Below, in pieces: positions 1 through 52,910 of a DNA stretch of 52,910 nucleotides. The stretch comes from Ignavibacteriaceae bacterium (GTDB lineage: Bacteria > Bacteroidota > Ignavibacteria > Ignavibacteriales > Ignavibacteriaceae), in assembly GCA_031292455.1 (NCBI GenBank), contig JARLHC010000040.1:1-52910 (forward strand), given 5' to 3'. A program made the translations under genes and the position numbers. The notes beneath the pieces are model-generated. The model was given only the letters and a program-made list of their open reading frames with translations, was not told the DNA's origin and searched no databases. The stretch's first letter is position 1. Each line of letters begins with the position of its first letter.

Positions 1-820
1 AAGATGCACTGCCAAGCTGAAAATATGTAGATTTTAAGGATTCTTTAATACTGTTTTTAATAGCATCACTTTTAGCAACCTGTTGAGTTTTCAGGTAATT
101 GGGCAACGCTTCCTTATAATTTTTCGAAGCAAAATAAAGACCACCCAGAGTATAATATGCCAGATCATAAGTAGAATCGAGTGCGATAGCTGATTTTACT
201 TCGGCGATAGCTTCATCAGGCTTCTGCATTTTAGAAAGGGTAACACCTTTGGATAAATAGACCTTAGGATCTTTCTTCAGATCAAGTGATTTATTGAACA
301 TAGTAATAGCTTCATCAAATTTACCTGATTTTGACAGGTCAATGCCCTGGTTATAATAATCAATTGCCAAAGCCTGTTCTGCCTCAATATTCCTGGCTTC
401 AGCATCAGATTTTTTCTTTGGATCCTGAGTTAAAGAAATTAAAGCTTTATTAGTAGCAATTGCTTTGTCAAACTGTTTCTGATTATAGTAAGCGACAGCC
501 AATTGTACATAGGCAGTTTCTGAAGTTTTATCAAGGGCGAGACATTCTTCATATTGTTTTGCTGCACAATCCCAATTACTCAATTTAAAGCAGATTTGCC
601 CTTTTAGGAAAACTATACGATAATCATGTGAAATGGCTAAAGAACTGTCAACGTAAGTTGCAGCATCTTTCATATTATTTGCTTTCATAGCTTCGATGCT
701 TTTGTTATAAAAAACTGCAGCGTTAACATCCATTTTCTTAGTGGAGTCAGACTGTTGAGCAGAAGCATAGGTTGACATAAGGGTCAATACTACAAGGAAG
801 GAAAAATAATATAGCTTCAT
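1..820 (-). CDS. TPR-repeat periplasmic protein, C-terminus beyond window
   Basis: The frame is open from an ATG at 818-820 to the left window edge, giving about 273 residues with no stop, so the gene is cut by the window. The N-terminus is a signal peptide (MKLYYFSFLVVLTLMSTYAS then AQQ), so export is likely. The rest is alpha-helical and built of tetratricopeptide units: a stretch around residues 35-65, one at about 80-110 and two after residue 150, with typical positions such as A-Y-Y-N-Q and G-x-x-Y-F-A. TPR proteins act as scaffolds for protein assembly; the partner cannot be read from the sequence. A weak AAAGG ribosome site precedes the ATG. The gene is divergent from the PEBP gene. 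Function beyond the repeat class is unknown. Confidence 0.8.
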   Translation of the reverse strand, partial: MKLYYFSFLVVLTLMSTYASAQQSDSTKKMDVNAAVFYNKSIEAMKANNMKDAATYVDSSLAISHDYRIVFLKGQICFKLSNWDCAAKQYEECLALDKTSETAYVQLAVAYYNQKQFDKAIATNKALISLTQDPKKKSDAEARNIEAEQALAIDYYNQGIDLSKSGKFDEAITMFNKSLDLKKDPKVYLSKGVTLSKMQKPDEAIAEVKSAIALDSTYDLAYYTLGGLYFASKNYKEALPNYLKTQQVAKSDAIKNSIKESLKSTYFQLGSAS

Positions 821-1254
821 GTGTACCTTTAAATTAAAGTTAATGATAATAAGTTAATATACAGAATATTGATAAAGACAAAATGAGCCGAAAAATCCGC
901 TACTCATCAAAACAAGTTACATAATTATAAAGTTTACAGACTGAAGCATTTTCCCTGAAAAAGCTATAAACTTCAAGGGTGTAATGTATTAAAAAAAGTT
1001 AAAAATGCAATATTATAAGCCATTTATTACTTCCTGAAAGATAGGAACAAACAATCTTCCAATGCAAGAGCAATTGAAATACTTCATGTTTTAACCAAAA
1101 CACATAAAAAGGGCTAAAAAGTTCCTAATTCAGGGGAGAGGGAAATCACTATCTTTCAGAAGCTTCTATAAAAGTTATCTAATACTTGATTAATTAAATA
1201 TCCAGACATATTTTAACTAAAGAAATCAGATAATAATTTAAAACTAGTTAAATC
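821..1254. other. Intergenic region between divergent genes
   Basis: 434 AT-rich bases separate the minus-strand TPR gene from the plus-strand PEBP gene. I see no ORF with a ribosome site and no RNA gene. The only signal I can support is the promoter-like pair listed at 1186-1214. A TATATT hexamer lies upstream of the TPR gene on the minus strand, but the nearest TTG element is only 14 bases away, so no promoter is called there. Confidence 0.6.
1186..1214 (+). promoter_or_regulatory. Predicted sigma-A type promoter of the PEBP gene
   Basis: TTGATT at 1186-1191 and TATTTT at 1209-1214 are separated by 17 bases and lie 40 bases upstream of the ATG at 1255. The same layout (TTG-rich box, 17 bases, TAT-rich box) recurs before the tRNA-Tyr, rpsL and EutN genes here, which supports the call. 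It is a pattern match only. Confidence 0.45.
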
Positions 1255-1818
1255 ATGATCTTAATGAAGGGTTTAATTTTAATAATTTTAAGTTTATTAA
1301 TAACCAGACCGATATTACCTCAAACAAAATCACTTAATAATAAAATGGAAATAAAAATTAAAAGCTCTGCATTTAAAGAGGGAGAGGCGATACCATCAAA
1401 ATATTCTTGTGAAGGCGAAAATGTATCACCTCAACTTCACTGGAATGAGGTATCGAAGGAGATAAAATCATACGCCATCATTTTAGATGATCCCGATGCT
1501 CCCGGCGGCGATTTTGTTCATTGGGTTATATTTAATATTCCCGAAACGATGAAGGAGCTTCATGAAAATGTTACACCTTCGAGAAATATACCTGATGAAG
1601 TAATGCTGGGGACGAATAGTTTCGGCAGGATAGGTTATGGGGGACCCTGTCCACCTCCAGGTAAAGCTCACCGTTATTATTTCAGATTATACGCGTTGGA
1701 TACAATACTTCACCATGTGGAATCAGGATCGACAAAACAGCAGCTTACTAACGCTATGGAAGGACATATAATAGCGACCGGTAAACTGATGGGAACATAT
1801 AAAAGGTCAAAACAATAA
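1255..1818 (+). CDS. YbhB/YbcL family PEBP-like protein, secreted
   Basis: The 187-residue product belongs to the phosphatidylethanolamine-binding/Raf-kinase-inhibitor-like family (bacterial YbhB/YbcL branch). Family hallmarks are visible: DDPDAPGG at residues 78-85 followed by HW at 89-90, and the ligand-pocket loop GYGGPCPPPGKAHRY at 127-141. The first 22 residues are a hydrophobic signal sequence, so the protein is probably periplasmic, whereas YbhB itself is cytoplasmic. Two ATGs compete (1255 and 1264) and neither has a clear ribosome site; the upstream one is kept. The biochemical role of bacterial members is poorly defined, with ligand or protease/kinase-inhibitor binding proposed by homology. 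It stands alone, downstream of its own predicted promoter. Confidence 0.85.
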   Translation: MILMKGLILIILSLLITRPILPQTKSLNNKMEIKIKSSAFKEGEAIPSKYSCEGENVSPQLHWNEVSKEIKSYAIILDDPDAPGGDFVHWVIFNIPETMKELHENVTPSRNIPDEVMLGTNSFGRIGYGGPCPPPGKAHRYYFRLYALDTILHHVESGSTKQQLTNAMEGHIIATGKLMGTYKRSKQ

Positions 1819-2054
1819 CGGACAAGCATTTAGGATCAGATGAAAAACCATAATAGGGCGAGCAGTACCTTTTAGAAGAAGGTAACTTCAAGGAAACATT
1901 GTAAAAGTTTTGTAAAGATAAATATCTGCATATGAATTCAGGGGTAATTCGGTTAGTTTTGTATTGAATTAAATATTGAAACCAATCTTCAGTCAATCCC
2001 GCACACGAGTTCAAGTACCCGGTGAATGAAAGTAGATTTTTATAAGGCAGGACA

Positions 2055-3881
2055 ATGCAAAACTCACTACATCGTTTCCATATTCCTGTAATGGGATTAG
2101 GTTTTACAGTAGACACACCTATAAGAGTAGGACCATTTGGAATATCATCAGTTATTTCGATTGTCGATGACATATTAATTGAAAAAATCCGCAAGTACTA
2201 CAGCCAAAAGTTTAATTTCCCCTACACAGAAATTACAAAAAAAGAGCATGACAGCAGGGCAAAACGAATTACAGAGTATCTTAATCTAGTACAGAAGATA
2301 GTTCAATTAAGAATGGAGGAAATAAAAAGACTTCCTTTTTTTCAGGAGAATGAAAAAGCGAAATATTTCCAAATGCTTCCGGATGAAAGCCCTTTAAAAA
2401 TATCATATGAGAAACTCCTTCAAATGAAGAATAGTGTAGAGAAGTTTCATTTAGCAGATCATTTAACGAGTATGATGCGCCCCGGAGCAATTGATGTTAA
2501 TATAATGGCTAAGGTAGACAAGCAGAATTATGATGAGAACGGAGAGAAACTTGGGGATGAGTATAGTGATGCCAAGTCAGCTTTGCGTGGATTTGCAAAT
2601 AGTAGCTTGAATTCCTCGGTAGTATTTTCTGCGGGATTTAACAGAAATTTATACGGATACATTGCACAATTTAGTGATTTTTACAGAGATACGAACGGGG
2701 AGCTAAAGAAGAAGATAACAATAAAGGTAAGTGATTACCGTTCAGCTCTTATCCAGGGTAAATTTTTAGCCACCAAAGGATTGGAAGTAAGCGAATTCCG
2801 AATTGAATCCGGATTAAATTGCGGAGGACATGCTTTTGCCTCACAGGGTTACTTACTACCATCTCTATTAAATGAATTTAAGGAAAAGAGGGACCAGCTA
2901 ACCATACAACTCCTTCCGATAGTTATGAGTTTTTACAAAAGCAAGGGATGGAAATATCCTGAATCTGCGCAAGAGAGTAAACCTTTAATAACAGTGCAAG
3001 GCGGGATAGGAACAAACGGCGAGGCACGCAGGATGACAGAAGATTTCGGATGTGACTTTACCGGTTGGGGCACCCCTTTCTTATTAGTACCTGAGGCAAC
3101 CTGTGTAGATAAATTTACTTTGGAACTTTTAAGAAAAGCTAAAAAAGAAGATCAGATACTGAGCGATGTTTCTCCACTCGGTATTCCATTTAATAATCTT
3201 AAGATGACAAGTTCAGAATTATGGACAAAAGAAAGATCCAACTCATCAAAACCCGGCTCCACATGCCCTAAGGGGTTTATGAAATTGAGTTCTTCACTAA
3301 CCGGTTCACCTCTTTGTATGGCTGCCAATCAATATCAAACGAAGGTTAGGGATAATATAATGGGTTCGGATAAGACGGAAGAACAGAAAAAAAATGAAAT
3401 AGATCTTGTCTCTGAAAAAGCCTGTTTATGTGTTCATCTAGCTAATGGAGCATTAAGTGCACTGAACATAGTAAAAGAAAATGAGACTCTTCCAAAGGCA
3501 GTCTGTCCGGGTCCGAACATAGCCTGGTTCGACAGGGAATATTCCTTAACAGAAATGGTTGATCACATATACGGAAGAGGTGACTCTCTTGTATCAAAGG
3601 ATAGACCACATATGTTCAGTCAGGAAGTTGAATTATATGTAACGTACTTTGAGAAATTATTAAAGACAATGGAATTGAATGAAGCAGGCAGAACATATCT
3701 AAAGACATTTATGGATAATCTGGAAAATGGAATAGATTTCATTTTATCTATAGCCGAGAGGAAACCTTTTGAAGGAGAAAATCTTAGTACAGTTGTATCG
3801 TTTGTTTTGAATCAGAGAGAAAGATTAAACTCCATAAGACAGAAAGTATTTCCAAAAACAATGACGCTTATTGCATCATAG
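2055..3881 (+). CDS. NMO/FabK-like FMN TIM-barrel protein with Cys-rich C-terminal part
   Basis: The 608-residue protein starts at an ATG preceded by AAGGCAGGA. I do not recognise a named gene, but three segments match the nitronate monooxygenase/enoyl-ACP reductase II fold. These are an N-terminal strand with IPVMGLGFTVDTP (residues 10-22), a GGH at 257-259 in ESGLNCGGHAF (the GGH histidine is catalytic in NMO enzymes), and VQGGIGT (314-320) followed by GWGTPFLL (337-344), the phosphate-binding region for FMN. Family members have about 320-370 residues. This one carries an insert of roughly 100 helical residues after the first strand and a 200-residue tail with cysteines at 404, 421, 457, 459 and 484. 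FMN binding is inferred; the substrate is unknown. A different TIM-barrel oxidoreductase is the main alternative. Confidence 0.6.
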   Translation: MQNSLHRFHIPVMGLGFTVDTPIRVGPFGISSVISIVDDILIEKIRKYYSQKFNFPYTEITKKEHDSRAKRITEYLNLVQKIVQLRMEEIKRLPFFQENEKAKYFQMLPDESPLKISYEKLLQMKNSVEKFHLADHLTSMMRPGAIDVNIMAKVDKQNYDENGEKLGDEYSDAKSALRGFANSSLNSSVVFSAGFNRNLYGYIAQFSDFYRDTNGELKKKITIKVSDYRSALIQGKFLATKGLEVSEFRIESGLNCGGHAFASQGYLLPSLLNEFKEKRDQLTIQLLPIVMSFYKSKGWKYPESAQESKPLITVQGGIGTNGEARRMTEDFGCDFTGWGTPFLLVPEATCVDKFTLELLRKAKKEDQILSDVSPLGIPFNNLKMTSSELWTKERSNSSKPGSTCPKGFMKLSSSLTGSPLCMAANQYQTKVRDNIMGSDKTEEQKKNEIDLVSEKACLCVHLANGALSALNIVKENETLPKAVCPGPNIAWFDREYSLTEMVDHIYGRGDSLVSKDRPHMFSQEVELYVTYFEKLLKTMELNEAGRTYLKTFMDNLENGIDFILSIAERKPFEGENLSTVVSFVLNQRERLNSIRQKVFPKTMTLIAS

Positions 3882-3940
3882 AGATAGTAATAATTGACAT
3901 ATGGGGCACCAATTGTTTTTATCGGAATTCCTAAAATTTT

Positions 3941-4276
3941 TTACTCATCAAACCATTTTACTGCATCCTGTACTGAATTAATAACTTTTCCCCCGGTTCA
4001 GTAATGCAAACATATCATAATTTTCAGACTGACCACCATTATTCTTTTGATTGAGAAGAATATTATCTGCAATTTTCGTAATAGTTATTTTCTATATTTT
4101 TTTTGCCGGGTACAGGGGATATTTATCCCTTCGTGATCAGTAATATTGTGCCAATGATGGGAACAGTCATAAAATGAGGTGGCGTCTATTGATACTATTT
4201 TTTTAGAGGATAAGATTTCATTTGCGAAAAAGAAATAAAGATTATAATATAGGTCTAACCGGGCAAAATTTATTAA
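3941..4276 (-). pseudogene. Possible decayed, frameshifted ORF
   Basis: On the minus strand an open segment of about 63 codons without a start (4276 to a stop at 4085) is followed by two shorter segments in other frames. One reads ITKIADNILLNQ and onward (about 4083-3985). The last reads GKVINSVQDAVKWFDE and stops at 3941. The pieces abut at homopolymer runs and have protein-like composition, as expected of a gene broken by indels. No family is recognised. Random open frames in AT-rich DNA remain a fair alternative. Confidence 0.22.
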
Positions 4277-4326
4277 TTATAATAATCTAACAACTAAAAA
4301 AAGCGGTATGGACAAACAATATAAAT

Positions 4327-4358
4327 AATATTTCTTTATTTAATAATAAAGAAATATT
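4327..4358. repeat. Perfect 14-bp inverted repeat upstream of the kinase gene
   Basis: AATATTTCTTTATT (4327-4340) is exactly complementary to AATAAAGAAATATT (4345-4358) with a four-base TAAT loop. It lies 68 bases upstream of the kinase ATG and just before a possible promoter. It could be an operator, a weak terminator for something upstream, or a mobile-element scar. It lacks a T-run after the stem. Confidence 0.7.
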
Positions 4359-4425
4359 TGTAGATTTGAATATTGGAATTTTAAATATTTATTCATAAAT
4401 AATTATTTGAACCAGAGGTTTCTAA

Positions 4426-5553
4426 ATGAACAATCCTAATAACGATCTAGAAAAATATTTTTTTAATGTACTTATGGATAATATTCCCGACAGGATTTAT
4501 TTTAAGGACATTAATGGAAAATACATTAAAATAAATAAATCGGCGGCACTAAGGAGAGGGATAAAGGACCCGGATGAAGCAATAGGCAAAACTGATTTTG
4601 ATTTTTTTACAGCCGAGCATGCTGAGGGAGCCTTAAAAGATGAGCAGGATATCATTAAATATGGAAAAGCGATAGAGAATATTGAGGAAAAACAGACCTG
4701 GATTGGGGGAAAAGAAGACTGGGCATCAACGACAAAGGTTCCAATTTACAATGATGCAGAGGAAATAATCGGAACTTTTGGAATAACCAGGGATATTACC
4801 GTACGTAAACTTGCCCAGGAGGCATTATCCCAATCAGAATTAAAATTAAGAGAGCTAAATGCCATTAAAGATAAATTCTTCTCAATAATTGCACATGATC
4901 TGCGGGGCCCCTTTAACGGGCTTTTTGGAATACTTGATATGGTTCGGGAAGAATTTGATGAAATTGGTATTGACGAGGTTAAACAAAACCTGAAATGTAT
5001 AAATGATATTTTGCGGAATTTATTCCAGCTGCTTGAAGATCTTCTGGAATGGGGCAGAATTCAGCGTAATGCAATCGAATTTTCTCCCAGGGAGGAAGAC
5101 ATTTGCCAGGCGATACGAAATGTTGTAGACTTATATTCTATTAATGCAAAGAATAAAAATATAACCCTTTACTTAAATCTGCCTGATAGACTGAAAGTTA
5201 AGTTCGATAAAAAAATGGTTTCTACTGTTATTAGAAACCTAATGACCAATGCAATAAAATTTACTCAGCCATGGGGCTCTATTAATGTAACGGCAATGGA
5301 TGAGATTGACCATGTAAAGATTTCAGTACAAGATACAGGAATCGGAATTTCCAATGATAACCTTCATAGGTTATTTAATCTAACAGAATATTTTTCTACA
5401 CAAGGCACCAATAAGGAGGGTGGCACAGGGTTAGGATTAATCCTCTGCAAAGAATTTGTGGAGAAGCATGGCGGAAAAATATCTGTAGAAACAGAATTGA
5501 AAAAAGGGAGTATCTTTTCTTTTACGATTCCTAAAGAGAGGGCATTTGCCTGA
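4426..5553 (+). CDS. PAS-domain sensor histidine kinase, cytosolic
   Basis: The 375-residue protein has no membrane segment. Residues 10-128 form a PAS domain (NIPDRIYFKDINGKY at the start, ending GTFGITRDIT), then a short coiled linker, the dimerisation/phosphoacceptor helix FFSIIAHDLRGPFNG with the phosphorylated His at 157, and an HATPase domain with the N box RNLMTNAIKFT, G1 DTGIGIS and G2 GGTGLGL. It should autophosphorylate in response to a ligand or redox cue sensed by the PAS domain; no haem or flavin motif can be assigned. It ends 14 bases from the end of the convergent receiver gene, the likely partner, although the pair cannot be co-transcribed. The ATG is preceded by AGAGG. The architecture is complete. 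Confidence 0.92.
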   Translation: MNNPNNDLEKYFFNVLMDNIPDRIYFKDINGKYIKINKSAALRRGIKDPDEAIGKTDFDFFTAEHAEGALKDEQDIIKYGKAIENIEEKQTWIGGKEDWASTTKVPIYNDAEEIIGTFGITRDITVRKLAQEALSQSELKLRELNAIKDKFFSIIAHDLRGPFNGLFGILDMVREEFDEIGIDEVKQNLKCINDILRNLFQLLEDLLEWGRIQRNAIEFSPREEDICQAIRNVVDLYSINAKNKNITLYLNLPDRLKVKFDKKMVSTVIRNLMTNAIKFTQPWGSINVTAMDEIDHVKISVQDTGIGISNDNLHRLFNLTEYFSTQGTNKEGGTGLGLILCKEFVEKHGGKISVETELKKGSIFSFTIPKERAFA

Positions 5554-5567
5554 TGCAATGTAGTATT

Positions 5568-5951
5568 TTAGCCAACTGTTCCTGTGTGCAATAAAGTTTC
5601 AATAGCAAGTTTTAAATCATTGGCAATAAATGGTTTCATTAAATACAAGTAAGGATCGGGCAGACAAGCCCTGGTCATAGTCTTTTCATCTTTAAGTGCT
5701 GTTATGTAGATTATTGGAGTAGCATGTTTATGAGATATTATTTTTGCAGCCTCGATACCGTCCAGGGAACCTCCAAGCATAATATCCATAAGGATCACAT
5801 CCGGTTTATCCTGTTCAGCTTTTTGAATAGCTGAGAGTGCATTATTTACAACAGAGGTTACTTCGTAACCCATTTTCCGTAAAGTTACTTTTAAATCCAT
5901 GGCAATAATAGATTCATCCTCAGCAATAAGGATTTTTAATTTAGATTCCAT
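5568..5951 (-). CDS. Stand-alone response regulator receiver protein
   Basis: The 127-residue product is a single CheY-like receiver domain with no output domain. The acidic pair ED(E) at residues 11-13, the phosphoacceptor Asp56 in ILMDIMLGG, the switch Thr (YITALKD) and the conserved Lys in LMKPF are all present. A GAGG ribosome site precedes the ATG at 5951. It faces the PAS kinase tail to tail, suggesting it receives phosphate from that kinase or relays it to another one. The similarity MESKLKILIAEDE resembles receivers of the relay type common in Bacteroidota and Ignavibacteria. The output is not visible here. Confidence 0.92.
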   Translation of the reverse strand: MESKLKILIAEDESIIAMDLKVTLRKMGYEVTSVVNNALSAIQKAEQDKPDVILMDIMLGGSLDGIEAAKIISHKHATPIIYITALKDEKTMTRACLPDPYLYLMKPFIANDLKLAIETLLHTGTVG

Positions 5952-6170
5952 ATATACCTCATAAATAAGTCTTACCCGAAGTCAGACCTCCTCCCCTTTA
6001 GATTAAAACAAAACCTCTTAAATAAAAGATAAAGGTAACACATATTATAATATTCCCAGTTGAGTGCCATCAACATAATTTAGAAAGTTATCAGGAATGA
6101 AAGATATCAGACTTAATGGAATACTTGGGAAGAAATAAGATTTTAGATGCTGGTTTATTTATAACCGACA

Positions 6171-6869
6171 CTATTTATGTCGATTTTTCTTTTTTTCAAA
6201 GATTTTATCTGATAGCCCCTGATTAACTTTATAGTTAGAGTAAGTTATATATACTTTACCGGTTGTAGATTTACCAATATTTCTTCGTGATTCTGTTTCA
6301 GCCTCACCCGAAAAAGTTTTAGGAAGATTCATTTTATCAACATTGAAACCAAAGACCATCGAATAAGGGAGATAATAGTCTTTTTTCTTAATATCATATT
6401 TTAGATCTATTGTAAAGGTACCGTTGGTTTTGGTAGTGGACTCAACCTTTCTTATTATATTATATGATTGATCTATCCATAAAGTAGTCAAGACAATATC
6501 GCTTTGGTCGGATGAGGGGATAACTTTAATAATGGAAACCGGGAAACCATCGATAACATCTTCTTTTTGAAAGAGCGCGGTATATTCAGTTTTTAGGAAA
6601 GAGAGCGGGGAGAAGTTTATCCCCTCTTTTGGAAGCATTGCAAATCCATCTGATTCAAAATTTATTTTATCAGGTTGTTTAAAATAAATTTTAGCTTTAG
6701 TATCGGGTACTTTTATAAAGTCGACATCGACTTTAACTTGAACATCAACCTCATAGTCTTTAATCTTGCTAAATGAATCTTTAACCTTTTTCAGTATTAG
6801 GTCCGGATCTTTGCTTTGGGAATAATTTAATCCGCATACAAGTAAAATTAAAATAAATAGACTCTTCAT
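6171..6869 (-). CDS. LolA-like periplasmic protein
   Basis: The 232-residue protein has a signal peptide (MKSLFILILLVCGLNYSQS) and a body resembling the LolA/LppX half-barrel fold. It has an amphipathic start DPDLILKKVKDSFSKIKDYE, then alternating strands with KIYFKQPDKINFESDGF and a later LWIDQSYNIIRKVE, typical of outer-membrane lipoprotein-sorting-like proteins. An AGGAG site lies eight bases before the ATG at 6869. It follows the ABC permease gene after 17 bases and is probably in the same transcript. It may therefore be a periplasmic partner of that transporter rather than the general lipoprotein carrier; this is inferred from position. Confidence 0.7.
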   Translation of the reverse strand: MKSLFILILLVCGLNYSQSKDPDLILKKVKDSFSKIKDYEVDVQVKVDVDFIKVPDTKAKIYFKQPDKINFESDGFAMLPKEGINFSPLSFLKTEYTALFQKEDVIDGFPVSIIKVIPSSDQSDIVLTTLWIDQSYNIIRKVESTTKTNGTFTIDLKYDIKKKDYYLPYSMVFGFNVDKMNLPKTFSGEAETESRRNIGKSTTGKVYITYSNYKVNQGLSDKIFEKKKNRHK

Positions 6870-6886
6870 TTTTCAACTCCTAACCA

Positions 6887-7726
6887 CTAGGTCAGAATAT
6901 CTTTTTTTTGAAATATATACACAGCTGCTCCAAAGAAGACAAATATATGTGCGACTAAAATTAAAGTTGACTCCAGTATTTTGGAAACATCAATAGGATC
7001 ATCGAAGAACAATCTCCATGAAGACATATAATTAGTAAAAAGAAATGGTTTTATTTTCTGAAAGAAATCGATATCAATGGCAGATATTATGATAAAAGCG
7101 ATAATAATAGCCATAGTTGAAGCAATAGGCCCTATTGCATTTTCCACAAGTGAAGAAAATAAAAAAGCAAGGGAAGCAACAACCATCATACTTAAAGAAG
7201 CGAATGAATATCCAAATAGAAATCTCCAGAGTATATCATTTTTAGGAAAAATAATAACACTAGAACTTTTAATAACTATTAATTCGCCCACGCCGAAGAG
7301 AAGAAGTCCCAGGCCAAGACTTATAACAGCTAACCATATTACTAATAAGTTGGTATATATTATACCTGAAAGGAATTTGGAACTTATTAGTTTAAACCTT
7401 GAGACCGGCCGTGTAATCAAAAGCCGATAAGTGCCTGCAGTTGCTTCACCAGCGAGTAGATCCCCAGCGACCAGGGCAATTAAGAATGGAATATGAATAA
7501 CAAGACTGTTGAGTATGATATATGATATAAGGTATCCATTAAGAAGGTTACCCACGAAGACAAATGACTGCTGCAGATTACGTGTCATAAAATCAAGTGA
7601 TCTTTCCCCTTCAGCAAGCATAGCAAGCTGAATAACAGGAACCAGTACGGCAATAGCTATAAAACCAATATAGGTTCTCCATTTTTTAAATATCTTATAA
7701 AGCTCTACACCGATTAAAGTTATCAA
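6887..7726 (-). CDS. ABC-2 type transporter permease
   Basis: The 279-residue product is an integral membrane protein with about six hydrophobic segments: around residues 18-35, 60-90, 105-140, 165-190, 195-215 and 250-270. It includes the loop GDLLAGEATAGTYRLLITRP, typical of ABC-2/NatB-like permeases such as those exporting ions, drugs or lipids. Translation starts at a TTG (7724-7726) that overlaps the TGA stop of the ATPase gene, with GGGGA upstream, so the two are translationally coupled. Substrate cannot be inferred. Confidence 0.88.
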   Translation of the reverse strand: MITLIGVELYKIFKKWRTYIGFIAIAVLVPVIQLAMLAEGERSLDFMTRNLQQSFVFVGNLLNGYLISYIILNSLVIHIPFLIALVAGDLLAGEATAGTYRLLITRPVSRFKLISSKFLSGIIYTNLLVIWLAVISLGLGLLLFGVGELIVIKSSSVIIFPKNDILWRFLFGYSFASLSMMVVASLAFLFSSLVENAIGPIASTMAIIIAFIIISAIDIDFFQKIKPFLFTNYMSSWRLFFDDPIDVSKILESTLILVAHIFVFFGAAVYIFQKKDILT

Positions 7727-8643
7727 TTTGTCCCCTTTTCAGTAATGTTGAGGAAATATTGTTCCAGGGAACGGGTCGGTACAACCGAACTTACTTCGAT
7801 TTTGTTTTCCACAAGATACCTGTTAAGCTGCGGAATTTCATTATTAGTTAGAGAGAAGACTATTTTACCTTTTGAAGAAGATTCAATTCTGTCTATCCAG
7901 GAGGAATTAGTTAAGACATCTTTTGTTTTCTCAATATCATTAACTTCGAAAGTGACTTTAAGATTATTGGCGTTCAATAATTCACTAACATTTCCCTCAA
8001 CAATGGCAGAACCTTTATCAATAATTACCATTCTGTTTGCAACCAATTCAATTTCATATAAGATATGACTGGAGATAAAAATTGTTTTTTTCTGATTACT
8101 TAAAAATAAAATGAGATCCCTAACCTCTTTCATTCCCTGTGGGTCCAAACCAGTGGTTGGTTCATCCAGAATGATCAAATCGGGGTTATGAAGGAGAGAT
8201 TGGGCCAGGCCTAATCTTTGTTTCATTCCAAATGAATAAGTTTTTACCTTACTTTTACACCTCTTTTCAAGACCTACCAGTTCGAGCACTTCCATTATTC
8301 TTTTTTTTGAAACATCTGTTTTTGAAAGCTTGCCAAGTATCTCAAGATTTTTATAGGCCGACAGATAATTATAAAAATCAGGTTTTTCTACAATTGCGCC
8401 AATTTTACTGAGGATATCTAACCTATTTTTTTTCAGGTCTTTTCCAAAAATACTGATTTGCCCTTCTGTTGGTGCAATAAGAGACAACAACATTCTAATT
8501 GTAGTGCTTTTTCCTGCACCATTAGGGCCTAAAAAACCGAACACATCACCTTTATATACGTTCAGGTTAAGATTTTTGACTGCCCATACATCCTTGAAAT
8601 GTTTTGAGAGATTCTCAATCTCAATTATTTTTTCACTATTCAA
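7723..8643 (-). CDS. ABC transporter ATP-binding protein
   Basis: The 306-residue protein carries Walker A GPNGAGKST (residues 39-47), the Q-loop region, signature YSFGMKQRL (about 136-143), Walker B LIILDE (156-161) with the catalytic Glu, and the H-loop (ISSH). A C-terminal region of about 90 residues after the nucleotide-binding domain is usual for CcmA/NatA-like ATPases that pair with ABC-2 permeases. The start is a TTG with only a weak purine-rich stretch upstream; no ATG fits better. It is the first gene of the ATPase-permease-LolA-like run and drives export or import through the permease. Confidence 0.9.
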   Translation of the reverse strand: MNSEKIIEIENLSKHFKDVWAVKNLNLNVYKGDVFGFLGPNGAGKSTTIRMLLSLIAPTEGQISIFGKDLKKNRLDILSKIGAIVEKPDFYNYLSAYKNLEILGKLSKTDVSKKRIMEVLELVGLEKRCKSKVKTYSFGMKQRLGLAQSLLHNPDLIILDEPTTGLDPQGMKEVRDLILFLSNQKKTIFISSHILYEIELVANRMVIIDKGSAIVEGNVSELLNANNLKVTFEVNDIEKTKDVLTNSSWIDRIESSSKGKIVFSLTNNEIPQLNRYLVENKIEVSSVVPTRSLEQYFLNITEKGTN

Positions 8644-8969
8644 GTTTTTTTCTTATAGTTTGTGTTATATGATTCAAATAAATTATTAGTTCCATTTAAA
8701 AGTCCATGGAACAAAAACAAAATTTACTCTTATAATTTATTAAATTTTCACATTAACATTTCATATTTGATGGTTAAGATTAAACTAAAATTTTTATTTG
8801 GATATTATATAAAATATCCCAATTTTGATTTAGAAAATATTGATATAAAATAATTTAAATGAACTACTTGCTAGCCTATTACGATGCAATATATCACTAA
8901 CAATCCACATAATAATTAATAAATTTATAAAGCATAACCCATGCAGACAAAACATTCTGGAGCTATCTT
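8644..8969. other. Divergent intergenic region, ABC operon / nrdJ
   Basis: 326 bases serve as the upstream region of both the minus-strand ABC operon and plus-strand nrdJ. A 7-bp inverted repeat, GTTCCAT (8689-8695) with ATGGAAC (8706-8712), lies 46 bases before the ATPase start and may be an operator or chance. A weak promoter for nrdJ is at 8868-8895. I looked for cobalamin riboswitch elements, because nrdJ needs B12, and found none. I also see no NrdR-box pair I could defend. Confidence 0.45.
8868..8895 (+). promoter_or_regulatory. Candidate promoter of nrdJ
   Basis: TTGCTA at 8868-8873 and TATATC at 8890-8895 have a 16-base spacer and lie 74 bases before the nrdJ ATG. It is weaker than the other promoter-like sites in this window and is listed only as a candidate. 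Confidence 0.28.
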
Positions 8970-11900
8970 ATGCAAATATTGAGATATTTTACTGAACCCG
9001 GTAAAGATCCATTATCATCAATAGAATTTGTAAAACGGACATCAGAAATAAAAAACCCTAATGGATCTACAGTTTTCAGAATGGAAGATGTGGTAGTACC
9101 ATCTACGTGGTCACAAGTAGCAACAGATATAATAGCGCAGAAATATTTTAGAAAAGCCGGAGTACCAAAATTATTAAAGAAGGTTAAGGAAAAGGGAGTC
9201 CCTTCATGGCTTCAATCCTCTAGCGCCGATACAGAGAAATTAGATCAACTACCCGAAAAAGACAGAATTACCTCTGAAACAGATTCACGTCAGTTATTTC
9301 ACAGATTAGCCGGGTGCTGGACTTACTGGGGATGGCAGAGTAGCTATTTTAATACAGAAGAAGATGCAAAGGCATTTTATGATGAATTAATATATATGCT
9401 GGCCGACCAAATGTCGTCACCCAACAGCCCACAATGGTTCAACACAGGACTTAATTGGGCATATGGAATAACCGGTCCTTCACAAGGGCATTTTTATGTT
9501 GATCATAAGACAGGAGAATTAGTAACTTCGGCTGATGCTTATACGCATCCGCAGCCACATGCATGTTTTATACAATCGATAAAAGATGACTTGGTTAATG
9601 ATGGGGGAATAATGGATCTATGGGTGAGAGAAGCCAGATTATTTAAATATGGTTCCGGAACAGGAACTAACTTCTCAGACCTAAGAGGTTCAAGCGAACC
9701 ATTAAGCGGCGGAGGAAATTCTTCAGGATTAATGTCATTTCTTAAAATAGGGGATAGATCGGCTGGAGCAGTTAAATCCGGTGGCACAACAAGGCGGGCT
9801 GCTAAAATGGTTACTCTTGATTTAGATCATCCAGATGTTGAAGAATATATTAACTGGAAAGTAGTAGAAGAACAGAAAGTAGCAGCCCTTGTAGCCGGCT
9901 CCAAATTATGCAATTATCATTTAAATGCAATAATGAAAGCATGTTATGATGAGCATCCGGAAAATGACAGGTTTAATAAGCAACTGAATACAAAATTAAA
10001 AGCTGCTATAAAAGAAGCCCGAAAAGCCGAGATTCCGAATAATTATATTGAAAGGGTTATTCAACTGGCTAAACTTGGTTTCAAATCCATAGAATTTCCT
10101 ATTTATGATACAAACTGGACTTCCGATGCATACAGCACTGTTTCAGGACAAAATTCTAACAATTCAGTAAGAATTAATAATGATTTCATGAACGCCGTAA
10201 TTAATGATGGTGAATGGAACCTATACTGGAGAATTGAAAAGAAGAGAGCAAAAGAGGAAGGGCGCAAACCTGTAGCATGTAAAACTTTAAAGGCCAGGGA
10301 TTTATGGGATGAAATAGCTTTTTCAGCCTGGTCATGCGCAGATCCTGGGATACAGTATCATACTACTATAAACGAATGGCATACTTGTCCAGAGGATGGT
10401 GAAATAAAAGCTTCCAATCCTTGCAGTGAATATATGTTCCTTGATGATACTGCATGCAATCTTGCGTCATTGAATTTAATTAAATTTTATGATACTCAGA
10501 CACACCAATTTAATATTGAAAGTTTCAGACATGCCGCCAGATTATGGACAATTGTACTGGAAATAAGTGTATTGATGGCACAATTTCCAAGTAAAGAGAT
10601 AGCGCAATTAAGTTATGATTTCAGAACATTAGGTTTAGGATATGCCAATCTTGGTTCTCTTGTGATGCAACAAGGTATTCCATATGATAGTAATGAGGCA
10701 TTTGCAATATGCGGAGCAATAACTTCCATAATGCATATGACAGCATACTCAACTTCCGCTGAGATGGCAAATGAATTTGGGACATTTACCAGATACGGGA
10801 AAAATAAGGAGTCAATGCTGCGTGTAGTAAGAAACCACAGAAGGGCGGCATATAATGTCCCTATAGAGGAATATGAGGGTTTAACTATTTACCCGATTGG
10901 AATTGATCCGAAATACTGTCCTTCGGATTTATTAAAAGCAGCCAGGGAGGACAGTGACAAAGCTTTGGAGAAAGGAACCAAGTATGGGTTCAGAAATGCA
11001 CAGGTAACTGTCATCGCCCCAACAGGAACGATTGGTCTTGTGATGGATTGCGATACTACAGGATTAGAACCAGATTATGCGCTTGTTAAATTTAAGAAAT
11101 TAGCTGGAGGGGGATATTTTAAGATAATAAATCAGTCTATTCCACCAGCTCTTGAAAGGTTAGGCTATAACCAAGATCAGATAAACGAAATTATTAAATA
11201 TGCAAAGGGATCAGGTTCCCTCAATGGGAGTCCATATATTAATCAGGAATCGTTAAAGTCCAAGGGTTTTACTGAAGAAGCAACTGCTAAAGTAGAGCAA
11301 GCACTTCCTTCAGTATTTGAAATAGGTTTTGCATTTAACAAGTATACATTAGGCACAGAGTTCCTGATAAATAAATTGGGTTTTACTGAAGAGCAGATAA
11401 ATTCATATGATTTTCAGCTTTTACAAGCACTTGGGTTTTCCAAGCAGGAAATAGCTTCGGCGAATGACTACATTTGTGGAACTATGACGATTGAAGGGGC
11501 CCCTTTCTTAAAACATGAACATTATCCGATTTTTGATTGCGCAAGCAAATGCGGCAAAAAAGGAACCAGGTTTATTCGATCTTCGGCCCATATTAAAATG
11601 ATGGCAGCGGCACAACCATTTATTTCAGGTGCAATTTCAAAGACGATTAATCTTCCCGGTTCATCCAGTATAGAAGAAGTCAAAGAAGCATATATGCAAT
11701 CATGGAAGATGGGAATAAAAGCCAATGCCATATACCGTGACGGCTCTAAGTTATCACAACCATTAAACTCTCTGAATGAAGAAGAGCTAGAAGCCATACT
11801 TGAAGAGAAAGAGAATAATGATATAATAAAAATTGCTGAAAGAATAATCCATCGTTATATAGCGAAAAGAAGGAGGTTACCGGATAGAAGAACCGGGTAT

Positions 11901-12545
11901 ACGCAAAAAGCTAAAATTAATGGGCAATCGGTTTACATTAGAACAGGCGAATATGATAATGGCCAAATCGGTGAAATATTTATAGATATGCATCGTGAAG
12001 GAGCAGCTTTTAGGAGTCTATTAAACTGTTTTGCCATATCAATTTCATTAGGTCTGCAGCATGGAGTTCCACTTGAAGAATTTGTAGATGCATTTGTATT
12101 TACAAGATTTGAGCCTAGTGGTATTGTGACTGGAAATGAAAGAATAAAAATGTCAACATCGGTTATTGATTATATTTTCAGGGAATTAGCCGTAAATTAC
12201 TTAGGAAGGTCTGATCTTTCACATGTTGATCCGAACGAAAACAAAACAAAATTGTCGCCAGGAATTGTTAAAAAATATCAGGAACCTGAATTTGAAAGTG
12301 AAGAAGTTGTCAGCGAACGAATAGTAGAACTGGATAATAATAATTCAAACAAGATCACTCAAATATCAACTTCATTTGAATCCAAAAGATCTTCAGGCAA
12401 CAGTATATTGACAACAAAAGTAAAGCAAGCAATTGAAAAAGGATATACTGGTGATATTTGCCTTGAATGTCAAAGCCTTACAATGGTAAGGAATGGAACT
12501 TGTTTAAAATGCATGACATGTGGTTCCACATCGGGATGCAGTTAG
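8970..12545 (+). CDS. nrdJ: Adenosylcobalamin-dependent (class II) ribonucleotide reductase
   Basis: The 1,191-residue enzyme reduces ribonucleotides to deoxyribonucleotides with a radical generated from adenosylcobalamin, independent of oxygen. GGAG seven bases before the ATG supports the start. Recognisable parts are the N-terminal tail, the barrel cysteine at about 199 in PHACFIQS, the active-site loop NPCSE (483-487, thiyl-radical Cys485), APTGTIG in the substrate phosphate loop, then the long AsnCys-rich region. After about residue 1000 a TSCPD-type domain ([32 protein letters not shown]) is followed by a Cys-rich end with CLEC, CLKCMTC and a final GCS. This tail probably carries the redox-active or zinc-binding cysteines. 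Length fits the large NrdJ subgroup. It is monocistronic and ends at a hairpin facing the NlpC gene. Confidence 0.96.
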
Positions 12546-12556
12546 TGTATTATTGT

Positions 12557-12592
12557 TTAATCAGAAGAGGAGAAATATCCTCTTCTGATTAA
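12557..12592. terminator. Bidirectional hairpin between convergent nrdJ and nlpC-like genes
   Basis: A perfect 15-bp stem, 12557-12571 with 12578-12592, and a six-base loop (GAAATA) fills the 57-base gap between two genes that end toward each other. The stem ends are TTAA-rich and no long T-run follows on either strand, so efficiency is uncertain, but the position is typical of a shared terminator. Confidence 0.65.
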
Positions 12593-12602
12593 CAAAATGT
12601 GG

Positions 12603-13307
12603 TTATAACTTTGGGTTCTTGATACCTTCAATTCTTCTTCCCCCCATAAATCGTTGAGAGTAATAATCAAGATCAAGAGAAGATACAATAACTCCATTTT
12701 TTGAACTAGAATGAGCAAAAAGATTATCGCCAATATAGATGCCAACATGTCCTGGACGGACTCTTCTTCTGGTATTAAAAAATACAAGATCGCCAAATTG
12801 CAGTTTTTCACGTTCATCAACAATAAAGCCCTGAGTATATTGATCCCGTGCTGATCTTAAGAGATCCACTGAAAAAGTGTTCTGAAAAATAGTTTGAGTA
12901 AAAGCAGAACAATCGATTCCACTTTTTGAACTCCCTCCAAATTTATAAGGAGTATCAAGATATTTAATAATTTCCATTAACATCTTTTCTTTCAATGAAT
13001 TATCAACTGGTAAATTCTTCGAATCTTTGTTTGTCCCAATTTTCTGTAATATTGAAGAAATATCTAAGGATTGAGTCTGATCAGGAAGTTCCTCTGAATC
13101 TGCATCATCAGATATTTCGTCATTATTGCTGGAATCGGAAACAATACTAGTTTTAGAATCCTTTGAAGGAAAGCGAGTATTAGAATCGTCCTTTTCTGTT
13201 TGTTCACCCCCGGGTTTAAAGCGGACTGTGTTTGATGATGAGGAACAGCCAAGTATCAAAATGACACCTGATATACCAATCATCATAAACCGGATTAGTA
13301 TTTTCAT
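12603..13307 (-). CDS. NlpC/P60 family lipoprotein peptidase
   Basis: The 234-residue product starts with a lipoprotein signal (MKILIRFMMIGISGVILILG then Cys21, lipobox LILGC), so it is lipid-anchored. Residues 22-100 are a Ser/Asp-rich, disordered linker. The rest is an NlpC/P60 domain with catalytic Cys133 in GIDCSAFTQ, His187 in RPGHVGIYIG and His199 in FAHSS, the triad used to cut peptidoglycan stem peptides (gamma-D-Glu to meso-DAP type bonds). It begins three bases after the stop of the sigma factor gene and must share its transcript. The cell-wall role is inferred from the family. Confidence 0.92.
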   Translation of the reverse strand: MKILIRFMMIGISGVILILGCSSSSNTVRFKPGGEQTEKDDSNTRFPSKDSKTSIVSDSSNNDEISDDADSEELPDQTQSLDISSILQKIGTNKDSKNLPVDNSLKEKMLMEIIKYLDTPYKFGGSSKSGIDCSAFTQTIFQNTFSVDLLRSARDQYTQGFIVDEREKLQFGDLVFFNTRRRVRPGHVGIYIGDNLFAHSSSKNGVIVSSLDLDYYSQRFMGGRRIEGIKNPKL

Positions 13308-13310
13308 TTT

Positions 13311-14165
13311 TTATCCTAAATATGATTTTAAATTTTTACTTCTTGAAGCATGCCTTAACCTCCTGATAGCTTTTTCTTTTATTTGTCTTACTCTTTCCCT
13401 TGTCAAATTAAATTTTTCACCTATTTCTTCTAAAGTAAGTGAATGTTCTTTATTTAAACCAAAATATAACTTTACAACTTCAGCTTCCCTCTCAGATAAA
13501 GTAGATAGTATTCTATTGATCTCTGCTTTTAGAGATTCATTCATTAATAAATGGTCCGGAGCCGGGTGCTCCTCATTTTCTATCATATCTAAAAGTCTGT
13601 TCTCCTCACCCTGAGCAAACGGAGCGTCCATAGAGACATGCCGCCCTGAAATTTTCAGTGCCTCGCTAACTTCGTTAACATCCATCTCCAGTTCTTTAGC
13701 TAGTTCAGCTGAATTAGGCTCCCTTTCATATTCCTGTTCAAGGCTGCTATAAGCTTTTCCAATTTTGTTAAGGGCGCCTACTCTATTAAGGGGTAACCTT
13801 ACGATCCTGGATTGTTCAGCAAGAGCCTGAAGTATAGACTGCCTTATCCACCATACGGCATACGAAATAAATTTGAATCCCCTTGTTTCATCAAATCTGC
13901 TAGCAGCTTTTATAAGTCCGAGGTTTCCCTCATTAATCAAATCCCCCAAAGCAAGGCCTTGATTTTGATACTGTTTGGCTACGCTAACCACAAATCTTAG
14001 ATTTGCCTTTGTAAGCTGTTCAAAAGCATTCCTGTCCCCCCTTCGAATTTTAATAGCAAGCTGAATTTCATCGTCAGGAGAGAGGAGGTCAACTTTACCG
14101 ATTTCCTGAAGATATTTATCGAGGGATTGGCTTTCACGATTAGTAAATTGTTTAGCAATCTTCAA
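13311..14165 (-). CDS. rpoD: Primary RNA polymerase sigma factor, short Bacteroidota-type
   Basis: The 284-residue product contains sigma regions 1.2 to 4.2 without region 1.1 or a large non-conserved insert, as in primary sigma factors of Bacteroidota (about 286 aa). Conserved blocks include [17 protein letters not shown] (region 1.2), [19 protein letters not shown] (2.1-2.2), [14 protein letters not shown] (2.3-2.4, promoter melting and -10 binding) and [19 protein letters not shown] (4.2, -35 helix). The start is TTG at 14163-14165 with GAGG upstream. It sits between two microcompartment vertex genes and an NlpC lipoprotein, 21 bases after the former and 3 before the latter. That neighbourhood is unusual for the housekeeping sigma factor. 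It should direct transcription from most promoters in this window. Confidence 0.95.
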
Positions 14166-14186
14166 ATACTACCTCACTAATTACTT

Positions 14187-14450
14187 CTATATATTTATCG
14201 AATCAATAATTCCAACTATTGATGCGTCAACAGGGGCAAAATCAACAGGCAGTGGAATTACCGCTTCAGACGCAGTAATATAAAAAATAATCTCACCGGA
14301 TCCAGATCCTACTGTATCCACAGCAATAATAGGTTCACCAATATTAGTATGTTCTGCATTGATAGGTTGAACTAAAAGTAATTTAAAGCTTTTCAAAGCT
14401 TCGTACTTTTGTGTAGCCCAAATATTACCAATTACTTTGCCAAGGAACAA
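14187..14450 (-). CDS. EutN/CcmL family microcompartment vertex protein, copy 1
   Basis: The 87-residue product matches the EutN/CcmL (BMC-P, pentamer) family that caps the vertices of protein-shelled microcompartments. It has FLGKVIGNIWATQKYEALKS at the start, LLLVQPI, the AVDTVGSGSGEIIFYITASE loop and a C-terminal VDASIVGIIDSI. Usual family length is 85-100 aa. Translation starts at a TTG preceded by AGGAAG. It lies 21 bases before the sigma factor gene and 85 after the second copy. It differs clearly from copy 2, so the two are old paralogues. No BMC-H or BMC-T hexamer shell gene is visible in the window, so shells, if made, need genes elsewhere. Confidence 0.9.
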   Translation of the reverse strand: MFLGKVIGNIWATQKYEALKSFKLLLVQPINAEHTNIGEPIIAVDTVGSGSGEIIFYITASEAVIPLPVDFAPVDASIVGIIDSINI

Positions 14451-14535
14451 ATATACTTCCTATATTTTATTATAAAGTGGTAGAATTAAAAAGTTTACTA
14501 AAATATAACAATAGATTTTGAAAAAAAAGTAAAAA

Positions 14536-14835
14536 TTATACGTTTGATTTTTCTGATAACATTTCTTTTATTGAAACATCTAGTTTATCAACTATCGCCA
14601 TCACAACAGCATCAACCGGTTTATTTTTTGTTATTATAGTTTGTCTGGCTGAACTGCCTGAGGCAACTAAAACTATTTCTCCTTCGCCGGCTCCCACACT
14701 ATCAACAGCTATTAAGAAGTTACTTTTTGCCTTAAAATCCAGATCCAATTGTCTGATAATTAAGAGTTTTGATCCGATTAGATTTTCATCTTTTTTAGTC
14801 GACCAGACAGTTCCAATTACTTTTCCCAGTATCAT
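14536..14835 (-). CDS. EutN/CcmL family microcompartment vertex protein, copy 2
   Basis: This 99-residue protein is the closer match to canonical EutN/CcmL. It has MILGKVIGTVWSTKKDENL, KLLIIRQLD, AVDSVGAGEGEIVLVASGSS then ARQT, and VDAVVMAIVDKLDV before a 12-residue polar tail. It would form pentamers at the vertices of a shell. A GGAGG site lies ten bases before the ATG, and a good promoter (14879-14907) is just upstream, so the unit EutN-EutN-rpoD-NlpC may start here. The gene upstream is deoB, a pentose-phosphate enzyme whose product feeds deoxyribose-phosphate aldolase, an enzyme encapsulated in some microcompartments; a link is only inferred. Confidence 0.92.
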   Translation of the reverse strand: MILGKVIGTVWSTKKDENLIGSKLLIIRQLDLDFKAKSNFLIAVDSVGAGEGEIVLVASGSSARQTIITKNKPVDAVVMAIVDKLDVSIKEMLSEKSNV

Positions 14836-14878
14836 TTATTTAAAACCTCCGAAGGATGCTAAAATATATAATTGCGCT

Positions 14879-14907
14879 AATATACCTTTCTCAATTAAAA
14901 TTTACAA
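14879..14907 (-). promoter_or_regulatory. Predicted promoter of the EutN-EutN-rpoD-nlpC unit
   Basis: On the minus strand TTGTAA (14902-14907) and TATATT (14879-14884) are spaced by exactly 17 bases and lie 44 bases before the ATG of EutN copy 2. The -10 box is identical to those before rpsL and tRNA-Tyr. The -35 box overlaps the stop codon of the possible small ORF. Confidence 0.55.
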
Positions 14908-15042
14908 TTCCCCATTTATAAATGTTCGCAATAGAACTATTTCTTCCAATTTTTTAATCTTTTTTAACGATTTATCCATATCCTTATGGTAAAACTCCAT
15001 ACCACAGTACAACAATAGCGACCAATTAATTAGTAAATACAT
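14902..15042 (-). CDS. Possible small ORF (46 aa) between deoB and EutN
   Basis: An ORF of 46 codons runs from ATG (15040-15042) to TAA (14902-14904) in the 246-base gap after deoB. The first 14 residues are hydrophobic (MYLLINWSLLLYCG); the rest is a charged helix-like stretch containing DKSLKKIKKLEEIVLLRTF. An internal ATG would give 32 residues. The only ribosome-site candidate, AAGG, is 12 bases from the first ATG. It could be a small peptide or a leftover frame. No family is recognised. Confidence 0.3.
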   Translation of the reverse strand: MYLLINWSLLLYCGMEFYHKDMDKSLKKIKKLEEIVLLRTFINGEL

Positions 15043-15081
15043 AGTTTTTGAACACCTTGCTTCACTCTACAAATATGGTAA

Positions 15082-16245
15082 TTATTCGTAAAGAAAACTT
15101 TTCCCTTCTAATGAATTTCTTACCTTAAAGAATTCAGCAACTGTTTTGGCAACATCAGCAAATGTACTTCTGGTTCCAAGGTTTTTTCCTACTCTTCCTT
15201 TTTGGTAAAATAATAAAGGTACATACTCCCTGCTATGATCAGTACTAACAGAAGTAGGATCATTTCCATGATCGGCGGTTATAATTAATAAGTCTGTTTC
15301 ATGTAATTTGTTAAGAAATTCCGGAAGAAATTCGTCAAATTCATTTAGAGCATTAGCAAAGCCGAATGGATCATTTCTATGACCATAATACACATCAAAA
15401 TCGACAAGATTTGCAAAGATAAATGAATTATTGGATTTGACAGAATATTCCAATAATTTCAAACAACCTTCTTTATTTGATTTCGTCTTTTCCTGAATCG
15501 AAATTCCCTTATAATTAAACAGATCATTAATTTTTCCAATAGCTACAGTCGGAATATTGTTTTTTTGTAGCAGATCCAAAATAGTTTCCGAAGGAGGATC
15601 TAACGAAAAATCTTTCCTATTTGTTGTTCTTTTATATGTTCCGGGTGCACCTAAAAATGGACGAGCAATTACTCTTCCCACATGTAAAGGAGCTGTAAGA
15701 ACCTTATGGCGGGTAATTTCACAAATTTCATAAAGTCGATTTAATGGAATGGTTTCCTCATGACACGCAATTTGGAATACCGAATCTCCTGATGTATATA
15801 CTATTGGAAATCCTGTTTTCTGGTGTTCTTCCCCCAGTTCCTTAATAATTTCAGTTCCGGAAGCGGGTTTATTACCAAGAACACCTTTGCACCCGGTTAA
15901 ATGAAGAAATTTATTGATCAATTCTTCAGGAAACCCATTAGGAAAATATGAGAAATCTTTTGTGATCTTTAATCCAGCTATTTCCCAGTGTCCGGAAGTC
16001 GAATCTTTCCCTTTTGAAACCTCAGTCATTTTACCAAAAGAAGCCTCCGAAGATTGAACCGGAGGAATTCCATTAATTGAAACAATATTACCTAGCCCCA
16101 TTTGTGTAAGATTAGGTAGATTTAATCCCTTAACAACTTTAGCTATATTAGAAAGTGTATTACTTCCCAAATCACCATATATATCAGCATCAGGTAATTC
16201 GCCAACTCCAACGCCATCCAATATTATAATAAAAAAATTATTCAA
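15082..16245 (-). CDS. deoB: Phosphopentomutase
   Basis: The 387-residue enzyme interconverts ribose-1-P or deoxyribose-1-P and the 5-phosphates, feeding nucleoside salvage or breakdown into central metabolism. Alkaline-phosphatase-superfamily signatures are visible: the first metal site ILDGVGVGELPDA with Asp10, the phosphoacceptor region KGKDSTSGHWEIAG, and the second metal sites LIITADHGNDPTS and TDHSREYVPLL. Length matches DeoB (about 390-407). The start is a TTG because no ATG lies before the essential DGVG motif; no clear ribosome site is seen. It follows the GAF/GGDEF gene after 35 bases and precedes the EutN genes. Other deo genes are absent here. Confidence 0.95.
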   Translation of the reverse strand: MNNFFIIILDGVGVGELPDADIYGDLGSNTLSNIAKVVKGLNLPNLTQMGLGNIVSINGIPPVQSSEASFGKMTEVSKGKDSTSGHWEIAGLKITKDFSYFPNGFPEELINKFLHLTGCKGVLGNKPASGTEIIKELGEEHQKTGFPIVYTSGDSVFQIACHEETIPLNRLYEICEITRHKVLTAPLHVGRVIARPFLGAPGTYKRTTNRKDFSLDPPSETILDLLQKNNIPTVAIGKINDLFNYKGISIQEKTKSNKEGCLKLLEYSVKSNNSFIFANLVDFDVYYGHRNDPFGFANALNEFDEFLPEFLNKLHETDLLIITADHGNDPTSVSTDHSREYVPLLFYQKGRVGKNLGTRSTFADVAKTVAEFFKVRNSLEGKSFLYE

Positions 16246-16280
16246 GTTATAATAATCCGTAAATATTTAAATAAATATTA

Positions 16281-18131
16281 TTAATTAATATTGCGGACTG
16301 TATTTCCGCCTTTTTCAAGTGCCTTTTGAAGTGCTAAATCAGCATTATAGATTATCTCATCAGCATTTATTTTATTAGCAGCTGATGCGACTCCAATAGA
16401 GACAGTATAAGTGGTTTGTTTTGAAACTACCGCTATTGGGTGCCTAGCAATTTTAACTCTTAGTTTTTCAGACCAAAGGAATACATCTTTTGTAGTTGCA
16501 TTAAAGAAGAAAACGCCAAATACCCTTTCTCCTATTCTGCCAAAAATATTTAAAGGAGTAATTTCTTTTGATACAATTTCCGTTATTGTTGATAATACTT
16601 TCGGAAATGGGTTGCCATCAAAAAGAGATTCCTGTTCGAGGAAATCATCAATCCTAATAAGAGCTAGTGCATTTGGTATTTTTAATAATTCGCCTTTTAA
16701 AAGATCAGATGTCATCCTATCCTTGAATGCATCTATAGTCAATGTTTTAGTTTCTATGTCAATAGCAAGATAGCTTTTATAAAGAGCCTGAGTTGAAAAA
16801 GAATATATAATATAGGATATCATATTATAGGCATTTTTAAGAAAATGAATATCTGTATTCGTATATGCATTCTTTTTCAAACTTTCAAAACAAAAAACGC
16901 CATAATTCTGGTTATTATATATTAATGGTATTGCGATAAATGAACCATCAAAACTTACATCTTCCATTTTGGAAAAGCGGACATATTCATTAACAGATGT
17001 GTCATCAATCTTGACCGGCATACCTGTAACTATTGATTTACCAACAAGAGTTCCATTTAAATCTATTTCTAAATTTTCGCCAATATATTTTAATGAAGTA
17101 TTATTGCAAATTTTAACTGTTTTAAATTTCTGTTCGATTGGATGGAAATAAACAAAAACGAACGCATCCCAATGAATTAATAAAGTTACTGCTTCCTGTA
17201 TTGAATTTGAAAGATCATTAATATTTTCAATTTTTTGATCAGGATTAATCAAATTAAGAAGTCCTTTTAAGCGCAACTGGGAGACTGATTCTGTATGTTT
17301 TTCTTCGAAAATATTTATCAGCATAGTTATGAGGCGAACAAATCTGCCTAAGGAAAAAATTGTTTCAATTCCAAAAGCATCCTCCGCTTTTGAATCTATA
17401 GCAATTATAGCAATTAGATTTTTATCATAAAATAAAGGGACACCTACAAAACTCCTTATACTTTGAGGAGTATTATAATATCTTATTACATCAGCTTCTG
17501 CTGCAGGAGATATTTCATTTAGAAGTTCCGGTTCTCCTTTTTGAACTATTTTACTTAATATGTCATCTTCAATATCAAATTTTCTATTTGATACATCATT
17601 AGAATTTGATATATATTTTTCAATAGACAATTTTTCTTTCTTTTTATTATACCAGAAAAATATAGCTGTATTAGCGACATATGCTTCTTTAATAACGGCC
17701 AGCATTTTTTCAAGTACAAAAGTAAATTGGCCATCATTTCCGATCTCCTGAGGAAGTGCTTCATTTGCAATTTCTTCGAACCTTTCCTTCAGGTCCGGAG
17801 GCCTTAAAGTTGTTTTAGGCAACCTGAATTCCGGACTGTAATTATCCGCGGTAATTACCTCGATATTTTTTGTACGGGATACTATTTCAAATGATTCACT
17901 AAAATTCTCATGTTCGTTAACTGAATCAGCCAAATCCACTTCATCATTGCGTGGAATAAATTTTTTATCAAATCGTGATGTGTCCCTGAAAAATATAATA
18001 AAGGCCACATAAATAATGATTAAAACCAGAGCTACCACTCTTATGGCAAGGTCATCAGTAACAAATAAGATAACTGCTAAAAGTGGTACAAAAAGAAATA
18101 TTAGTAACCGTTTTCTTTGTCTACGGTCCAT
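16281..18131 (-). CDS. Membrane-anchored GAF protein with degenerate GGDEF domain
   Basis: The 616-residue protein has two N-terminal transmembrane helices (about residues 9-24 and 28-48), a polar linker, two GAF-like sensor domains (roughly 130-285 and 295-445, each ending in FVGVPLFYDKN- or FIAIPLIYNNQ-type strands), and a C-terminal GGDEF-fold domain (about 470-616). The diguanylate cyclase signature GGDEF is replaced by IGERV at 533-537, in GRIGERVFGVFF, so cyclic-di-GMP synthesis is unlikely. The fold's last part, TVSIGVASAAN and ADLALQKALEKGGNTV, is well kept. It may bind a nucleotide or act as a signalling scaffold. It lies upstream of deoB in the same direction and 91 bases after engB. 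Confidence 0.82.
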   Translation of the reverse strand: MDRRQRKRLLIFLFVPLLAVILFVTDDLAIRVVALVLIIIYVAFIIFFRDTSRFDKKFIPRNDEVDLADSVNEHENFSESFEIVSRTKNIEVITADNYSPEFRLPKTTLRPPDLKERFEEIANEALPQEIGNDGQFTFVLEKMLAVIKEAYVANTAIFFWYNKKKEKLSIEKYISNSNDVSNRKFDIEDDILSKIVQKGEPELLNEISPAAEADVIRYYNTPQSIRSFVGVPLFYDKNLIAIIAIDSKAEDAFGIETIFSLGRFVRLITMLINIFEEKHTESVSQLRLKGLLNLINPDQKIENINDLSNSIQEAVTLLIHWDAFVFVYFHPIEQKFKTVKICNNTSLKYIGENLEIDLNGTLVGKSIVTGMPVKIDDTSVNEYVRFSKMEDVSFDGSFIAIPLIYNNQNYGVFCFESLKKNAYTNTDIHFLKNAYNMISYIIYSFSTQALYKSYLAIDIETKTLTIDAFKDRMTSDLLKGELLKIPNALALIRIDDFLEQESLFDGNPFPKVLSTITEIVSKEITPLNIFGRIGERVFGVFFFNATTKDVFLWSEKLRVKIARHPIAVVSKQTTYTVSIGVASAANKINADEIIYNADLALQKALEKGGNTVRNIN

Positions 18132-18222
18132 AGGAAGAGAATATTAGATTTATTAATAAAATAGTATTTATAGAATTATAATTGCTAACAGAATAATTAT
18201 GATTAAAAATAAACAATTAATC

Positions 18223-18807
18223 TTATAAAAACAGTGAAGTAAGAATATTTAGAATTTCTTTATGCCCGGTACTTTTCTTGGCAGAATAGGCAAAAAGATT
18301 ATCCCCGTTACTTAGTTCCGGAAAATATCCTTTAACCTCTTTTTTTATTAATGCCAACTCAGACTGGCTTAATTTATCTGCCTTGGATAAAATAACAATA
18401 TATGGAATCTGATTAAGTTTTAACAGCTCATTAAGTTCAATATCGAGCACAGTTGGTGTATGCCTACTATCCACTAAATGAAAAGCCATCATAATGTTTT
18501 TCGACGCATTTAGATAATCTTTTATTAATTTGCCCCAGAATTCTCTTTCTTTTTTACTTGTTTTAGCATATCCAAATCCGGGAAGATCTACCATATAATA
18601 TTTTTTACTAATAAGATAATAGTTAATTGATCTGGTTTTTCCTGGCGTTGAACTGATTTTTGCAAGATCTCTTCTATTAAATAAAGAATTGATAAATGAA
18701 GATTTCCCGACGTTAGATCTTCCACAAAGAATAATTTCCGGAATTTTATTGGATGGGAGTTGAGAAATATTAAATACAGATTTAACAAATTCCTGTTTTT
18801 TTAACAT
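18223..18807 (-). CDS. engB: Ribosome biogenesis GTPase EngB (YihA/YsxC)
   Basis: The 194-residue GTPase helps assemble the large ribosomal subunit. G motifs are complete: G1 GRSNVGKS (29-36), G2 region with STPGKTRSINYY, G3 DLPGFGYA (74-81), G4 LSKADK (140-145) and a late SAKKSTG. The ATG at 18807 is 24 bases past the rplQ-side terminator hairpin. It lies immediately downstream of the ribosomal protein cluster, consistent with its job, and may receive read-through from rplQ. Confidence 0.96.
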   Translation of the reverse strand: MLKKQEFVKSVFNISQLPSNKIPEIILCGRSNVGKSSFINSLFNRRDLAKISSTPGKTRSINYYLISKKYYMVDLPGFGYAKTSKKEREFWGKLIKDYLNASKNIMMAFHLVDSRHTPTVLDIELNELLKLNQIPYIVILSKADKLSQSELALIKKEVKGYFPELSNGDNLFAYSAKKSTGHKEILNILTSLFL

Positions 18808-18820
18808 AGGTTATAATTTA

Positions 18821-18849
18821 AAATAAAAAAGACGCCCGGAGAGCGTCTT
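18821..18849 (-). terminator. Intrinsic terminator after rplQ
   Basis: On the minus strand AAGACGC (18849-18843) pairs with GCGTCTT (18835-18829) around a seven-base loop, followed by TTTTTTATTT. This is a textbook Rho-independent terminator closing the alpha operon, 19 bases after the rplQ stop. Confidence 0.9.
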
Positions 18850-18868
18850 ACATTCGTTAAGAATTAAT

Positions 18869-19357
18869 TTATTTCTTATCTGACGATTCTTCCAAAACCT
18901 CAGCTTCATCAACATTTTGATTTTGTGCAGCTTCTTTTTTAGCTTCTTTTCTGGTTTGTCTTTTTTCTTTCTGTGTTTCAGCTTTTGCATTAGCAACATC
19001 GTTATAATCAACTAATTCAATCACAGCCATTGATGCGGCATCCCCAATCCTATTCCCGAGTTTTACAACACGAGTATAGCCACCAGGTCTGTCACCAATT
19101 TTAGGAATTATTTCATTGAATAATTCTTTTACAATCTCTTTGTCATGAATAACAGACATTATTTGTCTTCTGGCATGAAGGCTATTTTTCCTAGCTTTCG
19201 TAATTAAAGATTCAATATAACTTCTTGTTTCTTTTGCTTTAGCAAGAGTTGTCTTAATTCTTTTATGTTTCAATAATGAAGTTGCAAGAGAGCTTAATAA
19301 AGCGGCACGGTGACTTGCTGTTCTTCCTAATTTTCTATGTCTTACTCTATGTCTCAT
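18869..19357 (-). CDS. rplQ: 50S ribosomal protein L17
   Basis: The 162-residue protein carries the L17 core in its first 117 residues ([20 protein letters not shown], then [10 protein letters not shown] and [19 protein letters not shown]). This is followed by a Lys/Glu-rich, presumably disordered tail of about 45 residues ending EESSDKK; such tails are common in Bacteroidota L17. L17 lies near the exit tunnel. AAAGG is seven bases before the ATG. It is the last gene of the alpha operon and is closed by a strong terminator. Confidence 0.97.
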
Positions 19358-19378
19358 GAATTAACCTTTAAATCAAAA

Positions 19379-20374
19379 TTATGTGGTTTCTGTTTCTTCT
19401 TTAAGATATTTATCTATGTCCATACCGAATTCAAGGCCAAGGTTCTCAACAATTTCCATTAATTCAGCAAGTGATTTTCTACCGAAATTTCTGAATCGAA
19501 GCATTTCCGATTCGTCTCTTTTAACAAGATCAGCTAAATTTTTAATGTTAGCGGCCTTCAGACAGTTATGGGACCTAACACTTAACTCGAGATCATCAAC
19601 ACTCGTTAAAAGAATTCTTTTAATTCTCTCCTTTTCACTATCCTTTTGGCTAACAGCCTGCTCTTCTTCCTGATCTATATCAAAATTGATAAACAGTTGA
19701 ATATGGTCCCTCATTATTTTAGCCGCTTGAGTAAGAGCATCGTCAGGTGTAATGGAGCCATCAGTAGCAATCTCGATAGTCAGCTTTTCAAAATCATTTT
19801 TATCTCCAATTCTAACATTCTCAACATCAAATTTTACATTTTTTATCGGAGTAAAAATTGAATCTATAGGAATAACTCCTATAGAATAATCGGGGGAAAC
19901 ATTTTCAGCTGCTGGGATATAACCTTTGCCTTTACCAACCCTTAATTCAATATCAAACTTGGCATTTTTATTCAGAGTTGCAATATGTAATTCCGGATTC
20001 AATATTTCAATTTCGGCACTATTTTTCTGAATATCCGCAGCCGTCCACTCACCTTCACCATTAAAAGAGATATCTATTTTATTGGGTTTTTTATTAAGTA
20101 ATTTCATTCTAACCTGTTTAAGATTAAGAATAATTTCCGATACATCTTCAACAACACCTTCAATAGTAGTAAATTCATGTAATACTCCACTAAATTTTAC
20201 AGCAGTAATTGCAGCGCCGGTTAAAGATGAGAGTAAAACGCGTCTGATAGAATTACCTAAAGTAACACCGTACCCTCTTTCGAGAGGTTGGAGAGAAAAC
20301 CTGCCTAAAGTATTGGTGTAACTTGATTCATCAAGAACTACTGCTTCCGGCATTTTTAAATATGAAACACTCAT
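19379..20374 (-). CDS. rpoA: RNA polymerase subunit alpha
   Basis: The 331-residue protein has the alpha N-terminal dimerisation domain (RFSLQPLERGYGVTLGNSIR then RVLLSS) for polymerase assembly and a C-terminal domain (from about 250) with two helix-hairpin-helix turns. The latter are visible as LELSVRSHNCLKAANIKNLA and LRFRNFGRKSLAELMEIV, which contact UP elements and activators. AGAGGA precedes the ATG. It sits between rpsD and rplQ, the conserved alpha-operon order. Confidence 0.98.
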   Translation of the reverse strand: MSVSYLKMPEAVVLDESSYTNTLGRFSLQPLERGYGVTLGNSIRRVLLSSLTGAAITAVKFSGVLHEFTTIEGVVEDVSEIILNLKQVRMKLLNKKPNKIDISFNGEGEWTAADIQKNSAEIEILNPELHIATLNKNAKFDIELRVGKGKGYIPAAENVSPDYSIGVIPIDSIFTPIKNVKFDVENVRIGDKNDFEKLTIEIATDGSITPDDALTQAAKIMRDHIQLFINFDIDQEEEQAVSQKDSEKERIKRILLTSVDDLELSVRSHNCLKAANIKNLADLVKRDESEMLRFRNFGRKSLAELMEIVENLGLEFGMDIDKYLKEETETT

Positions 20375-20409
20375 TTTTAATCCTCTAAAAAATCTTGAAA
20401 AAATACTTT

Positions 20410-21036
20410 TTATTTTGAATAAAGCTCAACTACCAATTGTTCATTGGCATTTAGAGGAACATCTGCTCTCTCAGGAATCTGTAGAAAGGTTCCGGAAAGA
20501 GAAGCTTTATCTATAGATAACCAAGAATATGTATTGTCCTTAACTCGTTTTAACGAGTTATGAATTAAATCCAATTTTTTACTTTTATCCTTAATTTTAA
20601 TTATATCGCCAGCACCAAGAATAAATGATGGAATATCAACAAGCCTTTCATTAACAGTAATGTGTCTATGCCGTATCAATTGTCTGGCTTGTTTTCGGGA
20701 AGAAGCAAAACCGAGCCTATAAACAACATTGTCAAGTCTGCTTTCCAGGAATTTAACTAAATTATCTCCGGTTATACCTTTAAGCTTATTAGCTTTTTCA
20801 AAATAATTTCTAAACTGAGTTTCAAGAAGTCCATATAATCTTTTTATTTTCTGTTTTTCTCTTAACTGAATTCCATATTCTGAAACTTTTGCTCTTCTTG
20901 AAACGCCATGTTGTCCTGGTGGATAGTTCCTCTGCTCAACAGGGCACTTATCCGTATAGCATTTTTGTCCTTTCAAAAACAATTTCTGCTTTTCTCTTCT
21001 ACATAATTTACAAACTGAATCAGTGTATCTTGCCAT
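20410..21036 (-). CDS. rpsD: 30S ribosomal protein S4
   Basis: The 208-residue protein initiates 30S body assembly on 16S rRNA. It keeps the zinc-binding form with Cys9, Cys12, Cys26 and Cys31 in an N-terminal knuckle, then the S4 RNA-binding domain ([20 protein letters not shown] and [20 protein letters not shown]). In many bacteria S4 represses the alpha operon; no such site could be identified here. Confidence 0.98.
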
Positions 21037-21055
21037 TAACTAGTTCTCCAATAAA

Positions 21056-21442
21056 TTAAACTCTTCTTTTCTTAGGTGGTCTACATCCATTATGAGGTAT
21101 AGGAGTAACATCTTTTATAGAACTTATTTCAAGACCAGCAGTATTTAATGCCCTAATAGCAGCTTCCCTGCCTGAACCTGGTCCTTTCACAAAAACGTCT
21201 ATTTTTCTTAATCCTAATTCAAATGCTTCCTTAGCAGCAGCTTCAGCCGAAACCTGAGCAGCAAAGGGAGTGTTTTTCCGTGATCCTTTAAATCCATTTT
21301 TACCAGCAGAAGACCATGCAATAGTATTTCCATATATATCGGTTATTGAGACTATCACATTATTGAAAGTCGCTTTGATATGGGCTACCCCATTTGCATC
21401 TACATGTGTTTTCTTTTTTGCTTTTTTTACAACTTTAGCCAA
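21056..21442 (-). CDS. rpsK: 30S ribosomal protein S11
   Basis: The 128-residue protein matches S11 of the 30S platform near the E site: [53 protein letters not shown] and the terminal [24 protein letters not shown]-type site precedes the ATG. A Lys-rich start ([11 protein letters not shown]) is ordinary for the family. Confidence 0.98.
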
Positions 21443-21467
21443 AACTAAACCTCCAGGTTATCAATCT

Positions 21468-21851
21468 TTATTTCTTAGATGGTGCCTTTTTCTTACCGGC
21501 AACTGTTTTTCTTTTCCCTTTACGGGTACGCGAATTTGTCCTTGTCCTTTGTCCTCTTGCGGGAAGACCTTTCCTATGCCTAAGGCCTCTATATGAACCT
21601 ATATCCATTAGTCGCTTAATATTTTGTTGAACTTCAGATCTTAGAGCTCCTTCTACTTTATATTCCGATGTGAGAATAGCTCTAATTTGAGCAACTTCTT
21701 CATCTGTCAAGTCTGAAACCTTCTTATCAGGTTTAACATTAGCTTTCTCCAGAACCGAAGCAGATACATGTTCTCCTACTCCGAATATATATTGAAGTCC
21801 GAATAAAACTTTTTTGTTTTTAGGCAAATCTACACCAGCTATACGGGCCAA
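21468..21851 (-). CDS. rpsM: 30S ribosomal protein S13
   Basis: The 127-residue protein starts [15 protein letters not shown] and contains the helix-two-turn-helix region and the C-terminal [19 protein letters not shown] then TNSRTRKG block, which reaches the P-site tRNA and the subunit bridge. The basic tail is somewhat extended (KKKAPSKK). First of the S13-S11-S4-alpha-L17 group after rpmJ. Confidence 0.98.
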
Positions 21852-21873
21852 TTATCTTTCTCCTTAATTAAAA

Positions 21874-21987
21874 TTAACCTTGACGTTGCTTATGCTTTGG
21901 GTTCTTACATATAACCTTAACAACGCCCTTACGTTTAATAATTTTACAGTTATCACAGATTTTTTTTACTGATGCTCTAACTTTCAT
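21874..21987 (-). CDS. rpmJ: 50S ribosomal protein L36
   Basis: This 37-residue ORF reads [20 protein letters not shown] and continues [17 protein letters not shown]. Cys11, Cys14, Cys27 and His32 form the zinc ribbon, so it is the zinc-dependent (C+) form. It lies in the usual place between infA and rpsM. TGGAG precedes the ATG. Confidence 0.97.
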
Positions 21988-22001
21988 TTATTCTCCACTT
22001 A

Positions 22002-22220
22002 CTACTTATATCTGTAGGTAATTCTACCTTTTGTTAAATCATAGGGAGAAAGTTCAATTGAAACTTTATCACCTACCAAAATTTTTATAAAATGCATTCT
22101 CATTTTACCAGAAATATGGGCAAGAATTACATGTCCATTGTCCAATCTGACTTTAAAATGAGCATTGGGTAAAGTTTCAGTAACAATTCCATCAACTTTA
22201 ATCGGACCTTGTTTCGACAT
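22002..22220 (-). CDS. infA: Translation initiation factor IF-1
   Basis: The 72-residue protein is a single S1/OB fold that binds the 30S A site during initiation. It starts [13 protein letters not shown] and carries [37 protein letters not shown] and GRITYRYK. The ATG at 22218-22220 is preferred over an in-frame TTG one codon upstream. That ATG overlaps the TGA stop of map by one base, so translation is coupled. Confidence 0.97.
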
Positions 22221-22981
22221 CAACTTACCGTTAAAATTTCGGGTTCAAAGTTTGATATTAAAACCGTATGTTCAAAATGAGCAGAAGGTTTACCATCCGC
22301 AGTTATAACAGTCCATTCATCAGAAGTAGTTTTAATATAATAAGTTCCGGCATTTACCATAGGTTCAATAGCTATAGTCATACCATTTTTTAACTTTGCT
22401 CCTGTTCCTTTTTTACCATAGTTAGGTATAGATGGATCTTCATGCAAGAACTTGCCAACACCATGTCCACAAAGTTCTCTGACCACAGAAAACCCATTAG
22501 ATTCAACATACTCTTGAACTGCGTATGAAATATCATGAACTTTATTTTCGCAAACTGCTTTTTCAATCCCGAGATAAAGAGATTTTTCAGTTACTTCCAT
22601 TAGATGTTTTTTTTCATCTGATATATTTCCTACGGATACAGTTAAGGCAGCGTCTCCATAATAACCGCTCTTATTAACACCAACATCGATTGAAATTATT
22701 TCACCATCTTTAAGAATCCTGCTTCCAGGAATACCATGCACAATTTCGTCATCAACTGAAGCGCAAATAGCTGCAGGAAATGCAACTGCACCACCTTGCG
22801 AATAACCTTTAAAAGCAGCTGTGGCATTATTACTCAGGATATAATCTTCAGCAATAGAATCTAATTCTTTTGTAGTAACGCCCGGTCTAACATACTTTTT
22901 AACTAATTGCAATGTTTCGGCAACAATTTTACAACTCTGTCGGATATAGTCAATTTCTTTTTTTGTTTTAATTAATATCAC
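22220..22981 (-). CDS. map: Methionine aminopeptidase, type I
   Basis: The 253-residue enzyme removes the initiator Met from nascent proteins. All five metal ligands are present: Asp99, Asp110, His173 ([11 protein letters not shown]), Glu206 (IAIEPMV) and Glu237 (FEHTVL), plus the substrate His82. No N-terminal zinc finger or SH3 extension, so it is the short type Ia form. The start codon is GTG, six bases after the secY stop. The position between secY and infA is common; adk, often found there, is absent. Confidence 0.97.
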
Positions 22982-22987
22982 GACTCT

Positions 22988-24322
22988 TTATCTACGCCCT
23001 CTCATTTTCCCAGATTTCATAAAACCATCATAATGTCTCATCAACAAATGAGATTCAATCTGCTGTAATGTGTCCAAAGCAACTCCGACAATAATCAGAA
23101 GACTTGTACCCCCAAAAAACTGGGAGAAACCTTGTGATATTCCCCAAGCAGAAACGAAAGCCGGAAGAATAGCAATTATTGCCAGGAAGAACGAACCAGG
23201 TAGAGTAATTTTAGTTAGTATATTATCAATAAATTCAGAGGTCTGTTTGCCTGGACGAATTCCAGGAATAAATCCTCCTTGTTTTTTCATATTATCAGCA
23301 ACATCTTTAGGATTAAAAGCAATAGCTGTATAAAAATACGTAAAAAAGATTATCATTAAAGCATAAATGACTGAATAAACAGGCGACTGGTAATGGAAAT
23401 ATCCAGCCACACCTTGTAAAAATTCATTATTTGGGAAAAAAGATAATACAGTATTCGGAATAAACATAATTGACTGAGCAAAAATAATCGGCATAACTCC
23501 AGCGGTATTTACCCGAAGAGGTATATATTGCGTGACACCACCATAAACTTTTCGGCCAACTACTCTTTTTGCATATTGAACAGGAATCCTTCTGGTTCCC
23601 TGCGTTACAAGTACTACACCTGCAATTATCAGAACCATAAAAAACAGTATGATAAATTCTATAATAATACTTCTTTGCCCAGCTGATATTAATCTAACTT
23701 CATCCAATATTGCAAATGGGAACCTATTAATAATACCTATAAAAATAATTAAAGAAATTCCATTCCCAATGCCTTTATCCGTAATTTGTTCACCTAACCA
23801 CATCATAAAAATTGTTCCGGAAGTTAGGATGAGTACGGTAGATATGGTCCATAAGAAACCCTGAACAGTAGCTGGAACAATTGGAATTCCCTGATATTGG
23901 GTATTCAACAATTTTATCGTGACACCCCAAGCCTGAAGACCAGCAATTAGAACTGTTCCATATCTGGTAAGCTGCGTAATTTTTTTACGACCTTCTTCTC
24001 CTTCTTGCTGCAATTTCTGAAAATACGGAATAACTGCTCCCATAAGCTGCAAGATAATTGAAGCAGATATGTAAGGCATAATTCCTAAAGCAAAAATTGC
24101 TGCATTTGAGAAAGCACCTCCAACAAACATATCGTATAATCCAAAAAGATTATCAGATGTAGCGTGCTTAGAGCTCTCAGCTACCAATGCTGAATCTATA
24201 CCCGGAATTGTAATATGAGCCCCAATTCTAACTATGGTTAAAAGAGCCAAAGTATATATAATCCTTTGGCGGAGCTCATGAATCTTAAAGATATTTCTGA
24301 AAGTTTCTGTAAAATTTGCCAT
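22988..24322 (-). CDS. secY: Protein translocase subunit SecY
   Basis: The 444-residue membrane protein is the channel of the Sec translocon. Ten hydrophobic segments can be traced. Family blocks are FSNAAIFALGIMPYISASII, QQEGEEGRKKITQLTRYG (cytosolic loop), QGTRRIPVQYAKRVVG and, near the end, GTSLLIIVGVALDTLQQIES. The plug region follows the first helix. It sits in the spc operon after rplO; its partner secE is in this window at 49146. Confidence 0.98.
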   Translation of the reverse strand: MANFTETFRNIFKIHELRQRIIYTLALLTIVRIGAHITIPGIDSALVAESSKHATSDNLFGLYDMFVGGAFSNAAIFALGIMPYISASIILQLMGAVIPYFQKLQQEGEEGRKKITQLTRYGTVLIAGLQAWGVTIKLLNTQYQGIPIVPATVQGFLWTISTVLILTSGTIFMMWLGEQITDKGIGNGISLIIFIGIINRFPFAILDEVRLISAGQRSIIIEFIILFFMVLIIAGVVLVTQGTRRIPVQYAKRVVGRKVYGGVTQYIPLRVNTAGVMPIIFAQSIMFIPNTVLSFFPNNEFLQGVAGYFHYQSPVYSVIYALMIIFFTYFYTAIAFNPKDVADNMKKQGGFIPGIRPGKQTSEFIDNILTKITLPGSFFLAIIAILPAFVSAWGISQGFSQFFGGTSLLIIVGVALDTLQQIESHLLMRHYDGFMKSGKMRGRR

Positions 24323-24332
24323 TTATTTCAAT

Positions 24333-24782
24333 TTATATCAATTTAATAGAACCACCGGCAGCTTCAATTTTTTGTTGCGCGGACCGGCTAATTGCATTTA
24401 CTTCTACTTTAAATTTGGATTTTAATTCGCCATTGCCTAATATTTTTACGGGTTGCTTGACATTAGAAATTAAACCAGCATTTTTTAATGTTTCGGGATT
24501 AACTATACCCTTTAATTTATCTGCATTTTTTTCAAGCAAATCTATATTGACAACCTGAGAATATATTTTAAATATATTGGTAAAACCAAATTTAGGAATT
24601 CTTCTTTGAAGGGGCATCTGACCACCTTCAAACCAGGCTTTGTGATTTGCCCCTGAACGTGACATCTGGCCATTCATTCCCTTTGTAGCAGTTCCACCAT
24701 GTCCGGATCCTTCACCCCGACCAATTCTTTTCCTGTTTTTTCTTGAGCCAGGAGCGTATTTTAAATTACTTAATATATCCAT
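24333..24782 (-). CDS. rplO: 50S ribosomal protein L15
   Basis: The 149-residue protein has the Gly/Arg-rich N-terminal extension of L15 (PGSRKNRKRIGRGEGSGHGG then TATKGMNGQ) that threads into 23S rRNA, and the globular C-terminal half (VDLLEKNADKLKGIVNPE, VKILGNGELKSKFKVEVNAI). A late assembly protein. Ten bases separate it from secY. Confidence 0.97.
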   Translation of the reverse strand: MDILSNLKYAPGSRKNRKRIGRGEGSGHGGTATKGMNGQMSRSGANHKAWFEGGQMPLQRRIPKFGFTNIFKIYSQVVNIDLLEKNADKLKGIVNPETLKNAGLISNVKQPVKILGNGELKSKFKVEVNAISRSAQQKIEAAGGSIKLI

Positions 24783-24795
24783 TATTAAACCTTTC

Positions 24796-24981
24796 CTATT
24801 CTTTTATGTCTTCAAACTTAACAAGATGAATGACTTTATTGATCATCCCTCTTATTTGGGGTGAATCGTCATGAATTTTTACCCAATTAGGTCTTCCTAA
24901 ACCAAGAGCTTCAATAGTTAATTTTTGCCTTTTGGGTCTATCAATAATACTTCTAATCTGTGTAACTTTAATTTTTCCCAT
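24796..24981 (-). CDS. rpmD: 50S ribosomal protein L30
   Basis: The 61-residue protein matches L30: KIKVTQIRSIIDRPKRQKLT, LGLGRPNWVKIHDDSPQIRG and MINKVIHLVKFEDI. Usual length is about 59-61. Situated between rpsE and rplO as in most bacteria that keep L30. Confidence 0.97.
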   Translation of the reverse strand: MGKIKVTQIRSIIDRPKRQKLTIEALGLGRPNWVKIHDDSPQIRGMINKVIHLVKFEDIKE

Positions 24982-24992
24982 TCTACCCTCGC

Positions 24993-25499
24993 TTAAGCAT
25001 TAAATAATTCATTTATGGTCATTCCTCTTTTAAAAGCCATCTTTTTAGCATCAGTCAAATTTAAAAGACCATTAAGCGTAGCTTTTACCTGATTATGTGG
25101 ATTGCTTGATCCCAAAGATTTTGTTAATATATCCTGAACACCGGCCGATTCAAGTATTGCACGAACTCCACCGCCAGCTATCAACCCAGTACCTGGAGAA
25201 GCAGGTTTAAGTAGAACTCTTCCCGCACCAAACTTGCCAATAATTTCATGTGCAATAGTTCCTTTAATGATAGAAACATGAACCAGGTTTTTTTTCGCAT
25301 CATCTATACCTTTAGAGATTGCATCTGTTACCTCATTGGCCTTTCCTAACCCAACCCCAACAGTACCGCTACCGTTTCCTACTACTACAATTGCATTAAA
25401 GCTGAAACGCCGGCCACCTTTAACAACCTTTGCGACCCTGTTAATATGGACAACCTTTTCTTTTAAACCTTCTGTTTCGTTCTGTTTTACAGTTTTCAA
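24993..25499 (-). CDS. rpsE: 30S ribosomal protein S5
   Basis: The 168-residue protein carries the S5 N-terminal dsRBD-like domain ([40 protein letters not shown]) and the C-terminal fold ([34 protein letters not shown]). S5 shapes the mRNA entry site and decoding accuracy. It is separated from rplR by a tRNA-Gln gene, so the spc transcript has to be cut by RNase P between the two cistrons if it is continuous. Confidence 0.97.
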
Positions 25500-25577
25500 T
25501 TAAATCTCCAACACTCTTTTACTTATTTCAAAAAAATGGAAAATTGCAGTTATCTTTAAATTTCCGAAATCATACTG

Positions 25578-25648
25578 CTGCCGGAAGAGGACTCGAACCT
25601 CTACAGACGCCTCCAAAGGGCGTAGTCCTGCCATTAGACGATCCGGCA
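25578..25648 (-). tRNA. tRNA-Gln (anticodon TTG)
   Basis: The minus strand folds as a cloverleaf. The acceptor is TGCCGGA (from 25648) with TCCGGCA (25585-25579) and discriminator G at 25578. The D arm contains AATGGCAG, and the anticodon stem ACGCC/GGCGT has loop CTTTGGA, giving anticodon TTG. The T arm is AGAGG-TTCGAGT-CCTCT. No CCA is encoded. It lies inside the spc operon between rplR and rpsE, on the same strand, with 19 bases to rplR and 78 to rpsE. Confidence 0.95.
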
Positions 25649-25667
25649 AGATAGTTATTCTCCATAA

Positions 25668-26033
25668 CTAAAACTTTAAGCCTCCTTCGCGAGCACCATC
25701 GGCTAAGGCTTGGATTCGACCATGATATCTATAACCGTTTCTATCAAAGACAACTGTTAAAATATTTTGTTCCAAAGCTTTTTTAGCAACTAAATTTCCT
25801 ACTAATTTACTTTTTGCCAAATTACCTTTAGCGCCTTTGATGGCATCTGATAATTCTTTTGATAGAGAAGAAGCAGCTGCTAAAGTTTTTCCGGATCTAT
25901 CATCAATAACCTGAGCATATACGTTATTAAGGCTACGGTAAACCGTCAGTCTGGGTCTATCAGGTTCACCAAATATTTTCTTTCTTGTCTTTAATTTGGA
26001 ACGTAATCTGCTATTATTATTTCTATTTATCAT
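25668..26033 (-). CDS. rplR: 50S ribosomal protein L18
   Basis: The 121-residue protein binds 5S rRNA. Signature stretches are RPRLTVYRSLNNVYAQVIDD, TLAAASSLSKEL, VVFDRNGYRYHGRIQALADG and the end AREGGLKF. The Arg/Lys-rich N-terminus (NRNNNSRLRSKLKTRKKIFG) is normal. It precedes the embedded tRNA-Gln. Confidence 0.97.
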   Translation of the reverse strand: MINRNNNSRLRSKLKTRKKIFGEPDRPRLTVYRSLNNVYAQVIDDRSGKTLAAASSLSKELSDAIKGAKGNLAKSKLVGNLVAKKALEQNILTVVFDRNGYRYHGRIQALADGAREGGLKF

Positions 26034-26055
26034 TTTTAACTAAACTCCGCTAAAT

Positions 26056-26595
26056 TTACTTGCCTGCAGTTTTACCGGCTTTTCTTTGAATAATTTCGTT
26101 AGAATATTTTATTCCTTTTCCTTTGTAAGGTTCAGGTTTCCTGATCGATCTGATTTTCGCTGCAATCATACCCACAAGTTGCTTATCGATTCCTGAAATA
26201 ACAATTTGATTAGGAGTAGGGGTAACCAAACTTATACCATCCGGGGGCATAAAATAAATTGGATGTGAAAAGCCAATATTCAACAATATGTTTTTACCTT
26301 TTAATTCTGCCTTATAACCTACACCAACAATATCAAGAGTTTTCGAATATGCAACAGTAACACCATTTATCATATTTTGAATTAAGGCTCTGGTTAAACC
26401 ATGCAAGGCTTTATTTTCCCTTAAATCATCCGGTCTGGTAACTATTAATTCATTATTATTTAATTCAATTTTCATGTTTGAAGTAAATGTATTTTCCAAT
26501 TCACCTTTGGGTCCTTTTACTTTCACATTGTTCCCGAGAACTTTAATAGTTACGTCCTTCGGAATTATTATCGGTTTTTTACCAATTCTAGACAC
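26056..26595 (-). CDS. rplF: 50S ribosomal protein L6
   Basis: The 179-residue protein consists of the two tandem L6 folds, near the sarcin-ricin loop and factor-binding site. It starts SRIGKKPIIIPKDVTI and has KGPKGELENTF, then VGVGYKAELKGKNILLNIGF and the C-terminal KIRSIRKPEPYKGKGIKYSN. Length is standard. Confidence 0.98.
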   Translation of the reverse strand: MSRIGKKPIIIPKDVTIKVLGNNVKVKGPKGELENTFTSNMKIELNNNELIVTRPDDLRENKALHGLTRALIQNMINGVTVAYSKTLDIVGVGYKAELKGKNILLNIGFSHPIYFMPPDGISLVTPTPNQIVISGIDKQLVGMIAAKIRSIRKPEPYKGKGIKYSNEIIQRKAGKTAGK

Positions 26596-26616
26596 TATAA
26601 AACTCCATTCAATAAA

Positions 26617-27012
26617 TTACCAGATATAACAAACAACTTCACCACCGACAGAATTTTTCCTTGCTTCTTTATCAGTGAGAAGTCCTTTAGAGGTTGAAAC
26701 TACAGCGATACCCAAACCGTTTAGAACTCTGGGTATATCAGAAGAATTTTTGTAAACTCTTAATCCGGGAGTACTTATTCTTCTTAATCCACTAATTGCT
26801 GAAAGACCATTTTTGTACTTTAACTGGACGCGTATAATATTCTGCTTATTATCTTCGACCATAGAAAAGTCTTCAATGAAATTCTGTTTTTTAAGAATTT
26901 CAGCTAAATTTTTCTTCATAAAAGATGAAGGTATATCTACTCTTGGTTTTTTAGCTTTAGCAGCATTTCTAATACGTGTTAAAAAATCTGAAATAGGATC
27001 TGTTACCGGCAT
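26617..27012 (-). CDS. rpsH: 30S ribosomal protein S8
   Basis: The 131-residue S8 starts at ATG 27010-27012 ([17 protein letters not shown]), the family's usual N-terminus, with AAGGAG seven bases upstream. A longer frame from a TTG six codons earlier would run over that ribosome site and into rpsN, and is not used. The C-terminal [34 protein letters not shown] and GGEVVCYIW motifs bind the central 16S domain; in model bacteria S8 represses the spc operon. Confidence 0.97.
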
Positions 27013-27023
27013 TTTTTTCTCCT

Positions 27024-27293
27024 TTACCAACTAGCCTTTTTTAATCCGGGAATTTCGCCTTTCAGGGCCATTTCCCTTAATACCAAACGGGATATACCGA
27101 ATTTACGGTGAAATCCTCTCGCTCTTCCAGTAAACATACAGCGATTATGCAACCTAACTTTGGATGAGTTTTTAGAAAGTTTTTGCAGTCCTTCGTAATC
27201 ACCTTTATCTTTCAACTCTTGTCTCACTTTTGCAAATTTCTCTACAAGAACTCGCCTTTTCTTTTCTCTAGCTATTAAACAATTTCGTGCCAT
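27024..27293 (-). CDS. rpsN: 30S ribosomal protein S14, long zinc-free form
   Basis: The 89-residue S14 starts at ATG 27291-27293 with AGGAG five bases upstream; an adjacent TTG codon is rejected as start. It is the long (C-minus) form without the CxxC-CxxC zinc knuckle, with [20 protein letters not shown] and [18 protein letters not shown]. The choice of zinc-free S14 beside zinc-type L36 and S4 shows a mixed zinc ribosome. Confidence 0.96.
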
Positions 27294-27304
27294 CAAAACT
27301 CCTG

Positions 27305-28009
27305 TTAAGCTGATTTAATTTCTTTTTTTCTAAATGGAACGCCAAATGCCTGGAGAAGCTCATAAGCTTCATTATCATTAGGGGCAGTTGTAACAAAAGT
27401 AATGTCCATTCCTAAGATTTTATTTATTTTATCGACATTTATTTCCGGAAAAATTATCTGTTCTTTAATCCCCAAAGTATAATTTCCTCTGCCATCAAAT
27501 GATTTATCAGACAGTCCTCTAAAATCTCTTACTCTTGGCAAAGCTATATTGAGCAACCTATCCATGAATTCATACATTCTTTCTTTTCTAAGAGTAACCA
27601 TACATCCTATACTAAGCCCTTCTCTTAATTTAAAATTAGAAATGGCTTTTTTAGCTTTTCTAATACTTGGTTTCTGACCAGTAATTGTTTCAAGTTCTTT
27701 TGCAGCTTCTTCTATTAATTTTGCATCAGAGACAGCAGCACCAACTCCCATATTTACTACTATCTTATGTAGTATAGGAACCTGCATAATACTTTTATAA
27801 TTAAATTTTTTCATCAATAAAGGAGTTATTTCCTTTTTATATAATTCTGCCAGGCGAGTAGGAATATTAATTTCTTTTTCAACAGGTTTAGCTGCTTTTG
27901 CCTCTTTTTTAGGAGCTTTTACAGTTTTCTCTGTGCTCTTAGCAGGTTTTTCTGCATTTTTTGCTGGTTTTTCACCAACAGTATCTTTCTTTATTTTCTT
28001 TTCAGCCAT
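27305..28009 (-). CDS. rplE: 50S ribosomal protein L5 with Lys/Ala/Pro-rich N-terminal extension
   Basis: The 234-residue product is about 50 residues longer than typical L5 (about 180). The canonical part starts near residue 50 ([20 protein letters not shown]) and is complete: [59 protein letters not shown] and [16 protein letters not shown]. The first 47 residues are low-complexity (repeated [24 protein letters not shown]) and likely disordered, of histone-tail composition. No internal ATG exists between the extension and the core, so the extension is probably translated. L5 binds 5S rRNA and the central protuberance. Confidence 0.96.
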
Positions 28010-28033
28010 TAAAATCTAACCTTAATATTAATA

Positions 28034-28357
28034 TTAAACCATTTCACCGCTAACTCTGCTAATGCGAGCTCTTTTCTTTTTTCCGGTTTTTTCATCTAAG
28101 ATAATCTGTGCACCTAATCTGGTCGGTTCGCTTGTTTTTGAATCTATCAACATAACATTTGAAACATGGATTGGTGCTTCCTTTTCAAGGATACCGCCCT
28201 GGGGATTTTTTTGACTTGGCTTTGTATGTCGTTTTCTCAAATTTATCCCTTCAACTATCACTCTTGAAATCTGGGGGAACACTTTTAATACTTTTCCGGT
28301 TTTCCCTTTATCATTTCCGGAAATTACCATAACATTATCACTTTTACGAATTTTCAT
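28034..28357 (-). CDS. rplX: 50S ribosomal protein L24
   Basis: The 107-residue protein contains the KOW motif [20 protein letters not shown] and the loop [20 protein letters not shown] then [15 protein letters not shown], which seed 50S assembly near the tunnel exit. Length is typical. It lies between rplN and rplE as usual. Confidence 0.97.
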
Positions 28358-28370
28358 TAACCTAAAATCC

Positions 28371-28739
28371 TTATAATACTTCTGGAGCTAAAGAAACTAT
28401 TTTCATAAATTGTTTTTCTCTCAATTCTCTTGCAATTGGGCCAAAAATACGGGTACCTTTCGGTTCGTTCTGGTTGGTGATTAGAACAGCAGCATTTTCA
28501 TCAAACCTAATGTAAGTACCATCTTTTCTTCTAACTTCCTTTTTAGTACGAACTATAACTGCTCTTGAAACTTCACCCTTTTTAACAGTTCCATTAGGAA
28601 TAGCAGATTTTATAGCGACAACAATTGTATCGCCAACACTAGCGTATTTTCTACCGCTTCCGCCAAGTACGCGGATACATCTACATCTTTTTGCGCCTGA
28701 GTTATCAGCCACTATTAAATTTGTCTCTTCCTGAATCAT
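28371..28739 (-). CDS. rplN: 50S ribosomal protein L14
   Basis: The 122-residue protein is highly conserved: [55 protein letters not shown] and [16 protein letters not shown]. It forms a bridge to the 30S subunit and is the docking site for the silencing factor RsfS. Confidence 0.98.
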
Positions 28740-28757
28740 TATTAAATAACTCCTTAA

Positions 28758-29012
28758 TTACTTGGCTTTTTCAACAATTTCTACTAGGCGCCATCTTTTT
28801 CTTAAACTTAAAGGACGCGTTTCCATTATTTTTACTTTGTCACCAACTTGGCATGCATTATTTTCATCATGTGCCATAAATTTGGTAGTTTTTTTGTAGT
28901 ACTTTTTATAAATAGGATGAGGAACTTTACGCTCAATGGCAACGCTTACTGTTTTATCCATTTTATTGCTAACAACCACGCCAATTCTTGTTTTTCTTAA
29001 TGAGCGCTCCAT
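28758..29012 (-). CDS. rpsQ: 30S ribosomal protein S17
   Basis: The 84-residue OB-fold protein shows the S17 pattern [40 protein letters not shown] and [20 protein letters not shown]. Its ATG overlaps the TAA of rpmC by one base, so the two are translationally coupled. Confidence 0.97.
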
Positions 29013-29233
29013 TAAACTTTGACTCCTTCTTTAGTGGTGGATTGTACAGATTCTCTCTCCTTCAAAATAGTTTTCATTTTAGCAAGATCTTTTTTAGTTA
29101 ATTTTAATTTTGAAGTATTTGTCAATTGTTTTAACTGATGAGCAAAACGTAGATCCACAAGATTCTTTTCTTCATCTTCGATCCTTTTCACAAGTTCGTC
29201 TGTTTTCAATTCTCTTATTTCATGAATTTTCAT
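29012..29233 (-). CDS. rpmC: 50S ribosomal protein L29
   Basis: The 73-residue protein is the two-helix L29 ([51 protein letters not shown]), which forms the trigger-factor binding platform at the tunnel exit with L23. It has a short polar C-terminal tail. Confidence 0.96.
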
Positions 29234-29251
29234 AATATAGGGCCTTATAAA

Positions 29252-29668
29252 TTATTCGTAATCCGGTCTTGCGACCACTTTGCATTTAATGGGCAGTTTA
29301 TAAGAACAGGTGGCTAAAGCCTCATGAGCTAATTCTTTAGAAACACCCGATACCTCAAAAAGTACTCTTCCCGGTTTAATAACTGCAACCCAAAATTCTG
29401 GTCCTCCCTTACCTTTACCCATTCTTGTTTCAAGAGGTTTTTTGGAAACCGGTTTATCTGGGAAAATTCGAATCCAAACTTTACCGTCTCTTTTCATTTT
29501 TCTTGAAAGAGCAACACGGCATGCTTCAATTTGTCTGCTTGTAATCCAATGAGGTTCCATTGCTTTAAGTCCAAAATCTCCAAAGGCAATAGTACTGCCA
29601 CGATAAGCTTTACCGGCCATCCTTCCACGTTGTGATTTTCTGTATTTTACTCTTTTAGGCATTAACAT
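29252..29668 (-). CDS. rplP: 50S ribosomal protein L16
   Basis: The 138-residue protein begins [20 protein letters not shown] and carries [20 protein letters not shown] and [20 protein letters not shown] then FEVSGVS, all standard. L16 positions tRNA at the A site and peptidyl-transferase centre. It is placed between rpsC and rpmC. Confidence 0.98.
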
Positions 29669-29688
29669 GATTTATAAACTCCGGTATA

Positions 29689-30330
29689 TTATTCTGTAAC
29701 TCTTTTTCCTAAAATCTCTCCACGGCAAATCCAAACTTTAATGCCGATCGACCCATAAATAGTTTCCGCTCTACCATTTGCATAATCAATATCGGCACGC
29801 AAAGTATGCAAAGGAATTCTTCCGTCTTTATATTGTTCAGTACGTGCCATTTCAGCACCTCCAAGACGACCTGCACACATTATTCTGATTCCTTCAGCAC
29901 CCATTCTCATAGCAGCAGTGATTGCCATTTTCATCGCTCTTCTAAATGAAACCCTTCCTTCAATCTGGTTAGCAATATTTTCAGCTACCAGAAAAGCATC
30001 TAATTCGGGACGTTTAATTTCTGAAATTTGAACTTTTACGTCTTTATCAGTAACCTGTTTCAATTCTTGTTCAAGTTGAGTAATTTCTTTCCCGCTTTTA
30101 CCAATTACAACACCAGGACGCGAAGTAAATATTGTAATAATTATGTTTTTTGAAGTCCGGTCAATAACAATCCTCGAAATTCCAGCTTTTTTAAGTCTAT
30201 TTCTAACATAATCTCTAAGTCGGTGATCTTCTTTTAATTTAACAGCATAGCTTTTATTTTCATACCAATTGGAGTCCCAACCTCTAATGATTCCAACTCT
30301 TAAACCAACCGGGTGCGTTTTCTGTCCCAA
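29689..30330 (-). CDS. rpsC: 30S ribosomal protein S3
   Basis: The 213-residue protein has an N-terminal part ([20 protein letters not shown]), a KH domain with the GxxG loop in [20 protein letters not shown], and the C-terminal domain with [37 protein letters not shown] and [15 protein letters not shown]3 forms part of the mRNA entry pore and helicase. Confidence 0.98.
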
Positions 30331-30340
30331 AAATATCCTC

Positions 30341-30685
30341 CTAAGCTTTAGTAGCTACAACTATTGTTAAATGACAAGATCTTTTTCTAATTTTATATGC
30401 ACGCCCCATCGGAGCGGGCGAAATTCTTTTTAATGTAGGTCCCTGATTAACATAGGCTTCTTTCACTACGAAATCCGAAGCTTCATGTTTCGATGTTTCA
30501 TCCTTATTCATAAGATTAGCAATTGCGGACCTTAAAACTTTTTCAGCATCTTTTGAGGCATGCTTCGGCTGAAAATGTAAAACCTCAAGTGCTTTCTCAA
30601 CAGACATACCACGAATAAGATCAATTACTAAACGCATTTTCCGTGGCGAGGAACCTATATATCTATGTATTGCTTTTGCTTCCAT
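30341..30685 (-). CDS. rplV: 50S ribosomal protein L22
   Basis: The 114-residue protein shows the L22 core [40 protein letters not shown] then RSAIANL and the beta-hairpin region [20 protein letters not shown] that lines the exit tunnel near the macrolide site. The hairpin has no insertion that would point to resistance. Confidence 0.97.
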
Positions 30686-30706
30686 TTTTATTCAAAACCT
30701 TTTACT

Positions 30707-30994
30707 TTATTTTGCCTTTGATGCTTTTTCTGCTTTAGTACCCGGATGACCCCTGAAAATACGCGTAGGAGAAAATTCTCCTAATTTATGACCGACCATA
30801 TTTTCTGTAATATAAACGGGAATCATTTTATTTCCATTATGAACGGCGATTGTGTGACCAACGAAATCAGGAGTAATAGTAGAAGCTCTTGACCATGTTT
30901 TTAATATCTTCTTTTGATTATTCTCATTCATTCTGGAAATTTTGTCCATTAACTTATAATCTATAAAAGGACCTTTTTTAATTGATCTTGGCAT
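30707..30994 (-). CDS. rpsS: 30S ribosomal protein S19
   Basis: The 95-residue protein begins [20 protein letters not shown] and has [20 protein letters not shown] and [20 protein letters not shown], the head protein that partners S13 near the A site. Standard length. Confidence 0.98.
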
Positions 30995-31005
30995 AATTAA
31001 CTCTA

Positions 31006-31830
31006 CTATTTACGTCTTTTGATAATAAACTTGTTTGATTGTTTTTTGTTTCTTCTGGTTTTAAGTCCTTTTGCTTTTTGACCCCAGGGAGATACCGGAT
31101 GTCCACCGCCTGAAGTTTTTCCTTCTCCACCGCCCATTGGGTGGTCAACTGGATTCATTGCAACTCCTCTTACATGAGGTCTAATACCTAACCAGCGCGA
31201 TCTTCCGGCTTTACCTAAACTAATATTTTCCTGTTCTGCATTTCCCACAACACCATAAGTTGCCATACAAGTTAATCTGACCAACCTGATTTCACCAGAA
31301 GGCATTTTTAATTGAGCATGATCACCCTCTTTTGCCATAACCTGTAATGATGCACCAGCACTTCTTCCTAATTGTCCTCCTTTTCCTGGCTTTAATTCAA
31401 CATTATGAACAAAACTACCAAGAGGCATTTCTTTTAACGGAAGAGCATTTCCAACAGTAATATCACTTCCAGAACCTGAAATTACATTAGCGCCAACTTT
31501 CAATCCTTCTGGAGCCAAAATGTATCTTTTTTCGCCATCTGCATAATGAAGAAGCGCAATACGTGAAGTTCTATTAGGATCATATTCTATAGAGAAAACT
31601 TTTGCAGGAATACCCAGTTTATCTCTGTTAAAATCAATAATACGGTACTGCCTCTTATGGCCGCCGCCTTTATGACGAGCAGTAACTCTACCATGATTAT
31701 TCCTTCCGCCTGATTTTGTCAGATATACAGTCAAGGACTTTTCAGGAGTAGTTTTTGTAATCTCATCGAATGATGAATTCGATCTGAATCTAGTGCCTGG
31801 GGTTACCGGTTTTAATTTATTAATAGCCAT
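31006..31830 (-). CDS. rplB: 50S ribosomal protein L2
   Basis: The 274-residue protein is universal L2, needed for subunit joining and peptidyl transfer. Diagnostic stretches are [39 protein letters not shown] and [20 protein letters not shown], the last including the His of the conserved loop near the active site. Full length. Confidence 0.98.
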
Positions 31831-31852
31831 TATTGTGTCCTATATTCAATAT

Positions 31853-32146
31853 CTATACTTGCTCAAACAATTCAATAGTCTCACCTTTTTTAAGGGTGAT
31901 AACTGCTTTTTTAGATTTTGCAGTTTTCCCAGTATAACGTCCTGCTTTTCTGAATTGCGTTTTCATTTTACCTGGATGGTTAATTGTTCGTACATTAACC
32001 ACATGAACATTAAATTTCTTTTCAACAGCTTTTGCAATTTCAATCTTATTAGAATCAGGATTTACTAGAAATCCATACTTACCTAATGATGATGAAATAT
32101 TGGTCATTTTTTCCGTTATTAAAGGTCTGATCAAAATCTGATGCAT
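31853..32146 (-). CDS. rplW: 50S ribosomal protein L23
   Basis: The 97-residue L23 starts at ATG 32144-32146 (MHQILIRPLITEKMTNISSS), one base after the rplD stop, with GGAG nine bases upstream. A TTG nine codons earlier would overlap rplD and is not used. VRTINHPGKMKTQFRKAGRY follows. L23 docks trigger factor and SRP at the tunnel exit. Confidence 0.95.
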   Translation of the reverse strand: MHQILIRPLITEKMTNISSSLGKYGFLVNPDSNKIEIAKAVEKKFNVHVVNVRTINHPGKMKTQFRKAGRYTGKTAKSKKAVITLKKGETIELFEQV

Positions 32147-32147
32147 A

Positions 32148-32792
32148 TTAAGCCACTCCTCTGGTATTTTCAAAGGTCTTATTAATAGAATCGACAGCGC
32201 TCTTCTGAAGCACCAATATCTGGTTATTCAAAATATCATAAGTAGAAGCATTAGCTGCTTCAAGGATATTAACTTTAGGAATATTTCTTCCGGCCTTATA
32301 AATTATTTCATTATAACTTCCTGTTAAAACCAATACCTTTTTACCGGCAATTTTCAAGTCGCTTAATATTTTAGAAAAATCTTTAGTTTTCAATTTATCA
32401 AGAACGAAGTCCTCCACGATCATAATCTGGTTATCTTTCACTTTATAGGAAAGAGCAGATTTTCTCGCAAGTCTTTTCATTTTTTTAGTCAGCTCCTGCC
32501 GATAATCTCTGGGACGAGGACCAAAAATTGTACCACCGCCGACCCATAGTGGGGATCTCGAGGTACCTGCTCTTGCTCCACCTCTACCTTTTTGTTTCCA
32601 TGGTTTCTTTCCTCCACCACGAACCTCACCACGTTCTTTCGTTTTAGAAGTACCTTGCCTCTGATTAGCCAGATAAGATTTAACAGCAAGATAAATTGCA
32701 TGATCGTTAGGTTCTACCCCAAAAATATCATCCGATAATTCTAATTGATCACCGGAAGCAGAGCCATCTATTTTTAATATATCTAATTTCAT
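32148..32792 (-). CDS. rplD: 50S ribosomal protein L4
   Basis: The 214-residue protein has the L4 globular domain and the long extended loop (GTSKTKERGEVRGGGKKPWK then QKGRGGARAGTSRSPLWVGG) that reaches the exit tunnel. The loop is intact. In model bacteria L4 also represses the S10 operon by binding the leader; no such leader was identified here. Confidence 0.97.
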   Translation of the reverse strand: MKLDILKIDGSASGDQLELSDDIFGVEPNDHAIYLAVKSYLANQRQGTSKTKERGEVRGGGKKPWKQKGRGGARAGTSRSPLWVGGGTIFGPRPRDYRQELTKKMKRLARKSALSYKVKDNQIMIVEDFVLDKLKTKDFSKILSDLKIAGKKVLVLTGSYNEIIYKAGRNIPKVNILEAANASTYDILNNQILVLQKSAVDSINKTFENTRGVA

Positions 32793-32802
32793 TTTACACC
32801 GA

Positions 32803-33426
32803 TTACTTCTTTAGCAATTCTACAATTGTATTGATAGAGCCCGGAACAGCACCTTTAACTAATATTAAATTCTGATCAGGCAAGATTTTAACAACACTTA
32901 AATTTGAAACTGTAACATTTTCGTAACCCATTCTGCCTGCCATCCTTTGTCCTTTAAAAACCCTTGAAGGATAAGAACTAGCACCAATTGATCCCGGAGC
33001 TCTTAGTCGGTCACTTTGACCATGTGTTGTACCGCCAACCCCACCAAAACCATGTCGTCTCATAACTCCCTGGAATCCTTTACCCTTACTTTTAGATCTT
33101 ACCTTTATTTTTTCGCCTTCTTTAAAGAAGTCTACCTTAATTTCGTCACCAATTTTATAATTTGAGATTTCAGAAAAACTGAATTCTTTCAAAATATAGG
33201 AAGGGGTTAAGTTATTCTTTTTATATTGGCCCATAACAGGTTTAGAAATATTTTTTTCTTTCCTTGAACCAAAGCCTAATTGCAGAGCTTCATAACCATC
33301 TTTTTCTGCGGTTTTAATGGTAACAACCTGGCACGGACCTGCTTGTATAACTGTAACTGGAACTATATTCCCTTCGTTGTTATACACACTTGACATACCC
33401 ATTTTTCTTCCAATGATACCAGACAT
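32803..33426 (-). CDS. rplC: 50S ribosomal protein L3
   Basis: The 207-residue L3 is taken from ATG 33424-33426 (MSGIIGRKMGMSSVYN), where GGGAG stands five bases upstream. An ATG six codons earlier overlaps the rpsJ stop and is less likely. Family blocks VTVIQAGPCQVVTIKTAEKD, GVMRRHGFGGVGGTTHGQSD and PSRVFKGQRMAGRMG are present; the Gln in the HGQSD loop is the usual PrmB methylation target. Confidence 0.96.
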   Translation of the reverse strand: MSGIIGRKMGMSSVYNNEGNIVPVTVIQAGPCQVVTIKTAEKDGYEALQLGFGSRKEKNISKPVMGQYKKNNLTPSYILKEFSFSEISNYKIGDEIKVDFFKEGEKIKVRSKSKGKGFQGVMRRHGFGGVGGTTHGQSDRLRAPGSIGASSYPSRVFKGQRMAGRMGYENVTVSNLSVVKILPDQNLILVKGAVPGSINTIVELLKK

Positions 33427-33443
33427 CTTAACTCCCAAATTCA

Positions 33444-33752
33444 TTAAAGCTTAATCTCAATATCAACCCCTGCTGGAATATCCAGTTTACTTAAGGAATC
33501 GATAGTCTTATTATTTGAATTATGAATATCTATAATTCTTTTATGTGCTCTGGTTTCAAATTGTTCTCTTGATTTTTTATCAACGTGAGGAGATCTTAAA
33601 ACCGTATAAACTGTTCTTTTAGTCGGGAGCGGAATAGGACCGGAAACAACGGCACCAGTACTCCGCACTGTTTTAATGATTTTTTCAGTTGATTTATCAA
33701 TCAAAATATGATCGTACGATTTCAATTTAATTCTTATCTTTTGACCGGGCAC
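33444..33752 (-). CDS. rpsJ: 30S ribosomal protein S10 / NusE
   Basis: The 102-residue protein starts at a GTG (33750-33752) with AAAGGAG eight bases upstream. It shows the family pattern [40 protein letters not shown] and [20 protein letters not shown]10 also acts as NusE in transcription antitermination and links NusG to the ribosome. It heads the S10 operon, 68 bases after tuf, past a hairpin terminator. Confidence 0.98.
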
Positions 33753-33776
33753 TTAAAATACTCCTTTAATTAGACA

Positions 33777-33801
33777 CAAAAAGGGAGTTGATAACTCCCT
33801 T
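33777..33801 (-). terminator. Intrinsic terminator between tuf and rpsJ
   Basis: On the minus strand AAGGGAGTT (33801-33793) pairs with AACTCCCTT (33789-33781) around a three-base loop, followed by TTTG. A nine-pair stem with a T-rich end just after tuf should reduce read-through into the S10 operon. I found no convincing promoter between it and rpsJ, so read-through or attenuation is likely. Confidence 0.8.
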
Positions 33802-33820
33802 GATGGTCACAATTAACTTT

Positions 33821-35026
33821 TTATTCTATAATTTTAGTTACTACTCCAGCACCAACAGTTCTACCACCCTCACGGATAGCAAAACGAAGACCTTCTTCCA
33901 TAGCAATAGTCGTAATCAGTTCTATTGATAATTTAATATTATCACCAGGCATAACCATTTCAGTTCCTTCAGGAAGTGTTGCTACACCAGTAACATCTGT
34001 AGTTCTGAAATAGAACTGAGGTCTATATCCATTAAAGAAAGGAGTATGACGTCCACCTTCTTCTTTTGACAGGATATAAACAGAACCTTCAAATTTCTTA
34101 TGAGGTGTAATTGAACCGGTTTTAGCTAAAACCATTCCTCTTTCGATTTCATTTTTGTCAATACCTCTCAACAGAATTCCTGCATTATCACCAGCCATAG
34201 CTGCATCTAATTCTTTTCTAAACATTTCAATACCGGTGACAACTGTTTTCTTGTGTAATCCTAAACCTATCAATTCAACTTCTTCCTGAATTTTAACCTG
34301 GCCTCTTTCAACTCTGCCGGTAGCCACTGTTCCACGACCGGTAATTGAAAACACGTCTTCAACCGGCATAAGAAATGGTTTAGCAGAATCTCTATTTGGA
34401 AGGGGAATATAGTTATCAACTGCGTCCATAAGCTCCCAAATACAATTATATCTTTCATCAGCTGTATCAGCATTACTTGCACCTGCTTCAAGGGCTTTTA
34501 ATGCTGAACCTTTAATAATAGGGATTTCATCTCCAGGGAATTCATAATACTTCAACAAATCTCTTAATTCTTCTTCAACAAGTTCTATTAATTCCGGGTC
34601 ATCTACCATATCAATTTTATTCAAAAAAACAACGATTCTGGGAACTCCAACCTGACGGGCAAGAAGGATATGTTCTCTGGTTTGGGGCATAGGGCCATCA
34701 GTAGCTGCTACAACAAGAATAGCTCCGTCCATTTGTGCAGCACCAGTGATCATGTTTTTAATATAATCAGCGTGGCCAGGACAATCTACGTGAGCATAAT
34801 GCCTCTTGGCTGTTGAATATTCAACGTGAGCTGTCGCAATAGTAATACCTCTTTCTCTTTCTTCAGGAGCATTATCAATGGAATCAAATGTTCTGATTGT
34901 TGATAAGCCCTTTCTCGCTAGAGCCATTGTAATGGCAGCAGTTAGTGTAGTTTTACCGTGATCTACGTGACCAATTGTACCTACGTTAACGTGAGGTTTA
35001 CTCCTATCAAATTTTTCTTTTGCCAT
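33821..35026 (-). CDS. tuf: Elongation factor Tu
   Basis: The 401-residue GTPase delivers aminoacyl-tRNA to the ribosome. G1 GHVDHGKT (19-26), G2 with [13 protein letters not shown]3 [12 protein letters not shown] and G4 [10 protein letters not shown] are intact, followed by the two beta-barrel domains ([15 protein letters not shown] and [16 protein letters not shown]). AAGGAG precedes the ATG. Only one tuf copy is visible. It closes the str operon after fusA. Confidence 0.98.
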
Positions 35027-35067
35027 CTAAATCTCCTTGGATTTTATTTTTTTTATAATTTTTCTTT

Positions 35068-37164
35068 TTATGCGGAAGCTGATTTCTTTCCTAATGTTTT
35101 CTCTGCAATTTCTTCTGCTACACTCTTAGGAACTTCGGAATAATTTGCAAATTGCATTGTATAAATAGCACGACCTTGTGTCATAGATCTTAATATAGTA
35201 GCATAGCCAAACATTTCCGAAAGAGGGACAGTAGCTTTAATGACCTGAGCATCTTTCCTGGCATTAAATCCTTCAATTTTCCCTCTACGAGAATTCAAAT
35301 CTCCCATCACATCTCCCAAATATTCTTCAGGAGTAACAACTTCCACATCCATTATTGGTTCAAGCAGAATAGGTTTTGCTTTTCTGGCACCTTCCTTAAA
35401 AGCAATTGAACCAGCAACCTTGAATGAAATTTCATCAGAATCTACATCATGGTATGATCCGTCATAAATCTTAGCTTTAATATCAACAACAGGGAATCCA
35501 GCAATTACACCATTTCTCATTGCTTCCTGAATTCCTGCAGAAACAGCCGGGATATATTCTTTAGGAACCACACCGCCTACAATAGCATTTGTAAATTCAT
35601 AACCTTTACCGGGTTCATTTGGACTAAATTCAACATATACATGACCAAATTTTCCACGGCCACCGGATTGTTTTACAAATTTTCCTTCAGCATCAACTTT
35701 TTGAGTTATCGTTTCTCTATAAGCTACCTGAGGTTTTCCAACATTAGCTTCAACTTTAAACTCTCTTTTCATCCTATCAACTAGTATCTCGAGATGAAGC
35801 TCACCCATTCCGCTAATAAGAGTTTGTCCTGTTTCATCATCAACTTTAATCCGAAAAGTTGGATCTTCATCAGCCAATTTCACCAAAGACTCAGATAATT
35901 TATCCTGGTCAGCTTTGGTTTTTGGTTCAATAGCTATCTGTATAACTGGTTCAGGGAATACTATTTTTTCCATTACAACCGGATCATGTTCCGAACATAA
36001 AGTGTCGCCGGTTTTAGTAAATTTCAGTCCGACTGCCGCGGCAATATCACCAGCTCTTACTTCATCGATCTCTTCACGATGGTTTGCATGCATCTGAAGC
36101 AACCGGCTGATTCTTTCCTTCTTGCCACTAACAGAATTCAAAACATATGAGCCAGCTTTCAATGTTCCGGCATAAACTCTAAAGAACGTCAGTTTCCCGA
36201 CAAAAGGATCGGTCATAATTTTAAATGCAAGGGCAGTAAATTTTTCATCGGCACTTATAGCTCTTTTAACTTTATCATTTATTCCGATATGGTGCGCTTC
36301 AATTTCTTTAGCATCAAGCGGAGATGGAAGCAAATCGACCACTGAATCAAGCAACTGTTGTATGCCCTTATTTTTAAAAGCGGAACCGCACAGAACAGGA
36401 ATTATTTTTGCTTCAATAGTAGCCTGTCTTAAAACTTTTTTAATTTCAGCTTCAGTAATTTCCTTTCCTCCGAGATATTTCTCAAGGAGAGTATCATCCA
36501 CATCAGATACTGCTTCAAGCATTTCTGTTCTGAATTTATTAGCAACTGCAAGAAGATCGTGAGGAATTTCCATCTCCTCAAAAGTTGCGCCAAAAGTTTC
36601 CTCATGATACATCCTTGCTTTGAAAGTTATCAGATCGATAACACCAGCAAACATATCTCCTTCACCAATCGGAAGGTTTATTGGAATAGCATTAGCAGCC
36701 AACCGGTCTTTCATCATTTGAACAGCGGCATAAAAATCAGCACCTGTTCTGTCCATTTTATTTATAAATGCTATCCTGGGAACCGAATACTTATCAGCTT
36801 GTCTCCAAACGGTTTCAGATTGAGGTTCTACACCTCCTACTGCGCAAAACAATGCCACTGCTCCATCTAAAACTCTGAGAGATCTTTCAACTTCTACTGT
36901 AAAATCGACATGTCCTGGAGTATCAATAATATTAATCTGGTGCTCATTCCAAAAACATGTAGTAGCAGCACTGGTAATAGTTATTCCACGCTCCTTTTCC
37001 TGTTCCATCCAGTCCATCGTCGCAGCACCATCATGTACCTCACCGATTCTGTGCAACTTACCCGTATAAAACAAAATACGCTCAGTGGTAGTTGTTTTAC
37101 CAGCATCGATATGAGCCATAATACCGATATTTCTTACTTTATCTATTGGGAATCTTAAAGCCAT
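35068..37164 (-). CDS. fusA: Elongation factor G
   Basis: The 698-residue translocase GTPase has G1 AHIDAGKT (17-24), [14 protein letters not shown] (switch I), [21 protein letters not shown]4 [12 protein letters not shown] and domains II-V complete to the end ([40 protein letters not shown]). It is a canonical EF-G 1 type. Standard length; 55 bases after rpsG and 41 before tuf. Confidence 0.98.
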
Positions 37165-37219
37165 TCAGTTCTTATTTACCTTATCTTAACTTCATTATTA
37201 TAATTATTAAATCTTAGCA

Positions 37220-37687
37220 TTACCATTTAAAGTGAGCAAATGCTTTATTTGCTTCAGCCATTTTATGAGTATCTTCTTTTTTCTTAACTGCAGAACCTTC
37301 ATTGTTTGAAGCAGAAATTAATTCCGAGGCTAATTTTGACGACATTGATTTTTCATTTCTGGCACGGGCATAAGTTTTAAGCCATCGCATAGCAAGCGCA
37401 GTTCTTCTTTCAGGTCTTACTTCGGTAGGTACCTGGTAGGTAGCTCCGCCAACTCTTCTGCTTCTAACTTCAATCAAAGGAGCTGTATTACTAAGTGCTT
37501 TCTTGAATATTTCGAGACCTGGTTTTTTAGTTCTATCTTCAATAATATCAAGCGCCTTATATACAACATATCTGGCTACAGATTTTTTACCATCATACAT
37601 TATTGAATTAATAAACCTTGCAACCATAACATCGTTGAACTTAGGGTCTGGTTTTAAATATTTTTTCTCTGCTCTTTTCTTTCTCAT
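37220..37687 (-). CDS. rpsG: 30S ribosomal protein S7
   Basis: The 155-residue protein has the S7 core: [60 protein letters not shown]-type stretch, then [11 protein letters not shown] and the C-terminal [17 protein letters not shown]-like end. It initiates head assembly on 16S rRNA. In model bacteria S7 represses the str operon. It starts three bases after rpsL. Confidence 0.97.
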
Positions 37688-37690
37688 AAT

Positions 37691-38068
37691 TTATTTTGCT
37701 TTTGGTTTTTTAGCGCCGTATTTGGATCTGCTTTTTTTCCTGTCTTCAACACCACTGGTATCTAAAGTACCACGGATAATATGATAGCGGACACCAGGAA
37801 GATCTTTAACTCTTCCACCTCTAATCAAGACGATTGAGTGTTCCTGAAGATTATGCCCTTCACCGGGGATATAAGCTGTAACCTCCATACTATTTGTTAA
37901 TCTAACTCTTGCAACTTTTCTTAAAGCTGAGTTAGGTTTTTTCGGTGTAGTTGTATACACTCTTGTGCAAACACCTCTTTTCTGGGGGCATGCGTCAAGC
38001 GCCGGAGCTTTATTTTTAGCAAGTATCTGTACACGACCTTTTCTAACTAACTGATTTATTGTGGGCAC
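37691..38068 (-). CDS. rpsL: 30S ribosomal protein S12
   Basis: The 125-residue protein begins [20 protein letters not shown] and contains [20 protein letters not shown] and [20 protein letters not shown]. Both lysines that are mutated in streptomycin-resistant strains are in the sensitive state (PKKPNS at about 42-47, RVKDLPG). It heads the str operon, 50 bases downstream of a strong promoter. Confidence 0.98.
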
Positions 38069-38117
38069 TAATATCTCCTAAAAATCTTATAAATATCCAA
38101 AAAAAATTTAGACTCCT

Positions 38118-38146
38118 AATATAGGCCTTGAGTCAAAACTTGTCAA
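38118..38146 (-). promoter_or_regulatory. Predicted strong promoter of the str operon
   Basis: On the minus strand TTGACA (38146-38141) and TATATT (38123-38118) are spaced by 17 bases, an almost perfect sigma-70 type consensus. It lies 50 bases before the rpsL start and right after the rpoC terminator hairpins. The segment between the boxes is part of a 6-bp hairpin (38126-38131 with 38143-38148). Confidence 0.75.
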
Positions 38147-38154
38147 GGAATCTA

Positions 38155-38214
38155 AAAAATAAATTCCTTATTTAAGGCGAATTATCCGGCTTTTTTAAAA
38201 AAGACCGGATAATT
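38155..38214 (-). terminator. Tandem terminator hairpins after rpoC
   Basis: Eighteen bases after the rpoC stop, AATTATCCGG (38214-38205) pairs with CCGGATAATT (38189-38180). Its loop is a CTTTTTTAAAAAAG palindrome that can extend the stem. A second short hairpin, CCTTA/TAAGG (38166-38177), is followed by AATTTATTTTTT. The downstream arm can alternatively pair with AAGGAAT at 38145-38151. Together they should end the rpoBC transcript. Confidence 0.8.
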
Positions 38215-38232
38215 ATTAATAATAATCAGAAA

Positions 38233-41200
38233 TCAAGCCTGTGCTTCAATTTCTTCCTTGTTTTCTACTTCAATCTGTTCGATTTTGAGCATGATCTCTC
38301 TGTACTTTTTAAGACCTGTTCCTGCAGGAATTAAATGCCCCATAACAACATTTTCTTTCAACCCGAGCAAGTGATCTACTTTTGCTTCAGTGGCTGCATT
38401 AGCAAGGACTTTAGTAGTCTCCTGGAATGAAGCAGCTGATATAAAGCTTTCGGTAGATAACGCTGCTGATGTAATGCCTAACAGAACATGTTCAAAAGTA
38501 GCAGGTTCGGCTTCACGAGTTTCAACAAGCTTTTTACTTTTCTTCTTTATATCGGCATTAATCTCTTTGTATTTACTTTTTGAAATTAACTGACCGTCTT
38601 TTAGCCGTGAGTCACCTTTATCCTCAACATAAACCATTGACAGAACTTTATTATTTTCTTCAATAAATTCATTCCTGTCAACTATATCTTCTTCAAGGAA
38701 CCTGGAATCGCCGGGTGAAACAATTTTAATCTTTTGAAGCATTTGGCGTACTATAACTTCAATATGCTTATCATTTATTTTAACACCCTGTAGTCTGTAA
38801 ACATCCTGAATTTCATTTACAAGATATTCCTGAACAGCACTTGTTCCTTTAATTTTAAGGATGTCGTGTGGGTTTATTGGTCCATCAGTGATTTTCTCAC
38901 CGGCAGGAATCTCATCATTTTCCTGAACAAGAGTATGCTTTCCAAGGGGTACGTTATATTTCTTTTCATCCGAATGATCCGGAGCAATTACAATAATTTC
39001 CCTTGAACCTTTTTTCCTTGCTCCAAATTTTACCATTCCTTCAATTTCGGAAACAATAGCTGATTCCTGAGGACTTCTGGCTTCAAAAAGCTCTGTAACG
39101 CGGGGAAGACCACCAGTAATATCGCGACTTTTCGTTGTTTGTTTCGAAATTTTAGCTAAAATAGTACCTGCACCAACTTTTTCGCCTTCTTCAACTGATA
39201 AATAAGACCTTGTCGGTAGATTGAATGATTTCTTTTCTCCATTAGGTGATTCAATTGACATACTTGGAGTCAGGTTCTTGTCCTTTGACTCAATAACTAC
39301 TTTCTGAACGTGGCCGGTTTGTTCATCAGTAACCTGCTGTAAAGTTACCCCATCGATTAAATCGATAAATTTAACTGTACCAGGAATATCTGATAAAATA
39401 ACGGAATTGTAGGGATCGTGGTTATAAAGCGGAGTCCGTTTTTTTACGAATTGTCCTTCATTTACTACAATTTCTGCACCATAAGGTACATCATATTTTT
39501 TAATTTGGCGGTTATTTTCGTCATATAGCCCAAGTGACCCTCGGCGTCCTGTTACTACTTTAATATTGCCGAGAAAATCTGTTCTTTCAACATATGCTAC
39601 ACGATCAAACTTTACAATTCCGTCAATATTTGTTTCAACCTGTGACTGGGATGCAATTCTTGATGAAGTTCCGCCTAAGTGGAATGTTCTTAAAGTAAGC
39701 TGGGTACCAGGCTCACCAATTGATTGAGCTGCAATAATACCTACTGCTTCACCTATTTCAACCAGCTTGCCGTTTGTAAGATTTCTGCCATAGCACTTGG
39801 CACAAACACCACGTTTTGATTCACAAGTCAGAACAGTTCTAATATATACAGACTCAATGTTCGCATCTTCAATTTTATTGGCAATCGCTTCAGTAATCAT
39901 TTCACCGGCAGGAATAATTAGTTCATCAGTCTTAGGATCATATACATCTTCCTGGGCAACACGTCCGGTTATTCTTTCACCAAGAGGCTCTCTTTCCTGC
40001 TCTACATCTTTTAAAGCAGTAATTTCAATTCCGAGGATAGTGCCGCAATCTATTTCACTTATAATAACGTCCTGGGCAACATCCACTAATCTTCTTGTGA
40101 GATATCCTGCGTCAGCAGTTTTAAGAGCTGTATCAGCCAAACCTTTTCTTGCACCGTGTGTAGAAATAAAGTATTCAAGAACTGAAAGACCTTCTTTAAA
40201 GTTAGCAACGATAGGATTCTCTATAATTTCGCCAGCCTGACCTGATAATGTCTTTTGGGGTTTCATCATAAGACCCCTCATTCCAGCCAGCTGTCTAACC
40301 TGTTCCTGCGATCCTCTGGCTCCGGAATCAACCATCATATGAAGAGAATTAAATCCGTTGTTAGCAACTTTGATTTTATCCATTAAAGCACGGGCTACAT
40401 CGTTGGTTGTATGGGTCCAAACGTCAATAATCTTATTATATCTTTCAGCATCTGTAATAACACCCTGTTCATGCTCATTAAGAATAGCTTCAACTTTTTT
40501 ATTAGCTTTGGTAATCAGGGCTTCCTTTTCTTCAGGAACAATCATATCAGCATAGCTGACTGACAACCCGCCGGCAGTTGAGAATTTAAATCCTGTATCC
40601 TTAAGATCATCAAGAAATTTCGCAGTAACTTTATTGCCAAGTTTCATAAACATTTGGCCGATAAAACCTCCAAATGTCTTTTTAATAAGAAGCTGGTTAA
40701 AGTAACCCATTTCTTTAGGAACTATCTGGTTGAAAATTATCCTGCCTGTAGTAGTTTCTATCATTTCACCATCTATGCGAACTTTTATTTTTGCATGAAG
40801 ACCGATGATATCATTATTGTGTGCTATTATAACTTCTTCAGCAGAACCAAAGAGCATACCTTCTCCCACATCTCCTTCTTTAAGTTTAGTCAGATAATAA
40901 CAACCTAATACTATATCCTGTGTAGGAACAACTATTGGTCCGCCATTTTGAGGGGAAAGGATATTGTGGCTACTAAGCATCAGCATAGCAGCTTCAAGTT
41001 GTGCTTCGTATGAAAGAGGAACGTGAACAGCCATCTGATCACCATCAAAATCCGCATTAAATGCTGTACAAACCATCGGATGCAGCTGGATAGCTCTTCC
41101 GTCAATAAGGACTGGTTGGAATGCTTGTATACCAAGCCTGTGAAGAGTAGGTGCGCGGTTTAGCAGAATAGGATGTCCTTCAATAATCTTTGCAAGAATA

Positions 41201-42462
41201 TCCCAGATTATAGGATCTTTTCTATCTACAACTTTCCTTGCGCTTTTAACAGTTTTATTGTGACCTCTCTCAATCAATTTCCTGATAATGAAAGGTTTGA
41301 ATAATTCGACTGCCATATCCTTAGGAAGACCGCATTGATGTAACTTTAACTCCGGACCAACAACAATAACAGATCTTCCGGAATAGTCAACTCTCTTACC
41401 TAAAAGGTTCTGGCGGAATCGTCCCTGTTTTCCCTTAAGCATATCGCTTAACGATTTTAATGGTCTGTTGTTATCACTTCTTACGGCGCTTCCTCTTCTT
41501 GAATTATCAAAAAGGGCATCAACAGATTCCTGGAGCATTCTTTTTTCATTACGCAGAATTACTTCAGGAGCTTTTATATCAATTAATCTTTTAAGACGAT
41601 TATTCCTGATAATTACTCTTCTATAAAGATCATTAAGATCTGAAGTAGCAAACCTGCCTCCTTCAAGAGGAACGAGAGGGCGAAGTTCAGGAGGTATAAC
41701 CGGTATATAACTTAATACCATCCATTCTGGTTTATTAGGAACCTTACCTTCTTTTTCCTTAAAAGCTTCAAGAACTCTTAATCTTTTAAGTAGATCGGCT
41801 TTTTTCTGCTGAGAAGTTTCTTCTTTAAGCTGGTCCCTAAGCTCCTTAGACAGTTTTTCAACTTCAGTGTGTTTTAATATATTCTTAACAGCATCACCGC
41901 CTATTTTAGCAACGAATTTTTTAGGATCATCATCCTCCAATTTTTCGTTACCAGCAGGCAGAGAGTTAATAACCTCAAAATACTGGTCCTCAGAAATAAG
42001 ATCTAACCGGCTTAATCCTGTAGGCCCGGGATTGATAACTACATAAGATTCGTAATAAATTACTTTTTCTAATTCTTTAAGACTTAGACCAATTATATTT
42101 CCAATTTTGGAAGGTTGGGCCCTGAAGAACCAGATATGGACAACAGGTACAGCCAACCCAATATGACCCATTCTTTCACGACGCACGCTTTTCTGTGTAA
42201 CTTCCACTCCGCAGCGGTCGCAAATGATACCTTTATATCTTATCCTTTTATATTTGCCGCAGAAACACTCCCAATCACGGGTAGGACCAAATATCTTTTC
42301 ACAGAACAGCCCATCTTTTTCCGGCCGGAATGAACGATAATTAATCGTTTCCGGTTTAGTAACCTCACCATATGATCTGGATAATATATCATCGGGACTG
42401 GCTAAACTGATCGTGATACTTGTAATATCACGCATCGCATTTTCTTGAACTCTGTATGGCAT
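38233..42462 (-). CDS. rpoC: RNA polymerase subunit beta-prime
   Basis: The 1,409-residue protein is the catalytic clamp subunit. The N-terminal zinc site is formed by Cys66, Cys68, Cys81 and Cys84. The Mg-binding NADFDGD motif is at 469-475. A second zinc cluster is in [17 protein letters not shown], and the bridge-helix/trigger-loop region has [20 protein letters not shown] and [18 protein letters not shown]. An AGGAG site precedes the ATG. Split or insertion are not seen. The gene ends at the tandem hairpins before rpsL. Confidence 0.98.
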
Positions 42463-42503
42463 AATTTTAACTCCTATTTTCTTATCGAAAATTGTTCAAA
42501 TGA

Positions 42504-45500
42504 TTAATTAACTTTCATGTCCAGGCCTAATCCTTGGAGCTCTTTAATTAACACATTGAACGATTCAGGAATATTAGGTTCCTGTAAGTTTTCACCTTTA
42601 ACTATTGATTCATAAGCCTTAGCTCTGCCGGCAACATCATCACTTTTAACAGTTAGGATTTCCTGAAGAATATGAGAAGCACCGTAACCTTCAAGAGCCC
42701 ACACTTCCATTTCACCAAATCTTTGACCGCCGAACTGAGCTTTTCCGCCAAGAGGCTGTTGAGTAATTAAGGAGTATGGCCCAATAGACCTTGCATGTAT
42801 CTTATCATCAACCAGATGGCTTAATTTCAGCATATAAATATATCCGCATGTAACTTTCTGATGGAATTTCTCTCCGGATCTGCCATCATACAAGTCTGTT
42901 TTACTTCCCATTTCAAGACCTGCTTTTACAAGCCACTCATCAACATCTTCCATTTTTGCACCATCAAAAATCGGGGTAGCAAATTTTAACCCTAACAATT
43001 TCCCTGCCCAGCCCAATGCTGTTTCATAGAGCTGTCCAAGGTTCATACGTGAAGGTACACCTAATGGATTTAGTATAATATCAACCGGAGTTCCGTTGGG
43101 CAGACAAGGCATGTCTTCAATCGGAACAATTTTAGCTACAACGCCCTTGTTACCATGACGTCCGGCCATTTTATCTCCGACAGAAAGTTTACGTTTTTTT
43201 GCAACATAAACTTTAGCCAGCTGAACTATACCAGGAGGTAATTCATCACCACTGGTAATTTTTATTTTTTCTCTTTTAAAATCCTCTTCAAAATCAGAAA
43301 GAACATCAAAATAATTTCTATATAATGTTTTTAAATGAGTGTTTGTTTTTTTCGCTTCAAACCAATCAAGCGTATAATCAAGTTTTGTAACATCTTCCAT
43401 TGAAGAGAAAGTTGTTTCTTTAATTGTAACTCCACTTCTAAGAACCACACTTCCATCCAGATCGCGGATACCTGTAGTAGAATGCCCTTCGGTAAGTTTT
43501 GTCAGTTTTTCAACCATTTTCTCGTAATGAGCCTGAACATTCAGTTTATGCTGATGTTCAAGGGCATCAAGCATTTTCTTTTCTGACTTCTTGGAATCTC
43601 CGTCTCTTTTCTTCCTGCTGAACAATCTGGTTTTTATTACAGTGCCTTTTAATCCGGGAGGTGCCTTTAAGGAAGCATCCTTAACATCACCGGCCTTATC
43701 CCCAAAGATTGCTCTGAGCAGCTTTTCTTCCGGAGTAGGATCAGTTTCACCTTTCGGAGTTATCTTACCAATTAAGATATCCCCTTCTTTTACTTCAGCA
43801 CCTTCTCTTATAATTCCATTCTCATCAAGATTCTTAACTGCTTCTTCACTCACGTTAGGTATTTCACGGGTAAGCTCTTCTTCACCGCGCTTAGTTTCCC
43901 TAACCTGTAATTCAAATTCTTCAATATGAATAGAAGTGTAAACATCTTCGCTTACAACTTTTTCACTTATTATGATAGCGTCTTCAAAATTATATCCCCG
44001 CCATGGCATAAAGGCTACAAGTACGTTTCTGCCTAAGGCAAGTTCACCTTGATCGGTTGCAGCACCGTCAGCCAGAACATCTCCTTTAACTACACGAAGA
44101 CCTTTTTCTACAATCGGACGCTGGTTAACACAGGTTTCCTGGTTAGTACCATTAAACTTTGTAAGTTTATAAGTCGTCCTGCGTGAATCATTAAAACTGG
44201 TTAATGCTTCAACACTATTCGGATTAATATCATATTTTACAATAATCTGGTCAGCATCTACATATTCAACTACACCTGTATCCTCGGCCAGGATAACGGC
44301 ACGTGAATCGGAAGCAATTTTCTTTTCCAATCCCGTACCAACAATCGGAGCTTCAGGACGAAGAAGTGGAACCGCTTGACGCTGCATGTTTGAACCCATC
44401 AAAGCTCTGTTTGCATCATCATGTTCCAGGAAAGGAATCAATGCTGCCGCAGCACTAACAATCTGCGCAGGAGCAACATCCATATATTGAACATGGTCAG
44501 GTGTAACTATTGGAAATTCTCCTTTATACCTCGACTTTACTCTTTCCGTCTGGAATCTCATATGTTCGGTGATTGGAGCATTAGCCTGTGCAATAGTAAA
44601 ATAATCCTCCTGCTCTGCAGTTAGATATTCAACCTCATTTGTTATTTTACTCTTTTCAACTTTTCGGTAAGGACTTTCAAGAAATCCATAACGATTAACT
44701 CTTGAGTAAATAGTTAAAGAAGATATAAGACCAATGTTCGGACCTTCAGGAGTTTCAATCGGACATAAACGCCCATAATGAGTATAATGCACGTCACGAA
44801 CTTCAAAGCCGGCTCTTTCCCTTGTAAGACCACCAGGTCCTAAAGCAGACATCCTTCTTTTATGTGTCATTTCTGCAAGCGGATTGGTTTGATCCATAAA
44901 CTGTGATAACTGATTGGTTCCAAAGAACGCATTTATAACACTGCTTATTGTTCTGGCATTAACTAAATCCTGAGGAGTGAAATTTTCAGAATCACGCATA
45001 TTCATTCTTTCTTTAATAGTACGTGCCATACGCGCCATTCCGATGTTGAACTGCTGAGCTAGCTGTTCGCCAACGGTTCTTACTCTTCTGTTTCCAAGAT
45101 GATCAATATCATCTACGGTTTCATTTCCCAGCCTCAATTTGATGATATATTTCATAATTGCTATAATATCATCTATACTAAGGACAGTAACATTTTCAGC
45201 TACATTAACTTTTAATTTATCATTCATTCTATGACGGCCAACTTCGCCAAGATCATATCTTTTATCATTAAAGAAAAGTTTTTCTATCAATGATGCGGCA
45301 GTTTCAACATCAGGCGCTTCACCCGAACGAAGCTGACGGTAAATTGCAAATAAAGCATCTTCTTTAGAATGTGCAGTATCTTTTCGTAGAGTATTAACAA
45401 TAAGATCCTGATCAGGAGAAGTATCCGAATTAATAAACTTTAAAGTATCAACATCAGATTCCTTTAATCTTTCAATATCCTCTTCAGTTAAAATACTGTC

Positions 45501-46265
45501 TTTAGTTAGAAAGATTTCGCCGGTTGACATATCAAAAACATCGCTCGCAATAGTTCTTCCGGCATAATTATCAATTTTTACTTTTTTAACATCAACTTCT
45601 TCAATAAGGTTGAACAGATTTAAAATTTGTTCATCCATTGCATAGCCTAAAGCTCTTAATAAAGTAGTGGCGGGGAACTTTTTCCTTCTATCTATATAAA
45701 CATACATAACGTAGTTGATATCGGTAGCGAATTCAACCCATGACCCACGTAGAGGAATAATTCTGGCGGAATAAATTGGCGTGCCGTTTGGATGAATTGT
45801 TTGAGAAAACGCAACACCCGGGGAACGATGAAGCTGAGAAACAATAACCCGTTCGGCTCCATTAATTATGAAAGTTCCCTTTTCGGTCATAAAGGGAAGA
45901 TTTCCCAAATAAACTTCCTGTTCAACACTATTTACAAATTCTTCAGTTTCATGATCTTTAGTTGACAGACGTAGTTTCCCTTTAAGAGGAGCGGCAAAGG
46001 TAAGCCCCCTTTCAAGACATTCGACAACTGAATACCTGGGTTTTTCGATATAGTACTCAATAAAATCCAGGCGATAGTTTTCTTTATTATCGAAAATAGG
46101 GAAGTTTGCTGTAAATACAGCCTGGAGACCTTTATTTTCCCGTTTAGACGGATGTACATTCCTCTGAACAAAATCCTCAAATGAATCTGTTTGAATACTT
46201 AAGAGGTTAGGTACATCAATTACAGAGGGAATTTTGCTGAAGGAAATTCTACTATTGTTATTCAA
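42504..46265 (-). CDS. rpoB: RNA polymerase subunit beta
   Basis: The 1,253-residue protein pairs with beta-prime. The rifampicin-binding region FFGTNQLSQFMDQTNPLAEM then THKRRMSALGPGGLTRERAG has the sensitive residues at the usual Asp, His and Ser positions. Later blocks GRNVLVAFMPWRGYNFEDAI, KRKLSVGDKMAGRHGNKGVV and GGKAQFGGQRFGEMEVWALE are intact. Translation starts at a TTG with GGAGG seven bases upstream. It is 144 bases after rplL, with an attenuator hairpin between. Confidence 0.98.
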   Translation of the reverse strand: MNNNSRISFSKIPSVIDVPNLLSIQTDSFEDFVQRNVHPSKRENKGLQAVFTANFPIFDNKENYRLDFIEYYIEKPRYSVVECLERGLTFAAPLKGKLRLSTKDHETEEFVNSVEQEVYLGNLPFMTEKGTFIINGAERVIVSQLHRSPGVAFSQTIHPNGTPIYSARIIPLRGSWVEFATDINYVMYVYIDRRKKFPATTLLRALGYAMDEQILNLFNLIEEVDVKKVKIDNYAGRTIASDVFDMSTGEIFLTKDSILTEEDIERLKESDVDTLKFINSDTSPDQDLIVNTLRKDTAHSKEDALFAIYRQLRSGEAPDVETAASLIEKLFFNDKRYDLGEVGRHRMNDKLKVNVAENVTVLSIDDIIAIMKYIIKLRLGNETVDDIDHLGNRRVRTVGEQLAQQFNIGMARMARTIKERMNMRDSENFTPQDLVNARTISSVINAFFGTNQLSQFMDQTNPLAEMTHKRRMSALGPGGLTRERAGFEVRDVHYTHYGRLCPIETPEGPNIGLISSLTIYSRVNRYGFLESPYRKVEKSKITNEVEYLTAEQEDYFTIAQANAPITEHMRFQTERVKSRYKGEFPIVTPDHVQYMDVAPAQIVSAAAALIPFLEHDDANRALMGSNMQRQAVPLLRPEAPIVGTGLEKKIASDSRAVILAEDTGVVEYVDADQIIVKYDINPNSVEALTSFNDSRRTTYKLTKFNGTNQETCVNQRPIVEKGLRVVKGDVLADGAATDQGELALGRNVLVAFMPWRGYNFEDAIIISEKVVSEDVYTSIHIEEFELQVRETKRGEEELTREIPNVSEEAVKNLDENGIIREGAEVKEGDILIGKITPKGETDPTPEEKLLRAIFGDKAGDVKDASLKAPPGLKGTVIKTRLFSRKKRDGDSKKSEKKMLDALEHQHKLNVQAHYEKMVEKLTKLTEGHSTTGIRDLDGSVVLRSGVTIKETTFSSMEDVTKLDYTLDWFEAKKTNTHLKTLYRNYFDVLSDFEEDFKREKIKITSGDELPPGIVQLAKVYVAKKRKLSVGDKMAGRHGNKGVVAKIVPIEDMPCLPNGTPVDIILNPLGVPSRMNLGQLYETALGWAGKLLGLKFATPIFDGAKMEDVDEWLVKAGLEMGSKTDLYDGRSGEKFHQKVTCGYIYMLKLSHLVDDKIHARSIGPYSLITQQPLGGKAQFGGQRFGEMEVWALEGYGASHILQEILTVKSDDVAGRAKAYESIVKGENLQEPNIPESFNVLIKELQGLGLDMKVN

Positions 46266-46332
46266 TTTAAAACCTCCAATTATTAATCAATTCTTTTACT
46301 TTCATTACACATTTCAACGTATCAAATAAACA

Positions 46333-46370
46333 TAAAAAGCGATAAGACGGACTACTCCGCTTATCACTTT
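46333..46370 (-). terminator. Attenuator-like hairpin between rplL and rpoB
   Basis: On the minus strand an 11-pair stem (46370-46360 with 46346-46336, one G-T pair) continues as CGGA/TCCG around a GTAG loop with one bulged base, followed by TTTTTAT. In many bacteria a partial terminator at this spot lowers rpoBC expression relative to L7/L12. No promoter is evident between it and rpoB, so the hairpin must be leaky. Confidence 0.8.
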
Positions 46371-46409
46371 ACCTATAAACTACAAATATTGAGGAATCGT
46401 ATCTTAAAA

Positions 46410-46781
46410 TTATTTTAATTCTACTGTAGCGCCTGCTTCTTCAAACTCTTTTTTAAGTTTTTCAGCTTCATCTTTAGAAATAGCTTCTTTAACTGGTTTT
46501 GGAGCAGAATCAACAAGATCCTTAGCTTCTTTTAAGCCTAAACCTGTGTGCGCTCTTACAACTTTAATAACGTTAATTTTCTTATCGCCGCTTGATAAAA
46601 GGATAACATCAAATTCGGTTTTTTCTTCAGCAGCAGCAGCGGCAGGAGCAGCAGCAGCCATTGCAACAGGTGCTGCAGCAGATACTCCAAACTCACTTTC
46701 CAAAGCTTTCTTTAATTCTGATGCTTCTACAAGGGTTAGACCTTTAATTTTCTCTACAATTTCAGAAATTTTTTCTGACAT
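46410..46781 (-). CDS. rplL: 50S ribosomal protein L7/L12
   Basis: The 123-residue protein is the flexible stalk subunit that recruits translation GTPases. It has an N-terminal dimerisation helix ([20 protein letters not shown]), an Ala-rich hinge (about 38-52) and the C-terminal domain [20 protein letters not shown] then [20 protein letters not shown]. Standard length. Confidence 0.98.
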
Positions 46782-46821
46782 TTTATTCTCCTAATCTAAA
46801 TTAAATTAAAAATTCAAAATA

Positions 46822-47343
46822 TTAAGCTGCCTGCTTTTTAGAAATCTCATCAATAACGCTTACGAGTTCTCTAATAACAGCATTTATAGTACCAACTATA
46901 CCTGAGGCAGGTGCATTTATACTTCCCAGAATACCGGCCACTATTTCTGCTTTAGATGGAAGTGAAGCCAATAAATCCAGTTGTTTTCCGTCATAGTAAG
47001 TGCCTTCGATATAAGCTGCTTTCAGTGACAATTTTTTATTCTTATCAAAATAAGTCTTGATAATTTTTGCAGGAGCTACCGGGTTTACAGAAGCGAAAGC
47101 AAATCCGGTCATTCCAACAAGATGATCTGTCAATTTATCATACTTGCCTACATCATTCATAGCGCGTTCAAATAAAGTATTTTTAATTACTTTATAGTTG
47201 ACGCCTTCCTTACGGAATTCATTGCGGATATTGCTTATATCTGCAACATTAATTTTGCTATAGTCAGTTAGATAGACAGCAGATGCATTTTCAATCATTT
47301 CCTTTACTTCGGAGATGATTTCTGCTTTTTCATTTTTGTTCAT
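46822..47343 (-). CDS. rplJ: 50S ribosomal protein L10
   Basis: The 173-residue protein anchors the L7/L12 stalk. The rRNA-binding domain includes AVYLTDYSKINVADISNIRN and VNYKVIKNTLFERAM; the C-terminal helix that binds L7/L12 dimers follows (SGIVGTINAVIRELVSVIDE). The 83-base leader upstream is where L10 autoregulation usually acts; no structure could be assigned. Confidence 0.97.
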   Translation of the reverse strand: MNKNEKAEIISEVKEMIENASAVYLTDYSKINVADISNIRNEFRKEGVNYKVIKNTLFERAMNDVGKYDKLTDHLVGMTGFAFASVNPVAPAKIIKTYFDKNKKLSLKAAYIEGTYYDGKQLDLLASLPSKAEIVAGILGSINAPASGIVGTINAVIRELVSVIDEISKKQAA

Positions 47344-47426
47344 TTTTTTCCCATACCTGATTATTTAATCGAGTCGGTTAGAAGCATTTATTATTGAGCG
47401 CGTAATTTCTTTTATACAGAAAACTA

Positions 47427-48122
47427 TTAATGGGCAGCCAGTTCATCACGTGTGATTTTCAGGCCAGGACCCATTGTGCTGGAAAGAAATATGCTTTTTA
47501 CATATACACCCTTTGCAGAAGCAGGTTTCATCTTAATAATTGTATTAAGAAATGCCTTAGTATTCTCGGCTAATTTATCGGTTTCAAAATTAAGTTTTCC
47601 TAAAGCAGTATGCACAATTCCTGTCTTTTCAACACGGAATTCAATCTTTCCAGCCTTAACTTCTTTAACTGCTTTGGCAACATCCATAGTAACCGTTCCG
47701 CTTTTGGGGTTAGGCATTAAACCTTTTGGTCCCAGAATTTTACCTAGTTTTCCTAAATCGGCCATTGTATCGGGAGATGCGACGATAACATCAATATCTG
47801 CCCAGCCGCTTTTAATTTTCTCAAGATATTCTTCAAAACCTGCATAATCAGCACCGGCATCAAGAGCTTCCTGAGCCTTAGCGCCTTTACAAACAACCAA
47901 AACTCTTACTTCTTTACCTGTACCATTTGGTAAAGAAACAGTCCCTCTTATCATCTGATCTGCATGTCTTGGATCGACCCCTAATCTGATTGCACAATCA
48001 AGGGTTTCTACAAACTTTACTTTCGAACTCTTTTTAATAAGATCGATAGCTTCGAACACAGAGTATTCTTTATTTTTATCAACAGATTTACTTATTGCTT
48101 CATTTCTTTTAGATTTTTGCAT
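47427..48122 (-). CDS. rplA: 50S ribosomal protein L1
   Basis: The 231-residue L1 is taken from ATG 48120-48122 ([20 protein letters not shown]); a GTG two codons upstream is possible but lacks a better ribosome site. Blocks [40 protein letters not shown] then MPNPKSGT and the C-terminal [12 protein letters not shown] are standard. L1 forms the mobile E-site stalk and represses L11-L1 synthesis in model bacteria. Confidence 0.97.
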
Positions 48123-48148
48123 TATCACACCATCAATTTATATAATGA

Positions 48149-48574
48149 TTAGTCCTCTACTGTAATACCCATACTTCTGGCAGTACCGGCTATCATGCTC
48201 ATTGCATGTTCAATGTCAAAGGCATTCAGATCAGGCATTTTGGCCTGAGCAATTTCTTTCACCTGAGATTGAGATACCTTAGCAACTTTATTTCTGTGAG
48301 GTTCGGCAGATCCTTTTTCAGTTTTAGCCGCCTTTTTCAATAATACTGCTGCAGGAGGTGTCTTAATAATAAAAGTGAATGATTTATCTGAATAAACAGT
48401 AATCATTACCGGAGTAATAATCCCGTCTTTATCATTTGTTCTGGCATTAAACTGCTTACAGAACTCCATGATATTTACACCTTTCTGACCCAGTGCCGGG
48501 CCTACCGGTGGAGAAGGGTTTGCTTTTCCAGCAGGGATTTGAAGTTTTACGTATCCGGTTATTTTTTTAGCCAT
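48149..48574 (-). CDS. rplK: 50S ribosomal protein L11
   Basis: The 141-residue protein shows [20 protein letters not shown] then [17 protein letters not shown] in the N-terminal domain (thiostrepton site, intact prolines) and [20 protein letters not shown] in the rRNA-binding C-terminal domain. L11 is needed for the stringent response through RelA-type enzymes. Confidence 0.98.
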
Positions 48575-48599
48575 AGTTAATACCTATCTGATTAAGTTC

Positions 48600-49136
48600 T
48601 TATTTTTCTAATTCTGCCTGAACAAAATCGATCTCAACTGGAGTCTTCCTTCCGAAAATTGAGACCATAACTTTAATTTTCATTTTCTCTTCATTAACTT
48701 CCTGGATAGTTCCGCTGAAGTTATTGAAAGGTCCATCACAAATTTTAACAACATCTCCAAATCTGAAAATAGTCTCGCTTCTTTCGCTATTTTCATCTTG
48801 TGTAATTCTGCCAACAATTCTTTTAACTTCTTCCGGCTGCAGCGGATTAGGGTTATTTTTTGTACCAAGAAATCCCATTACCGAAGGAGTATTTAGTATG
48901 AACTCCTTAACTTGGTTATCCAGATCAGCCTGAACAAGTATGTAGCCGGGAAAGAAGTTTTTCGTTTTACTTTTCTTCTTACCGTCCTTAACCTCAAAAA
49001 CCTTCTCCATAGGAACAAGAATATCCTGAACCTTTGCCTTGAGTTTTTCGTTGTCTAACAACCCGGAGTCCAATAGGTTTTTAACCTTGGTTTCGTGACC
49101 GGAGAAAGTTCTGACTACATACCATTTTAATTCCAT
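48600..49136 (-). CDS. nusG: Transcription termination/antitermination factor NusG
   Basis: The 178-residue protein has the NGN domain (MELKWYVVRTFSGHETKVKN, FPGYILVQADLDNQVKEFIL) that clamps RNA polymerase and a C-terminal KOW domain (VVKICDGPFNNFSGTIQEVN) that binds Rho or S10. It follows secE after nine bases. No insertion domain is present. It is the housekeeping NusG, not a RfaH-type paralogue. Confidence 0.97.
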   Translation of the reverse strand: MELKWYVVRTFSGHETKVKNLLDSGLLDNEKLKAKVQDILVPMEKVFEVKDGKKKSKTKNFFPGYILVQADLDNQVKEFILNTPSVMGFLGTKNNPNPLQPEEVKRIVGRITQDENSERSETIFRFGDVVKICDGPFNNFSGTIQEVNEEKMKIKVMVSIFGRKTPVEIDFVQAELEK

Positions 49137-49145
49137 CGGTTTAAC

Positions 49146-49328
49146 CTAAAATATTCCTTTGAAAACCGTTTGGACGGCCATATCGATAACGTATGTAAAA
49201 GCTGCAAGTATTAAACAAACAACTATTACTATCATAGTCGATTCTTTAAGTTCAGCTTGCGTTGGCCAGGTAACTTTTTTCATTTCCTTGACCACATCAT
49301 CAAAAAAGCCAATTATTTTGTCTTTCAT
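49146..49328 (-). CDS. secE: Protein translocase subunit SecE, short form
   Basis: The 60-residue protein is the minimal SecE: an amphipathic surface helix (FFDDVVKEMKKVTWPTQAEL) and one transmembrane helix (about 30-50, STMIVIVVCLILAAFTYVI). The KKVTWPTxxEL motif is the family signature. It clamps SecY in the translocon. It lies between tRNA-Trp and nusG, a conserved arrangement. Confidence 0.95.
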   Translation of the reverse strand: MKDKIIGFFDDVVKEMKKVTWPTQAELKESTMIVIVVCLILAAFTYVIDMAVQTVFKGIF

Positions 49329-49351
49329 AATAAATATGTCTGTTAAGTTAG

Positions 49352-49424
49352 CACGTCAGGAGGGACTCGAACCCCCAACCTGCGGTTTTGGAGACCGCTG
49401 CTCTACCAATTGAGCCACTGACGT
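49352..49424 (-). tRNA. tRNA-Trp (anticodon CCA)
   Basis: The minus strand folds with acceptor ACGTCAG (49424-49418) / CTGACGT (49359-49353) and discriminator G at 49352. The D arm is GCTC-AATTGGTA-GAGC, the anticodon arm GCGGT-CTCCAAA-ACCGC with anticodon CCA, and the T arm carries GTTCGAGTC. No CCA tail is encoded. It sits directly upstream of secE, as in many bacteria. Confidence 0.97.
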
Positions 49425-49433
49425 AGCTAAAAA

Positions 49434-49583
49434 TTATTTAGTTTCTTTATGGACTGTAATTTTTTTATCCCACCGGCAGTATTTCTTATACTCAACTCTT
49501 CCGGCATGAAGTCTTTTATTTTTTGTGGTTGTGTAATTTCTTCTTTTACACTCACTACATTCCAAGGTTATAATATCTCTCAT
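49434..49583 (-). CDS. rpmG: 50S ribosomal protein L33, zinc motif incomplete
   Basis: This 49-residue ORF reads [20 protein letters not shown] and continues [16 protein letters not shown] then [13 protein letters not shown]. It aligns with L33 of the zinc-ribbon type. Cys9 and Cys12 form the first CxxC; in the second pair Cys36 is kept but the fourth position is Asp39. Zinc binding may be lost or use another ligand. It lies between tRNA-Thr and tRNA-Trp, where tuf is found in enterobacteria. Confidence 0.93.
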
Positions 49584-49608
49584 AATATATTCTGTTTTTT
49601 TTATTTTG

Positions 49609-49681
49609 AGCTGACGACCGGGATTGAACCGGTGACCTCATCCTTACCAAGGATGTGCTCTACCAACTGAGCTACGTCAGC
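49609..49681 (-). tRNA. tRNA-Thr (anticodon GGT)
   Basis: Acceptor GCTGACG (49681-49675) pairs with CGTCAGC (49616-49610), with discriminator T at 49609. The D arm is GCTC-AGTTGGTA-GAGC, the anticodon arm CATCC-TTGGTAA-GGATG with anticodon GGT, and the T arm ACCGG-TTCAATC-CCGGT. No CCA is encoded. Same strand as the rest of the cluster. Confidence 0.97.
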
Positions 49682-49736
49682 AATAAATAATTTATTTATT
49701 GCATTAGCTTAATTATTGCGGAGCCGAGGCTAAGAG

Positions 49737-49810
49737 AGCGGGAGACGGGGCTCGAACCCGCGACCAACAGCTTGGAAGGCTGTGACTCTAGCCAACTGAG
49801 TTACTCCCGC
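49737..49810 (-). tRNA. tRNA-Gly (anticodon TCC)
   Basis: Acceptor GCGGGAG (49810-49804) pairs with CTCCCGC (49744-49738), with discriminator T at 49737. The anticodon arm is ACAGC-CTTCCAA-GCTGT with anticodon TCC, and the T arm CGGG-type with GTTCGAGCC. No CCA is encoded. Between tRNA-Tyr and tRNA-Thr. Confidence 0.97.
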
Positions 49811-49883
49811 AAACAAATATCATTTTTTAAAAGAACTTATTTTATTAACATGGGTTTGAAATTCAGGTACGAAAACTCAGTAG

Positions 49884-49967
49884 TGGGCGGCGAGGGATTC
49901 GAACCCCCAAAGGCGTCAGCCAACGGATTTACAGTCCGCCCCGGCTCTCCAACTCCGGCGTCCGCCC
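49884..49967 (-). tRNA. tRNA-Tyr (anticodon GTA)
   Basis: Acceptor GGGCGGA (49967-49961) pairs with GCCGCCC (49891-49885) apart from the last pair (A-G), with discriminator A at 49884. Anticodon arm CGGA-CTGTAAA-TCCG gives GTA. The long variable arm is typical of class II tRNAs, so at 84 nt it is longer than the others. First gene of the tRNA-rpmG-secE-nusG transcript. Confidence 0.96.
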
Positions 49968-49987
49968 AGAATTACAAACGAGCCACA

Positions 49988-50016
49988 AATATATCTGTAT
50001 TAAAAATAAAATGCAA
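49988..50016 (-). promoter_or_regulatory. Predicted promoter of the tRNA-Tyr to nusG/rplK transcript
   Basis: On the minus strand TTGCAT (50016-50011) and TATATT (49993-49988) are spaced by 17 bases. The -10 box continues as TATATTTG, which also fits the TAnnTTTG element described for Bacteroidota. It lies about 20 bases before the tRNA-Tyr 5' end, and is the only convincing promoter upstream of this whole cluster. Confidence 0.7.
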
Positions 50017-50041
50017 ATCAAAAGAGGTAAGAAAAAGAGAA

Positions 50042-50581
50042 TCATTCCTTAGAATTAAGTGTCAATTCTATATTATATCCTTTCCCTTTTTCCAAATGGA
50101 AAATGACTGCTTTATATGCGTTATCCCATTCCCATTTTATCTTTTCGTTGTCAACAAGAACTTCTTTTGCACCTGCATCGGCTCTTATTACATAAACCGC
50201 TTTCATAGTCAATTGTGGAGTAGATATTTTGATAATATCTTCATCTTTAGACATTAAAAAATTCTTCTCTTTATTATTATCTGAATAATCGACATAATTA
50301 AAGATTACTGTATCTCCGGATTCTCCCGGGAAAGCATAAATATTCAAATTCTTACCATTTTCGCCACTATTCCATAACCTTGAATTTCCTTCCAGCATCT
50401 TCCCTGATATATAGAAAGAATTGCTTTTTACAAAAACAGGAATGTGATCAAGCGGAACAGTAAGTGTAATTTCTGATACACCTTGGTAAACTTGGCTCCT
50501 ATTATAAAAGTCGAACCATTTCCCTTTTGGAAGATAAACTTTCCTCGTATTGGAAGTATCTGATTCACCTATTAAAATCAA
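50042..50581 (-). pseudogene. C-terminal fragment of a GH31-family glycosidase
   Basis: The 179 codons correspond to the region just after the catalytic barrel of family 31 glycoside hydrolases (alpha-glucosidase/alpha-xylosidase): SNTRKVYLPKGKWFDFYNRS, then VPLDHIPVFVKSNSF and a distal beta-sandwich with YAFPGESGDTVIFNYVDYSD. The (beta/alpha)8 catalytic domain with both Asp residues is missing. The frame is preceded directly by an in-frame TAG and starts, if at all, at a TTG without a good ribosome site. The upstream DNA belongs to another gene. It is a truncated remnant, inactive as an enzyme. Codon content is still intact, so the loss may be recent. Confidence 0.75.
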
Positions 50582-50612
50582 CTATTGATAGTTCTCTCTT
50601 CTACTCCTGAAG

Positions 50613-51353
50613 CTATGGCTGTGAATCTCTTAATGAAAATCTTTCCTTCTCATCCGTAAATTCATGCCTGAACTCATTCCTGTAATTACAGAAAAATTTG
50701 AGCGGTTCTCCATAATTATCTTTTGAAACAATCGTAAAATAAAGGATACTATTCAAATATGAATTATAATTACTCCTCTCATCTGCATTAAAAGGAATAT
50801 CAACCTCAATTTGTTTATCAATCTTCATTTCAATAGGACTTGTCCTCACCTTGCTCAGGTGAAAATAATCCATCTCTTTCATCTTGGGATTAAAATAGCA
50901 AATAACCCCGATACCGGTTAAAACTTTTCCTCTCTTAAGTTGTTTCTCTGCTTTCTCACCTGATAAGATCGTAAGCTTAATCCCTTTCGATGAAATACTT
51001 GCTTCATTTATCTCATTTTTAATAAAAATTTCAGGAACAATGGTATTATATATAGTGGGTTTTTCAAATGTCAGAAAAGGATAATTCAATCTCTCTATTT
51101 TATGGAAAGCATCAAAAGCATTTATTTTTGATTTTAGCCAGAAATACTTTAACTCTGGGATGGAATTTACTACGCTGGCAAATTTAGCCAGGGGGATCAT
51201 TATGCTTCTTGATTTTATTGCCTCTGGTGTATTGCTTATTTTTACTTCACCGGGTGCTGCATAAATGAAAAATTTCCCTTTCCTTTTTCTTCCGATTATA
51301 CACCCTACTTTCCCGCTTACATCCCCTAAAATCTGATTTTTAAGTGTGCCCAT
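50613..51353 (-). CDS. DUF6266-like hypothetical protein
   Basis: The 246-residue product starts at an ATG with a perfect AGGAGG site seven bases upstream, so it is likely expressed. The N-terminus MGTLKNQILGDVSGKVGCII then GRKRKGKFFIYAAPGEVKIS resembles the short glycine-containing start of the DUF6266 family of Bacteroidota proteins (GILGGFSGKVGTVVGS pattern), followed by a helical segment and beta-rich domains. No signal peptide or catalytic motif is seen. The function of the family is unknown to me. It sits next to the GH31 remnant and a long noncoding stretch, an accessory-type setting. Confidence 0.6.
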   Translation of the reverse strand: MGTLKNQILGDVSGKVGCIIGRKRKGKFFIYAAPGEVKISNTPEAIKSRSIMIPLAKFASVVNSIPELKYFWLKSKINAFDAFHKIERLNYPFLTFEKPTIYNTIVPEIFIKNEINEASISSKGIKLTILSGEKAEKQLKRGKVLTGIGVICYFNPKMKEMDYFHLSKVRTSPIEMKIDKQIEVDIPFNADERSNYNSYLNSILYFTIVSKDNYGEPLKFFCNYRNEFRHEFTDEKERFSLRDSQP

Positions 51354-51457
51354 TTTATAACCTCCTGTAAAATAATCTAAAAAACAGTCAGAAAATTATC
51401 TATTAACCAATTATTCTATTCTTTAACTATTTACTATGATCCCTGTATGAACCTTTC

Positions 51458-51501
51458 AGCGACTGTAAAGCGATCTGGAAGCGACTTTGAAGCGACTTGG
51501 G
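51458..51501. repeat. Four tandem 11-base repeats
   Basis: Consecutive units AGCGACTGTAA, AGCGATCTGGA, AGCGACTTTGA and AGCGACTTGGG share the AGCGAnCT core. Because 11 is not a multiple of three, the repeats do not encode a repeated peptide. They lie about 100 bases upstream of the DUF6266-like gene start on its strand. Confidence 0.75.
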
Positions 51502-51602
51502 AAATTTCGGGGTTGGCTGTTCTAAATTCAAACTCCCCTGCTCCATCTCCCACTCCCACCTTTAAAAAAGTACCCCTCTACTATATACCTGCAGAAATTC
51601 AC

Positions 51603-51643
51603 TTTTTTGCCACTAAAAATTCAAACTATTTTAGTGCAAAAAA
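51603..51643. repeat. Imperfect inverted repeat with one bulge
   Basis: TTTTTTGCCACTAAAA (51603-51618) is complementary to TTTTAGTGCAAAAAA (51629-51643) apart from one extra C. The T-run is on the 5' side and the A-run on the 3' side of both strands, so this is not the layout of an intrinsic terminator. It could be an insertion scar or a protein-binding site. Confidence 0.6.
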
Positions 51644-51983
51644 TCGGTACCATTCGTTTTGCTCGCAATTCTAATCTTTCTTAAAATAGTACAACTCCCG
51701 TGCCATTAAATATTGAATTATTTCAGTATAAACCCCATCCCTCATTTTGCCAAATATAAGAATTTCGGCCTCTCACCTCTTTTTCAAAACTGAGAATTAT
51801 TAAAGCCCGCACCTCACAATCTGATGTTTTTTGGAAATATAACTGATCAAAGTCAATATTTTTTATTATTTTCTTAATTTCTTGAGGCAGGTTTCGGAGG
51901 TTAGAAAATAGAAATTCGATCGTCTTTTAATAGCAACCTGAATCTTAAATAGATACTCAGTAATGTTTAGGCGTATCTACCTT

Positions 51984-52205
51984 CTATGCCAAAATATTTG
52001 GGCTATATATAAAAATAGCGGAGGCTCTCTCCGCTATTTCCAATGTATCTTTTGGAATCGTAGGGAAGTATTGGTCGTAATTAATATTATATGGGTAATT
52101 CTGATCAAATATAAAAAAGCTGTAATTATTATTTTGACCAAATAAATTATTAATGGGATTAAACATTATAAATAAAATTAACAGAATTATATAGTTATTT
52201 TTCAT
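51984..52205 (-). CDS. Small secreted protein of unknown function
   Basis: The 73-residue ORF has a signal peptide (MKNNYIILLILFIMFNPINN then LFGQ), followed by an Asn/Tyr-rich mature part of about 47 residues (SFFIFDQNYPYNINYDQYFP). GGGAGAT five bases before the ATG and a two-base gap after the upstream gene support it as real and co-transcribed. No family is recognised. The short mature part may be a remnant of a longer secreted protein. Confidence 0.5.
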   Translation of the reverse strand: MKNNYIILLILFIMFNPINNLFGQNNNYSFFIFDQNYPYNINYDQYFPTIPKDTLEIAERASAIFIYSPNILA

Positions 52206-52207
52206 CT

Positions 52208-52910
52208 TTATCTCCCTAAAATAATATTATTGATATCTTGGGTTAATCTCCTCTTAAATTCTTCCCAGGGAACTGACTTACCATACCCCCAGGCATTATT
52301 AGCGTCGATAAGAATTCCATTTCCAATTGGATATCTGCCATAACTTGCGTCAGATCCTCCTCTAGGGTTCTCATAAAATAGTGTAATGCTAATAACATTT
52401 CTGTACTCCCCAGTTAGAAAACCAGAGAACACAGTTTCTCCTTTATGGAAATCAACATAGGGAACATAGTCCCCTGGGATATAAGAAAACATAAGTGTGT
52501 CTCCCGGTTTAAATTTATTTATTCCCTTTATTACGTCTAAAATTGTAGCATTTATTTCATATCGCGGATAAGTAAAATCTGCTGCACTACTATAATGTTG
52601 AACCAGATTTACTGAATTAATTTTATATTTCAATAAGTAATTTACCCACAATAACGTAGCGACTTTATTCCCCATTTTCTCGCGAATGATTCCGATTATC
52701 CCACTTTCTTTTCTAGATTTCAACAAATATTTACTCGCATTAAAAAAATCTTTATCATACGCCTGATACCTTAGACTAGCTATCTTCTTTATTTTATCTA
52801 AAGAGAGACTTTTCAAAACTTCTTTTTTAGGTTTCCCTACCTCTTTATCAAGGAACTGGATATAGTTATTTAATTCAGGTTGAGAGAGAGTTGAGTCTTG
52901 GGGGAAAATC
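52208..52910 (-). CDS. Unrecognised protein, N-terminus beyond window
   Basis: The frame is open to the right window edge (234 codons including the stop), so the start is outside. An internal TTG at 52816 could be misread as a start, but the upstream codons (STLSQPELNNYIQFLDKEVG) are protein-like. The C-terminal part contains a beta-rich stretch (YEINATILDVIKGINKFKPG, FHKGETVFSGFLTGEYR) and an end with GRYPIGNGILIDANNAWGYG before an amphipathic helix. It looks like an exported or surface protein. I cannot assign a family. Confidence 0.6.
   Translation of the reverse strand, partial: IFPQDSTLSQPELNNYIQFLDKEVGKPKKEVLKSLSLDKIKKIASLRYQAYDKDFFNASKYLLKSRKESGIIGIIREKMGNKVATLLWVNYLLKYKINSVNLVQHYSSAADFTYPRYEINATILDVIKGINKFKPGDTLMFSYIPGDYVPYVDFHKGETVFSGFLTGEYRNVISITLFYENPRGGSDASYGRYPIGNGILIDANNAWGYGKSVPWEEFKRRLTQDINNIILGR

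What the first reader, a model, noticed from the sequence alone, without database searches (positions are those of the whole stretch)
14187..14907. Twin microcompartment vertex genes between deoB and the primary sigma factor, with no shell hexamer genes
Two divergent EutN/CcmL paralogues, whose known role is to cap protein-shelled organelles, are set in one minus-strand group with deoB, rpoD and an NlpC lipoprotein. No BMC-H or BMC-T gene is near. Deoxyribose-phosphate aldolase, the enzyme downstream of DeoB, is an encapsulated enzyme in some microcompartment types, so a deoxyribose-linked shell with genes split over the chromosome is conceivable. Alternatively the pentamers may have a shell-free role. 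Their link to the housekeeping sigma factor is the odd part.
Basis: partly seen in the sequence, partly recalled or inferred. Interest (0 to 1): 0.6.

Follow-up and report, generated by a model that had tools for sequence, protein, structure and literature searches.

The report
Scattered genes for a DNA-sugar microcompartment
Two genes for the corner pieces of a protein-shelled bacterial organelle sit between a DNA-sugar enzyme gene and a housekeeping sigma factor gene; the rest of the organelle is spread over the chromosome, and its likely enzymes carry targeting-like tails that suggest it breaks down the sugar of DNA, a role not yet given to this scattered type of organelle.

Summary
Window 14187-14450 and 14536-14835 (both -) are two EutN/CcmL vertex (BMC-P) genes between deoB and an RpoD-like sigma factor gene, with no shell hexamer gene on the contig. 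Hexamer genes are elsewhere: a BMC-H pair between ruvX and ybbR, and a PduT-like BMC-T beside a PduS-like gene. In relatives a third vertex gene always precedes dprA. This matches the published 'FRAG' microcompartments of Ignavibacteria, whose substrate is stated to be unknown.

What appears new is the probable cargo. Genomes with the vertex pair also carry, one copy each, a DeoC with a conserved ~72-residue N-terminal extension, an acetylating acetaldehyde dehydrogenase with a C-terminal encapsulation-peptide-like tail, and an RpiB with an N-terminal extension resembling the shell-binding end of EutQ. Relatives without the pair lack all three, with one partial exception. With deoB this is the enzyme set of the SPU (deoxyribose-phosphate) microcompartment, dispersed.

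The sigma-factor link looks incidental: deoB and rpoD stay neighbours in 15 relatives that have no vertex pair. All evidence is computational; independent contrasts are few. In the window's own assembly the third vertex gene is missing and the dehydrogenase is a contig-edge fragment.

The parts
14536..14835 (-). BMC-P vertex protein 'Pa' (99 aa), EutN/CcmL family
   Evidence: PF03319 E 1.5e-30; closest solved structures are EutN/CcmL-type vertex proteins 5v74/6mzx, 4i7a and 6owf; 69-93% identical orthologues in 17 relatives
14187..14450 (-). BMC-P vertex protein 'Pb' (87 aa), EutN/CcmL family; TTG start inferred
   Evidence: PF03319 E 6e-27; closest solved 4i7a, 5v74; 38% identical to Pa
15082..16245 (-). 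deoB, phosphopentomutase: makes deoxyribose-5-phosphate, the DeoC substrate
   Evidence: NF003766 532 bits, TIGR01696 473 bits, both over cut-off; upstream of Pa in 41 fully covered family loci
13311..14165 (-). RpoD/SigA-like sigma factor; neighbour at a stable site, probably not part of the system
   Evidence: sigma-70 regions 1.2-4; stays next to deoB in relatives without vertex genes
12603..13307 (-). NlpC/P60 lipoprotein; bystander of the same syntenic block
   Evidence: PF00877 E 1.5e-27; follows rpoD with or without the vertex genes
14836..15081 (-). 246-bp gap between deoB and Pa; in some relatives lacking the pair, and in G058 which has it, a PIN-domain gene lies between deoB and rpoD
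   Evidence: sequence; PIN ORFs in L288 and L319, PF01850 E about 2e-7

Best explanation
The pair encodes two of three vertex pentamers of one bacterial microcompartment whose genes are dispersed over the chromosome (a FRAG-type organisation). The likely working: DeoB supplies deoxyribose-5-phosphate; [quoted passage not shown] an acetylating dehydrogenase turns the toxic, volatile acetaldehyde into acetyl-CoA; NADH is re-oxidised through a PduS-like flavo-iron-sulfur protein and a PduT-like trimer in the shell; an RpiB-type isomerase is co-encapsulated. Pa, Pb and Pc close the corners, BMC-H1/H2 and BMC-T form the facets. Shown: the genes, their fixed scattered places, the targeting-like extensions and their co-occurrence. 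Inferred: that a shell forms, what is inside it, the substrate and the direction of flux.
For: Shell genes: BMC-H1 + BMC-H2 on C70 and BMC-T + PduS-like on C147 of the same genome. Third vertex gene before dprA in 16 relatives; dprA itself was not found in the window's assembly, so the third gene may lie in a gap. DeoC (TIGR00126 over cut-off): ~72-residue N-extension whose helix and following segment are 76% and 80% conserved against 83% for the core in 41 genomes. Acetaldehyde dehydrogenase (TIGR02518, 615 bits against a cut-off of 620): one in nearly every pair genome, tail '...GISEEEIKKIIKDFK'; its C-terminal 110 residues, tail included, stand at a contig edge in the window's genome. Extended RpiB in the window's genome (215 aa, L324) and relatives; its N-terminus matches E. 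coli EutQ 2-50 (E 3e-7 in a small database), in Salmonella the shell-binding part of EutQ (PMC12487888). Among 49 genomes >=90% complete: pair present, DeoC extension 32/32 where DeoC was found, dehydrogenase 30/33, extended RpiB 32/33; pair absent, 0/14, 0/15 and 1/15 after setting aside G063, whose pair is cut by a contig end. On an RpoD+DeoB tree, contrasts never go the other way. G009 lost Pb and has a degenerate DeoC extension.
Against: Nothing shows that a shell forms or that these enzymes enter it. Only 3 independent contrasts rest on supported branches (6 on the best tree), so the sign test gives p = 0.25; the Fisher values ignore relatedness. The DeoC extension is not a textbook encapsulation peptide: its 'linker' is conserved, and helix amphipathicity (mean 0.56) is above the background median (0.43) but below the 95th percentile (0.68). 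No PduL phosphotransacylase in the genome; an alcohol dehydrogenase was not searched for. The extended RpiB has 'DATG' or 'DAVG' where plain RpiB has the active-site cysteine, so its reaction is uncertain. In the window's own assembly the third vertex gene is not seen.
Confidence: 0.82

Rival explanations
1. The vertex genes serve a FRAG microcompartment, but its aldehyde comes from another enzyme; DeoC and RpiB are extended for some other reason, such as enzyme-enzyme contact in the cytosol.
For: The tailed dehydrogenase alone would fit any acetaldehyde source; the DeoC linker is conserved like a protein contact surface; FRAG loci were published without a signature enzyme (PMC8217296).
Against: Both extensions appear and disappear with the vertex genes; the RpiB extension resembles the shell-binding end of EutQ; deoB is the constant upstream neighbour, though it stays there without the pair too.
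Confidence: 0.12
2. The pentamers have a shell-free role.
For: No hexamer gene is near them.
Against: Hexamer and trimer genes are in the same genome; 46 family genomes were classed as having the pair and nearly all of them also carry PF00936 genes.
Confidence: 0.03
3. The pair is tied to the housekeeping sigma factor for regulation, for example co-expression with growth.
For: Pb ends 21 bp before rpoD, on the same strand.
Against: The order GAF/GGDEF-deoB-rpoD-NlpC persists without the pair; the other shell genes sit beside different housekeeping genes (ruvX/ybbR, dprA).
Confidence: 0.05

Closest known systems
FRAG bacterial microcompartments (Sutter et al. 2021, PMC8217296)
   Same: Shell genes scattered over several genomic places, three BMC-P paralogues, found in Ignavibacteriae.
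   Different: Published without an identified signature enzyme or function; here a probable enzyme set is named. Shell-protein clade (HMM colour) was not tested.
SPU (sugar phosphate utilization) microcompartments (Axen et al. 2014, PMC4207490; Sutter et al. 2021, PMC8217296)
   Same: DeoC-type aldolase, RpiB-type isomerase and aldehyde dehydrogenase; predicted use of DNA-derived deoxyribose phosphate.
   Different: In SPU these genes stand together with shell genes in a locus; here every part is at a separate place, and deoB is beside the vertex pair.
HO microcompartment of Haliangium ochraceum
   Same: BMC-P triplet; some genomes carry a distant pfam01791 aldolase with an EP-like N-terminal extension (PMC8217296). 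Pa and Pb match solved EutN/CcmL vertex proteins such as 5v74/6mzx, which I believe from memory are the HO shell ones.
   Different: HO has a main locus; the shell trimer found here is PduT-like.
Beta-carboxysome CcmK3/K4 satellite loci (named in PMC8217296)
   Same: Shell genes obligately distant from the main locus.
   Different: There a main locus exists; here none was found.

Membership tests
FRAG microcompartment | shell genes dispersed over several genomic locations | tested here: met
   window/C69, C70 and C147 in the window's genome, plus dprA-linked vertex gene in relatives
FRAG microcompartment | BMC-P triplet | tested here: met
   three PF03319 genes in most pair genomes; the window's assembly shows two, with dprA not found
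FRAG microcompartment | shell proteins fall in the published FRAG HMM clades | not testable with these tools
   the published HMMs are not held
SPU microcompartment | DeoC-type pfam01791 aldolase in the system | tested here: inconclusive
   DeoC present with a conserved extension that tracks the shell genes; encapsulation not shown
SPU microcompartment | RpiB-type pfam02502 isomerase in the system | tested here: inconclusive
   extended RpiB tracks the shell genes but lacks the usual active-site cysteine
SPU microcompartment | aldehyde dehydrogenase (pfam00171) with targeting peptide | tested here: met
   TIGR02518-like protein with C-terminal helix-like tail; fragment in the window's genome
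SPU microcompartment | enzymes and shell genes clustered in one locus | tested here: not met
   all parts on different contigs or far apart
EutN/CcmL vertex proteins | PF03319 domain over the whole protein | tested here: met
   positions 1-83 of 83 in both
EutN/CcmL vertex proteins | assembles as a pentamer at shell corners | not testable with these tools
   needs an experiment

The most novel reading that the evidence does not exclude
FRAG microcompartments in general, also outside Ignavibacteria, are deoxyribose-phosphate organelles whose signature enzyme was missed because it is encoded alone, and DeoC is held in the shell by a conserved folded segment rather than by a simple encapsulation peptide.
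Probability: 0.3. Interest if true: 0.75.

Novelty: new variant of a known kind. Interest (0 to 1): 0.62.

Why it matters
The 2021 catalogue lists FRAG microcompartments as enigmatic and hopes that an environmental factor will reveal their function (PMC8217296). If right, this names a substrate, three cargo enzymes and three short targeting segments that can be tested directly, and shows that a signature enzyme can be found by its extension and co-occurrence when gene neighbourhood gives no clue. It also suggests that use of DNA-derived sugar is widespread in Ignavibacteria.

Tried and rejected
PduL in the window's genome: none. The three full-length PF00171 matches found in the window's genome look by eye like proline-, methylmalonate- and succinate-semialdehyde types, not acylating; the BMC-type one turned up only as a contig-edge fragment. 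The stronger PF01791 match, on C73, is found in genomes with and without the shell, so it was set aside. Hydrophobic-moment scoring does not separate the helices from background. Pfam finds no known domain in the conserved tail of BMC-H2. Structure prediction was not used: the rules limit it to window proteins and loci from certain tools, and the DeoC, RpiB and dehydrogenase sequences came from elsewhere. Five paper searches found no assignment of a function to FRAG; subscription journals and preprints are not held.

Full report
What is there. Window 14536-14835 and 14187-14450 (- strand) encode two EutN/CcmL-family vertex proteins, Pa and Pb, each matching the whole PF03319 profile, 38% identical to each other. 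They lie between deoB (15082-16245) and an RpoD-like sigma factor gene (13311-14165), followed by an NlpC/P60 gene. The window's genome (3.36 Mb, 171 contigs, 97% complete) has no other PF03319 match and no PF00936 gene on this contig.

The rest of the shell. PF00936 genes lie on C70, where a short BMC-H (92 aa) and a BMC-H with a long tail (260 aa) stand next to ruvX/spoT and ybbR/tmk, and on C147, where a tandem BMC-T stands next to a PduS/RnfC-like gene cut by the contig end (the names of these neighbours are read by eye). The same BMC-H pair in the same setting recurs in most of the loci fetched from relatives, with BMC-H1 90-100% identical where it was matched. The BMC-T is closest to solved PduT and PduT-like proteins (3nwg, 3pac, 3n79) and keeps a 'TICSGKY' stretch where one of those has 'TICPGKF'; that this carries the iron-sulfur cluster cysteine is recalled from memory, not tested. 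In the same-genus genome G025 the complete neighbour is an RnfC-family protein. In relatives a third vertex gene lies directly before dprA. In the window's assembly dprA was not found, so that region may be missing.

Conservation of the pair's place. In the family, 41 genomes show deoB-Pa-Pb-rpoD complete; others are cut by contig ends, and G077 is irregular. Of 80 named loci, most from records labelled Ignavibacteria or members of it, 75 show the full order, two end before rpoD, and three lack deoB (one begins at the contig edge). These 80 are the best-scoring of 461, so they are not a random sample. In 15 relatives without the pair, deoB and rpoD are still neighbours; in G020 they are not within the stretch read. 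The vertex genes are thus an insertion or a loss at a stable housekeeping site, and the sigma factor needs no functional link.

Cargo. DeoC in the window's genome (L098 3461-4339) is 292 aa with the catalytic core from residue 72. The extension holds a helix-like stretch and a conserved segment 'CKGWETNVVTQPKAV..IV..GA.RIAAG.G'; over 41 genomes helix and segment are 76% and 80% conserved against 83% for the core. Relatives without the pair have other, mostly shorter N-termini. An acetylating acetaldehyde dehydrogenase (TIGR02518-like) occurs once in nearly every pair genome, about 530 aa, with a C-terminal tail ending in 'GISEEEIKKIIKDFK' or similar; the window's genome holds its C-terminal end, 110 residues, at the start of contig C55. 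RpiB occurs in a plain form of about 150 aa and an extended form of about 210-230 aa; the extended one is in nearly every pair genome, including the window's (L324 2683-3330). A profile of its N-terminus matches E. coli EutQ residues 2-50; in Salmonella the corresponding helices bind the shell (PMC12487888).

How strong is the association? Among 49 genomes at least 90% complete and at most 5% contaminated, genomes with the pair have extended DeoC in 32 of 32 where DeoC was found, the dehydrogenase in 30 of 33 and extended RpiB in 32 of 33. Without the pair, setting aside G063 (pair cut by a contig end), the counts are 0 of 14, 0 of 15 and 1 of 15. The raw Fisher values (4.5e-10 to 7.6e-9) ignore shared ancestry and were computed before the last additions. 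On an RpoD+DeoB tree the pair changes state at least 8 times; supported independent contrasts number 3, all concordant for DeoC, which cannot reach significance. Trait calls rest on frame lengths and motifs read by script and by eye. G009 (Pa kept, Pb and the dehydrogenase absent, DeoC extension degenerate) and G069 (no vertex genes, extension eroded, extended RpiB kept) look like stages of decay.

Mechanism. The most likely reading is an SPU-type deoxyribose-phosphate metabolosome in FRAG layout: DeoB feeds DeoC; acetaldehyde is confined and converted to acetyl-CoA; NADH is re-oxidised through the PduS/PduT-like pair. The parts are shown, the working is inferred. No PduL was found. The extended RpiB has 'DATG' (once 'DAVG') in place of the cysteine loop, so it may act on another sugar phosphate.

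Against what is known. FRAG microcompartments with BMC-P triplets in Ignavibacteriae, without an identified signature enzyme, are published (PMC8217296), as are seven BMC-P genes over five loci in Melioribacter roseus (PMC4207490). SPU microcompartments with DeoC, RpiB and dehydrogenase are published too. Joining the two is, as far as the held library shows, not.

Noticed in passing
L288 2678-3313; L289 941-1505; L294 941-1505; L319 5860-6288: A PIN-domain gene (PF01850, E about 2e-7 in the two tested), in three loci with a small companion ORF, lies between deoB and rpoD in relatives without vertex genes; in G058 (L319) it stands beside the pair.
   Followed up: partly
L007 10470-11252 and relatives L079-L097: BMC-H2 has a long variable tail ending in a strongly conserved motif (about 'LNVHQLRRLARSTENFPIKGREISKANR..LL.YF') with no Pfam match; it recalls SAP or Rho_N segments by eye only.
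   Followed up: partly
L316 3159-4013 and 4981-5835: G009 carries two rpoD-like genes in a row at this site, near a lone Pa gene.
   Followed up: no
L324 2683-3330 and 17 other extended RpiB proteins: The extended RpiB has DATG (once DAVG) where a plain RpiB of the same genome (L304) has VCGSG.
   Followed up: partly
L319 13593-15152; G059 C9: In genus g17 the tailed acetaldehyde dehydrogenase lies only about 7 kb from the vertex pair.
   Followed up: no
L158-L161, L320; L162-L165, L321: Some relatives have separate microcompartment loci with EutE-type dehydrogenases that bear N-terminal peptides; G018 has one beside the scattered system.
   Followed up: no
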